A stretch of 64,000 nt of DNA, from contig NZ_RMVE01000002.1 in NCBI RefSeq assembly GCF_003865345.1, forward strand, positions 124,001-188,000. Direction: 5' to 3'. The stretch comes from Nonlabens xiamenensis (GTDB taxonomy: Bacteria; Bacteroidota; Bacteroidia; Flavobacteriales; Flavobacteriaceae). Positions 1 through 64,000 of this stretch are shown one piece after another; the first letter of the stretch is position 1; every line of letters begins with the position of its first letter. The position numbers were made by a program, and so were the translations under genes. The notes below the pieces were generated by a model, which was given only the letters and a program-made list of their open reading frames with translations, made no database searches and was not told where the DNA came from.

Positions 1-110
1 AAAATAGTTTTTGTTACAAGATTTGACTGTGAATTGGAGTTTGAAAACAAATTGGATCATCATTGACTTTTTCAAAAACTGGATAACTTCAAGATTCTAG
101 GCAATCCTGC

Positions 111-118
111 TACCTTTG
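111..118 (+). promoter_or_regulatory. Bacteroidota -7 promoter box for rluF
   Basis: TACCTTTG matches the Bacteroidota -7 consensus TAnnTTTG and ends four bases before the rluF ATG. Transcription would start at or next to the start codon, so the mRNA may be leaderless. No clean TTG is seen 19 bases upstream. The rest of positions 1-110 shows no gene. Confidence 0.45.
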
Positions 119-122
119 CAAC

Positions 123-851
123 ATGGAAAATCAGGGAATACGCATCAACAAATATCTAAGTGAACAAGGGTTTTGTTCAAGACGCGCTGCCGATAAGTTG
201 ATTGAACAAGAACGGGTAACCATCAACGGAAAAGTACCTGAAATGGGCACCAAGGTAATGCCTAATGATGAAGTGGCCGTCGATGGCGAAACCATCAGTA
301 AAAAAAAGGAAAAGCCGGTCTATTTAGCCTTTAACAAACCTGTAGGTATCGTTTGTACTACTGATACCCGAGTAGAAAAAGACAATATCATTGACTACAT
401 TAATTATCCAACCCGAATTTTTCCTATTGGTAGATTAGATAAAATGAGTGAGGGCTTGATCTTTTTAACCAATGACGGTGATATCGTCAATAAAATCCTG
501 CGGGCCAGAAACAACCATGAAAAAGAGTATATAGTAACGGTAGATCGCAGTATTACCGCACGCTTTATACAACGCATGTCTAGCGGAATACCTATTTTGG
601 ACACCGTCACCAGAGAATGCGAGGTAGAACAGATCGGTCGTAAAACTTTTAGGATAGTGTTGACGCAAGGATTAAATCGACAGATACGACGTATGTGTGA
701 ATACCTGGATTATAGAGTGACCAAACTCAAACGCATCAGAATTATGAATGTGAGTTTGGATATCCCCCATGGGACCTACAGGGAGCTAACCACTGAAGAA
801 TTAAATGAGTTGCGCAGACTTACCGACGACAGTGCCAAAACCTATGACTAA
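123..851 (+). CDS. rluF: 23S rRNA pseudouridine synthase RluF
   Basis: RluF isomerises a uridine of 23S rRNA (U2604 in E. coli) to pseudouridine. The 242-residue protein has an N-terminal S4 RNA-binding domain (about residues 5-50, with INKYLSEQGFCSRRAADKLI) followed by the RsuA/RluB/E/F catalytic domain. The catalytic aspartate is D106 in GRLDKMSEGLIFL. The block GLNRQIRRMCEYL and the following TKLKRIRIMNV are typical of RluF rather than RluB or RluE. It is slightly shorter than E. coli RluF because a C-terminal tail is missing. It stands alone and converges on the export operon to its right. Identification of the subfamily is from motif memory; family membership is secure. Confidence 0.9.
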   Translation: MENQGIRINKYLSEQGFCSRRAADKLIEQERVTINGKVPEMGTKVMPNDEVAVDGETISKKKEKPVYLAFNKPVGIVCTTDTRVEKDNIIDYINYPTRIFPIGRLDKMSEGLIFLTNDGDIVNKILRARNNHEKEYIVTVDRSITARFIQRMSSGIPILDTVTRECEVEQIGRKTFRIVLTQGLNRQIRRMCEYLDYRVTKLKRIRIMNVSLDIPHGTYRELTTEELNELRRLTDDSAKTYD

Positions 852-877
852 AACAAAGGAGTAGAATGCGCTAATGG

Positions 878-2377
878 CTAATCCAAATTCTCAGGGACTG
901 TTGCCAGGCTGTTGAAAAGCGCCACTTTCGCTCCAAAGAGCTTCATCATGACCTCTAGTTGTTTTAAGCTGTTTTCGATCAGTTTAGATTCCCTGGAATT
1001 AATAAGAAACAGAGAGCTGTCCCCCAATTCAAATTTACGTTCTTCGGCGATGAGCATCAATTGAGAATCATCAACTATTTCGTCTGAAATCTCCAGCTGT
1101 ACTTGATAAGAATCAATCTCATTGAAGACGGCTTTGATTTTGTTTTCAATCGCCAGGGAAGTAGCCAGAATATCGTATTCAGCGTCTCGCAATTTTATTT
1201 TGGCCAATTGAAGATCTCCTCTTTCCTTTCTCAAAAATAAGGGCATAGAAAAATTAAGTCCAGCCTTGTAATTGTCCAAATTAAAGGAATTGCTTTGGTC
1301 CCATTCAGGTGAAATAGCATCATATCTCGCTTCAATTTTAGGCAGTAATTTATTGGCCTTAAGTTGGCGATCCACCTCCAATTGGTCCATTTTTAATTGG
1401 AGTGCCAGAATTTTAGGATGGTTCTCCACATTAAAAAGATCCAGGGATTGTCCCATAATTTCTAAAGCCGCGTCTATTTCATCTGCAAGGTTTTCCTGCG
1501 GATAAACCTGACTGGCCAATTCCACAGGTACACCATCGAGCCATAAGTAATTGGCTAGTTCAAGTTTTTTCTTAACAAACATAATTCTCGCCTGCTCAGC
1601 ACCCAATAACCTTGATTTAACCGCTATCCTCGCTTCTACACTATCTATGACAGCCTTGTCTCCAGTTTCTACTCCCAATTTCACTCCTCTCAATCGTTCC
1701 CTGGCATTTTCAAGAATATCTGTATACAACACCTGCTCCTGAGCCGCCCGCCACCATTCAAAATAGACCTGGGTGGCATCGGTGAGTATGGCATTGACCA
1801 ATAGATCACGTTCAGATTGGGTTTGTTGACGGAAAAATTTTGCTTTACGCAAGGTCGCCATACGCTCGTTAATCCACAGTCCTTGCCCTAGTTGGACACC
1901 GACTCCAACACTGTAAAGTCCGTCTTCAGGAACGGTGAGTGATGGATCTAGAAATTCACCTTCATTGCGTTCTGCACCCGCTTTGAATTCGACACCGTAC
2001 CAAGTCGGTATCTTAAAAGCCCCTCTAAGTTCGTCATAATATTCAGTTCCTTTAAAATCCTTTCGGTCATAATCCACCTCAATTTTTGGATCAAAACCTC
2101 CCCTTGCTTTTAGCAATTGCGCCTGACCTTCTTCTAGGATTAATCCAGCCTGTTTGACAATGGGATGGTGCTTTTTGACATACCCCAAATATTCTTTGAG
2201 ACTTAAAATTGTGGTATCTATCGGTTGTTGAAGCGCAGAATTCTGAACATTTAGTTTTCGCTTAAAGCGAAATTCGACAGATACCGCACTCTTATCTACC
2301 ACCGTATATGCAGAAACAGCTGTCCATGGACAAACACAAAGGAAAAGAAAACATAATATGTTATTTCTTGTTGGCAT
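878..2377 (-). CDS. TolC-family outer membrane efflux protein
   Basis: Predicted outer-membrane factor that forms the periplasm-spanning exit duct of a tripartite exporter. Starting at the ATG at 2377 gives a clear signal peptide (MPTRNNILCFLFLCVCPWTAVSA); a longer in-frame start at 2428 would lie deeper inside the upstream HlyD gene. The mature protein has the duplicated TolC organisation with long amphipathic helices (repeats around LEEGQAQLLKARGGFDPKIE and the later KLLPKIEARYDAI). It is the last gene of the reverse-strand operon TetR, ABC, HlyD, TolC and overlaps the HlyD gene by 17 bases, so the three components are probably translated together. Substrate unknown. Confidence 0.85.
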   Translation of the reverse strand: MPTRNNILCFLFLCVCPWTAVSAYTVVDKSAVSVEFRFKRKLNVQNSALQQPIDTTILSLKEYLGYVKKHHPIVKQAGLILEEGQAQLLKARGGFDPKIEVDYDRKDFKGTEYYDELRGAFKIPTWYGVEFKAGAERNEGEFLDPSLTVPEDGLYSVGVGVQLGQGLWINERMATLRKAKFFRQQTQSERDLLVNAILTDATQVYFEWWRAAQEQVLYTDILENARERLRGVKLGVETGDKAVIDSVEARIAVKSRLLGAEQARIMFVKKKLELANYLWLDGVPVELASQVYPQENLADEIDAALEIMGQSLDLFNVENHPKILALQLKMDQLEVDRQLKANKLLPKIEARYDAISPEWDQSNSFNLDNYKAGLNFSMPLFLRKERGDLQLAKIKLRDAEYDILATSLAIENKIKAVFNEIDSYQVQLEISDEIVDDSQLMLIAEERKFELGDSSLFLINSRESKLIENSLKQLEVMMKLFGAKVALFNSLATVPENLD

Positions 2378-3719
2378 CTGAAGACTGATTTTGATTATCT
2401 GGCTGATAATAATTGGGAGGGAATCCATTTAGTTTACGCCATAATTCGTACCATACGGGCACATCCTCCAACAGTGCTATCGTACGTGCACCAGATCCAG
2501 GTCGAAGAGCATCAGGCCATGGTTCCAGTTGCTCATTAGGCGCCAGTAGAATTCGGTATTTCCCATTGTTACTGATGAAGGTTTCCACCGCTACAACCTT
2601 GGCTCCATAAGTACCGTAGGAAGCGTTAGGCCACCCGGAAAAAACAATAGCAGGCCATCCATCAAATCGTACCCGCACATCTTCTCCTACATGCATCAGA
2701 GGTAGATCTAGTGGCTCTACAAAGGTTTCTACGGCAAGGTCATAATTCACTGGCATAATATTGACCAATGGTTCTCCATCTTTAAAAGTTTCTCCAATCC
2801 CAGCCTTGATCGCTTTATTGATAAAACCATCTTGGGGAGCCGTAACAAAATACATGTCATTACGGATCTGATAATTGGTTCTATCTGATTGTAATTTGCT
2901 GACTGCTGCTTCTGTTTCCAATTGTCCTGACTCAGCGCTGAGCTGGTCGCTACGGGCTTTAGACATCTTTTCAGCATATTCCTGTCTGATTCGATTGAGC
3001 TCTATCTCGGCATTGATCACTTCATTTTTGGCTTGTAGCAACTTTTGCTCTTGAGAAATCACTTTGGCTTGCGCATTTCTGGCGTTTAGCTTTTTTTCTT
3101 CCACTTCGGTAGTCGATTTAAAACCTTCGGCTTCCAAGGTGCTAAAACGTGTCAATCTGGTTTGAGCAATGTCATAGTCTGTTCTTGCCGCTTCTAAATC
3201 TATACTGTCGCTTTTGACCTTGAGTCTGGATTGGATCAATTTATTTCTGGCCTGCTCCAACTTTAATTGTTGCTCCTGAGACAATGCAGCAATCTGGCTG
3301 CCCAAAGCTTGGACCTTTTGCTCATAAGACTGTACACTGCGGGATTTGGCCTCGATTTGCTGATCTGTCCTAGCCACCAGGTTGGGATCAAAATACTCAC
3401 TCTTGACCTCGCTGATCCTGAGTACCGTATCTCCTCGCTTTACCTGATCACCTTCACGAACATACCATTGCTCAATTCTACCAGCAATAGGAGATTGAAG
3501 CGTTAGCGGTCGCTGCGCTGGGGTAAGGGTGGTTACATTTCCATTGGATATCACGGTTTGGGTCCATGGAAAAAACATCAATACGATACTAAAGATGGCA
3601 AAACCTCCTAAAAACCTATTGAAAAGCCTATAATGGCGTCTTTTCATGACGCGACGACCAGCATCAAAGTTCATGATGTCGAGCTGCTCAGAAAGTGTAT
3701 TTTTAGAAATATTCAACAT
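2361..3719 (-). CDS. HlyD-family periplasmic adaptor (membrane fusion protein)
   Basis: Adaptor that should bridge the inner-membrane ABC protein and the TolC-like duct. The 452-residue protein has a short cytoplasmic N-terminus, one membrane anchor (about residues 33-53, FLGGFAIFSIVLMFFPW), a biotinyl-lipoyl half (SPIAGRIEQWYVREGDQVKRGDTVLRI), a long coiled-coil rich in Gln, Glu and Arg (about 100-270), the second lipoyl half (VTAPQDGFINKAIKAGIG) and a beta-barrel domain. This is the HlyD/type I secretion layout rather than the AcrA lipoprotein layout. It starts four bases after the ABC gene stop, so it is in one operon with it. Confidence 0.87.
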   Translation of the reverse strand: MLNISKNTLSEQLDIMNFDAGRRVMKRRHYRLFNRFLGGFAIFSIVLMFFPWTQTVISNGNVTTLTPAQRPLTLQSPIAGRIEQWYVREGDQVKRGDTVLRISEVKSEYFDPNLVARTDQQIEAKSRSVQSYEQKVQALGSQIAALSQEQQLKLEQARNKLIQSRLKVKSDSIDLEAARTDYDIAQTRLTRFSTLEAEGFKSTTEVEEKKLNARNAQAKVISQEQKLLQAKNEVINAEIELNRIRQEYAEKMSKARSDQLSAESGQLETEAAVSKLQSDRTNYQIRNDMYFVTAPQDGFINKAIKAGIGETFKDGEPLVNIMPVNYDLAVETFVEPLDLPLMHVGEDVRVRFDGWPAIVFSGWPNASYGTYGAKVVAVETFISNNGKYRILLAPNEQLEPWPDALRPGSGARTIALLEDVPVWYELWRKLNGFPPNYYQPDNQNQSSDANKK

Positions 3720-3723
3720 AATG

Positions 3724-5400
3724 TTACTGGTCTATAATTATTTTTCCATTTTCCAAGGTAACCAATCGGCCACATCTTTCTTTCCAGGCATCGTTCTGGC
3801 TCACTACCACTAGAGACCATCCGTTGACTGGATCGGTAAGAAAATCCATGATGCGCACAGATTCTGATTCATCAAACTGATCCAGCGGATCCTTTAGGAT
3901 CAACATTTTGGGATACCTGACAATACTACGGGCCAAAACAATCTTTTTACCTACGGTATAGCTCAGCTGTTTACCTTCTGGGAAAATGATGGTTTCCAAT
4001 CCATTGGGTAATCGCTTGAGGAAATTGTTTAGACCTACCTTTTCAAGTGCCCAGTAAATACGCTCATCATCCACTTCTGGATCGCCAAAGGTGATATTGT
4101 CTCTCAATGTTCCTTCAAAGGGTGATTCTTCTGTCAGGGATTGACCCAAATTGGCACGATAGTAATTGAGATCAAGTCCGCGTAGGTCCGAATTGTTGAT
4201 ATAGATATTCCCTCTTGTAGGCTCGATGATTCCCGCAATCAATCGCAGTAGCGTGGCCTTCCCACTACCGTTTGATCCATTGACTAAAATGCTACAGGTT
4301 TCTGATATACGTAGGGAAATATTGTCTAGAATGGGTTGGGTACGATTAGGGACTGAAAAGCTGACTTGATCCAATTCCACACTGAAGTTTTCATCACGTT
4401 GGAACGGATGCTCTCCAGATTGTGGTTCCAATTCCTTATCAACAACTTGCCCCAATTTTTCAAGCGAGGTCAACATATCATAAAATGCTTCCAAGCCTGA
4501 AATTACTTTCTCCACCGCGCCAATAATTATCAAAATGATCAATTCTGCCGCGACAAACTGTCCGATATTCATTTCCTGACTCAATACCAATAAACCACCG
4601 ATTATTAACAGCCCCCCGGTGATCAATACCTTAAAACTAATCAATTGAATCGCCTGCCTGATCAGGACTTTGAAATGCTGTTCCCTGTAATCTAAATATT
4701 CCAGCGTCAGACGGTCATTCTTCTCTGTGGCATGATTGGTTATTCCCGATAACTTAAAGCTAACAAGTGATCTAGCTACTTCTTGTAGCCAGTGTGCCAC
4801 TTTATACTTGCTCTTGGACTCCAATAAACTGGTCTTTAAACCTTTTTCTGCAGTGTACTTAAAAAATATATAAGCAATAATCAATAGTACGATACCATAC
4901 ACGATAAAAAATGGATGATAAAACGCGAGCAACATCAGGCCTAAGATGATTTGTAATAGAGCCGTTGGATAATCTACCAGCAGTTTGGAAAGACTCTTTT
5001 GAATCGTGAGCGTATCAAAGAATCTGTTGGCCAGCTCAGGCGGGTAGGTTGATCTTAACTCGCTCATCTTGATTTTGGGAAATCTAAAGGCAAAATCAAA
5101 GGAGGATCTGGTAAAAATCTTTTGCTGGATGTTTTCTGTGATACGTATCTGCATAATCTGAAGGACACCACCAAAAGCAACTCCCAGTGTAACCAATGCG
5201 ACCAACAGAATCCATGAAGTGCTGATTTGTGCCCCCTGGATCAGATTGATAATGGCCTGGATACCCAACGGAAGAGAAAGCCCAACTACACCAGCAAATA
5301 TCGCGTAGTAGAAAATCTGTCGGATATCTGATTTATCCAATTCCAACATGCGCATCAATCGTTGCCATGCGGTTAATATGTTTTGGTTCTTATCTTTCAT
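3724..5400 (-). CDS. ABC exporter-like protein with degenerate nucleotide-binding motifs
   Basis: Fused transmembrane plus ATPase protein of the type I secretion/lipid exporter class, about 558 residues from the ATG at 5400 (a longer start at 5421 would overlap the TetR gene more). Residues about 30-320 hold six membrane helices. The C-terminal domain folds like an ABC ATPase but every catalytic motif is altered: Walker A reads GSNGSGKATLL, with Ala382 where Ser/Thr binds Mg; the signature is LSYTVGKK instead of LSGGQ; Walker B is LILKDP, without the usual Asp-Glu; and the switch histidine is Gln (VVVSQND). The reading frame is intact and it lies in an operon with HlyD and TolC, so it is probably expressed. 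It may hydrolyse ATP poorly or need another ATPase. Confidence 0.85.
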   Translation of the reverse strand: MKDKNQNILTAWQRLMRMLELDKSDIRQIFYYAIFAGVVGLSLPLGIQAIINLIQGAQISTSWILLVALVTLGVAFGGVLQIMQIRITENIQQKIFTRSSFDFAFRFPKIKMSELRSTYPPELANRFFDTLTIQKSLSKLLVDYPTALLQIILGLMLLAFYHPFFIVYGIVLLIIAYIFFKYTAEKGLKTSLLESKSKYKVAHWLQEVARSLVSFKLSGITNHATEKNDRLTLEYLDYREQHFKVLIRQAIQLISFKVLITGGLLIIGGLLVLSQEMNIGQFVAAELIILIIIGAVEKVISGLEAFYDMLTSLEKLGQVVDKELEPQSGEHPFQRDENFSVELDQVSFSVPNRTQPILDNISLRISETCSILVNGSNGSGKATLLRLIAGIIEPTRGNIYINNSDLRGLDLNYYRANLGQSLTEESPFEGTLRDNITFGDPEVDDERIYWALEKVGLNNFLKRLPNGLETIIFPEGKQLSYTVGKKIVLARSIVRYPKMLILKDPLDQFDESESVRIMDFLTDPVNGWSLVVVSQNDAWKERCGRLVTLENGKIIIDQ

Positions 5401-6073
5401 AGGTAAGCAGTAGTTGGTCAATCAGGTTGAGAAAATAAGTCGTGGGTGTCGTGGTAAGATCACAATCCGTAATGGCCGTAAAATGTTCTTTTAAGAAATG
5501 CTGGTGCAAGGCTCCTTCAATGATCATACTACTTAAGGAGGCTGGATACAGGTAATCTTTGTTGACTTCGACAATCATATCTCTGATACGCAGCACCAAT
5601 CGCTTATACACTGCAAAATAGCCTTGTTTATTCTCCAAATCCACCTCTTTGGTCAAGTAGGATTTAGAATATTCGGCTACAACAATTTTATTTAAAACAG
5701 ATTCATTGATATGGTCAAAACTGGAGTCTTGGGATATCTCGTCTGTAACTATAATGATAGCCTTTTTTAATCTGGCTTCTGGATCCGACAAAGGCAGCGT
5801 TCCCAGAACAAGGTGATATTCCAACCAGCTCCAATACCAAGACGTGAGGTAAAGCAATAGTTTGTGTTTATTTTCAAAGTATCGGTAGATCGAACTCTCA
5901 TTCGAATGAATGGCTTTACCCAACTTTTTAAAGGTAAATTGCTCAAAACCCATCTCATGGATCATCAAAATACTGTGACCTACGATCCGCTTTCCCAGCT
6001 CTGTCGTTTCAGGATCCTTAAGAAATAACTTATCGTTAATTTCTACTTTTAAATTCTTGAGTAATGTATCCAT
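5390..6073 (-). CDS. TetR-family transcriptional regulator
   Basis: A 227-residue predicted repressor. The N-terminal helix-turn-helix (about residues 25-75) reads IHEMGFEQFTFKKLGKAI and then SNESSIYRYFENKHKLL, the typical TetR recognition-helix layout with the Y-R-Y-F-x-N-K-H-K-L tail. The C-terminal ligand domain is not recognisable. It is the first gene of the reverse-strand operon with the ABC, HlyD and TolC genes and overlaps the ABC gene by 11 bases, so it probably controls its own operon through a palindrome in the upstream region (about 6099-6111). Confidence 0.85.
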   Translation of the reverse strand: MDTLLKNLKVEINDKLFLKDPETTELGKRIVGHSILMIHEMGFEQFTFKKLGKAIHSNESSIYRYFENKHKLLLYLTSWYWSWLEYHLVLGTLPLSDPEARLKKAIIIVTDEISQDSSFDHINESVLNKIVVAEYSKSYLTKEVDLENKQGYFAVYKRLVLRIRDMIVEVNKDYLYPASLSSMIIEGALHQHFLKEHFTAITDCDLTTTPTTYFLNLIDQLLLTYER

Positions 6074-6098
6074 AGCGATGGGATGAAGATCAAATATA

Positions 6099-6111
6099 AT
6101 AGTATTACTAT
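6099..6111. promoter_or_regulatory. Possible TetR operator palindrome
   Basis: ATAGTATTACTAT is a perfect inverted repeat (6-base arms, one central base) 25 bases upstream of the TetR start. A related sequence, TATTAGTATTA, lies about 15 bases further upstream. The whole stretch 6080-6145 is very AT-rich. Assignment as an operator is inference from position. Confidence 0.4.
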
Positions 6112-6249
6112 CATTAAATAAATGTATTAGTATTATTTAACGCATATTTTAGTTTTAAGGGGATATTGTTAAGTTCTTTTAAATGAAAAGAGAAGAAAGT
6201 CAAGACAAAATGAGCCCTAGATTTAAGGCTTGTTATGAATAAAGCATTG

Positions 6250-6257
6250 TAATTTTG
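6250..6257 (+). promoter_or_regulatory. Bacteroidota -7 box for the M24 peptidase gene
   Basis: TAATTTTG matches TAnnTTTG, with TTG at 6230-6232 (17-base spacer), and ends four bases before the ATG at 6262. Transcription would begin at about the start codon, suggesting a leaderless message. Confidence 0.5.
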
Positions 6258-6261
6258 TTTT

Positions 6262-6942
6262 ATGCAGGATCAATTAAAGGCCTTACTCTCGGCCGAAGAA
6301 AAGGCCGCTGAGCTTTTTAGGGTAATTCAGAGCCGTGGTCTTATTAGACCAGGTTTGACCGAAAAAGAGATCAACACCAGCGTGTTTGATCTCGCCAAAG
6401 AATTGTTTGGTATAGAGAAGTATTGGCATAAACGCATTGTCAGAGCTGGAAGCAATACTCTCCATCCTTATGATGTCAATCCGCCTAACCTCACCCTGAA
6501 GCAGGATGATATCGTTTTCTTGGATTTTGGACCCATTTTTGACCATTGGGAAGCTGACTTCGGCAGAACATATGTATTGGGAGATGATCCGATTAAAATT
6601 AAATTGGCTCATGACAGTGAGCGTTTATGGCATGAAGCCAATCAATATTTCTTGAAAAATCCTACTATTACTGGCGCTCAATTATATGCCTTCTGCACTG
6701 AACTTGCCCAAAACAATGGTTGGGAATTTGGCGGTCCGATTGCTGGACATTTGATCGGTTCATTTCCGCATGAGAAATTGGATAAAGAGGACAAGACCAA
6801 CTATATCCATCCAGAAAATCATATTTCTATGAATCAGCTGGATACCTCGGGCAATCAGCGTTTTTGGATTATTGAAATTCATTTGGTCGATCGTGAGCTG
6901 AAGGTGGGCTCCTTTTTTGAGCAATTGGCAGTAAAACATTAG
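6262..6942 (+). CDS. M24-family metallopeptidase (Xaa-Pro aminopeptidase-like)
   Basis: A 226-residue cytoplasmic protein with the pita-bread fold of methionine aminopeptidase and prolidase. All five metal ligands expected for the family are visible: D88 (FLDFGP), D99 (EADFGR), H163 (IAGHLIGSFPH), E205 (IIEIHL) and E220 (FFEQLA). It lacks the N-terminal domain of aminopeptidase P, so it is a minimal single-domain member. Substrate is unknown. It is monocistronic and converges on clpS; the two share a hairpin terminator. Confidence 0.85.
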   Translation: MQDQLKALLSAEEKAAELFRVIQSRGLIRPGLTEKEINTSVFDLAKELFGIEKYWHKRIVRAGSNTLHPYDVNPPNLTLKQDDIVFLDFGPIFDHWEADFGRTYVLGDDPIKIKLAHDSERLWHEANQYFLKNPTITGAQLYAFCTELAQNNGWEFGGPIAGHLIGSFPHEKLDKEDKTNYIHPENHISMNQLDTSGNQRFWIIEIHLVDRELKVGSFFEQLAVKH

Positions 6943-6943
6943 G

Positions 6944-6975
6944 CAAAAAAAATGCCCAGTTTAACGGGCATCTTA
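6944..6975. terminator. Hairpin terminator between the M24 gene and clpS
   Basis: ATGCCC (6952-6957) pairs with GGGCAT (6966-6971). An A-run at 6944-6951 becomes the U-tract when read on the reverse strand, so it best serves clpS, with possible bidirectional use. Confidence 0.6.
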
Positions 6976-7013
6976 AGTTAATATTCCGAAGAATATAAGG
7001 GAAAGCAAAAGCG

Positions 7014-7295
7014 TTATTCGATCTCGGCCGTAAGTCCAGCTTCCAAAAGAGCGGTGCATCTTGGCTTAAGGTCGTCGTACTCCCCTGATTTCACATTGCA
7101 TTTACCTTTGTAATGCACAATAAGCATGCATTGCTCTGCCTGAATGGGAGTGTGGTCGCAAGTGGCAACCAACATATCAATGACGTGGTCAAAAGTATTC
7201 ACCTCATCATTATAGAGTACAATCTTATTTTCTTTTTTTTCCAGGGTTTCCAGATCAAGTTCTGGCAATACCTGTTCCTGTACGTTCATCTTCAT
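7014..7295 (-). CDS. clpS: ATP-dependent Clp protease adaptor ClpS
   Basis: ClpS recognises N-degron substrates and hands them to ClpA/ClpC with ClpP. The 93-residue protein carries the family core: VLYNDEVNTFDHVIDML (substrate-pocket Asn-Asp), CDHTPIQAEQCMLIVHYKGKC and the C-terminal LEAGLTAEIE. The N-terminal extension is acidic and variable, as usual. The start may be the first or second of two in-frame ATGs (7295 or 7289). It is the last gene of the tpiA-DUF1287-prmA-clpS cluster, an order I recall as common in Flavobacteriaceae. Confidence 0.93.
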   Translation of the reverse strand: MKMNVQEQVLPELDLETLEKKENKIVLYNDEVNTFDHVIDMLVATCDHTPIQAEQCMLIVHYKGKCNVKSGEYDDLKPRCTALLEAGLTAEIE

Positions 7296-7348
7296 GGCTC
7301 TAAAAGTAATTTAATTGAATAAAAAAACATAAATACAAGACGTTAAAA

Positions 7349-8200
7349 TTATCCTTTCATCGCCTTGGGCGCCACCCAGTTATCTTTTGTCAGGTGCATC
7401 ACGTATTCCATACCATGTGCTCTACAGCAATCCATAATTTGCTGTAAATCTTCCGTGTAAAAGCCGCTAAAAAGGATCAAACCGCCACTTTTCAAGCTAT
7501 TGGCATAAGTTGGAATATCCTGCAACAAAATATTGCGATTGATATTAGCAATGATCATATCATAACTACGACCTTCTAACTGTTCTGCTCCACCGAGTAT
7601 AACTTCAATCTGATCGACCTTATTGCGTTCAACATTTTCTAAGGCATTTTCATAACACCAAGTATCTATGTCAATGGCATCTACTCTGGTGGCACCACGC
7701 ATCCTTGCCAATATGGCCAATACACCAGTTCCGCTACCCATGTCCAATACTTCTAAACCACTCAGGTCTTCCTTAAGTAGGTGTTGGATCATCATGTGTG
7801 TGGTCTGGTGATGACCGGTACCAAAGCTCATTTTAGGCTCAATAACGATATCATATTCTACCTCTTTCGCTTGATGGAAAGGTGCACGTACCTGACAGCG
7901 GTCGTCCACGGTGATAGGGTCAAAATTCTTTTCCCATTCGGCATTCCAATTGGTGGCTGGTACATCCGCTTTCGCGAAAGCGACATCACACCAACCATTG
8001 TGCATTAACTCCACCTGATCCAGCAAGTTCTTATGATCCTTAGATTGCAAAATGTAGGCTTTGCAACCTTGATCAGTTTCCATAAAGCTCTCAAATCCAA
8101 CCTCTCCCAGTTGAGCCATAAGCACATCATTCCAGGGGTCTTTGGGTGTCAATTCAAACGTGTACTCAACGTATTTTAAATCCGTACTATGGGTTTGCAT
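7349..8200 (-). CDS. prmA: Ribosomal protein L11 methyltransferase PrmA
   Basis: SAM-dependent enzyme that methylates lysines and the N-terminus of ribosomal protein L11. The C-terminal Rossmann domain has motif I LDMGSGTGVLAILA and motif IV DMIIANINRNILLQD; the N-terminal half is the PrmA-specific substrate domain (FELTPKDPWNDVLMAQL). Length (283) matches Bacteroidota PrmA. One copy of the 16-bp palindrome lies inside the gene (7967-7982), read as AFAKA in the linker between substrate and catalytic domains. The 5' end overlaps the DUF1287 gene by 14 bases. Confidence 0.93.
   Translation of the reverse strand: MQTHSTDLKYVEYTFELTPKDPWNDVLMAQLGEVGFESFMETDQGCKAYILQSKDHKNLLDQVELMHNGWCDVAFAKADVPATNWNAEWEKNFDPITVDDRCQVRAPFHQAKEVEYDIVIEPKMSFGTGHHQTTHMMIQHLLKEDLSGLEVLDMGSGTGVLAILARMRGATRVDAIDIDTWCYENALENVERNKVDQIEVILGGAEQLEGRSYDMIIANINRNILLQDIPTYANSLKSGGLILFSGFYTEDLQQIMDCCRAHGMEYVMHLTKDNWVAPKAMKG
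7967..7982. repeat. CGCTTTCGCGAAAGCG palindrome, copy 1 (in prmA)
   Basis: Exact 16-bp palindrome inside prmA, read on the reverse strand as AFAKA. Confidence 0.95.
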
Positions 8201-8780
8201 ATCTGTAATGTCCGGTTATTTGGTAAGAAAATAAAACATCCTCCATCACCTGTCCAGCTCCAATATTATGGACCATGAGGTAGTTTTCTGACTGCGAAGA
8301 ACGTGTGTGAGAAACGATACCTATATGAGTAAGACCGTTGGACAGCACCCAACTCACTACATCTCCAGGTTGATAATCAGACGCCGACTGACTTGGTGCC
8401 AACGAAGTTCCTTTCCGCTCAAAAAAACGTCTCAGGTTGGGAACTCTCCTGTGGTCAATATTGGTATCGGTTTGACGCAGGCCCCATAGCTGAGGATAAG
8501 CAGAAAAATGTTGTTTCATGTCTTGGTGCACTAGTTTTTGTAGATCAACGCCCATAGTTCTATAGGCGCGTATCACCACATCCGTACAAACGCCAAAAGG
8601 TTTTGGTACATCTCCGTTGGGATAGGGTATATTGAAATAAGCGCCGTTGTACACCACATGAACCTCGGTCAATGACTCGGCAGCACGGGCAAGTTTTGAA
8701 CCAAAATCCGTTTGGCCAAACCCCAATGCCGGTAAAGCCAGGCATATTAGAACAAGAAACTGTTTAAAAGGCATCTGCAA
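8187..8780 (-). CDS. DUF1287 domain-containing exported protein
   Basis: A 197-residue protein with a signal peptide (FLVLICLALPALGFGQ) and a DUF1287 domain, which resembles NlpC/P60-like amidase folds. Conserved blocks seen are YNGAYFNIPYPNGDVP, GVCTDVVIRAYR (candidate nucleophile Cys), NIDHRRVPNLRRFFERKG, DYQPGDVVSW and THIGIVSHTRS (candidate His). It probably acts in the periplasm, perhaps on peptidoglycan, but that function is inferred from fold only. It overlaps tpiA upstream and prmA downstream, so it is translated within that cluster. Confidence 0.85.
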   Translation of the reverse strand: MQMPFKQFLVLICLALPALGFGQTDFGSKLARAAESLTEVHVVYNGAYFNIPYPNGDVPKPFGVCTDVVIRAYRTMGVDLQKLVHQDMKQHFSAYPQLWGLRQTDTNIDHRRVPNLRRFFERKGTSLAPSQSASDYQPGDVVSWVLSNGLTHIGIVSHTRSSQSENYLMVHNIGAGQVMEDVLFSYQITGHYRYANP

Positions 8781-9516
8781 TTTGTAGAAAAGACTGGGCG
8801 TCCAATGAGGCTCCCCCTACTAAACCACCGTCCACATCGGGTTGAGTGAAAATCTCAGCCGCATTGGCAGGTTTAACACTTCCTCCATACAGAATGCTGG
8901 TATGTTGTGCGACCTCATCTCCAAATTGGGACCTTAAGGCTGCTCTGATTTCTGCGTGCATATCCTGTGCTTGTTCTGGACTTGCAGTTTCTCCAGTCCC
9001 AATAGCCCAAACGGGTTCATAGGCGATCACTACTTGCTCCATTTCATCTTTATTCAAGTTAAACAAAGCTTTTTTGATCTGTTCAGTTACTGTAGCCACG
9101 TGCTCGCCTGACTTCCGTTGTTCCAGGTGCTCACCACAACAAAAGATGACTCTCAATCCGTTATCCAGCGCCGCCTTGGTTTTGCTAGCCAGCAATTCAT
9201 CGGTCTCTCCATAGGTATCCCGGCGTTCGGAATGGCCTATAATCACTGTTTTGATACCGACGCTTTGCAACATGGGGATCGAGACTTCGCCCGTATAAGC
9301 TCCTTTTTCAGCTTCACACACATTTTGGGCCACCACTTCGATGGGAGTTTCCAACGTGTCATTAAAAGCCTGATATAGGAAAGGAAAAGATGGCGCAATC
9401 ATTAATTCGCAATTAAATTCTTTTACCAAACCGGTCTTGAGTTCGCTGATCAATTGTTGGGTTTGTGACAGGTCACAATTCATCTTCCAGTTTCCAGCGA
9501 CGATATTTTTTCTCAT
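8764..9516 (-). CDS. tpiA: Triose-phosphate isomerase
   Basis: Interconverts dihydroxyacetone phosphate and glyceraldehyde 3-phosphate in glycolysis. The active-site set is complete: Lys in GNWKMN, electrophilic His in IIGHSERR, the catalytic Glu in AYEPVWAIGTG with the flexible loop 6, and the phosphate-binding YGGSVKPAN and GGLVGGASL. About 250 residues, the usual length. Two adjacent ATGs exist (9519 and 9516); the second gives the normal RKNIVAGNWKMN start. A TAnnTTTG box lies upstream on the reverse strand (9555-9562). Confidence 0.97.
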   Translation of the reverse strand: MRKNIVAGNWKMNCDLSQTQQLISELKTGLVKEFNCELMIAPSFPFLYQAFNDTLETPIEVVAQNVCEAEKGAYTGEVSIPMLQSVGIKTVIIGHSERRDTYGETDELLASKTKAALDNGLRVIFCCGEHLEQRKSGEHVATVTEQIKKALFNLNKDEMEQVVIAYEPVWAIGTGETASPEQAQDMHAEIRAALRSQFGDEVAQHTSILYGGSVKPANAAEIFTQPDVDGGLVGGASLDAQSFLQIADAF

Positions 9517-9554
9517 CATTCAATTTTTTTAGGTTGATATCTTAGTAGGCGCTG

Positions 9555-9562
9555 CAAAGATA
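9555..9562 (-). promoter_or_regulatory. -7 promoter box for tpiA
   Basis: Read on the reverse strand the sequence is TATCTTTG, a match to TAnnTTTG, about 39 bases before the tpiA start codon. This suggests tpiA-DUF1287-prmA can be transcribed separately from the upstream BT_3928 genes. Confidence 0.5.
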
Positions 9563-9603
9563 AATTTTAAAAATGACCTTTGTCCTTTCAACGGTGAAAG
9601 AGT

Positions 9604-10881
9604 TTAATGCCGGTTATCACACAGGATAGGAACATTGGGTTCTCTGCGGTCCAAGACTTTTACAGCGGGACATCCAAAACTATAACTTATCAAACCGAAG
9701 AGAATTGGTCCTTTTTCCTTAAATAATCGGCCTGTAAACTGATTAGAACTAATCTGTGATACTTTCTCTGTGTTCAAAGCGATCAGATAGGCGCTCTCTG
9801 ACTCTCTTTGGTATTCTACATGTAGCAGTTTACCGTCTTGCTCAAATGCCAAAATCAACCGGCCAGCAAAGCTCTCCTTCAATTGGAACTCTTGGACATA
9901 ACAAATATATTCCCCTGCCTCATGTTTCCATAAATTCGCTTGATCGAGCGACCTTAGACCTGGAAACCAATTATTTTCTGATAGCCAATTATTTATTTTT
10001 TGAATATCCGTGCTTGACGAAGTCATTTCCCAAACCATTGGTTGCAGTCCTTTTTCCACAAACGGATTTTTGGAAGCAATGGCTACCAGGTTTTCGCCTA
10101 TCTGATAATGTTTACCCAGATCAAATCCGAATTGATAATCATACTCCTCAAATGGTCCGTCTCCACTGGTGTAAATACTTAGACAGGCAATCATAGGAAA
10201 TTCGGTAAGTGGATGTTGGCTCACCTGACCTGTTTGAAGCTCGTAAATAAATATGTTGTGTTGATCGCTAAATCCGCTGCGTTGTAAAAATTCCTTACGC
10301 TGACTTTGATGAAGTATGATCGTGTCATTGCTCATTTGTTCTTCGGATAGCAAGGGGTCAAACAACTGATCATAGTTGTTTCGCGCTTCAAAGTAAGGTG
10401 CTTCAGAAATATTTAAGAAAGCGGTGCGATATTCACCTTGACTGGAAACATAGGGAGCGGACAGGTAATAAAGAGCAAGGTCTGAAGGCACAGGATTTTC
10501 TTGAAGAAAGGCGTCAAAAACATAGACGATTTCGGTTCCGATTTCAACACCTACCCAATTTCCTACCAAGAATTGATTCCCATCTTTAATGGTATCAGGC
10601 AAAACATTTTGGCGCACAATTTTAAGCTGCCTGTTCAGATCAAATTTGCCTAATATTTTACCCTGAGGAGCTACTCGATAGTTTAATCCAGATCTGGCAG
10701 AAACATAGCGGTAAGTGGTTTCTTGATCTGCGACTGATATTTCATTAGCCACTCCATCATCATATCGCTCTACAATAGATGTTTGATCAGTATCAGCAAG
10801 ATACGAATCACACCTGATCACCTTAAAAGCGCTGATCAAGGTTAGCAAAAGCCCCATCGATAAGATCAAAAGCTTGTTCAT
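9604..10881 (-). CDS. Exported protein with SH3-like domain, function unknown
   Basis: A 425-residue protein with an N-terminal hydrophobic segment (LLILSMGLLLTLISAF) likely to be a signal peptide or anchor. Residues about 55-130 resemble a bacterial SH3 domain (YVSARSGLNYRVAPQGKILGKFDLN, then VGNWVGVEIGTEIVYVFDAFL). The rest is not recognised. Similar SH3-plus-unknown proteins occur in Bacteroidota, sometimes cell-wall associated. It lies between an OppB-like permease and tpiA on the same strand but with gaps of about 50-90 bases, so operon membership is uncertain. Confidence 0.7.
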   Translation of the reverse strand: MNKLLILSMGLLLTLISAFKVIRCDSYLADTDQTSIVERYDDGVANEISVADQETTYRYVSARSGLNYRVAPQGKILGKFDLNRQLKIVRQNVLPDTIKDGNQFLVGNWVGVEIGTEIVYVFDAFLQENPVPSDLALYYLSAPYVSSQGEYRTAFLNISEAPYFEARNNYDQLFDPLLSEEQMSNDTIILHQSQRKEFLQRSGFSDQHNIFIYELQTGQVSQHPLTEFPMIACLSIYTSGDGPFEEYDYQFGFDLGKHYQIGENLVAIASKNPFVEKGLQPMVWEMTSSSTDIQKINNWLSENNWFPGLRSLDQANLWKHEAGEYICYVQEFQLKESFAGRLILAFEQDGKLLHVEYQRESESAYLIALNTEKVSQISSNQFTGRLFKEKGPILFGLISYSFGCPAVKVLDRREPNVPILCDNRH

Positions 10882-10935
10882 ACAACTCAGTATTTGTGCA
10901 CTACCATTTAAGGTTGATAGCTATTGGTGATACCC

Positions 10936-12012
10936 TTAATTGACCAGCCTCACCCTGGGGTCCAACCAGGAATAGATCAAGTCAACCATAATATTGATCA
11001 AGATAAATAAGAATGCAATAACCAACACGGCTCCAGTAATAACAGGTAGATCCTGGGTGTTAAGTGCTTCAACAATTTCTTTGCCCATACCGTTCCAGTT
11101 AAAAATATATTCCACAAAAACAGCTCCAGCCAGCAGACTGGCAAACCAACCACTCACGGCCGTGATCACTGGATTAAGGGCGTTCTTAAAAGCATGACGC
11201 CTGATCACCTGCATGGTGGTTAAACCCTTGGCATAAGCGGTGGTGATATATTCTTGTCCCATGACTTCCAACAGACTATTTCTCATCAATTGACTAATTA
11301 CTGCCAGTGGTCTGATGCCCAATACCAAAGCAGGTAAAATGAGGTTACGCCATTGAATGCGCATCTGTTCACCGTAGTCATCCAGCTCGTATAAACTACC
11401 ACTCATGCGCAGTCCAGTCCAATCATGCCAAAGATACCCAAACAGATAAGCAAAAATAATAGCGCTAAAAAAACTGGGGACACTCATTCCAAGTGTACTG
11501 GTCACCTGGATCATTTTATCCAACCATCCATCCTTGTGTTGGGCTGAGACCACTCCCAATAAACACCCTAAAAGCAAAGCCAAACTGATGGCTGCCACCG
11601 CCAATAACATAGTATTAGGGAGTGTTTCCCTGATAATTTCGCTGACCGGTTTACCAGTTCGCTGAAAAGACTCTCTGAGGTAAGGGACTTTAAATAATAA
11701 ATCTAGTTCATCACCCTCCCAAATCGTCCAGCCTTGATAACGACCATCATTATGGGTAAAATCGGCTGAATCAGTGCTATGAAAAGATAGCGGAGATAAA
11801 TCGTTAAGAAAATAGACATATTGCTGCGAGATAGGTTGGTCCAAGCCATATTTTGCTTTAACCGCAGCAATTTGTTCTGGGCGTTCATTTTGTCCCAACA
11901 TCATTTGGGCGGGATCACCAGGTAATAAATAGAAAAGAAAGAAGATCACTGTGACTACTCCGTAGAGTGTCAACACGGCATAACCTAATTTCTTCAATAG
12001 ATAGGAAATCAT
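10936..12012 (-). CDS. ABC transporter permease, OppB/DppB family
   Basis: Inner-membrane permease of the peptide/nickel (BPD_transp_1) class, 358 residues. It has the DppB-type first helix (VVTVIFFLFYLLPGDPAQMMLG), a long periplasmic loop, five more helices and the EAA loop that contacts the ATPase (EYITTAYAKGLTTMQVIRRHAFKN). It ends with the typical DLIYSWLDPRVRL. Normally such a permease pairs with an OppC, two ATPases and a binding protein; none is adjacent here, so partners must be encoded elsewhere. Its ATG overlaps the stop of the BT_3928 gene (12009-12012), indicating translational coupling. Confidence 0.88.
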   Translation of the reverse strand: MISYLLKKLGYAVLTLYGVVTVIFFLFYLLPGDPAQMMLGQNERPEQIAAVKAKYGLDQPISQQYVYFLNDLSPLSFHSTDSADFTHNDGRYQGWTIWEGDELDLLFKVPYLRESFQRTGKPVSEIIRETLPNTMLLAVAAISLALLLGCLLGVVSAQHKDGWLDKMIQVTSTLGMSVPSFFSAIIFAYLFGYLWHDWTGLRMSGSLYELDDYGEQMRIQWRNLILPALVLGIRPLAVISQLMRNSLLEVMGQEYITTAYAKGLTTMQVIRRHAFKNALNPVITAVSGWFASLLAGAVFVEYIFNWNGMGKEIVEALNTQDLPVITGAVLVIAFLFILINIMVDLIYSWLDPRVRLVN

Positions 12013-13100
12013 AAGTTGAGATCCTCAAAATCGTTCCAATGTGCTTTGCCAGTAACCACTCCTCTTTTAAGCGTCATTACCGCTGGTGTTGACCTGACGG
12101 CCGTTTTGAGTTGTGTGCCATCGGTGGTATAAAACGGAATGTTGATACCATAGGTTTTCTTCATTGGTGCCAATTGTTCCTCACTATTGGCGCTCAAACC
12201 GATCACTTCATAGCCCACCTTTTTTGCTCTGGCGGTAAAGTCGGCTATTTTCTCTAGGCCATCATCCTCAGCTTTTGTCATGTCATAAATCAGGATCAGA
12301 GCCAACTTTTCCTTATCCAACATTTCCTGTGTGTAATCAGCGCCTTCTCTTTCGATAGCAAAATCGTGAATAGCTGGCAATTCCGCTTCTTGAATGATAC
12401 GGGTTTGAACTTTATCGTATTTGGGATAGCCTTCTGGTTGCTGCCCATCGGTTGTAACGATTTCTTCTTCACCATCGATCGTGTAATACCAATCATAAGC
12501 ATATACCTCTTGCTGATCCGGATCTTCTTTCATGGCCTCTTCAATATCTGTCCCAATATTATAAGCTCTGAAATCAAGAATAGGCAAATGCATTAGGACG
12601 TAATAGGCAATGGTAAAACAGATCAAGGTAGACACCAGGATTAAGATAGAAGATGTCGCTTTCGCGAAAGCGGGCTTGATGTATTGTTGGTTAAAGAAAA
12701 CCAACAGGATCATGAGCGATAACAGAACATCCTTGGCAAAAGATTCATAGGGCGTAAGCGGGATAGCATCCCCAAAACAGCCACAGTCTGTGACTTTATT
12801 GAAATAGGCACTGTAGAAAGTAAGGAAGGTAAAGAAAACAATCATGAGGAGGAGCGACCAAAGTGTAAACTTCTTTTGGAAGCCAATCAGTAGCATGATC
12901 CCTAAAATCACCTCAAAAATGACCAAAAATATAGCCATAGGCAATGCTATGGGTTGAAGGAACTCCAGTCCCAATACCGCAGCACTAAAATATTCATCCA
13001 ATTTATAAGAAAAACCGAGTGGGTCATTTAGCTTAACCAACCCACTGAATATAAATAAAATACCAACGAACCACCTGCAAATTGTTATGAGTACTTTCAT
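12009..13100 (-). CDS. BT_3928 family DoxX-like membrane protein with thioredoxin-like tail
   Basis: A 363-residue protein. The N-terminal part (about 1-175) has four to five membrane helices and the DoxX-like start WFVGILFIFSGLVKLNDPLGF, with a Cys pair in KVTDCGCFGDAIPLTPYESF. The C-terminal part (about 240-363) resembles a thioredoxin-like domain (LALILIYDMTKA, IPFYTTDGTQLKTAVRSTPAVMTLKRG) but lacks a CxxC active site. Function is unknown; a redox role is suggested by the architecture. A palindrome copy at 12657-12672 is read as AFAKA just before a membrane helix. First gene of the reverse-strand cluster running to clpS. Confidence 0.85.
   Translation of the reverse strand: MKVLITICRWFVGILFIFSGLVKLNDPLGFSYKLDEYFSAAVLGLEFLQPIALPMAIFLVIFEVILGIMLLIGFQKKFTLWSLLLMIVFFTFLTFYSAYFNKVTDCGCFGDAIPLTPYESFAKDVLLSLMILLVFFNQQYIKPAFAKATSSILILVSTLICFTIAYYVLMHLPILDFRAYNIGTDIEEAMKEDPDQQEVYAYDWYYTIDGEEEIVTTDGQQPEGYPKYDKVQTRIIQEAELPAIHDFAIEREGADYTQEMLDKEKLALILIYDMTKAEDDGLEKIADFTARAKKVGYEVIGLSANSEEQLAPMKKTYGINIPFYTTDGTQLKTAVRSTPAVMTLKRGVVTGKAHWNDFEDLNL
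12657..12672. repeat. CGCTTTCGCGAAAGCG palindrome, copy 2 (in BT_3928 gene)
   Basis: Exact 16-bp palindrome, read on the reverse strand as AFAKA between a cytoplasmic loop and a predicted membrane helix. Confidence 0.95.
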
Positions 13101-13117
13101 GTCTTTTCTTTGATGCC

Positions 13118-13125
13118 CAAATATA
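13118..13125 (-). promoter_or_regulatory. -7 promoter box for the BT_3928 operon
   Basis: TATATTTG on the reverse strand, 17 bases before the start codon of the BT_3928 gene; matches TAnnTTTG. Confidence 0.5.
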
Positions 13126-13245
13126 GGGGAAACGCAAGAGAAGCAGAAAATGGGAATGAGAGATAAAAGCTATGCATCAAAAATCTTTAATTCAGAATTA
13201 TGACCGCAGATTTTGTTTCAGCTATTTAAGTGGTTTTCTGAAATA

Positions 13246-13275
13246 AAAAAGCCCTGCTGAACAACAAGGCTTTTC
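13246..13275 (-). terminator. Terminator of the peptidyl-prolyl isomerase gene
   Basis: On the reverse strand, AAAAGCC pairs with GGCTTTT around a 14-base loop, followed by a U-tract (the A-run at 13245-13250). It lies 20 bases after the stop codon. Confidence 0.6.
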
Positions 13276-13295
13276 CTTTAATTATGTGGACGTCC

Positions 13296-14228
13296 TTATT
13301 TAACGGCCATAAGCTCTACGTCAAAAATAAGTGTGGCATTAGGCGGAATCACACCACCGGCACCTGCAGAACCGTAAGCGATATGTGGAGGGATGACCAG
13401 GCGAGCCTTGTCTCCTACCTTCAACAATTGGATACCTTCATCCCAACCTGAGATGACTTGCCCAGCTCCCAACATAAAATCGATGGGTTGGTTACGGCTG
13501 TAACTGGAGTCAAAAACTTTACCGCTAGGCAACATTCCTTTATAGTGAACGCTGACCATTTTGCCTTTTTCTGCTGGCGTACCGCTTCCTTGATTGATGA
13601 TTTTGTAGCGCAATCCACTGTCTGTTTTATCAAATCCCGCAGCGATTTCATCCAGGGCTTGTTCTGCCTGTTGCTTGGCTTTTGCCTCACGTTCTTTGGC
13701 AGCACCTTCAAATTGTCTGAACGATTCAACCGCGTTAAATTCTTTGGCAGCTGAACCCTCGCGGATGATTTCTACAGTATTGATCTGGTCACCTTGGGCG
13801 ATGGCATCTACCACATCTTGTCCTTTGACGACTTTACCAAAAACTGTGTGCTTGTCATCCAACCAGGCAGTTTCTACATGCGTAATAAAGAATTGGGATC
13901 CATTGGTAGCTGGTCCGGCATTGGCCATACTCAATACACCAGGTCCATCATGACGCAACTCAGGATGAAATTCGTCGTCAAACTTATATCCTGGTCCGCC
14001 GGCACCTGTTCCTTGAGGATCACCCCCCTGAATCATAAAATCAGGAATTACCCGGTGAAATTTCAAACCGTCATAATAAGGAGTTCCTTGTGGTTTGGCA
14101 TCGTTTTCCAAATTTCCTTCGGCCAGGGCAACAAAGTTCCCAACCGTTCCTGGGGTTTTATCGTGATGTAATTGCACCAGAATCTCCCCTTTACTCGTAT
14201 CAAATTTTGCGTATAAACCGTCTTGCAT
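13296..14228 (-). CDS. Peptidyl-prolyl isomerase, cyclophilin-FKBP fusion
   Basis: About 310 residues carrying two different prolyl isomerase families in one chain. Residues about 1-170 are a cyclophilin ([48 protein letters not shown]). After a Lys/Ala/Glu-rich helical linker ([18 protein letters not shown]) the C-terminal 100 residues are an FKBP ([69 protein letters not shown]). Both active sites look intact. The start at 14228 is chosen because it begins the cyclophilin fold; a longer frame start at 14261 adds unmatched residues. No signal peptide, so probably cytoplasmic. Confidence 0.93.
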
Positions 14229-14247
14229 CGTTGTAAATTTATAACTG

Positions 14248-14255
14248 CAAAGATA
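14248..14255 (-). promoter_or_regulatory. -7 promoter box for the isomerase gene
   Basis: TATCTTTG on the reverse strand, about 20 bases before the chosen ATG; this position also supports the 14228 start, because the longer start at 14261 would lie upstream of the promoter. Confidence 0.5.
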
Positions 14256-14335
14256 ATTCATTAGCCACAGCCGTATGTGCCAAAAGCTGTCAAAAAGATT
14301 TCCTATTATTGTGGTTCAACCTTAATACCAACCCA

Positions 14336-14983
14336 ATGACCAGAGCAGAACAACTCGCCTTTTGTAACCAATGCTGCAACAGAAAAATGGATCTCCAACA
14401 AGGGATGATTTGTAATCTAACGGATCAAAAAGCCACGTTTAACAACACATGTACAGATTTTATTCAAGATGAGGACAAAAGATTAAGTGCCTCGCATAGG
14501 GTTCAAACAGACATCACCATTGACGATTTGAGCCCAAAATTACTTGAAAAATTCCAACAGGAGCAAAACCTACCCGTTGCGGTTATTTTTGGATTTGTCG
14601 CTGGTATTCTTGGTGCCGTTCTATGGGCCATGATTACTGTTGCTACCGGATGGCAAATTGGATATATGGCCATAGCGATAGGATTTATGGTAGGTCATGC
14701 TGTGCGAATAGGCGGTAAAGGTATTGCACCTACCTTTGGTTTTATCGGTGCTGGCATAGCTGTATTGAGTTGCTTTATAGGAAACTTTTTCAGTGTCATT
14801 GCCCAAATTGCCGATTACTCCTCTCTGGGCTATTTTGAAACGCTCTACATGTTTGATTATGGCCAATTTTTTCCTGTCATGGCAGAGACTTTCGGAATTA
14901 TAGACTTGCTGTTTTACGGTTTTGCGGCCTTTGAAGGATGGAAGTTTGCTTTCAGACAAGTTTCTCAGGAAGACCTTCAATAA
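14336..14983 (+). CDS. Membrane protein with N-terminal Cys cluster, unknown function
   Basis: About 215 residues. The N-terminal 40 residues hold a Cys-rich motif, FCNQCCNRKM followed by GMICNLTDQ and NTCTDF, that could bind zinc. Residues about 80-215 contain four hydrophobic segments (VAVIFGFVAGILGAVLWAMI, IGYMAIAIGFMVGHAVRIGG, FGFIGAGIAVLSCFIGNFF and a C-terminal one near IDLLFYGFAAFEGW). The ATG at 14336 is preferred over an in-frame one at 14309. Similar zinc-ribbon plus membrane proteins occur in Bacteroidota; no function is known to me. Transcribed alone, followed by a strong hairpin. Confidence 0.75.
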   Translation: MTRAEQLAFCNQCCNRKMDLQQGMICNLTDQKATFNNTCTDFIQDEDKRLSASHRVQTDITIDDLSPKLLEKFQQEQNLPVAVIFGFVAGILGAVLWAMITVATGWQIGYMAIAIGFMVGHAVRIGGKGIAPTFGFIGAGIAVLSCFIGNFFSVIAQIADYSSLGYFETLYMFDYGQFFPVMAETFGIIDLLFYGFAAFEGWKFAFRQVSQEDLQ

Positions 14984-15004
14984 TCTTTTCCCTGCATTGT
15001 AGTA

Positions 15005-15050
15005 TAAAAAAACCCTCCATTCAGCAAGGCTGAACGGAGGGTTAGAGTTT
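15005..15050. terminator. Bidirectional terminator
   Basis: AACCCTCC (15011-15018) pairs with GGAGGGTT (15036-15043); ATTCAG and CTGAA extend the stem to about 13 pairs. There is an A-run on the left and a T-rich stretch on the right, so it can end transcription of both convergent genes. Confidence 0.75.
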
Positions 15051-15070
15051 TGCTTACGCAACTATTTGAT

Positions 15071-15676
15071 CTACTTTATTTTTCGTTTAAAGTATACGCC
15101 ATTATCCCAATCTTGACGATCATCAAATTGCTGATCATTGTGGAAATGTCCAAAATCATGGTCATTACAATCGTGTCCGTGACCATAAAAATCACGTACC
15201 AACACATGTCCACGGGCAGCTGTAATCTGACCTCTTCTATTGTATAACACTTTGAGTCCGCCGACTCCAGACAATACACCTCGTCGATAATTAACTTTCA
15301 ATCTTCCGATTTTAGCAACATTACCTCTACCATTATAAAAGATCCGAGTCGGTCCGATTTTAACAACCTGACCTATATGGTTATAACGCACCAGGCCGTT
15401 TTGTCGATTACGAATATTACTTCTGTTCACATGATATCGTCGATTGACACTACTGCGTTGATTGTTCCATCGATGATTGGGTAATTCAAAATCTACCCTA
15501 CCATCTGGAAAAATAGCATAATCCACATTATTGTAGGTGAAAAGTACGGGTTGTACATTTCGATACCTGTGGTTTCTTGGTGGGAAATCATTTGTTTCAT
15601 TCAGGTGATTTTCTGCGGCCTGAGCTGTAGTCATGGTCATCAATCCTACAGCGATAAATAGTAACATTTTTTTCAT
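15071..15676 (-). CDS. Exported basic repeat protein, unknown function
   Basis: A 201-residue protein with a signal peptide (MLLFIAVGLMTMTTAQA, cleaved before AENHL). The mature part is rich in Arg, Asn, Tyr and His and contains a loosely repeated unit of about 17 residues built on a valine-x-arginine pattern (GQVVKIGPTRIFYN, GNVAKIGRLKVNYR, GVLSGVGGLKVLYN, GQITAARGHVLVR), which suggests a beta-repeat. The tail is His/Asp rich (DFYGHGHDCNDHDFGHFHND) and may bind metal. Comparable small exported proteins are found in other Flavobacteriia without an assigned role. Confidence 0.75.
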   Translation of the reverse strand: MKKMLLFIAVGLMTMTTAQAAENHLNETNDFPPRNHRYRNVQPVLFTYNNVDYAIFPDGRVDFELPNHRWNNQRSSVNRRYHVNRSNIRNRQNGLVRYNHIGQVVKIGPTRIFYNGRGNVAKIGRLKVNYRRGVLSGVGGLKVLYNRRGQITAARGHVLVRDFYGHGHDCNDHDFGHFHNDQQFDDRQDWDNGVYFKRKIK

Positions 15677-16023
15677 GATTCCGTTGTTTAAATAGCGCCT
15701 ACTCGATTATAGGTTTTCGGCTTCCCCTTATTGAATGACTTTCAATAGCCGTGCCATTTACTACAACGTTTTCGTAAAATATAGGTAAGTCATTTAAAAT
15801 GAGATAAATAAAATTTTTATTCTCGGATTCAACACTGATCAGAAGCCAAGAAAAGTAGCTTGTTATTGTTGACCAATTCAAGGTTCAATCATGATCGCTC
15901 TACAAGCGAACACTAGCTGGTTGTTTGAGAATGACAAAGATAAAGTTGCGTTAAAGTGATTTTTAAAATTTTAAACCAATCAGCATTAGGGTAATTTAGA
16001 ATTCTTATTAAAAATCGTTCATT
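15677..16023. other. Intergenic region without recognised gene
   Basis: 347 AT-rich bases between divergent genes. A 60-codon open frame on the reverse strand has no signal, no homology I recognise and no ribosome site, so it is not called. The region must contain promoters for both flanking genes, but no clear TTG-N19-TAnnTTTG pair stands out. Confidence 0.5.
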
Positions 16024-17001
16024 TTGAAAACAACTCACCTTTTACCCTTAGCGCTTCTCCTGGTTTTCAGTTTCAGTTGCAAAGATTCAAATCCATCATC
16101 GTCAACCGATTCATCAACAGCAGGATCTGATCAGAAAACTGTAGATTTTTCAAGAGAACAGCAATTGCTGCTTCAAGGGACCTGGAAACGACAAAGCTAT
16201 CCGCATGGTACCATTGAGGTGATGAATGACCAAATAAAATTTAATGTTGGAGAGGGACTCGCAGAACCACCAGTCTTTCAAAAATATCAAATCAAAAAAA
16301 ATTGTGGAACAAATACCTCAATAACTGAGGACCAATACGACTTTGTTCTCAACACCAGTGATGCTGATTGCAACTTTATTAAATGGACAGAAAAAGGTTT
16401 TGACATGTATTTGGATGGTGGTGCTTCTAAGGTAAGATACCACAAGCTAGAGGAAAATAATGCGAGTCAAAGCGATCCAATGGATGACTTATCTGACAAT
16501 AATCCTGGTATTCAACAGATCAAAAGTGACTACCAAGCGATTAGACAAAAAATAGACAACAATGCATTAACTAAAAATAAGGAGTCTTTTACTTGTACTA
16601 AAAAAGATGGTAATGGCTACCTCACCACTTATCGTGATGGTGAGCAAATTGTTCTATTAGAATACCAGGAAGGCATAGGTCACACCTACACAACCAAAAG
16701 AATTTACCTCAAGGACCAACAGGCCTTTTTTGTGTTTGAAACAACAGAGACCTGGTCATCAAGCGGTCAAAAAGAGGATGGTACCATTATAACGAATTCC
16801 GAAATAACGGAGCAGCGCTACTATCTTGAGGATGGAAAAATATTGAAAAAACTGATCAAGTCTTACAATAAAGATTCAGCAGACAGCGACTTTTCTAGTG
16901 ATCAGATACCCAATGAAGTTGTTGAAAACGCCGCCGATACCACTTATCCCGAAATGAAGGAGATTGAACAATTGCTAGAAGGGAATATTCCTTGTATCTA
17001 A
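16024..17001 (+). CDS. Lipoprotein of unknown function (TTG start)
   Basis: A 325-residue secreted lipoprotein: the signal peptide LLPLALLLVFSFSC ends in a lipobox Cys, followed by a Ser/Asp-rich linker. The start codon is TTG; the next in-frame ATG would remove the signal peptide, so TTG is the logical start. The mature protein has a first region beginning LLLQGTWKRQSYPHGTIEV (a lipocalin-like opening seen in many Bacteroidota lipoproteins) and an acidic second half. No enzyme motif is visible. It is transcribed alone and followed by a strong hairpin shared with ettA. Confidence 0.75.
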   Translation: MKTTHLLPLALLLVFSFSCKDSNPSSSTDSSTAGSDQKTVDFSREQQLLLQGTWKRQSYPHGTIEVMNDQIKFNVGEGLAEPPVFQKYQIKKNCGTNTSITEDQYDFVLNTSDADCNFIKWTEKGFDMYLDGGASKVRYHKLEENNASQSDPMDDLSDNNPGIQQIKSDYQAIRQKIDNNALTKNKESFTCTKKDGNGYLTTYRDGEQIVLLEYQEGIGHTYTTKRIYLKDQQAFFVFETTETWSSSGQKEDGTIITNSEITEQRYYLEDGKILKKLIKSYNKDSADSDFSSDQIPNEVVENAADTTYPEMKEIEQLLEGNIPCI

Positions 17002-17004
17002 TCT

Positions 17005-17045
17005 AAAAAAAATCCCGTCGCAACATGGCCGACGGGATTTTTATT
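17005..17045. terminator. Terminator between the lipoprotein gene and ettA
   Basis: AAAATCCCGTCG and CGACGGGATTTT form a 12-base perfect stem with a loop of about nine bases (arms 17009-17020 and 17030-17041). A/T runs on both sides allow bidirectional termination. Confidence 0.8.
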
Positions 17046-17060
17046 TTGCTGATCTATAGA

Positions 17061-18752
17061 TTAGTCTCTTGTCAGTTTCTTGTATCTTATACGCTTAGGA
17101 GTAACATCTCCCAATCGCTTTTTCTTGTTTTCTTCATACTCCGTAAAACTTCCCTCGAAGGAATAGACTTGAGAATCACCTTCAAAGGCTATAATATGGG
17201 TACAAACCCTATCCAGGAACCATCGGTCGTGAGAAATGATTACGGCACATCCAGCAAAGTTTTCCAAACCTTCTTCCAAGGCTCTTAGGGTATTTACATC
17301 CAGATCATTTGTAGGTTCATCCAGCAATAATACGTTTCCTTCTTCCTTTAATGTCATGGCCAGGTGAAGTCGGTTGCGTTCACCACCAGAAAGGGTAGAC
17401 ACTTTCTTATTTTGTTCAGAACCAGAGAAATTAAAGCGGCTCAAATAAGCACGCGAATTCACCATTTTCCCACCCATCATGATCATGTCCTGACCATCAG
17501 CAAAGTTCTCCCAAATAGATTTCTCAGGATCGATATCGGAATGAGATTGATCTACATAGGCCAGTTTCACGGTATCTCCGACATGGAAGCTGCCTTTGTC
17601 TGGCTCAACCTCTCCCATGATCATTTTAAAAATAGTGGTTTTACCCGCGCCATTAGGACCAATAATACCTACAATACCGTTTTGTGGTAAAACAAAATTC
17701 AGATCTTCATAAAGCAGTTTGTCGCCAAATGCCTTACTCACACCTTGGGCTTCAATAACGTTAGTACCTAACCTCGGACCATTGGGAATATAGATTTCCA
17801 ATTTTTCTTCCTTGGCTTTTTGGTCCTCGTTCAGTAGCTTGTCGTAATTATTCAAACGTGCCTTTTGTTTAGTTTGCCGGCCTTTGGCTCCCTGTCTTAC
17901 CCAATCTAACTCTCGCTGAAGGGTCTTTTGGCGTTTGGATTCAGTTTTTTCTTCCTTTTTCAGTCGCTCACCTTTTTGTTCCAGCCAGCTCGAGTAATTC
18001 CCTTTCCAAGGAATCCCCTCACCGCGATCCAATTCTAAGATCCAGCCAGCCACATTATCCAAAAAGTAACGGTCGTGGGTCACCGCAATCACAGTTCCTT
18101 TATATTGGGCCAAGTGTTGCTCCAACCACAGAACAGATTCGGCATCCAGGTGGTTGGTAGGTTCATCCAACAGAAGTATCTCAGGTTGCTGCAATAGCAA
18201 TCTACACAAGGCTACCCGACGTCGTTCTCCACCAGATAGATTTACAATCTGAGCGTCTCCAGGTGGCGTGCGCAGCGCGTCCATGGCGATTTCCAGTTTG
18301 GTGTCCAGTTCCCAAGCGTTGAGTGCGTCGATTTTATCCTGCAACTCGGCCTGGCGATTCATTAATTTCTCCATTTTATCGGCATCCTCATAGTTTTCAG
18401 GAAGCCCAAAAAGATCATTGATTTTGTTGTACTCATCAAGTACTTGAACGGTTTCTGCCACTCCTTCTCTCACGATTTCCATCACGGTTTTGGAATCGTC
18501 CAGTTCTGGTTCCTGTTCTAAGTAACCGACCTGATATCCAGGTAGAAAATGTATATCTCCCTGATAATTTTTTTCCTTACCGGCGATAATTCGCAAGAGG
18601 GTAGATTTACCAGAACCATTGAGTCCCAGGATACCAATTTTGGCACCGTAGAAAAAGCTCAGGTGAATATTTTTTAGCACTTGTTTTCCAGTGCTTTGAT
18701 AGGTCTTTGATAGACCAGACATGGAAAAAATGACTTGTTTATCGTCGCTCAT
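17061..18752 (-). CDS. ettA: Energy-dependent translational throttle protein EttA (ABC-F)
   Basis: ABC-F protein that binds the ribosomal E site and gates the first steps of elongation by energy state. The 563 residues contain two ABC domains with full motifs: GLNGSGKSTLLRII and LSGGERRRVALCRLLL with LLLDEPTNHLD; then GPNGAGKTTIFKMI and LSGGERNRLHLAMTL with LLLDEPTNDLD. The linker between them, with ERELDWVRQGAKGRQTKQKAR, is the P-site tRNA interaction motif. Length matches E. coli EttA (555). It overlaps the next upstream reverse-strand gene by 14 bases. Confidence 0.95.
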   Translation of the reverse strand: MSDDKQVIFSMSGLSKTYQSTGKQVLKNIHLSFFYGAKIGILGLNGSGKSTLLRIIAGKEKNYQGDIHFLPGYQVGYLEQEPELDDSKTVMEIVREGVAETVQVLDEYNKINDLFGLPENYEDADKMEKLMNRQAELQDKIDALNAWELDTKLEIAMDALRTPPGDAQIVNLSGGERRRVALCRLLLQQPEILLLDEPTNHLDAESVLWLEQHLAQYKGTVIAVTHDRYFLDNVAGWILELDRGEGIPWKGNYSSWLEQKGERLKKEEKTESKRQKTLQRELDWVRQGAKGRQTKQKARLNNYDKLLNEDQKAKEEKLEIYIPNGPRLGTNVIEAQGVSKAFGDKLLYEDLNFVLPQNGIVGIIGPNGAGKTTIFKMIMGEVEPDKGSFHVGDTVKLAYVDQSHSDIDPEKSIWENFADGQDMIMMGGKMVNSRAYLSRFNFSGSEQNKKVSTLSGGERNRLHLAMTLKEEGNVLLLDEPTNDLDVNTLRALEEGLENFAGCAVIISHDRWFLDRVCTHIIAFEGDSQVYSFEGSFTEYEENKKKRLGDVTPKRIRYKKLTRD

Positions 18753-19158
18753 AGGATGCTTTTTTTTCTTTTAGAATCTTGTATAATTTTTCCAGGGATT
18801 GATCCGCATAACGCTTTCTCGAAAGCTTTACTTCCTCTTGTCCCTTTACTTTTAAATATAATCCCTTTTCAGATAAATCCAGTTGCTTTAGCTCGTTAAA
18901 GAGAAAGCCAAAAGTTTTTCTTCCCAAAAGGCTGATGGTAATGGATTTATGGCTGTAAGATACCGAGTTACGGGTGGTGAAACTGTCAAATCCGTTCTTG
19001 TAGAATAAGAATATGGATAGGAGTGCAGCAAGCGAGCTGTACAAAGTAAGGTCGAGAAAAAATAGGACTACAGCGGCAACTAGGCTGGTCAATGCCAGTC
19101 CCAACACCCACTGAAAAGAGGGTGAACCCATATCCTTAAAATGGATACTTTCTTTCAT
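18739..19158 (-). CDS. Small membrane protein, unknown function
   Basis: A 139-residue protein with two membrane helices (about residues 18-55: VLGLALTSLVAAVVLFFLDL and SLAALLSIFLFY) followed by a cytoplasmic domain of about 80 residues that alternates strands in a manner like a small PH-type domain (SYSHKSITISLLGRKTFGFLF, LKQLDLSEKGLYLKVKGQEE). No family recognised with confidence. It lies directly between a CAL67264-family gene (stop adjacent to this start) and ettA, which it overlaps, so all three are probably one transcript. Confidence 0.7.
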   Translation of the reverse strand: MKESIHFKDMGSPSFQWVLGLALTSLVAAVVLFFLDLTLYSSLAALLSIFLFYKNGFDSFTTRNSVSYSHKSITISLLGRKTFGFLFNELKQLDLSEKGLYLKVKGQEEVKLSRKRYADQSLEKLYKILKEKKASYERR

Positions 19159-19341
19159 TTATACCCGTCCCTTCAAGGCGTTGAATACCCAAGCGATTGC
19201 AAAAAAACCAACACCTACTGAGGCAAACCCATAACCAGCAACTTCCTGATATTTAAATGCGCCCAAGGCAATCAATCCTACGCCAACAATAATCATGATC
19301 AAAGTCGCCCAACCCAATACTCCATTTTTATTCAATGCCAT
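19159..19341 (-). CDS. CAL67264 family membrane protein
   Basis: A 60-residue protein with two membrane helices (WATLIMIIVGVGLIALGAF and GFASVGVGFFAIAWVFNAL). The sequence MALNKNGVLGWATLIMIIVG followed by FKYQEVAGYGFAS is the signature of the small CAL67264 family of Flavobacteriia. Function is unknown. First gene of the transcript leading into ettA, with a -7 box just upstream. Confidence 0.8.
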   Translation of the reverse strand: MALNKNGVLGWATLIMIIVGVGLIALGAFKYQEVAGYGFASVGVGFFAIAWVFNALKGRV

Positions 19342-19359
19342 AGTTCAATATTTGATCTG

Positions 19360-19367
19360 CAAATATA
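19360..19367 (-). promoter_or_regulatory. -7 promoter box for the CAL67264-ettA transcript
   Basis: TATATTTG on the reverse strand, 18 bases before the CAL67264-family start codon. Confidence 0.5.
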
Positions 19368-19531
19368 AAACCTTATTTACACGAAATTTCTTTCAAGGCA
19401 AGGAATGCAAGTTACAGCTAACATAAATGTTGAATATCTTTTCCTGAGGCCACAAATCGATAATTTAGCCCACATCGAACGGTTGATCACCCGAAAAATG
19501 AAGTCGAATTGAACCTGAGCGTGCTTGTCGA

Positions 19532-20290
19532 TCACCAGCTCCCGCCGGCTCCACCACCACCAAAGCTACCTCCACCAAAGCCACCTGAGAAACCTCCTCC
19601 TGAGAAACCACCCCCAGAGGAATTACTATATCCGCCACGCCCCATATTACTCAGAATAATTACATCCAACAGAGATCCACCACCAGTGCCTCCACCTTTA
19701 CCTCTATTTTTAATATTGAGAAAAATAATGAATAAGAAGAAAGCAAAGGCAAACAATGTGATATAGGGAAAAGGTTGTTGACGACCAGAACCATCAAATT
19801 CTCCGTTTAAGGCTTGAAAAATGGCATCTGCAGTCTGGTCTAAACCTTGATAATATGCCTGCTTCTTAAAATTGGGAATCAAAATACGATTGACCATGCG
19901 TTCTGCATCGCGATCTGATATGATAGGTTCAATACCTCTTCCTAAATTGATGTCCACCTTACGGTCCTGCACCGCCATGATCAGAATAATACCATTGTCT
20001 TCTTTTTCCTGACCGATGCCCCACTGTTCTCCCCAGCGGGCACCTAATAAATCTAATTCCTCTCCATTGGAAGAATTGATGATGACATAAACAATCTGGG
20101 TCGAAGTGGAGTCAGCATAGCGCTGTAATTTATTGCTCAATACTTTGCGCTGAGTATCGGAGAATAAATTGGCGTAATCATACACTGCTTTCTGATTGTT
20201 GACCGAAGGCTTTTTTGGAATTTGGAATTGCGCCCAAGCCAATTGAGCACCCAGCAGTAGAAATAAAGAAAGAATCAGGGATTTATACAT
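19532..20290 (-). CDS. TPM-domain (YgcG-like) exported protein with Gly-rich tail
   Basis: A 252-residue protein: signal peptide (LILSLFLLLGAQLAWAQ), TPM/Psb32-like domain (about 30-170, with VYDYANLFSDTQRKVLSNKLQRY, VYVIINSSNG, ARWGEQWGIGQEKEDNGIILIMAVQDR and DRDAERMVNRILIPNF), one membrane helix (LFAFAFFLFIIFLN) and a glycine/serine-rich C-terminus ending GGAGGSW. This is the standard YgcG layout. Related plant and bacterial TPM domains have been linked to phosphatase or photosystem assembly roles; the bacterial job is unclear. It lies in the LemA-TPM-TPM cluster, an arrangement conserved across Bacteroidota. Confidence 0.88.
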   Translation of the reverse strand: MYKSLILSLFLLLGAQLAWAQFQIPKKPSVNNQKAVYDYANLFSDTQRKVLSNKLQRYADSTSTQIVYVIINSSNGEELDLLGARWGEQWGIGQEKEDNGIILIMAVQDRKVDINLGRGIEPIISDRDAERMVNRILIPNFKKQAYYQGLDQTADAIFQALNGEFDGSGRQQPFPYITLFAFAFFLFIIFLNIKNRGKGGGTGGGSLLDVIILSNMGRGGYSNSSGGGFSGGGFSGGFGGGSFGGGGAGGSW

Positions 20291-20698
20291 CAGCCGACAG
20301 AGATTTCGTTGGGCAATTCATTGATATCGTTCACGTCCCAGGGAAAATACTGCGCCAATTCTCGACCTACCAGATCAATTCCGTCAATGAGTCCCTGTTG
20401 AAATGCGCTTTCGCGAAAGCGAACCGCCATCACGTCCCTGACCGAATTCCAAAATTCAACCCCCACCTTTTTGTGGATACCTTTATCGCCGATGACGGCA
20501 AATTGATGATCAGCTACTGCAACATAGAAAAGAATACCGTTTTCTTCTTTGGTATTGTCCATTTTAATTAAATGGAAGAGCACTTGGGCCCTCTGCATTA
20601 CGTCCTTACAATGGTGTTCCAGGTGCACGCGAACTTCACCACTGGTTTTCAGTTCAGCTCTTCTGCGGCGCTCAAAAATCCTCTACTTTGCTGGCCAT
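20290..20698 (-). pseudogene. Second TPM-domain gene with frameshifted 5' end
   Basis: The intact part (from a GTG at 20628) is a TPM domain of about 112 residues with LFHLIKMDNTKEENGILFYVAV, HQFAVIGDKGIHKKVGVEFW and the ending PWDVNDINELPNEISVG. The expected N-terminus is present but split over three frames: ATG at 20698 reads MASKVEDF then TGA; the next frame reads LSAAEE; the third reads RRAELKTSGEVRVHLE. An in-frame TAG lies just upstream of that third frame. About a dozen expected codons also seem missing. It is a disrupted gene, a gene using a late GTG start, or a sequencing error. The ATG sits at the LemA stop codon, as expected for the intact operon. Palindrome copy 3 lies inside. Confidence 0.65.
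20406..20421. repeat. CGCTTTCGCGAAAGCG palindrome, copy 3 (in TPM gene)
   Basis: Exact 16-bp palindrome, read on the reverse strand in another frame as RFRESA. Confidence 0.95.
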
Positions 20699-20699
20699 C

Positions 20700-21311
20700 T
20701 TAGTTTTCGAAAAGGTCCCCTACATCCGGTGCTTGGTCTGCGCCTTCATCAGCTTCATAATAAGCTGCTTTTTCAAAACCAAAAGCTGGGGCGAGAAAGA
20801 CACCAGGAAATTTTCCGATTTTAGCGTTGTAGACCTCTACAGTCTCATTGTATCTGTTGCGTTCAGTATTGATACGTTCCTCTGTGCGCTCCAGCTCATT
20901 GATCAACTCTTTGAGTTGCTCGTTGGACTTGAGCTCAGGATAGTTCTCATAGGTAGCCAATAACCTATCCAGCCCAAAGTTTACGGCGCTTTGTGCTTTT
21001 GAATAAGCGGCAATGTTTTCAGCCGTCAGATTGGAGGCATCCACGTTGATCGAAGTCGCTTTAGATCGTGCCTCAATCATGCCGATCAAGGTTTCTTGCT
21101 CAAACTCGGCATATTTTTTTGCGGTGGAAACAATGTTTGGAATCAAATTATTGCGAAGTTGATAGCTGTTTTCAACATTGGCCCATCGCCCTTGTACACC
21201 TTCGTTCAAACTGATGGTATTATTGTACCAGAGTACCCCCATCAATAATAGCACTAGAGAAATTCCACCCAGAATAATACCTATAATGCTTCCTTTAGAT
21301 AAATTACTCAT
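20700..21311 (-). CDS. LemA family protein
   Basis: A 203-residue protein with an N-terminal membrane anchor (IIGIILGGISLVLLLMGVLW) and the LemA helical domain: NEGVQGRWANVENSYQLRNN, LIPNIVSTAKKYAEFEQETL, SAVNFGLDRLLATYENYPELK and ELERTEERINTERNRYNETV, ending in KIGKFPGVFLAPAFGFEKA. LemA proteins expose their C-terminus outside the membrane; their biochemical role is unknown. First gene of the LemA-TPM-TPM operon on the reverse strand. Confidence 0.93.
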   Translation of the reverse strand: MSNLSKGSIIGIILGGISLVLLLMGVLWYNNTISLNEGVQGRWANVENSYQLRNNLIPNIVSTAKKYAEFEQETLIGMIEARSKATSINVDASNLTAENIAAYSKAQSAVNFGLDRLLATYENYPELKSNEQLKELINELERTEERINTERNRYNETVEVYNAKIGKFPGVFLAPAFGFEKAAYYEADEGADQAPDVGDLFEN

Positions 21312-21375
21312 TCGTTACGAATTTAATATTAGATTGGTCTATATATCATTTCTAAAGCTACAAGAATTGATATGT

Positions 21376-22200
21376 TTACAATAACCCTTGTTGTAACCTT
21401 ATAAAATAATCAGGAGCTTTAAGTAATCGACTGCCATACCAACTGAACATTTCGCCATCTACGATTTTAAATTCGGGTACTAGATTGGGTTGAACAGGAT
21501 GTTGGGAAGGTGCTTTGAGGAAAGCTTCTCTGAGTTCGCCAGCATCAGATTCGGTAAATGGATAAGGCTCAGAAGACAGCAGCACTACTTCTGGCTGAAG
21601 AGCGATGATATCCTCAATTTGCAAGCTGGGATAACGGCTTAACTTTGAGGTTAGGTTTTCAAATCCTGCTTTTTGAAGCATATCGTTGATAAAAGTGCTT
21701 TGACCAATCGACATATAAGGATCTTTCCAAATCAAATAGACTGCTTTTTTGGGCCTATCAAATACGGGCATTCTATTAAACGCACTGCGTATTTTCCTAG
21801 CCACAGATTTGGCTTTGAAACTAGATCCTGTGAGTGTCCCCAAGTCCTTTATCATATCCAATGCCTGCTCCAGATCGTCAATATCGGATACATAGGTAGG
21901 GGCTATCTGATCACAAAATGAGACAGTTTCTGCCGTATTTTCCTCTTTGTTGGCTATAATAAGGTCTGGTTGTAGATCGAGTATACGTGAATTCACCGTT
22001 TTCTTTGTTCCCCCCACTACCGTTATTTCCTCCGTCAGGTTGTTGGGATGTACACAATATCTGGTAATTCCCACCAAACGGTCGCGGAGTCCTAGATCGA
22101 TCAGCAATTCTGTTTGAGAAGGAACGAGAGAAATGATGCGCTGGGGCATCTTGTCAAGGGCTATGATACGGCCCATTTGGTCGGGAATCTTACAGAACAT
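21376..22200 (-). CDS. BtuF-like helical-backbone metal receptor / substrate-binding protein
   Basis: About 274 residues of the ABC_cobalamin/haem/siderophore-binding fold: MPQRIISLVPSQTELLIDLGL, GITRYCVHP, VVGGTKKTVNSRILDLQPDLIIANKEENTAE, and the second lobe with KAVYLIWKDPYMSIGQSTFIN and YPSLQIEDIIALQPEVVLLSSEPYPF. No signal peptide is visible, as in the cytoplasm-annotated Bacteroidota members of this group, so its location and ligand (cobalamin is the usual guess) are open. The ATG at 22200 overlaps the stop of the upstream small gene (TAATG), which favours it over an in-frame start at 22227. Confidence 0.8.
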   Translation of the reverse strand: MFCKIPDQMGRIIALDKMPQRIISLVPSQTELLIDLGLRDRLVGITRYCVHPNNLTEEITVVGGTKKTVNSRILDLQPDLIIANKEENTAETVSFCDQIAPTYVSDIDDLEQALDMIKDLGTLTGSSFKAKSVARKIRSAFNRMPVFDRPKKAVYLIWKDPYMSIGQSTFINDMLQKAGFENLTSKLSRYPSLQIEDIIALQPEVVLLSSEPYPFTESDAGELREAFLKAPSQHPVQPNLVPEFKIVDGEMFSWYGSRLLKAPDYFIRLQQGLL

Positions 22201-22352
22201 TAATCTAAAGCATTTTTTGTAACCCACAGTTTGTAACCGAAGATTGCCATTTGAAGCTTATTGGCTTTGGCCAAATCCAGTTGTTGTTTCGTAAAACTCG
22301 GCAACAAGGCTTTATTAATTTTGGACAAGGTTTTGAAAAAACTCTTTTTCAT
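22200..22352 (-). CDS. Small basic protein (50 residues), possible SsrA-binding-annotated family
   Basis: From the ATG at 22352 this encodes a 50-residue basic protein, MKKSFFKTLSKINKALLPSF and then KQQLDLAKANKLQMAIFGYK with the ending LWVTKNALD. Short proteins of this type are widespread in Flavobacteriaceae and I recall them being auto-annotated as SsrA-binding proteins, though they are far too short to be SmpB. A longer frame from 22436 runs through the upstream terminator and is not credible. Its stop overlaps the next start, so it is coupled to the BtuF-like gene. Confidence 0.6.
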   Translation of the reverse strand: MKKSFFKTLSKINKALLPSFTKQQLDLAKANKLQMAIFGYKLWVTKNALD

Positions 22353-22397
22353 ACCACAAAGGTATGTTTTTGCCTGCGGTTTGGGTATTAATAAAAA

Positions 22398-22430
22398 GCA
22401 AAACCCAAGTTCTTTCGAACCTGGGTTGTT
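22398..22430 (-). terminator. Terminator after the M56 peptidase gene
   Basis: AACCCAAGTTC (22402-22412) pairs with GAACCTGGGTT (22417-22427) around a tetraloop, with an A-rich left flank that becomes U-rich on the reverse strand. Confidence 0.65.
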
Positions 22431-22452
22431 GGGCAATTCAAATATGGAGCTT

Positions 22453-24774
22453 TTATTTGTTGGGCACCATAGTGATCAGTGGAGCCTCGCTATCTTTGGG
22501 ATATATAATACGTATAGAAGCGATTCCTTTTTCAGTGACATAAGTATGTTCAACGCCGTCGATTTCAATTTTCAGTTTGCGCAATATGTCTCCGCTCATG
22601 CGATGGGTTTTGATTTCCATCTTGTGACCTTTGGCCTGCATTTTTTCGGCTAGGCGTTGAAGCCCTGCTTTGGTCATGTTATTGGTCATAAAGGATTTTT
22701 CCATATCCGAGACCGGGTAGCCGTTTTTAATTCGGTAAAAAGATTCTGCTAAAAATCGATGGCTATTTTTTATGCTATCAGCAGTCACTGCACTTAATTC
22801 GACATATGCTTTTTGTCTGGCACGATTGACTTCGTTGCGCTGATCCATTTGCTGGTGTTTTAGTCTTGTCAAAGAATCCTTACGCAAAACAAGTACTTCA
22901 TGTCTTGCTTCCATCGCCTTACGGCGTTCCTTCATCATTCCTTCCCTTTCTTTCTGGCTGATCTTTCCTAAAATCTTGATCTCGGCATCCGGATGGGTTT
23001 CAATCAGGATAACGCCATTGGCTCCTTCAGGTCCATACATCTTGATTTCCTTAGCGTCTTTCAAAACCGACACACTTTTAATATGCTGGGGAGATACGGA
23101 CTGTACGGATTCAGAATCCATGGGCTCACCATTCAGTATAAACAAAGGAGAATGGGTGGTAGAAAGAGTCCTTTGTTTAACAATTGGCAAGCTAAGTATT
23201 GTTAGGCTATCTTTTTCTGTATCCTTGAATCTGATCATCATTTGAGAGCGGCTTAAGGAGTCTAGAAGCTTGGTAGGAAATCTGGACACCAATGCTTGTA
23301 AGCTGTCACCCGCATATCTAGTTTCCATTTCTCTAGCCATAGCTATCACACTATCCAAATCCATGTTGATATCACCAGAGATATGAAATCCAGGAAACTT
23401 AGGTGCAGGTGTTGAAATCACATAGGCTTCATTACCTAGTCGTTCTCCACATTTTCCCATTGTCCAGCTTTTGGCGCTATCAGATATAATGCCCTTTACA
23501 CAAATGTCAGGAATACCTTTTTCCCTACTATAGGATTGGGAACCTCTATAGCCACGATTATCATCAAGGGTCAATTTAATGCGTACAATACGGCCATCTA
23601 CAATTTTGAGTCGGCCATAATTAAAGTCCACATCGTATTTATCTTTTAGAAACTCCTTTTTTTCCTTAAGATATTGCTCATTGTCTTCGGCGTCAATACT
23701 GAAGGTAATTGTTTGGGTAGTCGCTAAATTTAAAGTTCGCAGGTTATTTTGGTCATACGGCAGAGGTGATTGAGCCTGGGTAGGTTTTCTGCTGGTATGA
23801 TCCGGCAAATTCTGAGACTGATCTGAATCCTGGACAAACTCTGGAACACTGGTTGGTGTTGGAGTTGGATAGGTGCTATTTGTTTTCGCGGCAGCGATAT
23901 ATTCGATCTCCTCCACGACATTAAAACTATAGAGAAAAATGACGATGACGGGTAGAATAAGCGCATACTTATAGGCATTCCATCGGGCAGAGGCCTCTTG
24001 TTGCAACATCATAATACGCTTTTTAATAAACGGCGTAAAAAAATTGTTGGCCAGAGCTGGCTGCATATGTCCGGCTGCTGCACTGAGCAAGGTGCGCTCA
24101 TAGCTCATCCCTTGATTATTCTCTCGTTTTGCCTTGGCATCGGCAAGAAACTCCAGATTCTCCCCTATCTGTCGTTTTAATATCCATGCCAGCGGATTTA
24201 CCCAAAACAAGGCTCGGTAGAGGTGGGCTAGCAAAAGATCAATAGAATGCCATTGTCTAGCATGTGCTTTCTCATGATCCAGAATGGCATCACTTCCTGG
24301 GGTTCCCAAATCTGACTCATGGAAACAGATAAAGTTGAAAAAACTGAAAGGAGCCAGCTTTCGCGAAAGCGAGACCAAAATAAATTGACCGTCTTTCTCC
24401 TTTTTTCCAGCCCGTAAAATCTTGATTAGCGAACTAAGTTCGACTACAATTTTGCCCAAAAAGAAAATGCTAACTGCCAGGTAAAAATATAGACCCAATT
24501 CCCAAAAGTCAATGCTTGGTTCTGGCATGGGCTGTTCCAACACTCCCGCCATAGGCGTGATCCATTGCCCTGGAATGTTAAGGGTCTCAGGTTGCTCTAC
24601 ATATACGGTCTGCGTGATCTCAATCAATGGAAAAAAGATCGAGGCCAATAAACCAAACAGAAGAAATAATCGGTTGGCTTTAAAGAAGGTCAGTTTGCGC
24701 AACAACAATTGGTAAACAAGTACAAAGATGCTGAGTACGCCGGCGCTTTTGAGTAAGTATTCCAATAGTTCCAT
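22453..24774 (-). CDS. M56 (BlaR1/MecR1-like) metallopeptidase with TonB-plug-like tail
   Basis: A 773-residue membrane sensor-protease. N-terminal membrane helices (about 1-130) and the zinc motif HEKAH (about residues 166-170) in ILDHEKAHARQWHSIDLLLA with ENLEFLADAKA downstream are those of peptidase family M56. A fourth helix near IILPVIVIFLYSF (about 280) is followed by a large extracytoplasmic region. This region has no penicillin-binding domain; near residue 590 it contains SVSVLKDAKEIKMYGPEGANG, matching the TonB-dependent receptor plug (carboxy-terminal GVILIET). With the BlaI gene upstream it forms a signal-response pair, presumably cleaving BlaI when triggered. Palindrome copy 4 lies in the gene. 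Confidence 0.87.
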   Translation of the reverse strand: MELLEYLLKSAGVLSIFVLVYQLLLRKLTFFKANRLFLLFGLLASIFFPLIEITQTVYVEQPETLNIPGQWITPMAGVLEQPMPEPSIDFWELGLYFYLAVSIFFLGKIVVELSSLIKILRAGKKEKDGQFILVSLSRKLAPFSFFNFICFHESDLGTPGSDAILDHEKAHARQWHSIDLLLAHLYRALFWVNPLAWILKRQIGENLEFLADAKAKRENNQGMSYERTLLSAAAGHMQPALANNFFTPFIKKRIMMLQQEASARWNAYKYALILPVIVIFLYSFNVVEEIEYIAAAKTNSTYPTPTPTSVPEFVQDSDQSQNLPDHTSRKPTQAQSPLPYDQNNLRTLNLATTQTITFSIDAEDNEQYLKEKKEFLKDKYDVDFNYGRLKIVDGRIVRIKLTLDDNRGYRGSQSYSREKGIPDICVKGIISDSAKSWTMGKCGERLGNEAYVISTPAPKFPGFHISGDINMDLDSVIAMAREMETRYAGDSLQALVSRFPTKLLDSLSRSQMMIRFKDTEKDSLTILSLPIVKQRTLSTTHSPLFILNGEPMDSESVQSVSPQHIKSVSVLKDAKEIKMYGPEGANGVILIETHPDAEIKILGKISQKEREGMMKERRKAMEARHEVLVLRKDSLTRLKHQQMDQRNEVNRARQKAYVELSAVTADSIKNSHRFLAESFYRIKNGYPVSDMEKSFMTNNMTKAGLQRLAEKMQAKGHKMEIKTHRMSGDILRKLKIEIDGVEHTYVTEKGIASIRIIYPKDSEAPLITMVPNK
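24356..24371. repeat. Palindrome GCTTTCGCGAAAGCG, copy 4 (in M56 gene)
   Basis: Exact apart from the outermost left base (A instead of C), read on the reverse strand as LSRKL. Confidence 0.9.
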
Positions 24775-24775
24775 C

Positions 24776-25135
24776 TTATTTTTCTTTTGATTCGATCATT
24801 TCCAATATTTCTCTGAGTTCAGAGGCACTAATTTTTTCTTCCTTGGCAAAAAATGATACCATGTTTTTATAGGAGTTATTGAAATAACTGGTCATGGCAT
24901 TATTGACAAATTTGTTCCTGTAGGCTTCTTTGTCAATCAAAGGGAAGTATCGGTGAGTTTTTCCAAAAGCCTCATAACCAACATATTTTTTATCCTCCAG
25001 TTTACGTACAATGGTAGATACCGTATTATAGTGGTTTTTTCCTTCCAACTCTGGAACAATCTCTTTAACAAAGGCATTCTCGAGCTTCCAGAGTGCCATC
25101 ATCACTTCTTCTTCTTTTTGGGTGAGTTTTTCCAT
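24776..25135 (-). CDS. BlaI/MecI/CopY-family transcriptional repressor
   Basis: A 119-residue winged-helix repressor. The motif LTQKEEEVMMALWKLENAFVKEIV, then HYNTVSTIVRKLEDKKYVGYEAFGKTHRYFPLI, is the BlaI DNA-binding domain; residues 80-119 form the dimerisation helix region. Family members bind palindromes upstream of their own operon and are inactivated by cleavage by the cognate M56 protease, encoded immediately downstream here (one base between stop and start). The upstream region holds a dense array of AAACTA/TAGTTT half-sites. Confidence 0.9.
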   Translation of the reverse strand: MEKLTQKEEEVMMALWKLENAFVKEIVPELEGKNHYNTVSTIVRKLEDKKYVGYEAFGKTHRYFPLIDKEAYRNKFVNNAMTSYFNNSYKNMVSFFAKEEKISASELREILEMIESKEK

Positions 25136-25224
25136 AATATTTATAACAATTTATTTTACAATAGTTTAAAAAATCTGCCTTTGCATTTTTACCTGTTGGA
25201 TATCCATCGTGCCGGCTTGTGGAT

Positions 25225-25281
25225 TCAAACTTATAACTATTTTTTTAGTTTACCAACTATTATTATAGTTTTTAAACTAAA
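25225..25281. promoter_or_regulatory. BlaI operator array
   Basis: Four overlapping inverted repeats of the half-site AAACTA/TAGTTT (or AACTA/TAGTT) lie within 57 bases: 25225-25240 (AACTA, TAGTT), 25245-25260 (AACTAT-TATT-ATAGTT), 25256-25269 (TAGTTT-TT-AAACTA) and 25264-25281 (AAACTA-A6-TAGTTT). A further TAGTTTA is at 25162. Position upstream of the BlaI gene makes autoregulation the likely role; the specific operator sequence is inferred. Confidence 0.65.
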
Positions 25282-25408
25282 AAAATAGTTTAATCTGCCC
25301 TATTTCCTCTATTGATCGTATCTCCCAACTTCAGATTCAGTTAACGTGTACTAACATTCATATGTGAACAACAACAATTGCTTTATTTTTGTCAGCAAAT
25401 CATCACCA

Positions 25409-26089
25409 GTGCGCATCGACATCATTACTTTATTACCTGAATTGATCAAAAGTCCTTTTGAAGCCTCCATTTTAAAGCGCGGCATTGAAAAAGGCCTGGT
25501 GGAGGTGCATATGCATGATTTGCGCAAATACGGCCTGAACAGATATAACCAAGTGGATGATTACCAATACGGCGGTGGAGCAGGCATGGTCATGATGATT
25601 GAACCGCTGGACAAATTGATTCATGAGCTCAAGGCGGAAAGGGAGTATGAAGAAGTCATTTATATGACACCAGATGGTGAAACCTTGCACCAAGGCATGG
25701 CCAATCACCTGTCCACCAAAAAAAATCTACTGATTATCTGCGGACATTATAAAGGTGTGGACCAAAGAGTGCGTGATTTATATGTCACCAAAGAAATTTC
25801 CATCGGCGATTATGTCTTGTCCGGCGGGGAATTGGGCGCTGCAGTACTCTGTGATGCTCTGATCCGATTAATTCCTGGCGTGATTTCTGATGAGACTAGT
25901 GCATTGACCGATAGTTTCCAGGACGGATTGCTGGCTCCACCAGTTTATACACGTCCAGCCGACTATAAAGGGCATAAGGTTCCTGAAATTCTGTTGAGTG
26001 GAAATCTACCAGCCATCGAGCAATGGCGGGAGGATCAAGCTTATGAGCGAACGAAAAACAGGCGTCCCGACCTTTTAAAAGAAGATTAA
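25409..26089 (+). CDS. trmD: tRNA (guanine-N1-)-methyltransferase TrmD
   Basis: Methylates G37 of tRNAs, next to the anticodon, with SAM. The SPOUT knot motifs are present: [30 protein letters not shown] and the SAM-binding knot [14 protein letters not shown]. The start is most likely the GTG at 25409 (reading [13 protein letters not shown], i.e. MRIDIITL), because TrmD proteins begin there; an upstream in-frame GTG at 25364 adds 15 unmatched residues. About 226 residues. trmD and rplS are neighbours in many bacteria; here a T9SS-domain gene separates them. Confidence 0.95.
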
Positions 26090-26113
26090 CATGAACTATT
26101 GAGCAAAAAAATG

Positions 26114-26121
26114 TAACTTTG
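26114..26121 (+). promoter_or_regulatory. -7 promoter box before the T9SS-domain gene
   Basis: TAACTTTG matches TAnnTTTG and lies 15 bases before the start codon, indicating its own promoter independent of trmD. Confidence 0.45.
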
Positions 26122-26136
26122 AATTAGAACGAGAAG

Positions 26137-26493
26137 ATGAAAACAAAACTACTATTTCTTTTATTCGGATTTTTTATGCTGTCCAGTGGGGTCTTTGCAA
26201 TGCAGGATCAACCTGATATCGTACAAAATCAGTGGTTGACCGACAAGGAAGAAATGAGCTTGTTGACCAATCCAGTCAAGGATGGATATCTAAAACTTAG
26301 ATTCTCTTCGACCACCAGCACTTCTCTTAATGTCACCATCATTAATTCGCTGGGCAAACAAGTTTACAATGCCAAACGCGGTATGAGTGACGAGGTGCAC
26401 GCCTTTGATGTATCTAAATTGCCCGCAGGTATCTACTTCCTGCGCGTGAACACTGATGACTCTAACTTTGTCAAAAAGTTGATTATCAAATAA
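26137..26493 (+). CDS. Small exported protein with T9SS type A sorting domain
   Basis: A 118-residue protein: signal peptide (LLFLLFGFFMLSSGVFA), a short linker, then a type A sorting domain covering almost the whole mature protein (LLTNPVKDGYLKLRFSS, TIINSLGKQVYNAKRGM, HAFDVSKLPAGIYFLRVNTDDS, ending FVKKLIIK). Such C-terminal domains normally direct large cargo through the type IX system; here there is practically no cargo, so it may be a free sorting-domain-like protein or an adhesin remnant. It lies between trmD and rplS with its own promoter. Confidence 0.87.
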   Translation: MKTKLLFLLFGFFMLSSGVFAMQDQPDIVQNQWLTDKEEMSLLTNPVKDGYLKLRFSSTTSTSLNVTIINSLGKQVYNAKRGMSDEVHAFDVSKLPAGIYFLRVNTDDSNFVKKLIIK

Positions 26494-26658
26494 ACACTTA
26501 CCGTACTCCCCCACCCGATGGCCATCTCGTTCAATCCTCTTTTGGGAACCCGGTTAAATTGTCTAATTCCATAAAGTGTACGCTCTATTCTGTTTATGTA
26601 ATGAACACAGGTTGTTTTGCATAAGGTAATTTTTGTACAACAATTCTATAGAAAGCAC

Positions 26659-26688
26659 TTGCGCGTTTAAAAGAAGTTTGTATTTTTG
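26659..26688 (+). promoter_or_regulatory. Consensus Bacteroidota promoter for rplS
   Basis: TTG at 26659-26661, a 19-base spacer, and TATTTTTG at 26681-26688 match the TTG-N19-TAnnTTTG consensus exactly. It drives a 5' leader of about 70 bases ahead of rplS; ribosomal protein leaders are often regulatory, but no conserved structure is recognised. Confidence 0.65.
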
Positions 26689-26762
26689 CAGCTCGTAAAA
26701 ATGAACCTCTGACGATCACCGTGAATGTCCTTTTTTACGCCAACTTATATAAGACAATAGTT

Positions 26763-27116
26763 ATGTCAGATTTAGTAAAATTCGTTCAAGACGAGTTTGT
26801 AACAAAAAACGAACTCCCAACATTTGCCGCTGGTGACACCATCACCGTGTACTATGAAATCAAGGAAGGTGAAAAAAGCCGTACCCAGTTTTTCCGCGGA
26901 GTCGTATTGCAATTAAGAGGTTCTGGAGCCACCAAAACTTTTACCATCAGAAAAATGAGTGGTGGAATTGGTGTTGAGCGTATCTTCCCATTGAATCTCC
27001 CAGCGATCCAAAAAATTGAAATCAACAAAAAAGGTAAAGTACGTAGAAAGCGTATCTTCTACTTTAGAGAACTTACTGGTAAAAAAGCGCGTATCAAAGA
27101 AGCGCTTAGAAAGTAA
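26763..27116 (+). CDS. rplS: 50S ribosomal protein L19
   Basis: Ribosomal protein at the 30S-50S interface. The 117-residue product from the ATG at 26763 (MSDLVKFVQDEFV) shows the L19 core: FAAGDTITVYYEIKEGEKSR-like opening, QFFRGVVLQLRGSG, TFTIRKMSGGIGVERIFPLN and the basic end GKVRRKRIFYFRELTGKKAR. An upstream in-frame ATG at 26721 lies inside the leader and is not used by other L19 genes. A strong terminator follows. Confidence 0.96.
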   Translation: MSDLVKFVQDEFVTKNELPTFAAGDTITVYYEIKEGEKSRTQFFRGVVLQLRGSGATKTFTIRKMSGGIGVERIFPLNLPAIQKIEINKKGKVRRKRIFYFRELTGKKARIKEALRK

Positions 27117-27135
27117 TTTCTATATTTATTCTATC

Positions 27136-27168
27136 AAAGCTGTCCTCTACTGGACAGCTTTTTTTTTG
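27136..27168 (+). terminator. Rho-independent terminator of rplS
   Basis: AAGCTGTCC (27137-27145) pairs with GGACAGCTT (27152-27160) followed by a run of eight T. Confidence 0.9.
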
Positions 27169-27328
27169 GTCATTTTTTGAAAACAGCGGGCAACCATCCA
27201 CCTTTTTATTCTTAGATCGGCTACTCAGAGGAAAGGTTTTTCACTGAAGAAGAGCGATTCTGGACTAAAATACCCTAGTAAACTGCTAAGCATAAGTAAA
27301 AATGGTTTTAAAAACCTGATCTACGCCT

Positions 27329-27336
27329 TATATTTG
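27329..27336 (+). promoter_or_regulatory. -7 promoter box for icd
   Basis: TATATTTG matches TAnnTTTG, 75 bases before the icd start; no good TTG element is seen at the ideal distance. The remaining sequence between rplS and icd shows no other feature. Confidence 0.4.
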
Positions 27337-27404
27337 CTAGCCGATCAAAAGCATCGCCAATACCGTGCATTCCCATGGTATTTTATTTTATAATATAACT
27401 TTAA

Positions 27405-29630
<2,226 letters not shown>

Positions 29631-29654
29631 TTAAAACTCCTTTTTAAGCATATG

Positions 29655-29687
29655 ACTCCCAGGGAATATTCTCTGGGAGTTTTTTTA
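29655..29687 (+). terminator. Rho-independent terminator of icd
   Basis: ACTCCCAG (29655-29662) pairs with CTGGGAGT (29673-29680), followed by seven T. Confidence 0.9.
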
Positions 29688-29888
29688 AGGTATTATACTG
29701 ACGAACAAGTTTTTGACAAACGGAACGCTACGATAGATAGCTTCTCATTATACCAGTCTGGACCTGCATCACCTGCCTGGTACTAATTTTTACTGCTCAT
29801 TATTCGGGTCTTCAGAGATGTTTTGGTGGATGACGCTTAAACATGCTTTATTGTTGCGCTCTCGGTTACATCATCAGTGTTGAAAATT

Positions 29889-29904
29889 CGCTTTCGCGAA
29901 AGCG
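29889..29904. repeat. CGCTTTCGCGAAAGCG palindrome, copy 5 (intergenic)
   Basis: Exact 16-bp palindrome in the gap after icd, 18 bases downstream of the next reverse-strand gene's stop codon; one of two intergenic copies. Confidence 0.95.
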
Positions 29905-29921
29905 AATCATTCATTCATCTT

Positions 29922-31238
29922 TCAGAAATATTGCCCGATCCCAAAAACGAAACCTCTGGTAGCACCTGGGGTCACCCCTACTCCGTAGTCAATTCTCAAC
30001 ACGGTATTAAATATACGTTTATGGATAAAGCGCATCCCAATACCCGGGTAAATTCGTAAGTTTTGTTGATCTCCAAAATCCGAAAGAGGACCACCTGGAT
30101 TGCGCCAACTCCCTGCATCCACAAAAAAATTGCCCTGGAAAACAAACCAATCTTTGTCCACGAAAGTATGTCGGTATTCTGTGTTCAAAACAATGGCTGC
30201 TGTACCTCTGTCAATGGTATTCCCTACGCCTCTTATATTTAAGTTATTGTCCACAGCAAAGGGAGCAAAAGGAGAGTCGTCATTGGAACTAAAACCAATA
30301 CGTAGCCTATTGGCCCAATTACCTCGTTTACCCACACGCTGAAAATAAAAGAAATCATTACGCCAAATGGTAAAACTGGGTAGACTCTGATCCTGACTTT
30401 CTACGTATTGCAGATTAAACAAGCTTCTGAAACCATTTAAGTATTGAAAATAATATTTAATGTTATTATAATCGTAAATCAATTTGACCAGAAATTTATC
30501 CACTTTCAATTGTTGTGGAACCTGATCTGCCACCGCACCAGAGATATAAGAGTAATCTTCAGAAAAAAGACTAAAACCTACCTCCGCGCGATGGGCCAGG
30601 TTATATTGATACATTATCCCAGCAGAAAAGGAAGTATTGTTATAACGATATTGGGCCACATTGTTGTCAAAAAATACAGGTTCTTGGGTGGTAAGGGAAT
30701 GCGCACTTAGGGATACACCCCAGTGTTTATTGAATAGATATGGCGCTCTAAAATCCAAGCCATAGGAATCAAAAATGTCATTTTGGTAAAAGAGTCCGAT
30801 GCCTATACCTCTTCCAAGGGCATTGAACTCGTTGATGCCTAACCGATAAGCCAGCTCGTCCTCATTGGTGGTATAAAAATTGAAAAATGGGATAATAGTC
30901 CAATTTTCTTGTACCCCAAAAACCACTTTACAGTAAGCTGGGTCTTCTAATTCATGCACTTGAAAATAAGCGTGACTTACCCCAGGCTCCCGCCTTAATC
31001 GTTGTACATCTCGCTCCAGTTGAAGACTGTCTAATGGTTGTCCAGTTCGGGTCTCCAGAAGTGACTTGATAAAGCTAGTTTTGGTCTTTTTGTTCTCTTG
31101 AACCTCTATCTCAATAATGGTTTGCGCATAGCAGAAAACACCTGCCCCTAGGAATAATCCAGTGACAAGTGCTTTCAAACAACCCTTAATTAATATTTTC
31201 TTATAGAACAATACGCAACCCCAGATTAAAAGTTTCAC
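29922..31238 (-). CDS. BamA/TamA (Omp85)-like outer membrane protein with one POTRA domain
   Basis: A 438-residue predicted outer-membrane barrel. After the signal sequence (LVTGLFLGAGVFCYAQ) there is one POTRA-like domain (SLLETRTGQPLDSLQLERDV, then QRLRREPGVSHAYFQV) and a barrel with alternating aromatic strands, ending GATRGFVFGIGQYF with the terminal Phe expected for Omp85 insertion. Much shorter than BamA (five POTRAs), it fits the short Omp85 group of Bacteroidota. The ATG at 31238 lies inside the upstream gene; a TTG at 31178, preceded by a purine-rich AAGGG, gives a cleaner signal peptide and may be the true start. Confidence 0.8.
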   Translation of the reverse strand: MKLLIWGCVLFYKKILIKGCLKALVTGLFLGAGVFCYAQTIIEIEVQENKKTKTSFIKSLLETRTGQPLDSLQLERDVQRLRREPGVSHAYFQVHELEDPAYCKVVFGVQENWTIIPFFNFYTTNEDELAYRLGINEFNALGRGIGIGLFYQNDIFDSYGLDFRAPYLFNKHWGVSLSAHSLTTQEPVFFDNNVAQYRYNNTSFSAGIMYQYNLAHRAEVGFSLFSEDYSYISGAVADQVPQQLKVDKFLVKLIYDYNNIKYYFQYLNGFRSLFNLQYVESQDQSLPSFTIWRNDFFYFQRVGKRGNWANRLRIGFSSNDDSPFAPFAVDNNLNIRGVGNTIDRGTAAIVLNTEYRHTFVDKDWFVFQGNFFVDAGSWRNPGGPLSDFGDQQNLRIYPGIGMRFIHKRIFNTVLRIDYGVGVTPGATRGFVFGIGQYF

Positions 31239-32082
31239 CTAGCCCAGTATTATTACCACGTACAAAATTGGTATACAAGGCTTCCAGGTTTAATTCGTCA
31301 GTGAGTTGATACTTCACACCTGTTCCCAAGGCTGTAAAGTCTTGTGCAAAATCATTTCCCAAATCCAGACGTTGGGCATGTTGGGCCAAAGCCAAAATGG
31401 TGAACTTTGAACTTGGAAAATAACTCAAAAACACGCCAGGTATAAGATTAAGACTATTATTGGCAAAACTATCTTCTTCATTGCCCAGACTGAATTCTGT
31501 GTTCAGCTCTGCAAAGATCTGCCAGGTCTTACTCGGAAAGGTATAATCGTAAAAGAAGCGGTTTTGTAAACGATAACTTTGTTGGGCAAAAAAGACACCA
31601 TCTTGAACTTCCTCGCTCACTAATGGAATAAAGAGCGAACTCTGAACGGAGAAATTGTTGATTCCAGAAAAAGGGACGAATTTTACCGAAGGTGCAAAGG
31701 CTGTGATACCCGCTGCACTCCTGTTTTCTTGATTCTTAAATTGCAGGACGTCAAGCGCTGGAGCATCATTCACCACATTACTTCGGACTTCCAAAATCAA
31801 ACCTAGGTTCCATCTTTTGTTGTTGCCCACTCCGGTATAAGCTTCCAGGGTTGAGGTGAAGAAGCTTTGACGAGGTTCTGTCCCTTCGGAAAAGGTGCTT
31901 TCAGTTTGGGTATACAAATTATTGAACCACTTGATATCAAATTGGCCTTTCCCAATGAGTTTAGAGGGTGTTAAGTTTTGAATAACAGAACCTTCATCCT
32001 GAGGATCAGCATCTTGAGCATTGACAAAAAAAACACAGAAGACAGTAAAGTATAAGGCCAAAAAGGCTTGAATAGGTTTCAT
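31201..32082 (-). CDS. Outer membrane beta-barrel protein, unknown role
   Basis: A 293-residue protein with a signal peptide (FLALYFTVFCVFFVNAQ) and a mature part made of alternating hydrophobic strands with aromatic residues (GQFDIKWFNNLYTQTE, RWNLGLILEVRSNV, RFFYDYTFPSKTWQIFAELN, LGTGVKYQLTDELNLEALYT), ending FNLGLRIVL. This looks like a 10-12 strand barrel of the general transporter/MetA-pathway annotation class. It overlaps the Omp85-like gene by 38 bases at its 3' end and follows a DUF547 gene, so the three are probably one transcript. Confidence 0.75.
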   Translation of the reverse strand: MKPIQAFLALYFTVFCVFFVNAQDADPQDEGSVIQNLTPSKLIGKGQFDIKWFNNLYTQTESTFSEGTEPRQSFFTSTLEAYTGVGNNKRWNLGLILEVRSNVVNDAPALDVLQFKNQENRSAAGITAFAPSVKFVPFSGINNFSVQSSLFIPLVSEEVQDGVFFAQQSYRLQNRFFYDYTFPSKTWQIFAELNTEFSLGNEEDSFANNSLNLIPGVFLSYFPSSKFTILALAQHAQRLDLGNDFAQDFTALGTGVKYQLTDELNLEALYTNFVRGNNTGLGETFNLGLRIVL

Positions 32083-32097
32083 AAAGATGGGGTTGGT

Positions 32098-32802
32098 TTA
32101 TTGTTGATTAATTTTCCAGTTGTACGGATAAAATTTGATCTTGGTATTTTCTGGAAAACCTTTTTGATGATAAGTATTGATAAAAGCCAGAATTCCACCT
32201 TCTTTTTCAAAGTCGGTTGCATACCACTCGAATATTTGAGATACCATCAGTTTTTTTCCCGGGCGGATAAACTGCTCATCATTGATGGCCAACTCGGTTT
32301 GCTGGTCCAGTTGCTTTTCCAGCATACTTGGTGTATAAGCTCGATCAATCAACGGCGGACAACCTAATGCACCGCATACCAAAACAAAGTGATGTCTTGG
32401 ATCGTTAAATTGGGCCCGTAACAGTTTGTTTTCAATATCATTGAGTGTTATTTGCTTACCTCCTACCTGATGTTTGGTTTGGTCAAAAAAACCTTTTTTA
32501 TCCAATGGAGAAGCTATCGGATAAGCATCTACCAGAGATTTGATCACCAAAAGATTGTAGGCATTGATCCAAAACGCCTGATAATCGGCTGGCTGATCGA
32601 TGGATACGTTCAATTCTTTCACATGATCTACAATCTCATTTAATACCTGCGGATTTTTTGCCACTGCTGCATAATCCACTAATCCATCATTAACGTGTTG
32701 TTGAAGAAATGCATCCCAAGCTTTATAGAAATCGGCTGTGCTTTGCGCATAACTCCAAGGAAGGCTGCTCAAAAAAAGAAGGATAAAAAGGTACTTTTTC
32801 AT
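32098..32802 (-). CDS. DUF547 domain-containing exported protein
   Basis: A 234-residue protein with a signal peptide (LFILLFLSSLPWSYAQ) and a DUF547 domain: VNDGLVDYAAVAKN, YQAFWINAYNLLVIKSLVDAYP, QITLNDIENKLLRAQFNDPR, HHFVLVCGALGCPPLIDRAY and the end FEKEGGILAFINTY-like segment. DUF547 has a papain-like fold (Cys of CGALGCPPL and a nearby His are candidates for an active site), but no reaction is established. First gene of the transcript with the two outer-membrane proteins downstream; a -7 box lies upstream. Confidence 0.9.
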   Translation of the reverse strand: MKKYLFILLFLSSLPWSYAQSTADFYKAWDAFLQQHVNDGLVDYAAVAKNPQVLNEIVDHVKELNVSIDQPADYQAFWINAYNLLVIKSLVDAYPIASPLDKKGFFDQTKHQVGGKQITLNDIENKLLRAQFNDPRHHFVLVCGALGCPPLIDRAYTPSMLEKQLDQQTELAINDEQFIRPGKKLMVSQIFEWYATDFEKEGGILAFINTYHQKGFPENTKIKFYPYNWKINQQ

Positions 32803-32816
32803 GGTAAGGCTTTTGC

Positions 32817-32824
32817 CAAAAGTA
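32817..32824 (-). promoter_or_regulatory. -7 promoter box for the DUF547 transcript
   Basis: TACTTTTG on the reverse strand, 14 bases before the DUF547 start codon. Confidence 0.5.
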
Positions 32825-33194
32825 GGTCATACTATGCTGTTTTAGCGCTCCACATTTCTCAACAATTCATCACTTTTAATCACAGAGATGTCACGGAGAG
32901 ACCGACTTTTGATATATACTACAAAGACGGGACCATAATATAATGGCAAGTTGGACAAATTATTCTCTTAAGCTTCTTGGGTATCCTTGGCTTGATGTTT
33001 ATTTCACCCAACCTGTTTTTCGTCGTTAAAAAGATGGTCATATACATCAAGTATGAATGGTAGATTTTCGCTTCAAGCGAAAAAAAGCCTTCAAACACAA
33101 TGAAGAATTTGCGTCTATCCTCTTTAAAAAGCGAGGTATCGTCAATTCTTAATGGTGCCTGAAGGCCGTAATAGAAATTTTACCGAGGTGTGGT
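32825..33194. other. Intergenic region, no intact gene
   Basis: 370 bases between two reverse-strand genes. Open frames are short and without ribosome sites. It includes a perfect palindrome at 33065-33083. Patches such as the one near 32960-33020 have coding-like composition, so a gene remnant is possible but no family can be named. Confidence 0.45.
33065..33083. repeat. Second palindrome type, TTTTCGCTT-C-AAGCGAAAA
   Basis: Perfect 9-base arms around one base. A related copy (TTTCGCTT-A-AAGCGAAA) is at 2266-2282 inside the TolC-like gene. The arms contain the same TTTCGC and GCGAAA hexamers as the common palindrome but extended by CTT/AAG. Confidence 0.75.
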
Positions 33195-33995
33195 TTAGGA
33201 ATCTGATTTCTTTTCTGGATACCAATCCATCAATGTCACTTCGATATTTTGGTTAACACCATTGACCATTTCCTTGAATTTCTCAACGTCCTGGAATCCA
33301 TCCTGCCCTCTGTAATGGTAAGGAATCACTTCATCTGGTGTAAAACTCAATACCGCATTGGTCGCCTGATCGATGTCCATAGTATACGGTAAATTCATAC
33401 AAAGGAAGGCCTTATTTATGTTTTTCAGATCATTCATTTCTGGAATGTGCTCTGTATCCCCTGAAATATATATGCGGTAACCATCTTTTTCTAAGACATA
33501 TCCATTGCCTCTACCCTTTTCATGAAATTGTAGGCGGCCTTCTGTGATATTATACATGGGAATGGCTGTAATCTTTAAACTTTCTCTTGTCGCGGTTTCT
33601 CCATTGGCGACAGTCACCGTGGGCTTCAACTCATCCGGCAGTTGGGAAGTAACCGCTTCTGGCGCAAAAAGAAAATTAGATTCATTTTTTAAGGCTTGAA
33701 GAGTTTCCTTATTCATGTGATCCCCATGAATATCAGTTACCAAAATTACTTCTGGCTCAGGCATACCTTCAAAAGCAGTTGCACCACCTACTGGATCTAC
33801 ATAGATGATCTGACCGTCCCAATCCATGACAAAAGTCGCGTGGGAAATAGGTGTGATAGTAATGTTTGGCATTTCAACCTCGGTGGTTTCTTCTTCTACC
33901 TCAACTTTGGTTTCCATGGTTTGATCAGATTCCTTGTCTTTACAGGAAAATAGGACCCCAGCCATGAGTACTAATAGGATAAATTGTTTTTTCAT
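33195..33995 (-). CDS. MBL-fold metal-dependent hydrolase, lipoprotein
   Basis: A 266-residue lipoprotein (lipobox LLVLMAGVLFSC) with an acidic Glu-rich linker, then a metallo-beta-lactamase fold of the UlaG/UPF0173 type: ITPISHATFVMDWDGQIIYVD, ILVTDIHGDHMN and the later IYISGDTEHIPEM, with His in IPYHYRGQ. The metal motif reads D-I-H-G-D-H rather than the usual H-x-H-x-D-H, so one canonical His is Asp, a variant I recall in related Bacteroidota proteins. Probably periplasmic; substrate unknown. Confidence 0.87.
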   Translation of the reverse strand: MKKQFILLVLMAGVLFSCKDKESDQTMETKVEVEEETTEVEMPNITITPISHATFVMDWDGQIIYVDPVGGATAFEGMPEPEVILVTDIHGDHMNKETLQALKNESNFLFAPEAVTSQLPDELKPTVTVANGETATRESLKITAIPMYNITEGRLQFHEKGRGNGYVLEKDGYRIYISGDTEHIPEMNDLKNINKAFLCMNLPYTMDIDQATNAVLSFTPDEVIPYHYRGQDGFQDVEKFKEMVNGVNQNIEVTLMDWYPEKKSDS

Positions 33996-34224
33996 GATAT
34001 TGGTTTATAATTTTAAAAGTAAGTCTGTGCATTTTATTTATTACCAAAATAAAATTAAAATGTTGTCGATCCATAATTGATTCCTGTGCCTCAAGTATTT
34101 AATATGCAATGCATAACATTAAGTTTAAACACATAACTTTTCACTAAACCAATATAGACCTTAAGCTAACCATTTGGTAAATAAGTGTTGTTATCTGCAT
34201 AGCATGATTTGGGAAGTGCCATTC

Positions 34225-34232
34225 TAATTTTG
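34225..34232 (+). promoter_or_regulatory. -7 promoter box for the PhoX-like/peroxidase operon
   Basis: TAATTTTG matches TAnnTTTG, 22 bases before the start codon. Upstream sequence from 33996 is AT-rich with no gene. Confidence 0.5.
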
Positions 34233-34253
34233 GACCACTAAACAAATCAAACT

Positions 34254-35720
34254 ATGAAAGTAAAATCTCTACTCTTGCCAGCGGTCATTTTGATGACACT
34301 GGTCTCGTGCAATGAGGATGAAGGTACGGTAAGCAACCCACAGTCCTCGAGCATCCAGCTCCGTACGTATTCTTCAACGCCTAACTTCCTGAAAACTACA
34401 CCTGCATTTGCTGATGTTCAGGTAATGCCATTATTATCTAGTGAGGACAGACTTCAAGACACGCCTGAGTTTGTATATGGGTCCATGGCTGATGGTGCCG
34501 GGTTACTATACAACCCTGATCAGGATAATTATACCTTGATCAATAATATTGAGGCAGATTACTCGATTGCAAGAATAACGCTGGATAAAACATTTAAGCC
34601 GATCGCTGGCGAATACATCCTCAACGAACAAGCTACAGGCTCAACAGCCCAGTGCAGCGGTACGTTGATCACTCCTGAAGAACATGGTTTTGGACCACTC
34701 TATCTTTCTGGTGGTGAATGGGGAGGTGCTTCCAAAGGTGTATTTGCTACCGAAGTTACCAAACATAGTTCCGTACGCATGTTCCCAGAAATGCTACCCG
34801 CTATGGGGCAATGGAGTACTGAAAATGCTGTACCCATCGGTAAAGATGCGTACAGTAATAAGACCGTAGTTTTTATTGGGGATGACCATTCCAACAATGA
34901 TGTGCCTAGCGGTCAATTAGGTATGTATGTAGGAGAAAGAGGAGACCTCTACAACGGTAGACTCTACGGACTAAAAGTCTCGAGTCCAGGTATCGATTTT
35001 GAAATGAATATGCAGGAAGGTCAGACTTATGATGCTGAATTTGTCCAATTGGATGAACGCAACATCGACCTTTTGGATGCCGAAGCTAAACAAAAAGGCG
35101 TGATGGGCTTTTCCAGGTTAGAAGACATCGACTGGAGAAGAGGTAGTGCTGCGCAGCAAAGAGAAATCTATCTCACTGTAACTGGTAGAGACACACCTGG
35201 TCTGATCGGCAAAGGCACAAGATATGGGCGTGTCTACAAAGTCGAACTCAATGAAAACGACCCGACAGGGCCAGCCAAAATCACTTGTATATTGGACGGT
35301 GACAATGAAAATGGAATGGCCTGGGGTTTCCATAGTCCAGATAACATTCTGGTCACCGAAAATTTTGCCTATATCCAAGAGGATCCCAATGGTTATTTTA
35401 ATGACCCAGCCAGGGATCACTACGCTAGACTTTATCAATATAATCTCAATACAGGTGAGTTAAAAGTAGTATTGGAATGCGATCAATTAAGTGCGGCAGC
35501 AGCAGGAATTGGAACTGAAAACCGTATCTGGGAAATTACCGGTATGATCGACATCTCAGACGTGATCGGTGTTGATGAAAGCTTTTTAATACTGACCCAA
35601 AATCACGGTTGGGAACCAGCAGATGGCAGCGCATTCTCTGATCCCAATGCGGTAAATGATGTCGCCAGTAGTAGCAAGGAAGGTTCTATGATTTATGTCA
35701 TCTCTGGATTGGATCGTTAA
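34254..35720 (+). CDS. PhoX-like (DUF839) lipoprotein
   Basis: A 488-residue lipoprotein (signal LLLPAVILMTLVSCN). The mature part resembles the PhoX/DUF839 beta-propeller phosphatases: SMADGAGLLYNPDQDNYTLI, CSGTLITPEEHGFGPLYLSG, GKDAYSNKTVVFIGDDHSN, GQLGMYVGERGD and GFSRLEDIDWRRGSAAQQRE followed by EIYLTVTGR. PhoX enzymes carry a Fe-Ca cofactor; the key Cys and Glu positions may correspond to the C and E in the CSGTLITPEEHG block, but this is not certain. Phosphatase activity is therefore an inference. It is followed after one base by a di-haem peroxidase lipoprotein gene, so the two are probably translated together and sit on the same side of the membrane. Confidence 0.72.
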   Translation: MKVKSLLLPAVILMTLVSCNEDEGTVSNPQSSSIQLRTYSSTPNFLKTTPAFADVQVMPLLSSEDRLQDTPEFVYGSMADGAGLLYNPDQDNYTLINNIEADYSIARITLDKTFKPIAGEYILNEQATGSTAQCSGTLITPEEHGFGPLYLSGGEWGGASKGVFATEVTKHSSVRMFPEMLPAMGQWSTENAVPIGKDAYSNKTVVFIGDDHSNNDVPSGQLGMYVGERGDLYNGRLYGLKVSSPGIDFEMNMQEGQTYDAEFVQLDERNIDLLDAEAKQKGVMGFSRLEDIDWRRGSAAQQREIYLTVTGRDTPGLIGKGTRYGRVYKVELNENDPTGPAKITCILDGDNENGMAWGFHSPDNILVTENFAYIQEDPNGYFNDPARDHYARLYQYNLNTGELKVVLECDQLSAAAAGIGTENRIWEITGMIDISDVIGVDESFLILTQNHGWEPADGSAFSDPNAVNDVASSSKEGSMIYVISGLDR

Positions 35721-35721
35721 A

Positions 35722-37557
35722 ATGGACAGGTTCAACAACTATCTACAGAAAACCTGCCTTGTCGCAGGTTTTCTTTGCTTGGTCTTGAGCTGCGAGAATC
35801 GGGCAGATTATAGCGAGATCAATGTGGTCGATCCTATAGGCCAACTGGAGTCTACCTACTTAAAAGATCTCGACGCTTGCCTAGCCATCATTGAACAGAT
35901 GAAAGGCGAGGAAGACCTAGATACTCTTCAAACATTCTATCATCAGGCCAGGGCCAAATTCAAGGAAATGGAGCCTGTATTGTCATTCCATGATATCAAT
36001 AATTATGCAAGCCTCAATGCACCCAATATACTTAAGGTCGAGGAAGAAGACCAGACAGATATTAAAATCAGAGAGGCCAAAAGCTTCCAGAGCTTGGAAG
36101 AAGAGATTTACGCTGATCAACCCGATCTGGAGCGCATTCATTCCGCAGCTGAATTTATTGCCTCAAGACTTGAATTGATCAAGATAACCACAGATTTATC
36201 CCACTATAAGCCCTACCATATACTTTGGTTGGTACGTAAGCAATTAGTGCGTACAGCAACGACTGGGGTAACTGGATTTGACAGTCCTGTTTTGGAAAAC
36301 AGCTTGGAGGATGCGGTGCTCGCTTTCGCGAAAGCAGAATACTACCTTTTTTTATACGAAGATAAATTCCAGCATCCAGCCTTAAAAGATAGCTGGCGTC
36401 GCGCATTTACAGCCGCAGTCAATGATTTAAAAAGTACTGATTTTGACAGCTTTGACCGTTATGAATTTATACAGCAACATATAGACCCAATGTTGGCTAT
36501 ATGGAATGAGACAGCCGCAGATTGGGAGATCCAATTCCCTTTAGAATTGGCCATGTCCAATGAGGCTACCCATCTCTTCGGTAAAGAAAGCCTTTCACCG
36601 GATTATTTTGCTGACCATCAGGTGGGCCAACTAAAAAAAGAGCAAGTGAATTTGGGCAGAATGTTGTTTAACGACACTTCTCTGTCCGCTGACGGAAGTA
36701 TGAGTTGTGCGAGTTGCCATGTGGCAGATCTGGCTTTTTCGGATGGAAAAAAAACACCCAAAGGACTTGACAGAAATAGTCCTGGTTTGACTTATGCGGC
36801 TTACCAACGCGGTTTTTTTTACGACAAGAGATCTGGAAGCCTTGAAGGACAGATTATAAGTGTTATTGAAAATGAAAAAGAATTCCACTCAGATCTGCGT
36901 CAGTTTGTAGGATCCATAGCCAATGAACAAAAGTACGTGCAGGCTTTTGCAAATTCCTACAAAAGCAAGATAGACGAGCGTAGTGTACGCAGAGCCATTG
37001 CCGATTATGTGAGAAGTCTGACCGACTGGGATTCTAGATTTGATTTGAGTATCAGAGGAGAGATCGACGATTTGACCCAGGCCGAAATCAACGGGTTTAA
37101 TTTATTCATGGGAAAGGCCAAATGCGCCACCTGCCATTTTGCTCCAGTATTTAACGGGACCGTTCCACCAGATTATCTGGATACTGAAATCGAGCATTTA
37201 GGTGTTCCAGAAAAAGCCGATTGGGAAAATGCAATCATCGACTCTGATCCAGGACGTTATACTGTATTCAAAACTAGTTCGAGAAAACATTTTTTTAAGA
37301 CCCCTAGCATTAGGAACATTGCCTTAACCGCCCCTTACATGCATAATGGCGTCTACCAAACCTTGGAAGAGGTAGTGAAGTTTTATAATCTTGGAGGAGG
37401 ATACGGCATCGGTATTACAGATCAGGAATTTCAAACTTTACCACCTGATCCACTGGACTTGACCGAAAAGGAACAATCCGATCTTATCTCTTTTATGAAA
37501 TCACTCACGGACGCCAGGTATAATTCTCATACATCTATAAATCCAAAAGCTTTATAA
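35722..37557 (+). CDS. Di-haem cytochrome c peroxidase (MauG family) lipoprotein with N-terminal extension
   Basis: About 611 residues. The signal peptide ends at a lipobox (VAGFLCLVLSCE). Residues about 20-290 form an alpha-helical domain of unknown role. The C-terminal 320 residues are the CCP/MauG domain with two haem-attachment sites, CASCH (in GSMSCASCHVADLAFSDG) and CATCH (in KAKCATCHFAPVFNG), and the typical KTPSIRNIALTAPYMHNGVY motif carrying a candidate axial Met. It reduces peroxide or oxidises a partner in the periplasm. The ATG at 35722 is one base after the PhoX-like stop. Palindrome copy 6 lies in the N-terminal helical domain and is read as AFAKA. Confidence 0.9.
   Translation: MDRFNNYLQKTCLVAGFLCLVLSCENRADYSEINVVDPIGQLESTYLKDLDACLAIIEQMKGEEDLDTLQTFYHQARAKFKEMEPVLSFHDINNYASLNAPNILKVEEEDQTDIKIREAKSFQSLEEEIYADQPDLERIHSAAEFIASRLELIKITTDLSHYKPYHILWLVRKQLVRTATTGVTGFDSPVLENSLEDAVLAFAKAEYYLFLYEDKFQHPALKDSWRRAFTAAVNDLKSTDFDSFDRYEFIQQHIDPMLAIWNETAADWEIQFPLELAMSNEATHLFGKESLSPDYFADHQVGQLKKEQVNLGRMLFNDTSLSADGSMSCASCHVADLAFSDGKKTPKGLDRNSPGLTYAAYQRGFFYDKRSGSLEGQIISVIENEKEFHSDLRQFVGSIANEQKYVQAFANSYKSKIDERSVRRAIADYVRSLTDWDSRFDLSIRGEIDDLTQAEINGFNLFMGKAKCATCHFAPVFNGTVPPDYLDTEIEHLGVPEKADWENAIIDSDPGRYTVFKTSSRKHFFKTPSIRNIALTAPYMHNGVYQTLEEVVKFYNLGGGYGIGITDQEFQTLPPDPLDLTEKEQSDLISFMKSLTDARYNSHTSINPKAL
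36321..36335. repeat. Palindrome CGCTTTCGCGAAAGC, copy 6 (in peroxidase gene)
   Basis: Core exact; the final base is A instead of G. Read on the forward strand as AFAKA. Confidence 0.9.
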
Positions 37558-37579
37558 ATAGAAGATGATTTCAAAAGTT

Positions 37580-38590
37580 TCAGGGAAGGTCTGATACCAG
37601 CATCGCCAGTGCCTTTCCCACCTGGCCAGGATAACCAAACTTTGGGGCTGCCTCACAGATGTGGATGTATTTGGGCAGCTCATCGGCTTCCTCTATGATT
37701 GTTTTGATGACCTGACGCAGTTGATTGATATCATAACCTACAGGAGATTGTGCACTGGAAGGGAAGTTAGCGACCACATCCATATCCACTTCGAGTCCAA
37801 AATAGGAGGAATCAACGTGTTCCAGAGCCTCTTTTACCATTTGTTCGGGATGATGATAATTGATTTGGTAAGCCGAGTAACCCAACCGATCCTCTTCCTC
37901 TATCAATTGAATCATGGGTTGGCTGAGATAGGCTTCTTGAATCCCCAGCATGTAGTAGGCACGCAAATAGCCTTCTTCCAATGCTTTTCTAAAACCATTC
38001 CCACTGTGCCGACCTGAACCAACTCGCAAATCTGTATGTGCATCTATATTGATTACATCAATGGGACGTTGATCACCTAATGCTCTGATAATTGGATATG
38101 CATTGTTATGTCCGCCGCCAATGATCACAGGAATTTTATCAGTTTTCCCAATTTGGCTTACCACCTCGCTTACCCGTTGGTCTAGCGTGGCTGTGAGGTG
38201 GCTGAGTTGTATGCGCTGGTTGTGAATTGCAGCATCTAGAGATTCGGCTTGCTTCATTAAATCGGCCGTTTCAACTTGACCCAGCATAGCAAACCTAGTA
38301 GCGTCGTTCAAGGGACTGTGCTGTAAGGAAAGGAATGTTTTTAAAAAGGCTTCCCAAGCTTGAGCTGCACCAGCTCTCCCCATATTGGCCCTGACTCCGA
38401 TATCTTCAGGTATCCCCATCAACACATAGCTTGCGTCAATCGATTCTAGTTCCATTTGTTCCAGGACTTGGATCTTCTGGGCAAAACAGATGGCTTGATC
38501 TTCTGGCTGCTGCTCTTCCTGGGTCAAATCATATCGCCTGGAAATAGCATGCTGGAGATCATTTTGAGTAAAAGGCTTTAAATACTTCAT
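37580..38590 (-). CDS. hutG: Formimidoylglutamase HutG (arginase family)
   Basis: Hydrolyses N-formimidoyl-glutamate to glutamate and formamide, the last step of one histidine degradation route. The 336-residue arginase-fold protein shows the binuclear manganese motifs: IIGGGHNNAYP, INIDAHTDLRVG and LEVDMDVVANFPSSAQSPVG. Its start overlaps the hutI stop (ATGATGTCA region), so hutI and hutG form one reverse-strand operon. Other hut genes (hutH, hutU) are not in the window. Confidence 0.88.
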   Translation of the reverse strand: MKYLKPFTQNDLQHAISRRYDLTQEEQQPEDQAICFAQKIQVLEQMELESIDASYVLMGIPEDIGVRANMGRAGAAQAWEAFLKTFLSLQHSPLNDATRFAMLGQVETADLMKQAESLDAAIHNQRIQLSHLTATLDQRVSEVVSQIGKTDKIPVIIGGGHNNAYPIIRALGDQRPIDVINIDAHTDLRVGSGRHSGNGFRKALEEGYLRAYYMLGIQEAYLSQPMIQLIEEEDRLGYSAYQINYHHPEQMVKEALEHVDSSYFGLEVDMDVVANFPSSAQSPVGYDINQLRQVIKTIIEEADELPKYIHICEAAPKFGYPGQVGKALAMLVSDLP

Positions 38591-38594
38591 CATG

Positions 38595-39848
38595 TCAATC
38601 GGTAAAGACTCCGTCCACCATCACCCGGTCAATAATGGATTGACCGAAATGGTAAGGTATCGCGGCCAGGCTTTCTCGCTGATTCAGCATAAGGAGGTTG
38701 GCTCGTTTTCCTTTACTGATACTCCCTAACTCTGCTCCCATTTCTAAAGCATGTGCAGCATTAATGGTTAATGCATTAAAAGCTTGCTGGGGCGTCAATC
38801 CCATTTTAATACAGGCTAGAGAGAAGACAAAGTTTAAGTTGCCCGAAGGTGTACTCCCTGGATTAAAATCACTGGCTAGGGCGACGGCAATATCCCTTTC
38901 CATCATCTGCTTGACCGGAGCATAATCCAAGCCTAAGAAAAAAGAGCAGCTAGGTAAAGCTGTAGCAATGGTATTGCTTCCTGCCAGGCTATGATAATCA
39001 GATTCAGACATGACCTCCAGATGATCTACACTCACCGCGCCTGCTTTTACGGCGGCCTCGATGGCTCCGATGGCGTTGAATTGGTTCACATGTACCTTGG
39101 CTTTCATACCGTAAGCACTTCCTGCTTCCAGTATCCTTAACATCTCCGTGACGCTGAAATAGTTTTTTTCGCAAAACACATCGATATAATCTGCCAGCTG
39201 ATCTTTAGCAATCGCGGGAATCATTTCCTGGATGATTTGTTGTAGGTACGCCTCTCTGTCTGTTTCAAAAGCTTTTGGAATAGCGTGAGCCCCTAGAAAA
39301 GTAGTTTTAATGGGGATCCGATGTCCTTTGGTAGTTCCCTTTTCGCGTAAGCGCGAGGCAACCCTCAACATTTTGAGTTCGCTCTCCGTATCCAACCCAT
39401 ACCCGCTCTTGATTTCAAGCGCAGTGGTGCCCATGGCAATCAGCTGTTCTAATCGTTCTTGTGCCTGCTCGAATAATTCATCTTCATCCATCGCTCTTAA
39501 AGCAGTCGCACTATTGAGAATCCCACCACCGCGCGCTGCTATTTCTTCATAAGTCAGTCCGTGTATACGGTCTTCAAACTCTTTTTCACGGGTGGCGGCA
39601 AACACCAAGTGCGTATGGGAATCGACGTATCCCGGTAAAATGATTTGATGGCTACAATCATAGACCTCTTCGGCAGCATGGGGTTGAAAATCGGTCATCG
39701 GACCATAATCTTTGATCAATCCATCTTCCACCCACAAGTAGGCGTTTTTGATAGATGGCAACTCATCCATCGCTTTACCGCGCAGGGGCATTGGTGTTTC
39801 AGTTCTGGTCTGGTATAATTCCTTGATATGGGTAAAAAGTGTGCTCAT
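38595..39848 (-). CDS. hutI: Imidazolonepropionase HutI
   Basis: Opens the imidazolone ring in histidine catabolism to give formimidoylglutamate. The amidohydrolase metal motifs are present: GYVDSHTHLVFAATR, KSGYGLDTESELKML, KVHVNQFNAIGAIEAA, AVSVDHLE and ALASDFNPGSTPS. The ATG at 39848 gives about 417 residues, the family length; an earlier in-frame start at 39971 would overlap the divergent gene and is rejected. A degenerate relative of the palindrome (TTTTCGCGTAAGCGCG, 39340-39355) is inside the gene. Confidence 0.95.
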   Translation of the reverse strand: MSTLFTHIKELYQTRTETPMPLRGKAMDELPSIKNAYLWVEDGLIKDYGPMTDFQPHAAEEVYDCSHQIILPGYVDSHTHLVFAATREKEFEDRIHGLTYEEIAARGGGILNSATALRAMDEDELFEQAQERLEQLIAMGTTALEIKSGYGLDTESELKMLRVASRLREKGTTKGHRIPIKTTFLGAHAIPKAFETDREAYLQQIIQEMIPAIAKDQLADYIDVFCEKNYFSVTEMLRILEAGSAYGMKAKVHVNQFNAIGAIEAAVKAGAVSVDHLEVMSESDYHSLAGSNTIATALPSCSFFLGLDYAPVKQMMERDIAVALASDFNPGSTPSGNLNFVFSLACIKMGLTPQQAFNALTINAAHALEMGAELGSISKGKRANLLMLNQRESLAAIPYHFGQSIIDRVMVDGVFTD

Positions 39849-39969
39849 GAGGTGAAGATAACCAAAGCTTCTTAATAATATGATGGCTGATACCCAGTAT
39901 TGACTCCCTATCATCACTTTTTGGAGGAAGTTGGCATTTTTGAGCGCTATAGTGCTTAAATTCGATGCC

Positions 39970-41124
39970 ATGAAAGAACCACGCCATCCTAATTATGTCT
40001 GTGTTCATGCGGGTCAGCTGGAAGACGACCTCTATGGAGGTGCCACTGCACCTATGTACACATCCACGGCCTATGATTATCGCAGGCCAGGTACCAACCT
40101 TTATCCCAGATACTTTAATACGCCCAACCAAGTGGCGTTGTCCAAAAAAATCGCAGCGCTAGAACACACAGAAGCTGGATTGATTTTCGGTAGCGGTATG
40201 GCCGCAATCAGTGCTGTTTTTATGGCCTATTTAAAATCTGGTGACCATATCATCATGCAACGGGCGATTTATGGAGGGACTTCACATTTTGCATCGGCCG
40301 AGTTTGAGCATCTGGGTATCGAATTCAGTATGTTGGAACATATTACAAAAGAAACACTTGAGGCCAGTCTCCAGGACAACACAAAAATGGTTTATATAGA
40401 AACCCCTAGTAATCCCCTGTTGGAGATCACAGATATGGAAGTAGTGGCCGCTTTCGCGAAAGCGAACTCACTCACCAGCGCCATTGATAATACCTTTGCC
40501 TCGCCCATTAACCAGAATCCCGCCCTTTTTGGTATAGATATCATCATTCACAGTGCAACAAAATATCTAGGCGGACACAGCGATATCTGTGCGGGAACTG
40601 TTTCTGCAGGACAAGATGCTATTGACCACATCTGGAAAACTGCCAAAAACTACGGTGGAAGTTTGAGCGACCAGACAGTTTGGTTATTAGAACGCAGTAT
40701 CAAGACGTTGGGATTGCGGGTGAAAACACAATCTAAAAACGCCAAAAAACTCGCTAAATTTCTTGAAAAACATCCCAACGTGGAGCAGGTTAATTACCCA
40801 GGCTTAAAATCACATCCACAGCACCAGTTGGCCAAAAGCCAAATGCATGGCTATGGTGGAATGATGTCTTTTGTATTAAAGAATAACATTCAGCAGGATG
40901 ATTTTCTGGAAGAATTAGAAGTGATCAAACCAGCGCTGAGTCTGGCTGGAGTAGAAAGTACTATTCTTGCTCCCAGCACTACTTCTCATAGTTTGCTTAC
41001 TCCCGAGGAAAGAGAACAGCAAGGTATCTCTGATCGTCTATTGAGATTTTCTGTAGGTATTGAGGAAGTAGATGTATTAATTTCTGACCTGGAACAGGCC
41101 ATGGAAAAAAGCCGAAAAAAGTAA
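39970..41124 (+). CDS. Cys/Met metabolism PLP-dependent enzyme (cystathionine gamma-synthase/methionine gamma-lyase type)
   Basis: A 384-residue PLP enzyme of the trans-sulfuration family from the ATG at 39970 (MKEPRHPNYVCVHAGQ). The PLP lysine lies in IIHSATKYLGGHSD, the phosphate loop near IFGSGMAAISAV, and the family motifs YIETPSNPLLEITDM and ESTILAPSTTSHSLL are present. The reaction (lyase or synthase) cannot be settled by motifs: the active-site Cys typical of methionine gamma-lyase is Gly here (AIYGGTSHF). It is divergent from hutI and three bases before bshB1, hinting at sulfur metabolism. Palindrome copy 7 is read as AFAKA. Confidence 0.88.
   Translation: MKEPRHPNYVCVHAGQLEDDLYGGATAPMYTSTAYDYRRPGTNLYPRYFNTPNQVALSKKIAALEHTEAGLIFGSGMAAISAVFMAYLKSGDHIIMQRAIYGGTSHFASAEFEHLGIEFSMLEHITKETLEASLQDNTKMVYIETPSNPLLEITDMEVVAAFAKANSLTSAIDNTFASPINQNPALFGIDIIIHSATKYLGGHSDICAGTVSAGQDAIDHIWKTAKNYGGSLSDQTVWLLERSIKTLGLRVKTQSKNAKKLAKFLEKHPNVEQVNYPGLKSHPQHQLAKSQMHGYGGMMSFVLKNNIQQDDFLEELEVIKPALSLAGVESTILAPSTTSHSLLTPEEREQQGISDRLLRFSVGIEEVDVLISDLEQAMEKSRKK
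40449..40464. repeat. CGCTTTCGCGAAAGCG palindrome, copy 7 (in PLP enzyme gene)
   Basis: Exact 16-bp palindrome, read on the forward strand as AFAKA in a helix. Confidence 0.95.
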
Positions 41125-41127
41125 CAA

Positions 41128-41847
41128 ATGAAATTGGATATTCTTGCCATAGGCGCCCATCCAGACGATGTAGAATTAAGTTGTGCGGGCACATTGATAA
41201 AGGAACAATCGCTGGGTAGAAAAACAGGGGTGCTGGATCTAACCCGGGGCGAACTAGGTTCCAGAGGAAGTGCAGAAATCAGGGATCAGGAAGCTGCCGA
41301 TGCTGCCGAAATCATGCAACTTTCGGCTAGGGAAAACCTCGCCTTTAAGGACGGCTTTTTTGTAAATGATGAGGCGCATCAAATGGAAATCATCAAGGTG
41401 ATCCGAAAATATCGCCCAGAAATCGTATTGTGCAATGCACCCCATGATCGACATCCTGATCACGGTAGAGGATCTGATCTGGCCAGTGTCAGTTGTTTTC
41501 TTTCGGGACTCAAACGTATTGAAACCGAAGTTGACGGACAGTTACAAGAACATTGGCGACCTAAACAAGTGTACCATTATATACAATGGTTGGATTTGGA
41601 ACCTAATTTTGTAGTAGATATTTCAGGACATATTGAAGGGAAGATGGCGGCCGTTCAAGCCTACAAAACCCAATTTTATAATCCTGACGATGATAAGAGT
41701 CCGCATACCCCTATCAGCAGCAAGAATTTCTTGGACAGTATTAAATACCGCAGTGCGAATTTAGGTAGGATCATCGGCACAGATCATGCCGAGGGCTTTA
41801 TCAGTCAGCGGTACCCAGCAGCAGCGAGTCTTTTTGATCTGATTTAA
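41128..41847 (+). CDS. bshB1: Bacillithiol biosynthesis deacetylase BshB1
   Basis: Zinc deacetylase that removes the acetyl group of GlcNAc-malate during bacillithiol synthesis. The 239-residue LmbE-family protein has the metal motif IGAHPDDVELSCAGTL, the BshB1-type DLTRGELGSRGSAEIRDQEA, LCNAPHDRHPDHGRGSDL and the end AEGFISQRYPAAASLFDL. It follows the PLP enzyme by three bases in one operon; a thiol link between them is plausible. Confidence 0.93.
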   Translation: MKLDILAIGAHPDDVELSCAGTLIKEQSLGRKTGVLDLTRGELGSRGSAEIRDQEAADAAEIMQLSARENLAFKDGFFVNDEAHQMEIIKVIRKYRPEIVLCNAPHDRHPDHGRGSDLASVSCFLSGLKRIETEVDGQLQEHWRPKQVYHYIQWLDLEPNFVVDISGHIEGKMAAVQAYKTQFYNPDDDKSPHTPISSKNFLDSIKYRSANLGRIIGTDHAEGFISQRYPAAASLFDLI

Positions 41848-42000
41848 CCTATATCATTATAGACCCAAAAGTTCAGATCCAGTGGGCTAAAATAATTGCT
41901 GATTTTATTTCAGATTTTCAGAAAAGGATTAACTTTGCGTCCGCTTTACGCGAGTGGTTGATGATCTTGGGATCCACTTAAAAAAACCCACATTGATATG

Positions 42001-42077
42001 GTGGTTGTAGCTCAGCTGGTTAGAGCGCCGGATTGTGGTTCCGGAGGTCGCCGGTTCGAAACCGGTCTTCCACCCCA
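42001..42077 (+). tRNA. tRNA-His (anticodon GTG)
   Basis: Cloverleaf with D-arm AGCTCAGCTGGTTAGAGC, anticodon loop TTGTGGT (GTG, His), T-arm GCCGGTTCGAAACCGGT and an encoded CCA at 42075-42077. The base before the first pair is G (42000) facing discriminator C74, as expected for tRNA-His. The acceptor stem GTGGTTG/CTTCCAC has two adjacent U-U mismatches in its lower half. Confidence 0.93.
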
Positions 42078-42079
42078 TT

Positions 42080-42106
42080 AAAGCCCTCTTTTTGAGGGCT
42101 TTTTTA
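42080..42106 (+). terminator. Terminator after tRNA-His
   Basis: AAGCCCTC pairs with GAGGGCTT around a T-rich loop and is followed by a T-run. Confidence 0.85.
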
Positions 42107-42693
42107 TTTTCAGTATCCACGTAAGTAGCTAGGGATTCAGTATGCGCTTTATGTTCCACCCAGCAAGCCCTATTCAATCAGGGCTTATTTATTGACCCCA
42201 ACAAAGCAAAAGAAATTAACGCTGCTTGTAGAACCACCCAGACTTAAAAAACATTCTATACCGTCAAGGCTCTACTTTTTTAGTAAGGAAAAACCGAGTT
42301 TTTTTACCACAATCGTATAAATGTTAAAATATTGATAGATTAGGTCAGAAATTGGCAATTAACTTACCAGTAAACCGGCTAAAATTCCGCCATCAAGACA
42401 TATTTGTCATTATCCTACTAAAAAAGTAGGGTAAGAAAGTGAAATTTCATAACCAATGGTTAAGGATTCAAACCAGTAATACTTGTTTTTCAACGAGTTT
42501 TTATTACTTTTTATCGATTTATTACCTTTAACCAAATGTTAAATACTCCTAAACAGTTCGCATTTGTTCTGAAAAAGCCTGCAAAATTTTGCTAATTATT
42601 TTAATTGTACCTACATCTTTCAGCTGATACAGCGCTTGATTTTCTTTTAGTTTTAGATCACCAAATAATTTATTAACCTAAACACCCTTAAAC
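42107..42693. other. Long AT-rich intergenic region upstream of the HEIGH protease
   Basis: About 590 bases without a credible gene. It contains two small inverted repeats: AAGCCCT/AGGGCTT at 42165-42186 and CCTACT-A5-AGTAGG at 42414-42430. The long spacer could hold a regulated promoter or a small RNA; nothing specific is recognised. Confidence 0.5.
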
Positions 42694-43536
42694 ATGAAAA
42701 AGTCTTTTTTCAAATTGTCCTTACTTGGACTATCGATTGCAGCCATCACTTTTACCTCTTGTGAGGCTGATCAAGAAATCGCTCCTGTAGAAGAGCAAAG
42801 CAAAAAATTAGAGTTGGCTCAGGCTCATGCCGAAAAAATCGGTTACAAGCCTTCTGACGTTCAGATTCAAGAATTTTTCTATCCTGACGGTACTTCTTCA
42901 GAAAAATTGATCCTTCAAGATGATGTTGCATTATCAGAAGAAGATTTCTATGCACTACAAACGGTGGACCAATTAGCCAAGCAATACCGCACCAATAACT
43001 TGGTTACCGGAAGCAACAGAACCATTGATATTCTGGGCTACAATGCTAACAACCAGTATGGATTGTCCAGCAAAGCCCAAACAGGGTTGAGATGGGCTGT
43101 TGACAACTACAACAGACTAAGCGGTGTTTCTCTAACGTTCAATCTTAGCTTCGGTACCAACACAGGTGCTGCAGATATGGTAGTATATGATACTTCTTTC
43201 AGTACCAACCGCTCTGGTGGTGTTGCTGGATTTCCAAGCAGTGGTCGTCCTCATAAATGGGTACAGATCTACAATTTGGAAAACTTCACAACCAACGTCA
43301 ACGAGCATGTCATCTGTCATGAGATTGGCCACTCCATAGGATTCCGTCACAGTGACTGGTTCTCTCGTCAGTCTTGTGGAGAAACTGGTGAGTCTGCAGG
43401 ATTTGACGGTGCAGTTCACGTTGCTGGTACCCCAACCGGTTGGGATTCTACCAGTTTGATGAATGCCTGTTTTTCTGCCAGCACTGGTGGGGAGTTCAAT
43501 GGGAATGATGTGACTGCATTGCAGAACATGTACTAG
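42694..43536 (+). CDS. M57-type (dual-action HEIGH) metallopeptidase, lipoprotein
   Basis: A 280-residue secreted lipoprotein (LLGLSIAAITFTSCEAD) of the M57/HEIGH family. The zinc site is HEIGHSIGFRH (H209, E210, H213, H219) in a mature domain with SGVSLTFNLSFGTN, FPSSGRPHKWVQIYN and TGWDSTSLMNACFSAST, typical of astacin-like metzincins. The N-terminal 80 residues act as a possible propeptide. Substrate is unknown. Long leader upstream, terminator directly downstream. Confidence 0.88.
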   Translation: MKKSFFKLSLLGLSIAAITFTSCEADQEIAPVEEQSKKLELAQAHAEKIGYKPSDVQIQEFFYPDGTSSEKLILQDDVALSEEDFYALQTVDQLAKQYRTNNLVTGSNRTIDILGYNANNQYGLSSKAQTGLRWAVDNYNRLSGVSLTFNLSFGTNTGAADMVVYDTSFSTNRSGGVAGFPSSGRPHKWVQIYNLENFTTNVNEHVICHEIGHSIGFRHSDWFSRQSCGETGESAGFDGAVHVAGTPTGWDSTSLMNACFSASTGGEFNGNDVTALQNMY

Positions 43537-43563
43537 AAACTAGCTAACCCAATCAATGCTAAG

Positions 43564-43593
43564 AGTCCAATCCGAAAGGGTTGGACTTTTTTC
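43564..43593 (+). terminator. Terminator of the HEIGH protease gene
   Basis: AGTCCAATCC pairs with GGGTTGGACT around GAAA, followed by six T. Confidence 0.88.
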
Positions 43594-43610
43594 TTGTTTA
43601 AGATTGAATC

Positions 43611-44132
43611 TTAGTAATGTAACACCGAATGGCAGTGCTCAGCGTTTAATTTCTTGCGCCCATTGAGGAAATCCAACTCCAAAACAAAATTAAGCCCCAG
43701 GACTTCTCCTCCTGCCTTTTCTACCAGTCGGCAAGCAGCAGCTGCGGTTCCTCCAGTAGCCAGGACATCATCGTGGATGAGTACCTTATCACCACTGACG
43801 ATGGCATCTTCAATAATTTCCAGGCTATCCATCCCGTACTCCAGTTGATAAGGTTCGCAAATGGTCTCCCCAGGCAATTTACCCGGTTTACGCAGCATGA
43901 CAAATCTCGCGTTAAGTTGATCTGCGAGCATCATTCCAAAAAGAAAACCTCTGGATTCAATCCCCACAACCACATCTATTGACTTGTCTTCAAAAGGTCG
44001 GGCCAGTTCTTGGAGCATTTTAGTTCTCGCTTTCGCGGAAGCCAGCAATGGAGACATATCCTTAAATAGAATTCCAGGTTGAGGGAAGTCTTTTACATCT
44101 CTGATATAGGGGGTAAAAAATGGATCATTCAT
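43611..44132 (-). CDS. apt: Adenine phosphoribosyltransferase
   Basis: Salvages adenine to AMP with PRPP. The 173-residue protein shows FPQPGILFKDMSPLL, GIESRGFLFGMMLADQL, MLRKPGKLPGETICEPYQL and the PRPP loop KVLIHDDVLATGGTAAAA. Length is normal. Monocistronic on the reverse strand, between the HEIGH protease and the tRNA-Arg insertion locus. A one-mismatch copy of the palindrome lies inside (44028-44042). Confidence 0.95.
   Translation of the reverse strand: MNDPFFTPYIRDVKDFPQPGILFKDMSPLLASAKARTKMLQELARPFEDKSIDVVVGIESRGFLFGMMLADQLNARFVMLRKPGKLPGETICEPYQLEYGMDSLEIIEDAIVSGDKVLIHDDVLATGGTAAAACRLVEKAGGEVLGLNFVLELDFLNGRKKLNAEHCHSVLHY
44028..44042. repeat. Near-copy of the palindrome in apt (one mismatch)
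   Basis: CGCTTTCGCGGAAGC differs from the core by a single base; read in apt as ASAKA rather than AFAKA. Confidence 0.75.
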
Positions 44133-44323
44133 ACAGCTAAAGGTAGCTCACAAACGCCAGCTTATTGGAGATTAAGGTTAAATATTTAAGGTCACGGTCC
44201 AATTAATAGAGCCAGCCAAACTTCCCCAGCAATCAAACGATCAAAATAAAGGTTTTAATTTGCCTATGTTTAAAAAAGAGCTATATTTGCACCCGCAAAA
44301 AGGATATTTATCCTCTTTCAAAG

Positions 44324-44397
44324 GGCCTCGTGGCGCAACTGAATAGCGCATCTGATTACGGCTCAGAAGGTTACAGGTTTGAATCCTGTCGAGGTCA
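44324..44397 (+). tRNA. tRNA-Arg (anticodon ACG)
   Basis: Acceptor GGCCTCG/CGAGGTC (one G-U), D-stem GCGC/GCGC, anticodon stem TCTGA/TCAGA with loop TTACGGC giving ACG (Arg), T-arm ACAGG/CCTGT with loop TTTGAAT. No CCA is encoded, unlike tRNA-His. The integrase gene begins 232 bases downstream, so this tRNA 3' end is the likely integration site of the adjoining island. Confidence 0.93.
44366..44397. other. Probable attachment site at the tRNA-Arg 3' end
   Basis: The 3' half of a tRNA next to a tyrosine recombinase gene is the usual left boundary of an integrated island. The second copy (right att) is not seen inside the window and should lie beyond 64 kb. This is inference from context. Confidence 0.45.
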
Positions 44398-44425
44398 CTT
44401 TAGTCATTACAAAATGACAACAAAG

Positions 44426-44456
44426 CCACGCAATCACTATGATTTGCGTGGTTTTC
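44426..44456 (+). terminator. Terminator after tRNA-Arg
   Basis: CCACGCAA (44426-44433) pairs with TTGCGTGG (44444-44451), followed by TTTTC. Confidence 0.7.
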
Positions 44457-44526
44457 TGGTTTTTAGACCAACATTTTTAATGAAACGATTTGCTTTTATA
44501 TGGTAGCTAATCGTTAGTTAATTTTC

Positions 44527-44551
44527 AAAGTGTCAGTTGAACTGACACTTT
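44527..44551. repeat. 25-bp perfect palindrome upstream of the integrase
   Basis: AAAGTGTCAGTT, one G, AACTGACACTTT: 12-base perfect arms with a single central base, about 80 bases before the integrase ATG. Position suggests an operator for the integrase promoter or an accessory recombination site; no T-run favours a terminator. Confidence 0.85.
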
Positions 44552-44629
44552 CACGAAAAGCTTTGAAACGCTTGCTATAGTTGATTTGACATTCGTCAAG
44601 ACGATTTGTATAATCTATAGACGACAACT

Positions 44630-45883
44630 ATGCGGTCAACAAACACATTCTCAATTCTCTTTTGGGCAGACCAAAAGAATGCCACAAATGGCGAAGCTCT
44701 GGTTTATGCCAGAATCACGGTAAACCAAAAACGAGCTAACATTAGTCTGAAAAGACGAGTGCCGGTAAAACTTTGGGACCCAAAGAAAAACCGAAGTAAA
44801 GGCACCTCTGCAGAAGCACGTCAACTCAATCAATACATCGACCAGACTTATACCACGCTCTTCCAGATATACCAAGACTTGAAGTTTCAAGAAAAGTTGA
44901 TAACGGCTAAGCTCATAAAAGCACACTACACAGGCGAGAACGAGCAATCTAAATCACTTCGAAACCTTATCGCTTATCACAGTAAGAAAATTGAAAACAC
45001 GTTAGCCAAGGGAACAATACGAAACTTTGGAGTGACAGAAAACTACCTCAACAAGTTTCTAAACAAAGTGAAGAAAACAACAGATATTTATTTAAAAGAG
45101 CTCGATTATAAATTCCTGTGTGACTTTGAAAATTACCTGGCCAATTACTTGCCAGTTGGACATCCTAAGGCATTAAGTCAAAATACCATAATGAAGCATA
45201 TCCAGCGCTTGCGCAAAATGGTAACACTTGCCTATCATATGGAATGGATTCCACGTGACCCATTTGTAAGATGGAAACCAGTTTACGAGAAAAAGCAACG
45301 TGAGTTCCTTTCTGAAAATGAGCTTTCAAATATGGAAACCTTTGAGTTTTCTATTGAGCGCTTAGAAAGAGTACGTGACCTATTTGTATTCAGCTGTTAC
45401 ACCGGTATCAGCTATGTGGACATAATGAACTTGACTGAAGAAAATTTAGTGCTTGGTATGGATGGAGGAAACTGGATATATACCAAACGTCAAAAAACCA
45501 AATCTGCTGTAAAAGTCCCCTTACTTGGAAAAGCCGAAGAAATCATTTCAAAATATGAGAGACATCCTATGACAGAAATAACGGGAACACTTTTGCCGGT
45601 AATCACTAACGAGAAGCTCAATGTGTACCTAAAAGAAGTAGCGCATTTTGTTGGAATTAAAAAAAATCTCACCTTTCATATGGCGCGTCACACGTTTGCG
45701 ACTACCATTACACTTTCCAACGGTGTGCCAATTGAGACAGTTTCCAAGCTCTTAGGTCACAGTAAAATTGCAACAACTCAGATTTATGCTCGAGTACTTG
45801 AACACAAGGTTAGTAATGATATGGATATCTTGAAAAACAAGTTGTTGAAGAATAAAAATGAACGCATTAAAAAAGCAGATTAA
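44630..45883 (+). CDS. Tyrosine site-specific recombinase, IntDOT-like integrase
   Basis: A 417-residue integrase with an arm-binding N-terminal domain (SILFWADQKNATNGEALVYA, KRRVPVKLWDPKKNR), a SAM-like core-binding domain (about 110-215) and the catalytic domain. Catalytic residues visible: HMARHTFAT (His-x-x-Arg), LGHS (His) and nucleophile Y386 in TTQIYARV. The position of the first catalytic Arg is Ser261 in CYTGISYVDI; the CTnDOT integrase is known to have Ser at this position too. It lies just after tRNA-Arg and is the mobility gene of the copper island to its right. Confidence 0.93.
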   Translation: MRSTNTFSILFWADQKNATNGEALVYARITVNQKRANISLKRRVPVKLWDPKKNRSKGTSAEARQLNQYIDQTYTTLFQIYQDLKFQEKLITAKLIKAHYTGENEQSKSLRNLIAYHSKKIENTLAKGTIRNFGVTENYLNKFLNKVKKTTDIYLKELDYKFLCDFENYLANYLPVGHPKALSQNTIMKHIQRLRKMVTLAYHMEWIPRDPFVRWKPVYEKKQREFLSENELSNMETFEFSIERLERVRDLFVFSCYTGISYVDIMNLTEENLVLGMDGGNWIYTKRQKTKSAVKVPLLGKAEEIISKYERHPMTEITGTLLPVITNEKLNVYLKEVAHFVGIKKNLTFHMARHTFATTITLSNGVPIETVSKLLGHSKIATTQIYARVLEHKVSNDMDILKNKLLKNKNERIKKAD

Positions 45884-45950
45884 TAACCAAATTTATACTT
45901 TCAAGAAGCATTCTAAATAAGAAAGTACAACAAATTATATCAAATTTTAT

Positions 45951-45958
45951 TACTTTTG
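45951..45958 (+). promoter_or_regulatory. -7 promoter box for the copper operon
   Basis: TACTTTTG matches TAnnTTTG and ends six bases before the HYC_CC_PP ATG, so the message may be leaderless or nearly so. It could drive the whole following gene set. Confidence 0.45.
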
Positions 45959-45964
45959 AACTTA

Positions 45965-46384
45965 ATGAAGAAATTCCTCCACAAATCGATGGCTATCTTA
46001 ATGGCAGTCGTGGTACTTTTTACCACGATGTCATTTACTGTTGATATGCATTATTGTGGGGATTCTCTTGTAGATTTTTCATTTTTCCAATCAGCAGAAA
46101 CCTGTGGAATGGAAAAAGAGCAGTCAAGTATAGGTTGTGAAAATCCGATGCTTACCAAAAATTCCTGTTGCTCGGATGAGCAATTAATTATTGAAGGACA
46201 GGATAATTTAAAGCAAGACTTTACTAAGTTGACTTTCGAGCAGCAAACGTTCATCGCTGCATTTACATACTCTTATATAAATTTATTTGAAGGAACCGAA
46301 TCTGAAGAAGTTCCTTTTGAAGATTACCCGCGACCCTTTGTCAAACGGGATGTGCAAGTGCTGCACCAGACTTTCTTAATTTGA
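45965..46384 (+). CDS. HYC_CC_PP family exported protein
   Basis: A 139-residue protein with a signal peptide (MAILMAVVVLFTTMSFTV) and the three family marks: HYC in MHYCGDSLVDFS, CC in KNSCCSDEQ, and the Pro pair in EDYPRPF (here P-R-P). Two further Cys (ETCGM, GCENPM) and Met residues make a copper-binding role attractive. The ATG at 45965 is preferred to a TTG at 45956. First gene of the copper set, 108 bases before cusA. Confidence 0.85.
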   Translation: MKKFLHKSMAILMAVVVLFTTMSFTVDMHYCGDSLVDFSFFQSAETCGMEKEQSSIGCENPMLTKNSCCSDEQLIIEGQDNLKQDFTKLTFEQQTFIAAFTYSYINLFEGTESEEVPFEDYPRPFVKRDVQVLHQTFLI

Positions 46385-46492
46385 TGTATTAGATTTTTTG
46401 AATAATGCCCAACAGCTACGCTGTAGTGGGCTAAAACTCGTGTTTGCCATTTTCTGCCACACGTATTTCCAAAACTCTAATAATCAAATGGT

Positions 46493-49400
46493 ATGCTGAA
46501 TAAGAGCATTAAATTTCTCATAGAAAACAAACTTGTTGCCGTTCTACTACTCGCCCTATTTGTGGGTTGGGGCGTGGTCAATGCACCTTTTAATTGGGAA
46601 ACTGGCTTTTTGCCCACAGACCCAGTTGCCGTAGATGCCATACCTGACATTGGCGAGAACCAGCAGATTGTTTTTACCAAGTGGCAAGGGCGTTCGCCAC
46701 AGGATATTGAAGACCAAATCACATATCCGCTTACCACTTCCCTTCTTGGTATTCCAGGTGTGAAAACCATCCGTAGTTCGTCTATGTTTGGGTTTTCAAG
46801 TATCTACATCATTTTTGAAGAAGACATTGAGTTCTACTGGTCACGCAGTCGTATTCTTGAAAAATTGAACTCGCTTCCTACAAACCTTTTGCCTGATGGT
46901 GTCAATCCATCACTTGGGCCAGATGCCACAGGCCTCGGACAGATATTTTGGTACACGCTGGAAGGTCGCGATAAAGACGGCAACGTAACTGGCGGATGGG
47001 ATTTACAGGAATTGCGTAGCATACAGGATTACTATGTGAAATATGGATTGTCATCGGCAAGTGGTGTTTCTGAAGTAGCTTCCATTGGTGGCTATGTTCA
47101 GGAATACCAAGTGGATATCGACCCAGAAAAAATGCGCCAGTACAACGTGAGTATGGGCGATGTAGTCAAAGCTGTAAAGCAGAGCAATCAAGATATAGGC
47201 GCACAAACACTCGAAATCAATCAAGCGGAATATCTCGTGCGCGGATTGGGTTACGTGAAGTCCATAGCAGATATTGAAAATGCAGTTGTAGATTCTGAAA
47301 ATTTCACTTCCATCCGCATAAAAGATGTGGCTAACGTCCATTTGGGGCCTGCTACCAGACGTGGTATTCTCGATAAGGAAGGGGCCGAAGTCGTAGGTGG
47401 TGTCGTAGTCGCTCGCTACGGTGCAAATCCGCTGGAAGTCATCAATAATGTCAAGGCTCAAATCGCCGAAATAAGCTCTGGACTTCCCACAAAAACCTTG
47501 AAAGATGGGCGCACTTCGCAAGTAGCTATCGTGCCGTTTTACGACCGTACCGAACTCATTCAAGAAACGCTGGACACGCTAAACGAAGCCCTGACTTTGG
47601 AAATCTTGATTACCATTTTGGTCATTATCATAATGGTTTTCAACCTACGTGCATCCATCCTAATTTCTGGCTTATTGCCCGTAGCTGTTTTGATGGTTTT
47701 TATCACGATGAAGCTCTTTAATGTAGATGCAAACATCGTCGCCTTGTCAGGTATCGCCATTGCCATCGGTACAATGGTGGACGTGGGCGTGATACTCGCC
47801 GAAAATATGATTCGGCACTTGGAAGATGAAAAGCTGCGCCTTAATGAAAACGGTAAGGAATACACCACAAACGAAATCATCTACAACGCAACTGCCGAAG
47901 TTTCTGGTGCTATCCTAACAGCTGTCCTGACGACCATTATCAGTTTCCTGCCCGTATTTACGATGATAGGTGCCGAAGGAAAACTGTTCCGGCCACTTGC
48001 TTTTACCAAAACAATGGCACTCACGGCATCACTCATCATTGCGTTATTTCTCATTCCACCCATCGCGGCATTCCTGTTTCGCAAGACGAGTGTGCGAGAA
48101 CGTACACAGTATGCCATTAATGGCTTGCTTGTTTTATTGGGAATTATCGCCATTGTTTACGGTTATTGGTTAGGACTAATTCTTATCGCCTTTGCTATCA
48201 CATCATTTTTAAAGATGCGTGGTAAGCTTTCGCGAAAGCGTAAAAACCTTCTGGACATCATCATTTCATCGGTTGCCATCGTATTCTTGCTCGCTACCTA
48301 CTGGCGACCGTTAGGCTTTGACCGAAGTATTGTGATGAACTTGTTATTTGTTTCCATTATCTGTTTTGGACTGCTTGGTGTGTTCTCGATTTTCAGGATA
48401 TACTATGAGCGTATTTTGCGATGGGCACTTCAGAACCGATATCTATTCTTAATCGTTCCGGCTACGGTGCTCACTTTGGGTATCATTATTATGCGAAATA
48501 CGGGCAAAGAGTTTATGCCAGCGCTGAATGAAGGCTCTTTCCTGCTGATGCCTACATCCTTACCACACGCTGGTGTGGAAGAAAACAAGCGTGTGTTGCA
48601 ACAGCTCGATATGGCGGTGGCGAGCATCCCTGAAATTGAAACCGTAGTAGGAAAAGCAGGACGAACGGAAAGCGCACTCGACCCAGCACCACTCTCGATG
48701 TACGAAAACGTCATTCAATACAAGTCTGAATATATGCGGAATAGTTCTGGCGAGCGACAACGTTATAAAGTCAATGACGATGGATTATTTGTACTGAAAA
48801 ACGATAAATTCATTATCAATCCGAACAATGAAATAGATGAAGATGTCAACTATGATGAAGCATCGCTCAAGACTAACGCTACACGCGAAGATTTGATTGA
48901 AGATGACGATGGCGAATACTACCGCAACTGGCGACCAGAAATCGAAAGTCCAGATGATATTTGGAACGAGATAGTTCGAGTAACCAAATTACCAGGCGTG
49001 ACATCTGCACCCAAGTTGCAACCCATCGAAACACGATTGGTTATGCTACAAACGGGAATGCGAGCACCTATGGGCATCAAGGTAAAAGGTCCCGATTTAA
49101 AGTCCATAGAAAACTTCGGTCTGGAACTGGAAGACATTCTAAAACAAGCCGAAGGCGTTAAGGAACAAGCTGTTTTTGCAGACCGTATCGTGGGCAAACC
49201 CTACTTGCTCATCGATATTAAGCGAGACCAATTGGCTCGATATGGCATTTCCATTTTGGATGTTCAGGAAATCCTTCAAGTGGCCGTGGGCGGTATGCCA
49301 TTAACTCAGACCGTGGAAGGTCGTGAGCGTTATGCCGTGCGGGTTCGCTATCCACGAGAGTTACGGGCAAACCCAGACGACCTTAAAAACATCTATGTTC

Positions 49401-50245
49401 CTGTTGAAAAAGGCAGCCCTGTACCGCTGGGCGAACTGGTCGAGATACGATACGAACAAGGTCCACAAGTCATTAAAAGTGAAGATACTTTTCTAATCGG
49501 CTACGTGCTGTTTGATAAACTCAATGGCTTTGCCGAAGTAGATGTGGTGGAAAATGCTCAAGCCTTAATCCAAGATAACATAGACAACGGTACGCTGGTC
49601 GTACCCCAAGGTGTGAGCTATCGCTTTACGGGAACTTATGAAAATCAGTTGCGAGCAGAAAAAACCTTATCGGTTGTCGTACCACTTTGTTTACTGGTTA
49701 TTTTCTTGATTTTGTATTTCCAGTTTAGGTCGGTTTCTACATCGCTTATGGTGTTTACCGCCATTGCCGTAGCCTTTGCAGGTGGTTTCATTATGATTTG
49801 GTTGTATGGGCAAGATTGGTTTTTCAACTTCAGCTTTTTTGGCGAGAACCTACGGGATTTGTTCAATATGAAAACCATCAATTTAAGTGTGGCCGTTTGG
49901 GTAGGTTTTATTGCCCTTTTCGGTATCGCAACGGATGATGGCGTGGTAATGGCCACCTACTTAGACCAATCTTTCAAAAGCAACGAACCAAACAATAAAA
50001 AAGGCATTCGTCTCGCCACTTTGGAAGCGGCTGGAAAACGCATTCGTCCGTGTTTGATGACAACCGTAACAACAGTTTTGGCACTACTACCAGTACTCAC
50101 ATCTACAGGAAAGGGAAGCGATATAATGATACCGATGGCAATTCCCATTTTTGGCGGAATGATAATCGATGTTACGTCCTACTTCCTACTGCCAGTCTTA
50201 TACAGCTGGAAAAAGGAATTCCAACTTAAAAGAGCAAACAAATGA
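46493..50245 (+). CDS. cusA: CusA-type Cu(I)/Ag(I) efflux RND pump, enlarged
   Basis: Inner-membrane proton-driven pump of the heavy-metal RND family. Motifs include AVDAIPDIGENQQIV, GIAIAIGTMVDVGVI with ENMIRH, and TGKEFMPALNEGSFLLMPT. The three methionines that bind Cu(I)/Ag(I) in E. coli CusA are conserved: M686 (LLMPTSLP), M736 (PLSMYEN) and M851 (RLVMLQTG). At 1250 residues it is about 200 longer than E. coli CusA: an extra block with several hydrophobic segments (about residues 530-635) and an acidic insert (about 745-820). Its stop overlaps the cusC start. Palindrome copy 8 lies in the extra membrane block. Confidence 0.93.
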   Translation: MLNKSIKFLIENKLVAVLLLALFVGWGVVNAPFNWETGFLPTDPVAVDAIPDIGENQQIVFTKWQGRSPQDIEDQITYPLTTSLLGIPGVKTIRSSSMFGFSSIYIIFEEDIEFYWSRSRILEKLNSLPTNLLPDGVNPSLGPDATGLGQIFWYTLEGRDKDGNVTGGWDLQELRSIQDYYVKYGLSSASGVSEVASIGGYVQEYQVDIDPEKMRQYNVSMGDVVKAVKQSNQDIGAQTLEINQAEYLVRGLGYVKSIADIENAVVDSENFTSIRIKDVANVHLGPATRRGILDKEGAEVVGGVVVARYGANPLEVINNVKAQIAEISSGLPTKTLKDGRTSQVAIVPFYDRTELIQETLDTLNEALTLEILITILVIIIMVFNLRASILISGLLPVAVLMVFITMKLFNVDANIVALSGIAIAIGTMVDVGVILAENMIRHLEDEKLRLNENGKEYTTNEIIYNATAEVSGAILTAVLTTIISFLPVFTMIGAEGKLFRPLAFTKTMALTASLIIALFLIPPIAAFLFRKTSVRERTQYAINGLLVLLGIIAIVYGYWLGLILIAFAITSFLKMRGKLSRKRKNLLDIIISSVAIVFLLATYWRPLGFDRSIVMNLLFVSIICFGLLGVFSIFRIYYERILRWALQNRYLFLIVPATVLTLGIIIMRNTGKEFMPALNEGSFLLMPTSLPHAGVEENKRVLQQLDMAVASIPEIETVVGKAGRTESALDPAPLSMYENVIQYKSEYMRNSSGERQRYKVNDDGLFVLKNDKFIINPNNEIDEDVNYDEASLKTNATREDLIEDDDGEYYRNWRPEIESPDDIWNEIVRVTKLPGVTSAPKLQPIETRLVMLQTGMRAPMGIKVKGPDLKSIENFGLELEDILKQAEGVKEQAVFADRIVGKPYLLIDIKRDQLARYGISILDVQEILQVAVGGMPLTQTVEGRERYAVRVRYPRELRANPDDLKNIYVPVEKGSPVPLGELVEIRYEQGPQVIKSEDTFLIGYVLFDKLNGFAEVDVVENAQALIQDNIDNGTLVVPQGVSYRFTGTYENQLRAEKTLSVVVPLCLLVIFLILYFQFRSVSTSLMVFTAIAVAFAGGFIMIWLYGQDWFFNFSFFGENLRDLFNMKTINLSVAVWVGFIALFGIATDDGVVMATYLDQSFKSNEPNNKKGIRLATLEAAGKRIRPCLMTTVTTVLALLPVLTSTGKGSDIMIPMAIPIFGGMIIDVTSYFLLPVLYSWKKEFQLKRANK
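48225..48240. repeat. Palindrome GCTTTCGCGAAAGCG, copy 8 (in cusA)
   Basis: Exact apart from the outermost left base (A instead of C); read on the forward strand as LSRKR in the extra membrane block of CusA. Confidence 0.9.
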
Positions 50246-51462
50246 AGAAATTAAAATATATTCTGGTGTTCTTGTTTGTTTCTGCTTTCGCGAAAGCGCA
50301 ACAATTACAATCCTACATTCAGGAAGCTGAAGCTAATAATCCAGAAATTCAAGCCTTTGAATTGCGCTACGACATCGCCGAAGAAAAGGTAAACGAAGCC
50401 AACTGGATTCCCAATACCGAGGTAAGCGCCGGCTATTTTGTGAGCGAGCCAGAAACCAGAGTGGGCGCACAACGTGCACGAATAGGTGTCAAGCAAATGT
50501 TGCCGTGGTTTGGCACCATTACCGCTCGTGAGAATTACGCTACCGCAATGGCAGATGCGGAATATGTGGACATCACGATTGCAAAGCGCAAGCTCGCACT
50601 TTCGGTTGCACAATCCTATTACCGCTTGTATGCCATTAGAGCCAAGCAAGCTGTGCTGGATGAAAACATACAGCTACTGGAAACCTATGAGCGACTTGCA
50701 CTCACATCTGTAGAAGTAGGCAAAGCGAGTGCCGTAGATGTGTTGCGACTTCAGATTAGACAAAATGAATTACAGCAACAAAAGGAAGTGCTGGAAGAAG
50801 AATTTACAGCAGAACAAATAGCTTTCAACAACTTGCTCAACCGTGATGCAATAATGACGGTTATCGTTGTTCCAGAAATGGAAATTCCGCAGGAAGACCC
50901 ATTTTATAATAATGAAAAGCTATTAGTCAATCCTGAACTGCTCAAATATGACAAACTCTATGAATCGGTAGCACAATCTGAACTGCTCAACCAGCGTGAG
51001 AGTTTGCCTTTGATTGGTTTTGGTGTGGACTACTTGCCCGTTACAGAACGTAGCGATGTCAACTTCATCGATAATGGGAAAGATGTTTTGATGCCTATGG
51101 TTTCGGTTTCCATTCCCATTTTCAACAACCGTTATAAATCCATTTCAAAACAAAATGAACTGCGACAGCAAGAAATAGAAACCCAACGGGAACAGCGATT
51201 GAATGTGCTGGAATCCGCTTTCGCGAAAGCGCAATCACAACGCAACCAAGCTCGCATCGCTTACAACACACAAGTTCGTAACCTAAAACAAGCCCAAGAT
51301 GCTGAAGAAATTCTGGTAAAAAATTATGAGACTGGCACTATCGATTTTAACGATGTGCTGGACATTCAGGAATTGCAGTTGAAGTTTCAAATGAACCAAA
51401 TCGAGTCGGTAAAAGGGTACTATGTACAATCGGCCATTATTAACTATTTAATCAATAAATAA
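50242..51462 (+). CDS. TolC-family outer membrane factor of the copper pump (CusC role)
   Basis: A 406-residue outer-membrane efflux protein with signal peptide (ILVFLFVSAFAKA, cut before QQLQ) and the TolC helical hairpins (NNPEIQAFELRYDIAEEKVNEA, VAQSYYRLYAIRAKQAVLDENI, DVLRLQIRQNELQQQKEVLEEE and the late NYETGTIDFNDVLDIQELQL). It starts within the cusA stop (ATGA overlap). Two palindrome copies lie in this gene: one encodes AFAKA at the signal-peptide cleavage site, the other AFAKA in a coiled-coil helix. It should form the tripartite pump with CusA and the CusB-like adaptor further downstream. Confidence 0.9.
   Translation: MKKLKYILVFLFVSAFAKAQQLQSYIQEAEANNPEIQAFELRYDIAEEKVNEANWIPNTEVSAGYFVSEPETRVGAQRARIGVKQMLPWFGTITARENYATAMADAEYVDITIAKRKLALSVAQSYYRLYAIRAKQAVLDENIQLLETYERLALTSVEVGKASAVDVLRLQIRQNELQQQKEVLEEEFTAEQIAFNNLLNRDAIMTVIVVPEMEIPQEDPFYNNEKLLVNPELLKYDKLYESVAQSELLNQRESLPLIGFGVDYLPVTERSDVNFIDNGKDVLMPMVSVSIPIFNNRYKSISKQNELRQQEIETQREQRLNVLESAFAKAQSQRNQARIAYNTQVRNLKQAQDAEEILVKNYETGTIDFNDVLDIQELQLKFQMNQIESVKGYYVQSAIINYLINK
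50284..50298. repeat. Palindrome GCTTTCGCGAAAGCG, copy 9 (signal peptide of CusC)
   Basis: Exact core; encodes AFAKA exactly at the AxA signal peptidase site. Confidence 0.95.
51216..51231. repeat. CGCTTTCGCGAAAGCG palindrome, copy 10 (in CusC)
   Basis: Exact 16-bp palindrome, read as AFAKA in a long helix. Confidence 0.95.
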
Positions 51463-51478
51463 TAAAAATATATATCCT

Positions 51479-51988
51479 ATGAAAAACGTAATTAAAACAA
51501 CAGTAGTAATCCTTGCCTTAGTAAGCTTTGTTTCTTGTAAGAATGAAACTAAAAACGATAAAAACATATCAAATTCTGATGCTGTTACGATGGCAGAATT
51601 GTCTTTTGAAAATGAAAATGTTGGTAAACAATTTCAGCATTATATCCACCTTAAAACCGCATTGGTAAATTCAGATATGGACGAAGCGAAATCTGGTGCA
51701 AAAATGCTTTTGGAAAATTCAGAAGATGCAGCTTTAAATGAGTTACTCTCAAAAATTTCAGAAGCAAGTGATATTGAAGAACAGCGTACATTGTTTTCTG
51801 ACGTAACAGAAAAAATGACAGCGATTGTCAATGCATCAATTTCGTCTGGCGAAGTGTACCAGCAATATTGCCCAATGGCTTTTAACAATGAAGGTGGTTA
51901 TTGGCTTTCAACCGAAGAAGAAATCCGCAATCCTTACTTCGGCGACAGAATGCTCAAATGTGGTAAAGTGACGGAAACTATTAAGTAA
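51479..51988 (+). CDS. DUF3347 lipoprotein, periplasmic copper-binding candidate
   Basis: A 169-residue lipoprotein (VVILALVSFVSC) with one DUF3347 domain: QFQHYIHLKTALVNSDMDEA, helical middle, then QQYCPMAFNNEGGYWLS and NPYFGDRMLKCGK. The conserved Cys and Met of the CPMA and MLKCG elements suit Cu(I) binding; DUF3347 domains occur beside Cus and Cop proteins in Bacteroidota. A second DUF3347 domain is fused to the CusB adaptor in this operon. Located 16 bases after cusC. Confidence 0.88.
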   Translation: MKNVIKTTVVILALVSFVSCKNETKNDKNISNSDAVTMAELSFENENVGKQFQHYIHLKTALVNSDMDEAKSGAKMLLENSEDAALNELLSKISEASDIEEQRTLFSDVTEKMTAIVNASISSGEVYQQYCPMAFNNEGGYWLSTEEEIRNPYFGDRMLKCGKVTETIK

Positions 51989-51989
51989 A

Positions 51990-54491
51990 ATGAAACACAC
52001 CTATCACATACACGGAATGACCTGCAACGGTTGCCGAAACCACGTCGAACAGACGCTTTCCAAAATAGAAGGTGTTACTAATGCCTCTGTCAATTTAGAA
52101 AAAGCCGAAGCGACCATAGAAATGGAATCCCATATTCCAATAGAGAAATTTCAAGAGGCGCTTAAAGCCGATGGTGGGCAATACAGTATCCATCAAAATG
52201 GCGAACATCAGCATACCCACGATAAGAAGAAAGTTGAGAAACCCAAAGGTCAAGGAAAGGGAACATTTTACTGTCCGATGCATTGCGAGGGCGACAAGAC
52301 TTACGACAAACCAGGCGACTGTCCTGTTTGCGGAATGGATTTGGTTGAAGAAGTTAACCTAACGGCTACTTCCGACACCCAATATACCTGTCCGATGCAT
52401 CCCGAAATTATTAAGGATGAACCGGGAAGCTGTCCAATTTGTGGGATGGATTTAGTGCCTATGGAACCCGATTTATCCGCAGAGGAAAAGACCTATAAAA
52501 AACTTCTTAAAAAGTTCTGGATAGCGGTCGCTTTCACATTGCCCATTTTTATCATTGCAATGTCCGAAATGCTGCCCAACAACCCCTTATATGATGTTTT
52601 AGAATTAAAATATTGGAACTGGATTCAATTTGCGCTTTCTATTCCTGTGGTATTCTACGCTACTTGGATGTTCTTTGAACGTGCCTACCGCAGTATAAAG
52701 ACGTGGAACTTAAATATGTTTACGCTTATCGGTATCGGTGCTGGCGTTGCTTGGCTCTTCAGCGTGTTCGGGATGCTCGTACCCGATTTTTTCCCTGACC
52801 AATTCAAGACCGAAGCCGGTACGGTTCACGTCTATTTTGAGGCTGCTACGGTGATTCTAACTTTGGTTCTACTTGGTCAAGTCCTCGAAGCTCGTGCGCA
52901 TAGCAAGACCAATTCCGCAGTCAAGGAACTTTTAAAATTGGCACCTAACAAGGCTATAAAGGTAGTTGATGGGGAAGAACAGGAAGTGGCCATCGATGAA
53001 ATTGAATTGGGCGATATCCTACGTGTGAAGCCGGGCGATAAGATTCCTGTGGATGGCGTTATTACCGAAGGCGAAACTTCCATCGATGAATCGATGATTA
53101 CAGGCGAACCCATTCCTGTAAACAAATCAGTAGATGATAAAGTAAGTAGCGGAACTATCAACGGCAATCAGTCCTTCTTGATGAAAGCTGAAAAGGTTGG
53201 GTCTGACACCCTGTTATCACAGATTATACAGATGGTCAATGATGCCAGTCGAAGCCGTGCACCCATCCAAAAGTTGGCCGATACCGTTTCGGGATATTTC
53301 GTGCCAATCGTGGTCATCATCGCTGCTGTGACATTCGGCGTTTGGGCGATTTGGGGCCCAGAGCCAGCCTATGTTTATGCCTTGGTCAATGCGATTGCCG
53401 TATTGATTATCGCCTGTCCGTGTGCTTTGGGACTTGCGACACCAATGTCCGTTATGGTCGGCGTTGGCAAAGGTGCGCAGAATGGTGTGCTTATTAAAAA
53501 TGCCGAAGCCCTTGAAAAAATGGACAAGGTGGATACACTAATTGTTGATAAGACTGGAACGATAACCGAAGGAAAACCAACGGTCGAGAAAGTGGGTTCT
53601 TTTGACAAGGGGTCTACCGAAACCGAAGTACTACGATACATTGTTTCCTTGAACAGCCAAAGTGAACATCCGCTGGCGGAAGCCACCGTAAAATATGGAA
53701 AAGAACAAAACGCAGAGTTTTTAAAAGCAGATGGATTTAACGCAGTAACTGGAAAAGGCGTTGAAGGTGAAGTGAACAATAAAGAAGTGGCTTTAGGTAA
53801 CGCCAAAATGATGGAACAGGCAAATGCTACACTTACCGAAGCTATGGAAAACGAGGCACAATCCTACCAAAAACAAGGGAAAACGGTTTCCTATCTCGCT
53901 GTAGAAGGTCAAGTTTTAGGCTACGTCGTTATCGGCGACAAAATCAAGGAAACGAGTGCAAAAGCTATCAAGGATTTGCAGAATAAGGGAATTGCGGTCA
54001 TTATGCTTACTGGTGATAATCACGACACCGCCCAAGCTGTCGCAGATGAGCTTAACCTTGCCGATTTTCAAGCAAGTATGCTACCAGAAAACAAATTGCA
54101 GGAAGTCGAGAAATTACAAGAGCAAGGCAAGGTGGTTGCAATGGCAGGCGATGGTATCAATGATGCACCTGCACTCGCTAAAAGTGATGTAGGTATCGCA
54201 ATGGGAACAGGTACGGATGTTGCCATTGAAAGTGCAGCCATTACCTTGGTGAAAGGCGATTTACACGGTATCGTAAAGGCAAGAAATCTAAGTGATGTAG
54301 TAATGCGCAATATCAAACAAAACCTCTTTTTTGCAATGATTTATAACACGCTGGGTATCCCTATTGCAGCAGGACTACTGTATCCGTTTTTTGGAATACT
54401 CTTATCGCCAATGATTGCGGCTTTGGCGATGAGCTTCAGTTCGGTATCGGTAATTGCCAACTCATTACGTCTAAAAAGTAAAAACATATAA
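51990..54491 (+). CDS. copA: Cu(I)-translocating P-type ATPase
   Basis: An 833-residue P1B-ATPase that pumps Cu(I) from the cytoplasm. Order of domains: heavy-metal-associated domain with CNGC (C12, C15); two zinc-ribbon-like heavy-metal binding domains (YCPMHCEGDKTYDKPGDCPV and YTCPMHPEIIKDEPGSCPIC); eight membrane helices with the transport site CPC (residues 476-478); phosphorylation site DKTGT (D520); SEHPLAEA; TGDNHDTA; GDGINDAPAL. The last helices read YNTLGIPIAAG and MSFSSVSVIANSLRL, as in Cu(I) (P1B-1) pumps. Lies two bases after the DUF3347 gene. Confidence 0.94.
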   Translation: MKHTYHIHGMTCNGCRNHVEQTLSKIEGVTNASVNLEKAEATIEMESHIPIEKFQEALKADGGQYSIHQNGEHQHTHDKKKVEKPKGQGKGTFYCPMHCEGDKTYDKPGDCPVCGMDLVEEVNLTATSDTQYTCPMHPEIIKDEPGSCPICGMDLVPMEPDLSAEEKTYKKLLKKFWIAVAFTLPIFIIAMSEMLPNNPLYDVLELKYWNWIQFALSIPVVFYATWMFFERAYRSIKTWNLNMFTLIGIGAGVAWLFSVFGMLVPDFFPDQFKTEAGTVHVYFEAATVILTLVLLGQVLEARAHSKTNSAVKELLKLAPNKAIKVVDGEEQEVAIDEIELGDILRVKPGDKIPVDGVITEGETSIDESMITGEPIPVNKSVDDKVSSGTINGNQSFLMKAEKVGSDTLLSQIIQMVNDASRSRAPIQKLADTVSGYFVPIVVIIAAVTFGVWAIWGPEPAYVYALVNAIAVLIIACPCALGLATPMSVMVGVGKGAQNGVLIKNAEALEKMDKVDTLIVDKTGTITEGKPTVEKVGSFDKGSTETEVLRYIVSLNSQSEHPLAEATVKYGKEQNAEFLKADGFNAVTGKGVEGEVNNKEVALGNAKMMEQANATLTEAMENEAQSYQKQGKTVSYLAVEGQVLGYVVIGDKIKETSAKAIKDLQNKGIAVIMLTGDNHDTAQAVADELNLADFQASMLPENKLQEVEKLQEQGKVVAMAGDGINDAPALAKSDVGIAMGTGTDVAIESAAITLVKGDLHGIVKARNLSDVVMRNIKQNLFFAMIYNTLGIPIAAGLLYPFFGILLSPMIAALAMSFSSVSVIANSLRLKSKNI

Positions 54492-54510
54492 TCTAACTAA
54501 TTAAATACTT

Positions 54511-55095
54511 ATGAAATATAAAATTTTGATAATCCTATTGGTAGTTGCTGTCAGCGGATGTAAAAATGAAGAAAAGAATAATACCAAAATAGAGACAGAG
54601 CACAATCATACCCAGAGTGAACCTAAATCTGAGAACAAAAAAACCCTTAGTCCACACACATCGGCAATGGCTATGATAGGTGATGCTCATATCCATATAG
54701 ATTATTCGTCGCCAGGCGTAAGGGATAGAATTATTTTCGGTGGATTGTTGGCTTACGACCAAGTCTGGCAGGCTGGTGCCCATATGGCTACTTGGCTTGA
54801 AACAAATAAGGATTTAGAAATCGACGGTAAAGAATTGAAAGCTGGAAAATACGGGTTTTTTGTAATTCCGAATCAGGAAGAATGGACTATCATTTTCAAC
54901 AGGAATTGGAACCAACACGGTAAGGACGACTATACTGAAAATGATGATGTATTACGATTCAAAGTAACACCTAAAACTTCTGAAGATATCAAAGAACATT
55001 TAGAGTATAAAGTAAACAAAACAACAGAGACTTCAGGAACAATCTCAATGAGTTGGGAAAAAGTAACGATTGAATTTCCTTTTGAAATAAAGTAA
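54511..55095 (+). CDS. DUF2911 domain-containing lipoprotein
   Basis: A 194-residue lipoprotein (LIILLVVAVSGC) with a His-rich linker (ETEHNHTQSEPKSE) and a DUF2911 domain: AHIHIDYSSPGVRDRIIFGG, AYDQVWQAGAHMATWLETN, LKAGKYGFFVIPNQEEWTII and FNRNWNQHGKDDY. DUF2911 function is unknown. Its place in the copper operon and the His/Met content suggest a periplasmic metal role, by inference only. Confidence 0.88.
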   Translation: MKYKILIILLVVAVSGCKNEEKNNTKIETEHNHTQSEPKSENKKTLSPHTSAMAMIGDAHIHIDYSSPGVRDRIIFGGLLAYDQVWQAGAHMATWLETNKDLEIDGKELKAGKYGFFVIPNQEEWTIIFNRNWNQHGKDDYTENDDVLRFKVTPKTSEDIKEHLEYKVNKTTETSGTISMSWEKVTIEFPFEIK

Positions 55096-55096
55096 A

Positions 55097-55774
55097 ATGG
55101 TAAATAGAAAAACAGCGAAATGGATTAGAAAAGCGCACCGCTATTTGGGTATCTTTTTAGGGATTCAGTTTCTGATGTGGACGATTAGCGGAATGTATTT
55201 CAGCTGGACGGACATTGACGAGATTCACGGTGACCATTTTAAGAAATCGGCACCCTTGCAGACCTCATTTAATGATTTGCTCGGCACATCCCAACTTGCT
55301 ACTAAAGAACCCATACAATCTTTGGAACTACTGGAAGTAGAAAATGAACCTTACTATTGGATTAATGAAGCACAGCTTTACAATGCAAGAACGGGACAAA
55401 TGAAAAATGGAATTTCTAAAGAAGAGGCACAACAAGTTGCAAGTAGGTATATGTTGAACGATTTAGAAATAGTAAAAATTCAATTAGTCGATTCTGTTGG
55501 GCCACATCACGAATATCGCGATCGTCCACTTCCTGCTTACGAAATCTCATATGAGACACCACAAAATTTAAAAGCCTATGTGGCGGTTGAAAATGGCGCT
55601 TTTCAAACGGTGAGACACAGAGACTGGCGCTGGTTTGATTTTCTTTGGATGACCCATACAATGGATTATCAGGGAAGGGATAATTTCAACACGTTGTTGT
55701 TAAGGGCATTTTCACTTTTGGGATTGATAACCGTATTGAGTGGTTTCGTTTTGTGGTATATCAGTTCCCCATAA
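55097..55774 (+). CDS. PepSY-domain membrane protein
   Basis: A 225-residue protein with one N-terminal helix (YLGIFLGIQFLMWTISGMYFS), a periplasmic PepSY-like part (PIQSLELLEVENEPYYWI, AQLYNARTGQMKNGISKEEA) and a C-terminal helix (LLRAFSLLGLITVLSGFVLWY). It has the PepSY_TM opening KAHRYLGIFLGIQFL and the WMTHTMDYQGRDNFN segment. Members have been linked to iron or copper reduction and peptidase inhibition; specific role unknown. It follows the DUF2911 gene directly. Confidence 0.85.
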   Translation: MVNRKTAKWIRKAHRYLGIFLGIQFLMWTISGMYFSWTDIDEIHGDHFKKSAPLQTSFNDLLGTSQLATKEPIQSLELLEVENEPYYWINEAQLYNARTGQMKNGISKEEAQQVASRYMLNDLEIVKIQLVDSVGPHHEYRDRPLPAYEISYETPQNLKAYVAVENGAFQTVRHRDWRWFDFLWMTHTMDYQGRDNFNTLLLRAFSLLGLITVLSGFVLWYISSP

Positions 55775-55827
55775 ATCAGAAAACTAAAAAAAAATCAAAT
55801 AATTAGTAACAAATAAAACCAAAAATT

Positions 55828-56319
55828 ATGAATTCAAACGAACACGAAAACAAGAACAAAGGAATGAGCCAATACACTAAATTCTTCCTTATGCTAGGGT
55901 CATCATTTATAGCAATGTACATCACAATGTATTTAAATACCTACGAGTTTGACCACGTGTGGTTCAGTCTTACACGATTTTATATGGTGTGTCTAGGAAT
56001 AGCTACTATGGCTGTTATTATGTTGTTATTTATGCTGAATATGTATAAAGACAAGAAAAAGAATATTGCAATTCTCGCAGGTAGTGTTATATTGTTTTTG
56101 GGAGCATTAGGACTAGTACGCGACCAAAAATCCACTGTGGGCGACGTACTGTGGATGAAAGCAATGATACCGCACCATTCTATAGCAATTTTAACAAGTG
56201 AGCGTGCAGATATTAAAGACCCAGAAGTAAAAAAACTAGCAGAAGACATTATTAAGGCACAACGTAAGGAAATTGCAGAGATGAAAGCAATGATTGAACG
56301 TCTAGAAAACGAAAAATAA
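55828..56319 (+). CDS. DUF305 domain-containing membrane protein
   Basis: A 163-residue protein with three membrane helices (FFLMLGSSFIAMYITMYL, YMVCLGIATMAVIMLLFML, IAILAGSVILFLGALGLV) and a C-terminal DUF305 helix pair (WMKAMIPHHSIAILTSERAD, KLAEDIIKAQRKEIAEMKAM). The MIPHH motif with Met and His pairs is thought to bind copper in relatives. Located between the PepSY gene and cusB on the same strand. Confidence 0.87.
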   Translation: MNSNEHENKNKGMSQYTKFFLMLGSSFIAMYITMYLNTYEFDHVWFSLTRFYMVCLGIATMAVIMLLFMLNMYKDKKKNIAILAGSVILFLGALGLVRDQKSTVGDVLWMKAMIPHHSIAILTSERADIKDPEVKKLAEDIIKAQRKEIAEMKAMIERLENEK

Positions 56320-56323
56320 GATT

Positions 56324-58060
56324 ATGAATAAGAACATTTTATATATAGCAATAGCCGTTATCATAGGTTTGGGCGCTGGCTGGCTAATTTTTGGAAATAG
56401 CTCAGACAATGCAGCAAATAAGGATACGTCTGATATGTCCGATCAACATGACCATTCTGGCGAGAGTGCAGACCAGATGTGGACGTGCTCAATGCATCCA
56501 CAGATTATGCAACCAGAAGCTGGCGATTGTCCTATATGTGGAATGGACTTAATCCCTGCTGAAGCTGGTGCTGAAGGTCTCGCAGCAAACGAGATAAAAA
56601 TGGCCGAAAATGCTATGGCATTAGCAAATATTCAAACCACTATCGTGGGCAATGCAGAAGCCAGCGATGATGATGGGATGATATCCCTTTCTGGAAAAAT
56701 AGCTGCTAATGAAGAAAACAATACTGTGCAAGCCAGCTATTTCAAAGGAAGAATAGAAAGACTCAACGTCAACTATGAAGGTCAACAAGTAAATCGTGGT
56801 CAGCTGCTCGCAACCATTTACGCACCAGACCTTGTAGCGGCACAACAGGAATTGATTACCGCAGCATCGTTGAAAGAATCGCAACCCGCTTTGTATAAAG
56901 CAGTTCGCAATAAACTCAAAAACTGGAAACTTTCAGATACACAAATCAATGCTATTGAAGAAAGTGGAACGGTACGAGAGAATTTCCCGATTTATGCAAC
57001 GGTTTCCGGAACGGTTTCAGAAGTAATGGCAGCACAAGGCGATTATGTAAATCAAGGACAGCCTATTGTGAAGTTGAGCAACCTCAATTCGGTTTGGGCA
57101 GAATTTGATGCCTATGAAAATCAAATAGCGCTATTCAACATTAGGCAAAAAATCAACATCACGACCAATGCCTATCCAAATAAAGAATTTGAGGGCACAA
57201 TTTCTTTTATTGACCCTATTTTAAATAATTCCACACGAACGGTAACGGTGCGTGCAACCCTTCAAAATCGAGAGGATTTATTTAAGCCAGGAATGTTTGT
57301 GACAGGAAAGGTAAAAGGTGCAACCCAAACTATGGAAAACATCCTTTCTGTTCCCGCAAGTGCTGTACTGTGGACGGGCGAGCGTTCATTGGTATATGTA
57401 AAAACTAATCCAAATGAGCCTGTTTTTGAAATGCGTGAAGTTACCTTGGGCAATCGCTCTGGTGAGAATTACCAAGTATCAGCTGGACTGAATAATGGCG
57501 ATGAAATAGTAACTAATGGAACGTTTACAGTAGATGCAGCTGCGCAATTGCAGGGTAAGAAATCGATGATGAATCAACAGATGATGCAGGACGAATCAGC
57601 TATGATGGACGATATGGAAATGAGTTTCAGTAATGCGTTTAGCTCTGATTTCAACAAAGCGATACCATCATATCTTAAAATGAAAGATGCCTTTGTGGCA
57701 AGCGATGCTGGTCAGGTTTCCGCTTTCGCGAAAGCGACATCAAAAAAATTAAAGGAAATATCTATAACGGAATTAGGCAAAATGGAAAAGCAACATCTTA
57801 CGAAAAGTATCGAGATGCTGGATGCTATTGCCACCAATGAAAATCTGGAAAACCAGCGAGCACATTTTGTGATACTTAATGAGAACGTTGTGCCTATTGC
57901 TATGAACATAGAAAACACAACAAATTACTATGTCCAAAAATGCCCAATGGCAAATAACAATAAAGGCGCGGTATGGTTAAGCACCGAAGAAAAAATAAAA
58001 AACCCATACTACGGCGATGCGATGTTGACCTGTGGTAGTGTAATTAATGAGATAAATTAA
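56324..58060 (+). CDS. cusB: CusB-type RND adaptor fused to a DUF3347 domain
   Basis: A 578-residue periplasmic adaptor. An N-terminal membrane anchor (LYIAIAVIIGLGAGWLIFG) is followed by a heavy-metal-binding domain (WTCSMHPQIMQPEAGDCPIC with GMDLIP), the HlyD-type lipoyl/hairpin/barrel core (about 110-440: IERLNVNYEGQQVNRGQLLA, GTVSEVMAAQGDYVNQGQPI, FIDPILNNSTRTVTVRATLQ), a Met-rich linker (MNQQMMQDESAMMDDMEM) and a C-terminal DUF3347 domain (about 446-575) ending in NTTNYYVQKCPMANNNKGAV. It completes the CusABC pump although it is encoded five genes after cusC. Palindrome copy 11 (AFAKA) lies in the DUF3347 part. Confidence 0.92.
   Translation: MNKNILYIAIAVIIGLGAGWLIFGNSSDNAANKDTSDMSDQHDHSGESADQMWTCSMHPQIMQPEAGDCPICGMDLIPAEAGAEGLAANEIKMAENAMALANIQTTIVGNAEASDDDGMISLSGKIAANEENNTVQASYFKGRIERLNVNYEGQQVNRGQLLATIYAPDLVAAQQELITAASLKESQPALYKAVRNKLKNWKLSDTQINAIEESGTVRENFPIYATVSGTVSEVMAAQGDYVNQGQPIVKLSNLNSVWAEFDAYENQIALFNIRQKINITTNAYPNKEFEGTISFIDPILNNSTRTVTVRATLQNREDLFKPGMFVTGKVKGATQTMENILSVPASAVLWTGERSLVYVKTNPNEPVFEMREVTLGNRSGENYQVSAGLNNGDEIVTNGTFTVDAAAQLQGKKSMMNQQMMQDESAMMDDMEMSFSNAFSSDFNKAIPSYLKMKDAFVASDAGQVSAFAKATSKKLKEISITELGKMEKQHLTKSIEMLDAIATNENLENQRAHFVILNENVVPIAMNIENTTNYYVQKCPMANNNKGAVWLSTEEKIKNPYYGDAMLTCGSVINEIN
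57721..57736. repeat. CGCTTTCGCGAAAGCG palindrome, copy 11 (in cusB)
   Basis: Exact 16-bp palindrome, read as AFAKA in the DUF3347 domain. Confidence 0.95.
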
Positions 58061-58062
58061 GT

Positions 58063-59667
58063 ATGGGTAAAGAAGTAGAGCAAGAAAATAGAGACTTCGA
58101 TTGGAGGAAAATAGTTGAACAAGCCTATATGAGTATCATAAAAGGTTCCTTAAATAGAATTGCTGTTTTTGGTCACGATACAATTTTAAACAATATCATT
58201 AGACTAGTTGTTAATGTAGATACAGGAGTAGAAAAGGAAAATCAAAATGCAGATGAAGTTTTGGTAGCACCAGATAAGTTTTTCATATTTAAGAATATGT
58301 GGAAGGCAACTCTGGAAATTCTTTATGAAAAATATCTACCAGCAATTGACTATAAGTTTAATTGGACAATAGAAGCAACACCATATACCCTTACAATCTG
58401 TAAACTTACAGAAGCTCATTTTGAGGATAATGAAGTAAAGCATCTTATGAAATTGGCTAAACTTGATGATCACGACATAGAGGACAATTTTTCTAAGCTT
58501 GTTAAAGATTTAGGACTAAAAAACATGAATCTTGACGGACACCTAGAAAAAAGATTGAGTGATGCAATGCTACCATTAAACAACAAAAAGAAGTTAGAGC
58601 TTCTTTTTCGATTAATGAATTTTCCACCATTGCAGGAACTGACTCTTTTTTATAGACGATATGTAGAAAAAGTAAATAGGGAGCATAAAGAATTAAGTGT
58701 AGGTTTTACAACTATTGCAGAAGTAGAAATGCCAAAAATTGGTATGAGCGAAGCTCTTCACTATTCATATTTCCAAATAGATCACGAAGTTTTCAAAAAA
58801 CACGGTTTAAAAGGTTTTTCTGCACATCCTGAGCTTAAAACTTTTACTAAAGAACTAGAAGATATTCGAGCTAAAGCACATTCCAGAAAAGATGAGTTGA
58901 ATGACGATATGATTTGTCCTTGTTGTGGCAAAAAACAAACTATTACTTTACCAGAAGAACTACTTCAGTATAAGTTATTATTAGAGAATACGACTTTAGC
59001 AGAAAAAATTGGGTTAGTGTATTTTGATGAGTTTATCGATGATTACAAAAAATCTATGGCTGATAGATTTGGAAACTTTATACCTAATCTCAATAGAGTT
59101 AATAATCCTAAAATTATTATTTTAGTTGAAGGCGAAAGTGAAGAAATTGCTATTCCAATTATAGCTTTCAGAAAACGATTCGTATTATCTCACAGCGATA
59201 TACAAGTCTATAATTCTAAATCCAAGCAAAAACTGAAAGACGACTTCTTCAATTTTCGTAGTAAATATCCTAAGCGAAAAATAGTCTGCTTTTTAGATTC
59301 TGACGCTATTAAAGAGAGAGACGATATTAATAGAGTTATAAATGACCAACAGGATAAATACAGGATGTTATTCATTGAAAATGGAACGTTTGAAGACCTA
59401 TTTGATTTAGCATATTCAGTTGATATTCTTAACTACTTATATCCTGAAGGCACTGATATTTTAGTTTCAGATTTTGATACTTCCAAGGATTTTCTATCAA
59501 ACATTAAAAAGATTTTATTCAATAAAAAGAAGGCAACATTTGATAAAGTATTATTTGCTCAAACTATTGCATTGAGAATTGATATAAATAATGTTCCAGA
59601 ACAAATTAATCAGGTTTTGGAAATTGTTCAAGACTTTGCTGAGCCAGCAAAATTCATTTCAAAATAA
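58063..59667 (+). CDS. TOPRIM-domain protein with zinc motif, undescribed
   Basis: A 534-residue soluble protein with no family I can name. Residues about 1-280 are an unrecognised mostly helical region. A CxCC motif (CPCCGKKQTITLP, C285, C287, C288) suggests a zinc site. Residues about 350-450 look like an OLD-type TOPRIM domain: IIILVEGESEEIAIPI (E356), KIVCFLDSDAIKERDD (D412, D414) and ENGTFEDLFDL. There is no Walker A motif, so no ATPase of its own. It starts two bases after cusB and is probably cotranscribed with the copper genes. A nuclease, RNA-processing or phage-defence role is possible; none is shown. Confidence 0.6.
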   Translation: MGKEVEQENRDFDWRKIVEQAYMSIIKGSLNRIAVFGHDTILNNIIRLVVNVDTGVEKENQNADEVLVAPDKFFIFKNMWKATLEILYEKYLPAIDYKFNWTIEATPYTLTICKLTEAHFEDNEVKHLMKLAKLDDHDIEDNFSKLVKDLGLKNMNLDGHLEKRLSDAMLPLNNKKKLELLFRLMNFPPLQELTLFYRRYVEKVNREHKELSVGFTTIAEVEMPKIGMSEALHYSYFQIDHEVFKKHGLKGFSAHPELKTFTKELEDIRAKAHSRKDELNDDMICPCCGKKQTITLPEELLQYKLLLENTTLAEKIGLVYFDEFIDDYKKSMADRFGNFIPNLNRVNNPKIIILVEGESEEIAIPIIAFRKRFVLSHSDIQVYNSKSKQKLKDDFFNFRSKYPKRKIVCFLDSDAIKERDDINRVINDQQDKYRMLFIENGTFEDLFDLAYSVDILNYLYPEGTDILVSDFDTSKDFLSNIKKILFNKKKATFDKVLFAQTIALRIDINNVPEQINQVLEIVQDFAEPAKFISK

Positions 59668-59712
59668 AGATTGAGGATGACCCTTTGCAACTCAATTGCA
59701 TCATAATTCTTT

Positions 59713-59720
59713 TATCTTTG
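59713..59720 (+). promoter_or_regulatory. -7 promoter box for the His-rich/CzcA genes
   Basis: TATCTTTG matches TAnnTTTG and ends eight bases before the ATG at 59729; a near-leaderless start is suggested. Confidence 0.5.
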
Positions 59721-59728
59721 TATAATTA

Positions 59729-60124
59729 ATGAAAGCATTTTATTCTATATCAATGTCAATTTTATTCCTTTTTCAAGGAATGACGGCCAATATGGAAATA
59801 TGTGAACAAATAGAGAAATTCTCACATTTTATTTCACATTATCAAATGCATAAAGAGTATGGTGGAGATACCTTTTATGAATATGTAGTAGAGGTAATAT
59901 TCAGTGATCAAGCAGATAATAAAGACCATCACGACGGCTCGCACGATGATAGTGCACCTGTACATTCACACCATCAATGCTGTCATCCTACAGTTTTCTT
60001 AACGCCTTCTAGCGCTTTGGCCTTAAAGCCACTTCTTTTTAAAGAAAGAGCGACATATTCACATTATTCTTTTCAATTTAATTCCAGATATCTGGAATCA
60101 CTTTTCCAGCCACCACGGGCATAA
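59729..60124 (+). CDS. Small exported His-rich protein
   Basis: A 131-residue protein with an N-terminal hydrophobic segment (ISMSILFLFQGMTA) and a metal-binding-looking cluster, DHHDGSHDDSAPVHSHHQCC, followed by HP. No domain family is recognised. Such small His-rich exported proteins often lie directly ahead of CzcA-type pump genes in Flavobacteriia, as here (120 bases before the next gene), so a zinc, cobalt or copper buffering role is a reasonable inference. The Cys pair adds possible thiolate ligands. Confidence 0.75.
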   Translation: MKAFYSISMSILFLFQGMTANMEICEQIEKFSHFISHYQMHKEYGGDTFYEYVVEVIFSDQADNKDHHDGSHDDSAPVHSHHQCCHPTVFLTPSSALALKPLLFKERATYSHYSFQFNSRYLESLFQPPRA

Positions 60125-60193
60125 TTCAGTTTTCATAGGATAATTATATCCTTTTTTGAAGTTTTCCTAATGGGAATGCTCAACTATGTTTTT

Positions 60194-60208
60194 GCTTTCG
60201 CGAAAGCG
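60194..60208. repeat. Palindrome GCTTTCGCGAAAGCG, copy 12 (intergenic)
   Basis: Exact core, in the gap between the His-rich gene and the CzcA-TolC gene, 36 bases before the latter's ATG. Confidence 0.9.
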
Positions 60209-60244
60209 TAAACTCTTTTTTTAACTGAATTAATACATTAATCT

Positions 60245-63200
60245 ATGATTAACAGAATCATTGATTTTTCAATCAATAACAAATTTATCATTGGTCTTTT
60301 CACGTTGACTCTTATAGGAGTTGGTATTTGGTCAATGGCAACAGTAAACCTTGGGTCTGTACCAGATATTACAAATAATCAGGTGCAGGTCATCACGCAA
60401 TCGCCTAATCTGGGAACGGAAGATATCGAACAGTTCGTAACCTATCCCGTAGAGCTATCTATGGGTAATTTACCTGGTGTTACCGAAATTAGATCCATTT
60501 CACGATTTGGGCTCTCTGTAGTAACCATCGTTTTTGAAGACGATATGGGAACCTATCTTCCTAGACAACTGGTAGGGGAAAAACTCAACGAACTGGGCGA
60601 ATCTATACCTGAAAAATTTGGAAGTCCATCTATGGGTCCCATTTCCACAGGATTAGGCCAAATTTATGAATACACAATTCAACCAGAAGAAGGTTTCGAA
60701 ACCAAGTATTCGCCTATGGAACTGCGCACCGTGCAAGATTGGGTTATCAAAAGACAACTCACATTATTGGAAGGCGTTGTAGAGGTCAACTCTTATGGTG
60801 GTAGCATAAAACAATATGAAGTTGCTGTCGATCCAGAGAAGTTAAACAGTATGGGTATCAGCATTTCACAAGTGTATGAGGCTCTCTCACAGAACAACGT
60901 AAATACTGGTGGCGCTTATATAGAGAAAAATAAAATGTCAAATTTTATAAGAGGTGAAGGTCTAATTCGCTCTTTGGAAGACATTAAGGATATTTCCATT
61001 ATTAATGAGGGCAACATTCCTATTACTATTGGGGACGTGGCAACGCGCGTCCATTTTGGGAGTCAAGTACGCTATGGTGCTTTTACACAAGACGGTAAAG
61101 AAGCTGTGGGCGGTATGATAATGATGCTCAAGGGCTCTAATCCTAATGCAGTCATTCAAAATGTAAAGGATCGTATGGCAGAAATTGAAAAATCTCTACC
61201 AGATGGTCTGACTATCGCCCCAATAATTGATCGTAGTGAGCTTATTGCAAGAACCACCGATACAGTTAAAACCAATCTTCTGGAAGGTGCATTGATTGTG
61301 ATTTTTGCACTTGTCCTATTGTTGGGTAGTTTAAGAGGTGGAATCATAACTGCTACTACGATACCATTGTCCTTACTTTTTGCCTTTATTCTTATGAAGC
61401 AGTTTAATGTATGGGCAAACTTGATGAGTCTGGGAGCAATAGATTTTGGAATCATCATAGATGGTGCTGTGATTATTATTGAAGGAACGGTGTATGAGAT
61501 CCAAAAAAGAATAAGGTCTGGTAAGCTAAAATTCAATCAAGGAGTGATGGATAAAGTTGCCTATGATGCCGGAAGCACGATGATGGGTTCTGCGTTCTTT
61601 GGACAGATTATTATTCTCATTGTTTTTACACCTATACTTTTTCTTACTGGTGTAGAAGGTAAAATGTTTAAACCTATGGCATACACCTTTGGGTTTGCAA
61701 TGATAGGTGCCATCATTCTATGTCTTACGTACGTTCCTATGATGGCAGCACTTTTTATGAAACCAGTACAAAACACCAAAAATTGGTTTGGCAAATTTGA
61801 GCGCAGGCTCGAAAAGATAAGTGATAAAATCATAGGTGCTATTCATAGTGCATATATGCCTTTATTAAAAGGTGCTCTTAAACTGAAGTTTATCGTTTTA
61901 TCAGCTGCTACCGTACTACTTGTTATCGCTGGATTCATATTTTCTAATATGGGAGGAGAATTTGTACCACAGCTTGATGAAGGAGATTTAGCAATGCAGG
62001 CACTTATAAGACCAGGAAGTTCGCTAACAGAATCTATTGAAGTTTCCAAGAAAATAGAAACCATCCTATTAGAAAGTTTCCCTGAAATCAAGACGGTAAC
62101 TGCTCGTATAGGTGTTGCAGATATTCCTACAGATCCTATGCCTATGGATATTGCAGATATGTACATTATCCTTAATAAGGATATGGACGAGTGGACAACA
62201 GTTTCTACTAAAGAAGGTTTAATAGATGCTATAAGAGATAAACTGGATGATGAACTGGTGGGTGTGAATTTAGTTTTTACCCAACCGGTTGAATTGAGAT
62301 TTAACGAGCTGTTAGAAGGCGTAAGAGAGGATATTGCTGTAAAGCTGTATGGCGAGGATTTAGAGGTTTTATCAGAAAAAGTTCAGGAAATGGCGGCTAT
62401 TATACAAACCGTTCCTGGCGCTGGCGATGTAAGTGCAGAACGTACTGCTGGATTACCACAGATGACCGTAAAATATAGGCGTGATAAAATGGCGCAATAC
62501 GGACTGAATATTCAAAAAGTAAATGATTACGTAAGTACCGCTTTTGCTGGAGGAACCGCTGGAGTCATCTTTGAAGGCGAAAAGCGATTTGATCTTGTTG
62601 TACGATTTGATGAAAGTCATAGAAAAAGTATTGATGACCTGCGCAATATGTATATTGATCTTAAGGATGGTAGTCAGGTGCCCATTATCGAAATAGCCGA
62701 GATTGAATATGTCCCTGGACCTATGCAAATCTCACGTGACAATACGTATAGAAGAACGTATGTAGGTGTAAATGCCCGAGGCAGAGATGTAGAATCTGTC
62801 GTTAAGGATATTCAACAAAAACTGGATGAAGAATTGGACTTACCATCAGGATATTATATTACCTATGGTGGAGAGTTTGAAAACCTTCAAAGCGCAAAGG
62901 ATCGTTTGATAATCGTTGTGCCCATCGCCCTGTTTTTAATCTTAATACTGCTATACTTTGCGTTAAAATCCTTTTCACAATCTTTAATGATTTACATCGC
63001 GATTCCTTTGGCAGCCATAGGTGGTGTATTTGCTTTATGGCTGCGCGGTATGCCATTTAGTATCTCGGCAGGTGTAGGATTTATTGTGCTATTTGGTGTC
63101 GCAGTTCTTAACGGTTTGGTACTTATTAATCGGTTTAATTCTCTTAAAGAAGAAGGCGTTATAAGCATAAAGGATAGAATATTTCAAGGGACTAAAGAAC

Positions 63201-64000
63201 GTATTCGCCCTATTATGCTCACGGCCACTACAGATATTTTTGGCTTTTTACCAATGGCATTTTCCACATCGGCTGGTGCAGAGGTACAACAGCCACTTGC
63301 GACGGTGGTTATAGGTGGTATGCTCACGGCAACGCTGCTTACATTAATCGTTCTTCCCGTACTTTATACATTTATAGAAAAGAGACGTGAGCGCAAAGAT
63401 CAGAACAAGATTGGTTCTTTTAATCCGCAAGCGTTAACTACGATTTTAATAGTTGGTTTTATGTTAGGTGGCACCGCTTTCGCGAAAGCGCAACAACCAC
63501 AAGCACCTGTGCAAGACATTGTTGTCCAGGATAGTATCATACCCATCGCAATTTCACAAGCCATAGAAATTGCCAAAGAGAATTATCCTGTGCTGAAAGC
63601 GAGCCAACTCGAAATCGAAAGACAGAACGCACTTAAGGGCATTGCTTACGACTTCGGTAATACCCAAGTTTTTACTGGCGGAGAAGAGATTGCAGATGGT
63701 CAAGGCATTTATACCGTGATAGGCATCGGGCAACAGAATATTGATCTATTAGGCATAGGAGTCAAAAGACGTTTGCAACAAAAACGTATCGAGTTGGCAC
63801 AAACTGGATTTAACCTTTCTGAAATTCAGATAGAACTGGAAGTCAAAAGAGCGTGGTCAGAAACATTTCAAGCAAAAAAGAAGTTCTTTTTGTACCGTGA
63901 ATTGGATAGCATTTATGGTCAATTTTCAAAATCTGTAGAACTTAATTACGAAGTCGAAGCTATATCACGGTTGGAATATGCCGCCGCGCGTAATCAGGCC
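60245..64000 (+). CDS. CzcA-type metal RND pump fused to a TolC domain (runs off the window)
   Basis: An open frame from the ATG at 60245 to the window end (1252 codons so far; the 3' end is missing). Residues about 1-1045 are a heavy-metal RND pump: ATVNLGSVPDITNNQVQVI, GAIDFGIIIDGAVIII and FSNMGGEFVPQLDEGDLAMQ. At the position of CusA Met-851 it has RFNELLEGVR, as in CzcA pumps for Co/Zn/Cd, so a divalent metal is likelier than Cu(I). After a short basic linker (EKRRERKDQNKIG) comes a second signal-like segment (residues about 1055-1077), AFAKA (1078-1082), then a TolC-type domain (AISQAIEIAKENYPVLKAS). The whole is one fused inner-plus-outer-membrane polypeptide. Confidence 0.9.
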   Translation, partial: MINRIIDFSINNKFIIGLFTLTLIGVGIWSMATVNLGSVPDITNNQVQVITQSPNLGTEDIEQFVTYPVELSMGNLPGVTEIRSISRFGLSVVTIVFEDDMGTYLPRQLVGEKLNELGESIPEKFGSPSMGPISTGLGQIYEYTIQPEEGFETKYSPMELRTVQDWVIKRQLTLLEGVVEVNSYGGSIKQYEVAVDPEKLNSMGISISQVYEALSQNNVNTGGAYIEKNKMSNFIRGEGLIRSLEDIKDISIINEGNIPITIGDVATRVHFGSQVRYGAFTQDGKEAVGGMIMMLKGSNPNAVIQNVKDRMAEIEKSLPDGLTIAPIIDRSELIARTTDTVKTNLLEGALIVIFALVLLLGSLRGGIITATTIPLSLLFAFILMKQFNVWANLMSLGAIDFGIIIDGAVIIIEGTVYEIQKRIRSGKLKFNQGVMDKVAYDAGSTMMGSAFFGQIIILIVFTPILFLTGVEGKMFKPMAYTFGFAMIGAIILCLTYVPMMAALFMKPVQNTKNWFGKFERRLEKISDKIIGAIHSAYMPLLKGALKLKFIVLSAATVLLVIAGFIFSNMGGEFVPQLDEGDLAMQALIRPGSSLTESIEVSKKIETILLESFPEIKTVTARIGVADIPTDPMPMDIADMYIILNKDMDEWTTVSTKEGLIDAIRDKLDDELVGVNLVFTQPVELRFNELLEGVREDIAVKLYGEDLEVLSEKVQEMAAIIQTVPGAGDVSAERTAGLPQMTVKYRRDKMAQYGLNIQKVNDYVSTAFAGGTAGVIFEGEKRFDLVVRFDESHRKSIDDLRNMYIDLKDGSQVPIIEIAEIEYVPGPMQISRDNTYRRTYVGVNARGRDVESVVKDIQQKLDEELDLPSGYYITYGGEFENLQSAKDRLIIVVPIALFLILILLYFALKSFSQSLMIYIAIPLAAIGGVFALWLRGMPFSISAGVGFIVLFGVAVLNGLVLINRFNSLKEEGVISIKDRIFQGTKERIRPIMLTATTDIFGFLPMAFSTSAGAEVQQPLATVVIGGMLTATLLTLIVLPVLYTFIEKRRERKDQNKIGSFNPQALTTILIVGFMLGGTAFAKAQQPQAPVQDIVVQDSIIPIAISQAIEIAKENYPVLKASQLEIERQNALKGIAYDFGNTQVFTGGEEIADGQGIYTVIGIGQQNIDLLGIGVKRRLQQKRIELAQTGFNLSEIQIELEVKRAWSETFQAKKKFFLYRELDSIYGQFSKSVELNYEVEAISRLEYAAARNQA
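63475..63490. repeat. CGCTTTCGCGAAAGCG palindrome, copy 13 (CzcA-TolC junction)
   Basis: Exact 16-bp palindrome, read as AFAKA at the end of the signal-like segment that separates the pump from the TolC domain. Confidence 0.95.

Follow-up and report, generated by a model that had tools for sequence, protein, structure and literature searches.

The window, that is, the whole 64-kb stretch of DNA that was analysed, contains a gene for a BlaI/MecI-type repressor (blaI) that is followed by the gene for an M56 membrane metalloprotease. On its other side, blaI (24776-25135, minus strand) is separated by an intergenic region from the divergent trmD, whose frame runs from 25364 to 26089 on the plus strand. 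This intergenic region carries three exact AACTA-N6-TAGTT palindromes of 16 bp each, which do not overlap, span 25235-25290 and follow one another at a period of exactly 20 bp from site to site, giving six half-sites in the register of MecI and CopY operators (Table 1). The full AAACTA/TAGTTT arms are perfect in the distal site only (25274-25291), and a seventh half-site, at 25162, is unpaired. A preliminary description of this DNA had placed a dense palindromic array upstream of blaI, which is borne out, and had counted four overlapping palindromes in 25225-25281, which is not: there are three separate ones, the extras being divergent junctions (TAGTT-N4-AACTA) between adjoining sites, and that interval truncates the third site.

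Table 1. Features of the blaI-M56 locus, with positions in the window
Feature	Position	Strand	Sequence or motif	Basis and remarks
Operator O1, distal	25275..25290	-	AACTATTTTTTTAGTT	Exact match
Operator O2, middle	25255..25270	-	AACTATAATAATAGTT	Exact match
Putative -33 element	25254..25256	-	TTG	O2/O3 junction; 20-bp spacer to the -7 element
Operator O3, promoter-proximal	25235..25250	-	AACTAAAAAAATAGTT (blaI strand)	Exact match; fills the -33/-7 spacer
Putative -7 element	25226..25233	-	TAAGTTTG (TAnnTTTG)	One base past O3
blaI, BlaI/MecI-type repressor, 119 aa	24776..25135	-		Penicillinase_R, 104.3 bits (cut-off 22.6); MecI in the PDB, E 1.4e-6
Predicted BlaI cleavage position, F95/F96	24848..24853	-	VSF/FAKEEKIS	MecI alignment with S. 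aureus BlaI N101-F102
M56 (BlaR1-type) membrane metalloprotease, 773 aa	22453..24774	-		Peptidase_M56, 40.2 bits (cut-off 31); hydropathy
Zinc-protease motif, residues 167-171	24262..24276	-	HEKAH	Between hydrophobic regions 3 and 4
SusC/RagA half-plug, residues 538-595	22990..23163	-	STTHSPLFILNGEPMDSESVQSVSPQHIKSVSVLKDAKEIKMYGPEGANGVILIETHP	Profile and orthologue evidence

The intergenic region is rich in A+T (71%), and an array of this kind might in principle be a chance repeat or a DNA curvature element. This is hardly credible: a dinucleotide shuffle of these 274 bp, repeated 20,000 times, gave one exact site in 15 cases and two in none, and across the 28 related arrays described below the half-site letters are kept and the spacers vary. 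In the whole genome (3,684,258 bases, 3.68 Mb), there are four exact matches to the operator, three of which are the array itself. A genome scan that allowed two mismatches was uninformative, with 293 matches against 841 for a reversed control pattern.

The repressor can be assigned to the BlaI/MecI/CopY family, as it scores above the curated cut-off of Penicillinase_R and has an ACTA-N6-TAGT palindrome at its own promoter. In the excerpted text of PMC7253601, the CopY operator is a sequence of 16 bases, RNYKACANNTGTMRNY, and AACTA agrees in register with its first five positions. Likewise, CopY_TcrY is the best NCBIfam match of BlaI (45.5 bits), which would fit a copper- or metal-responsive repressor of the CopY type. 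Nevertheless, this score is far under the cut-off of 121.95, and the 119 residues of BlaI include no cysteine and, therefore, no CXC metal site, which the same excerpt gives as a feature of CopY. Moreover, the order of blaI and then an M56 protease gene is the BlaR1 arrangement, and we consider a CopY-type role highly improbable.

In Staphylococcus aureus, BlaR1 cleaves BlaI directly, between N101 and F102, according to the excerpted text of PMC9834060. The aligned position is FF in all 30 BlaI orthologues compared; thus, the residue at P1 is Phe and not Asn.

The array is a conserved property of this gene pair. Orthologues were searched for in 59 genomes, this one included, and BlaI orthologues at 76-90% identity were found in 21 of the 22 other genomes of the genus, the exception being a 77%-complete draft; a further eight have 60-65% identity. 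By the criterion of our script, an array with the same 20-bp period is present at 28 of 30 orthologous blaI loci, the present one included. O2 and O3 each have at most one mismatch in all 28 aligned arrays, a limit that for O3 is also part of the script's criterion. O1 has at most one mismatch in 25 of them and at most two in all 28, and the same counts hold for the three sites taken together. In the 28 arrays, the left arm always begins with AAC and the right arm always ends with GTT; the six central bases and the gaps between sites are variable. Outside this set, one locus (L054) has two exact sites 20 bp apart some 1.5 kb upstream, ahead of another gene, and at the other (L059) the array was not found within 1,051 bp upstream of blaI.

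Promoters of Bacteroidota follow the consensus TTTG or TTG, about 20 bp, and TAnnTTTG. In 24 of the 28 arrays, TAnnTTTG lies exactly one base beyond O3, and the O2/O3 junction reads TTG in 26 and TTTG in 20. With TAnnTTTG and TTG at these positions relative to the sites, O3 fills the spacer of the putative promoter and O2 abuts its -33 element. At two loci (L036 and L043), the array is found ahead of an extra open frame that precedes blaI, which indicates that it marks the promoter and not the start of the gene. As the array is located between trmD and blaI, it could also be thought to control trmD. However, a count made for the blaI side alone places the -7 element there in 24 of 28 arrays. 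Among relatives, the array stays with blaI although the gene opposite changes, and at L036 and L043 the array precedes the extra frame before blaI. Control of trmD is, thus, very unlikely, and it was rejected. The excerpted text of PMC7253601 carries the suggestion that, of the two operators in the cop operon, one blocks the -35 element and the other the polymerase, and that the same holds for BlaI. Taken together, the conservation, the placement on the promoter and the covariation of helix and operator described next strongly support the earlier reading of these palindromes as BlaI operators, and it is very probably through this array that BlaI represses its own operon, blaI-M56.

The recognition helix of BlaI is presumably HYNTVSTIVRKL, a position that we take from the family fold. 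In a phylum-wide sample, 83 of 148 genomes have a BlaI-family match above the cut-off, and the best-scoring 30 BlaI loci of this sample were used to compare helices with operators. CTA-N6-TAG, a loose pattern taken here as a plain count, is present upstream at 27 of the 30, the exceptions being L172, L182 and L190. Twelve of these repressors have an NTxST helix; ten of them have sites, all ten of the AACTA...TAGTT type, with one odd extra site at L184. Among the 17 with a TTxMT helix, 16 have sites, and 15 of these have a TACTA...TAGTA site, L179 being mixed. Mixed sites are also found at L188, where the helix, NTxAT, is intermediate. The association of helix and operator gives a p value of 3e-7 in a Fisher test that left out L179, L188 and the three BlaI loci devoid of sites and that is uncorrected for kinship. 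Thus, the outer bases of the operator appear to follow the recognition helix of BlaI, with the reservation that the NTxST and TTxMT groups are largely separate lineages and the covariation is confounded with phylogeny.

This genome also encodes a second BlaI/M56 pair (L010:4633-6770). Its BlaI has a TTxAT helix and three TCTA-N6-TAGA sites, at 4633, 4661 and 4681, and so two paralogues in one cell would differ in their operator code. The M56 protein of this pair has proline-rich stretches, and Pfam lists no Plug domain in it.

A search of the genome for the same operators near other genes, which the preliminary description had proposed as a check, found the sole exact site outside the array in the promoter of a run of GLPGLI and outer-membrane-protein genes, with the identical bases in six species; the refuting condition named there, operators missing from other BlaI targets, thus did not hold, in favour of the earlier reading. 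On the gene strand this fourth site reads AACTATAAAAATAGTT, and it starts 45 bp before a gene of the GLPGLI family (TIGR01200, 168.4 bits against a cut-off of 50). The gene run consists of two GLPGLI genes and a gene for a 901-aa protein, and it is divergent from genes for a histidine kinase and a response regulator. In the 901-aa protein, CarboxypepD_reg is present and Plug matches weakly; its counterpart in the relative G002 passes the outer-membrane barrel model OMP_b-brl_3 (35.1 bits, cut-off 27). The identical 16 bases are present in the GLPGLI promoter of six species, where every one of the 16 operator positions is invariant; the flanks keep 20 of 40 bases upstream and 8 of 30 downstream. 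The same sequence is the commonest O3 (12 of 28) and the commonest O2 (7 of 28) of the arrays. This placement of the operator circumstantially backs a link of the blaI-M56 pair with the outer membrane.

GLPGLI control as a rule for the genus was rejected: of 30 GLPGLI loci retrieved, with paralogues and distant matches among them, 28 were read, and 6 of these have the exact operator; one further locus, L101, is a near miss with one mismatch. In the tree of M56 proteins, a supported clade unites five of the six species with the operator, and the present species falls outside it, with its placement open. Two changes are needed to explain the distribution, and a single one suffices in only 2% of 200 bootstrap trees; therefore, on this tree, two gains, or one gain with losses, are likelier than a single gain.

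Two other features of this neighbourhood deserve mention. Upstream of the GLPGLI promoters, at L082-L087, there are TTAAC repeats 10 bp apart, located 31, 21 and, in three cases, 11 bp before the operator; they are possible sites of the divergent response regulator. In Riemerella anatipestifer, the excerpted text of PMC9603813 describes a PhoP motif centred on TTTAACA and several GLPGLI genes in the direct regulon. In view of the repeats and of this motif, the GLPGLI promoter may have two regulators. The second feature is an unusual pair of genes near the GLPGLI run (L275:10968-15127; L274:1-3638), one for a PPDK_N-domain protein with an export-like start and one for a Beta-lactamase2-family protein. 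In G002, the latter (402 aa, 39 bits, cut-off 22) is encoded on the same strand further along the run, past the PPDK_N-domain gene. In the present genome, its counterpart, of which only part was available (L274:1-678), scores 17.7 bits, and two genes on the opposite strand part the barrel gene from the PPDK_N gene and the Beta-lactamase2 counterpart, which makes co-transcription of this counterpart unlikely here. A link of the GLPGLI neighbourhood with the cell wall cannot be dismissed.

A large BlaI regulon is not supported by these data. Across 23 genomes of the genus there are 4-13 exact sites per genome, which never exceeds the count for the reversed control (7-41), a pattern that differs in dinucleotide content. 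From the matches listed for these genomes, 28 loci were chosen, with two pairs of duplicates among them, and in 21 the site is inside an open frame of more than 100 aa. The other seven comprise blaI itself (L061), two GLPGLI loci (L114 and L115), frames of 231 aa (L068) and of 412 aa, the latter at a distance of about 165 bp (L117), and two loci whose sites are 17 bp apart, before another BlaI paralogue (L126) and before a 173-aa lipoprotein-like gene (L124). When the operator was combined with a -7 TTTG, the present genome gave three matches, against seven for the reversed control: blaI, GLPGLI and C5:233592, which is inside a 323-aa frame. Among the sites read in other relatives, no recurrent target was found beyond the blaI promoter.

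At the two loci with 17-bp pairs (L126:1550-1971; L124:1548-1580), the further BlaI paralogue of relatives is accompanied by AACTA-type sites in steps of 17 and 24 bp, and the 173-aa lipoprotein-like gene, behind a 17-bp pair of the same kind, is a possible target.

The partner of BlaI is an M56 protease of the BlaR1 type: its profile score is above the cut-off, it has an HExxH motif and its protease domain is located between membrane segments 3 and 4. Hydropathy gives four hydrophobic regions, at about residues 6-25, 33-57, 92-120 and 268-290, and HEKAH, being between the third and the fourth, is predicted to be cytoplasmic. An alignment of 27 M56 proteins (26 orthologues and the present protein; three further loci gave fragments only) shows no variation at H167, E168 and H171. 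The C-terminal tail of about 480 residues is predicted to be periplasmic. The earlier statement that this protein has no beta-lactam sensor domain is supported at the level of sequence, as Pfam lists no transpeptidase or penicillin-binding domain at E values up to 1; the blaR1_generic model gives 24.4 bits, with a cut-off of 400.

Instead of such a sensor, the tail appears to carry a genuine half-plug of the SusC/RagA type, corresponding to the second half of the plug only. The NCBIfam SusC/RagA model TIGR04056 matches with an E value of 2e-14 and 52.9 bits (cut-off 368.25), and the SusC/RagA signature TIGR04057 with 2.3e-10 and 40.1 bits (cut-off 46.2); Pfam Plug gives 18.3 bits, under its cut-off of 23.9. 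No full-length plug with a beta-barrel was found in the M56 protein, the TIGR04056 match being confined to residues 535-637. Among the 27 M56 orthologues, Pfam Plug matches 24 at E values up to 0.1 and the SusC/RagA models match 25 at E values up to 0.001. One to three copies of the half-plug, variable in number and position, are present in 26 of the 27, the sole exception being L153. With a profile built from 35 copies, a search of the PDB gave RagA at 1.8e-17, about 55 residues being aligned without gaps to residues 62-116 of 6sm3. As a statement about sequence, the plug-like segment proposed earlier is, thus, real and stronger than had been claimed.

Elsewhere in the phylum the half-plug is rarer. 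A regular expression, which could miss diverged copies, found it in one of the 30 best-scoring M56 proteins (two of which are cut) and in 2 of 14 lower-scoring ones; the latter come from 20 regions, six of which had no recognised M56 frame and were dropped. When the named genome collection was scanned with this protein as the query, no M56 protein was found, and the plug led to one locus with a SusC-like receptor gene followed by a gene of the SusD family. In two relatives, the gene directly after M56 encodes a separate protein, with one half-plug (L150:4801-5601) or three (L156:3154-4053), as counted by eye.

The sites, their conservation, their overlap with the promoter, the architecture of the two proteins and the second site can all be read from the DNA, and they suggest the following mechanism. 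BlaI dimers would bind to the three 16-bp sites, whose centres are 20 bp apart, or about two helical turns, so that the dimers would be on nearly the same face of the DNA. With O3 filling the -33/-7 spacer and O2 next to the -33 element, BlaI on the DNA should keep RNA polymerase off the promoter, and the close packing of three sites suggests cooperative, steep repression. When activated from its periplasmic side, the M56 protease would cut BlaI at VSF/FAKEEK, upon which both BlaI and M56 would rise, and the rise of M56 would be self-reinforcing after the release of BlaI. In six species, BlaI may also repress the run of two GLPGLI genes and the outer-membrane protein gene through its single AACTATAAAAATAGTT site. 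The signal is most likely to come from the periplasm or the outer membrane, since a tail with one to three half-plugs replaces the penicillin-binding domain. We infer BlaI binding, cooperativity, cleavage and induction from these features, and we place the probability of the whole reading, that is, autorepression of blaI-M56 through the array, relief by M56 cleavage, co-repression of the GLPGLI run in six species and a periplasmic or outer-membrane signal, at about 0.8.

The nature of this signal is less clear, and that it is a state of the envelope or of a receptor is a guess. There are roughly even odds that this is an ordinary autoregulatory BlaI/M56 pair in which the half-plug is a generic envelope module, uninformative about receptors, and which senses cell-wall damage or some other stress in the periplasm. 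For instance, this genome has plug segments in proteins other than receptors, namely, L282, which combines a VWA domain with CarboxypepD_reg and Plug, and the large protein L290, with no recognised receptor barrel in the part read of either; given these two proteins, the half-plug may be a general binding piece. Likewise, by regular expression the half-plug is absent from most of the other M56 proteins read (it was found in 1 of 30 and 2 of 14), which implies that control by BlaI/M56 does not need one; its copy number and place vary even among orthologues, and in G002 a Beta-lactamase2-family gene is on the same strand along the GLPGLI run. By contrast, at least one half-plug is retained in 26 of 27 orthologues although much of the tail is poorly conserved, and the second operator heads a run that encodes an outer-membrane barrel protein, both of which speak against this reading.

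A more specific and rather doubtful possibility is that the half-plug is a decoy of the SusC/RagA plug that competes for a shared partner on the periplasmic or TonB side. Surplus, empty or misassembled receptors might then free or engage it, switching on the protease; BlaI would be cut and the expression of the sensor and of the outer-membrane operon would change. The presence of a Beta-lactamase2-family gene further along the run of the second target lowers the odds of this decoy reading. If it were true, a BlaR1-type protease and a repressor would form a route from the outer membrane to the cytoplasm.

Some parts of the proposed circuit are well known from other systems. As in BlaI-BlaR1 and MecI-MecR1 of Staphylococcus and Bacillus, a winged-helix repressor gene is beside the gene for an M56 metalloprotease with four membrane segments, and the repressor is very probably autoregulated. 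The mec and bla operators have the geometry ACTA-N6-TAGT, which is also found here, and F is at P1′ of the aligned cleavage site in both cases. In contrast to these systems, the tail here has a SusC/RagA half-plug, with no penicillin-binding sensor found, the operon has three sites of its own at a 20-bp period, and the second exact site heads an outer-membrane-protein run rather than a beta-lactamase or mecA promoter. The CopY/CopR copper repressors are of the same family and share the 16-base palindromic operator and its register, whereas here there is a protease partner and no CXC metal site. With the SusC/RagA TonB-dependent receptors, the shared feature is the gapless alignment of the half-plug profile to RagA; unlike in these receptors, there is only the second half of the plug, with no barrel, and it is joined to an inner-membrane protease. 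Finally, outer-membrane-to-cytoplasm signalling of the FecR-FecI type uses an anti-sigma factor and a sigma factor to report on a TonB-dependent receptor. The likeness here would be functional and hypothetical, with a protease and a repressor in their place.

Autoregulation of BlaI with a protease partner is known. Judging from the literature matches listed, the half-plug sensor, the conserved three-site array with its 20-bp period, the code that links helix and operator in this phylum and the site at GLPGLI are new, and none of these matches deals with what the BlaI/M56 pairs of Bacteroidota sense or regulate. Annotation pipelines of databases very likely give such proteins an M56 or plug label already, so that the combination of M56 and half-plug is itself not unseen. 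BlaI/M56 pairs are common in the phylum, and this one allows exact statements on operator code, promoter geometry and a candidate second target. Moreover, its sensor contains a segment of the receptor class through which Bacteroidota take up food; if the plug senses the state of a receptor, the pair would be a protease-and-repressor counterpart of anti-sigma signalling.

Another repeated sequence of the window is the palindrome GCTTTCGCGAAAGC, which occurs in 13 places, for example, at 7968, 20407, 24357 and 60194, with none expected from shuffles. In related genes it encodes FAKA within starts that resemble signal peptides (L006 at 1416, L137 at 857, L140 at 219 and L147 at 199), a curious coincidence of export signals with a DNA word repeated so often.
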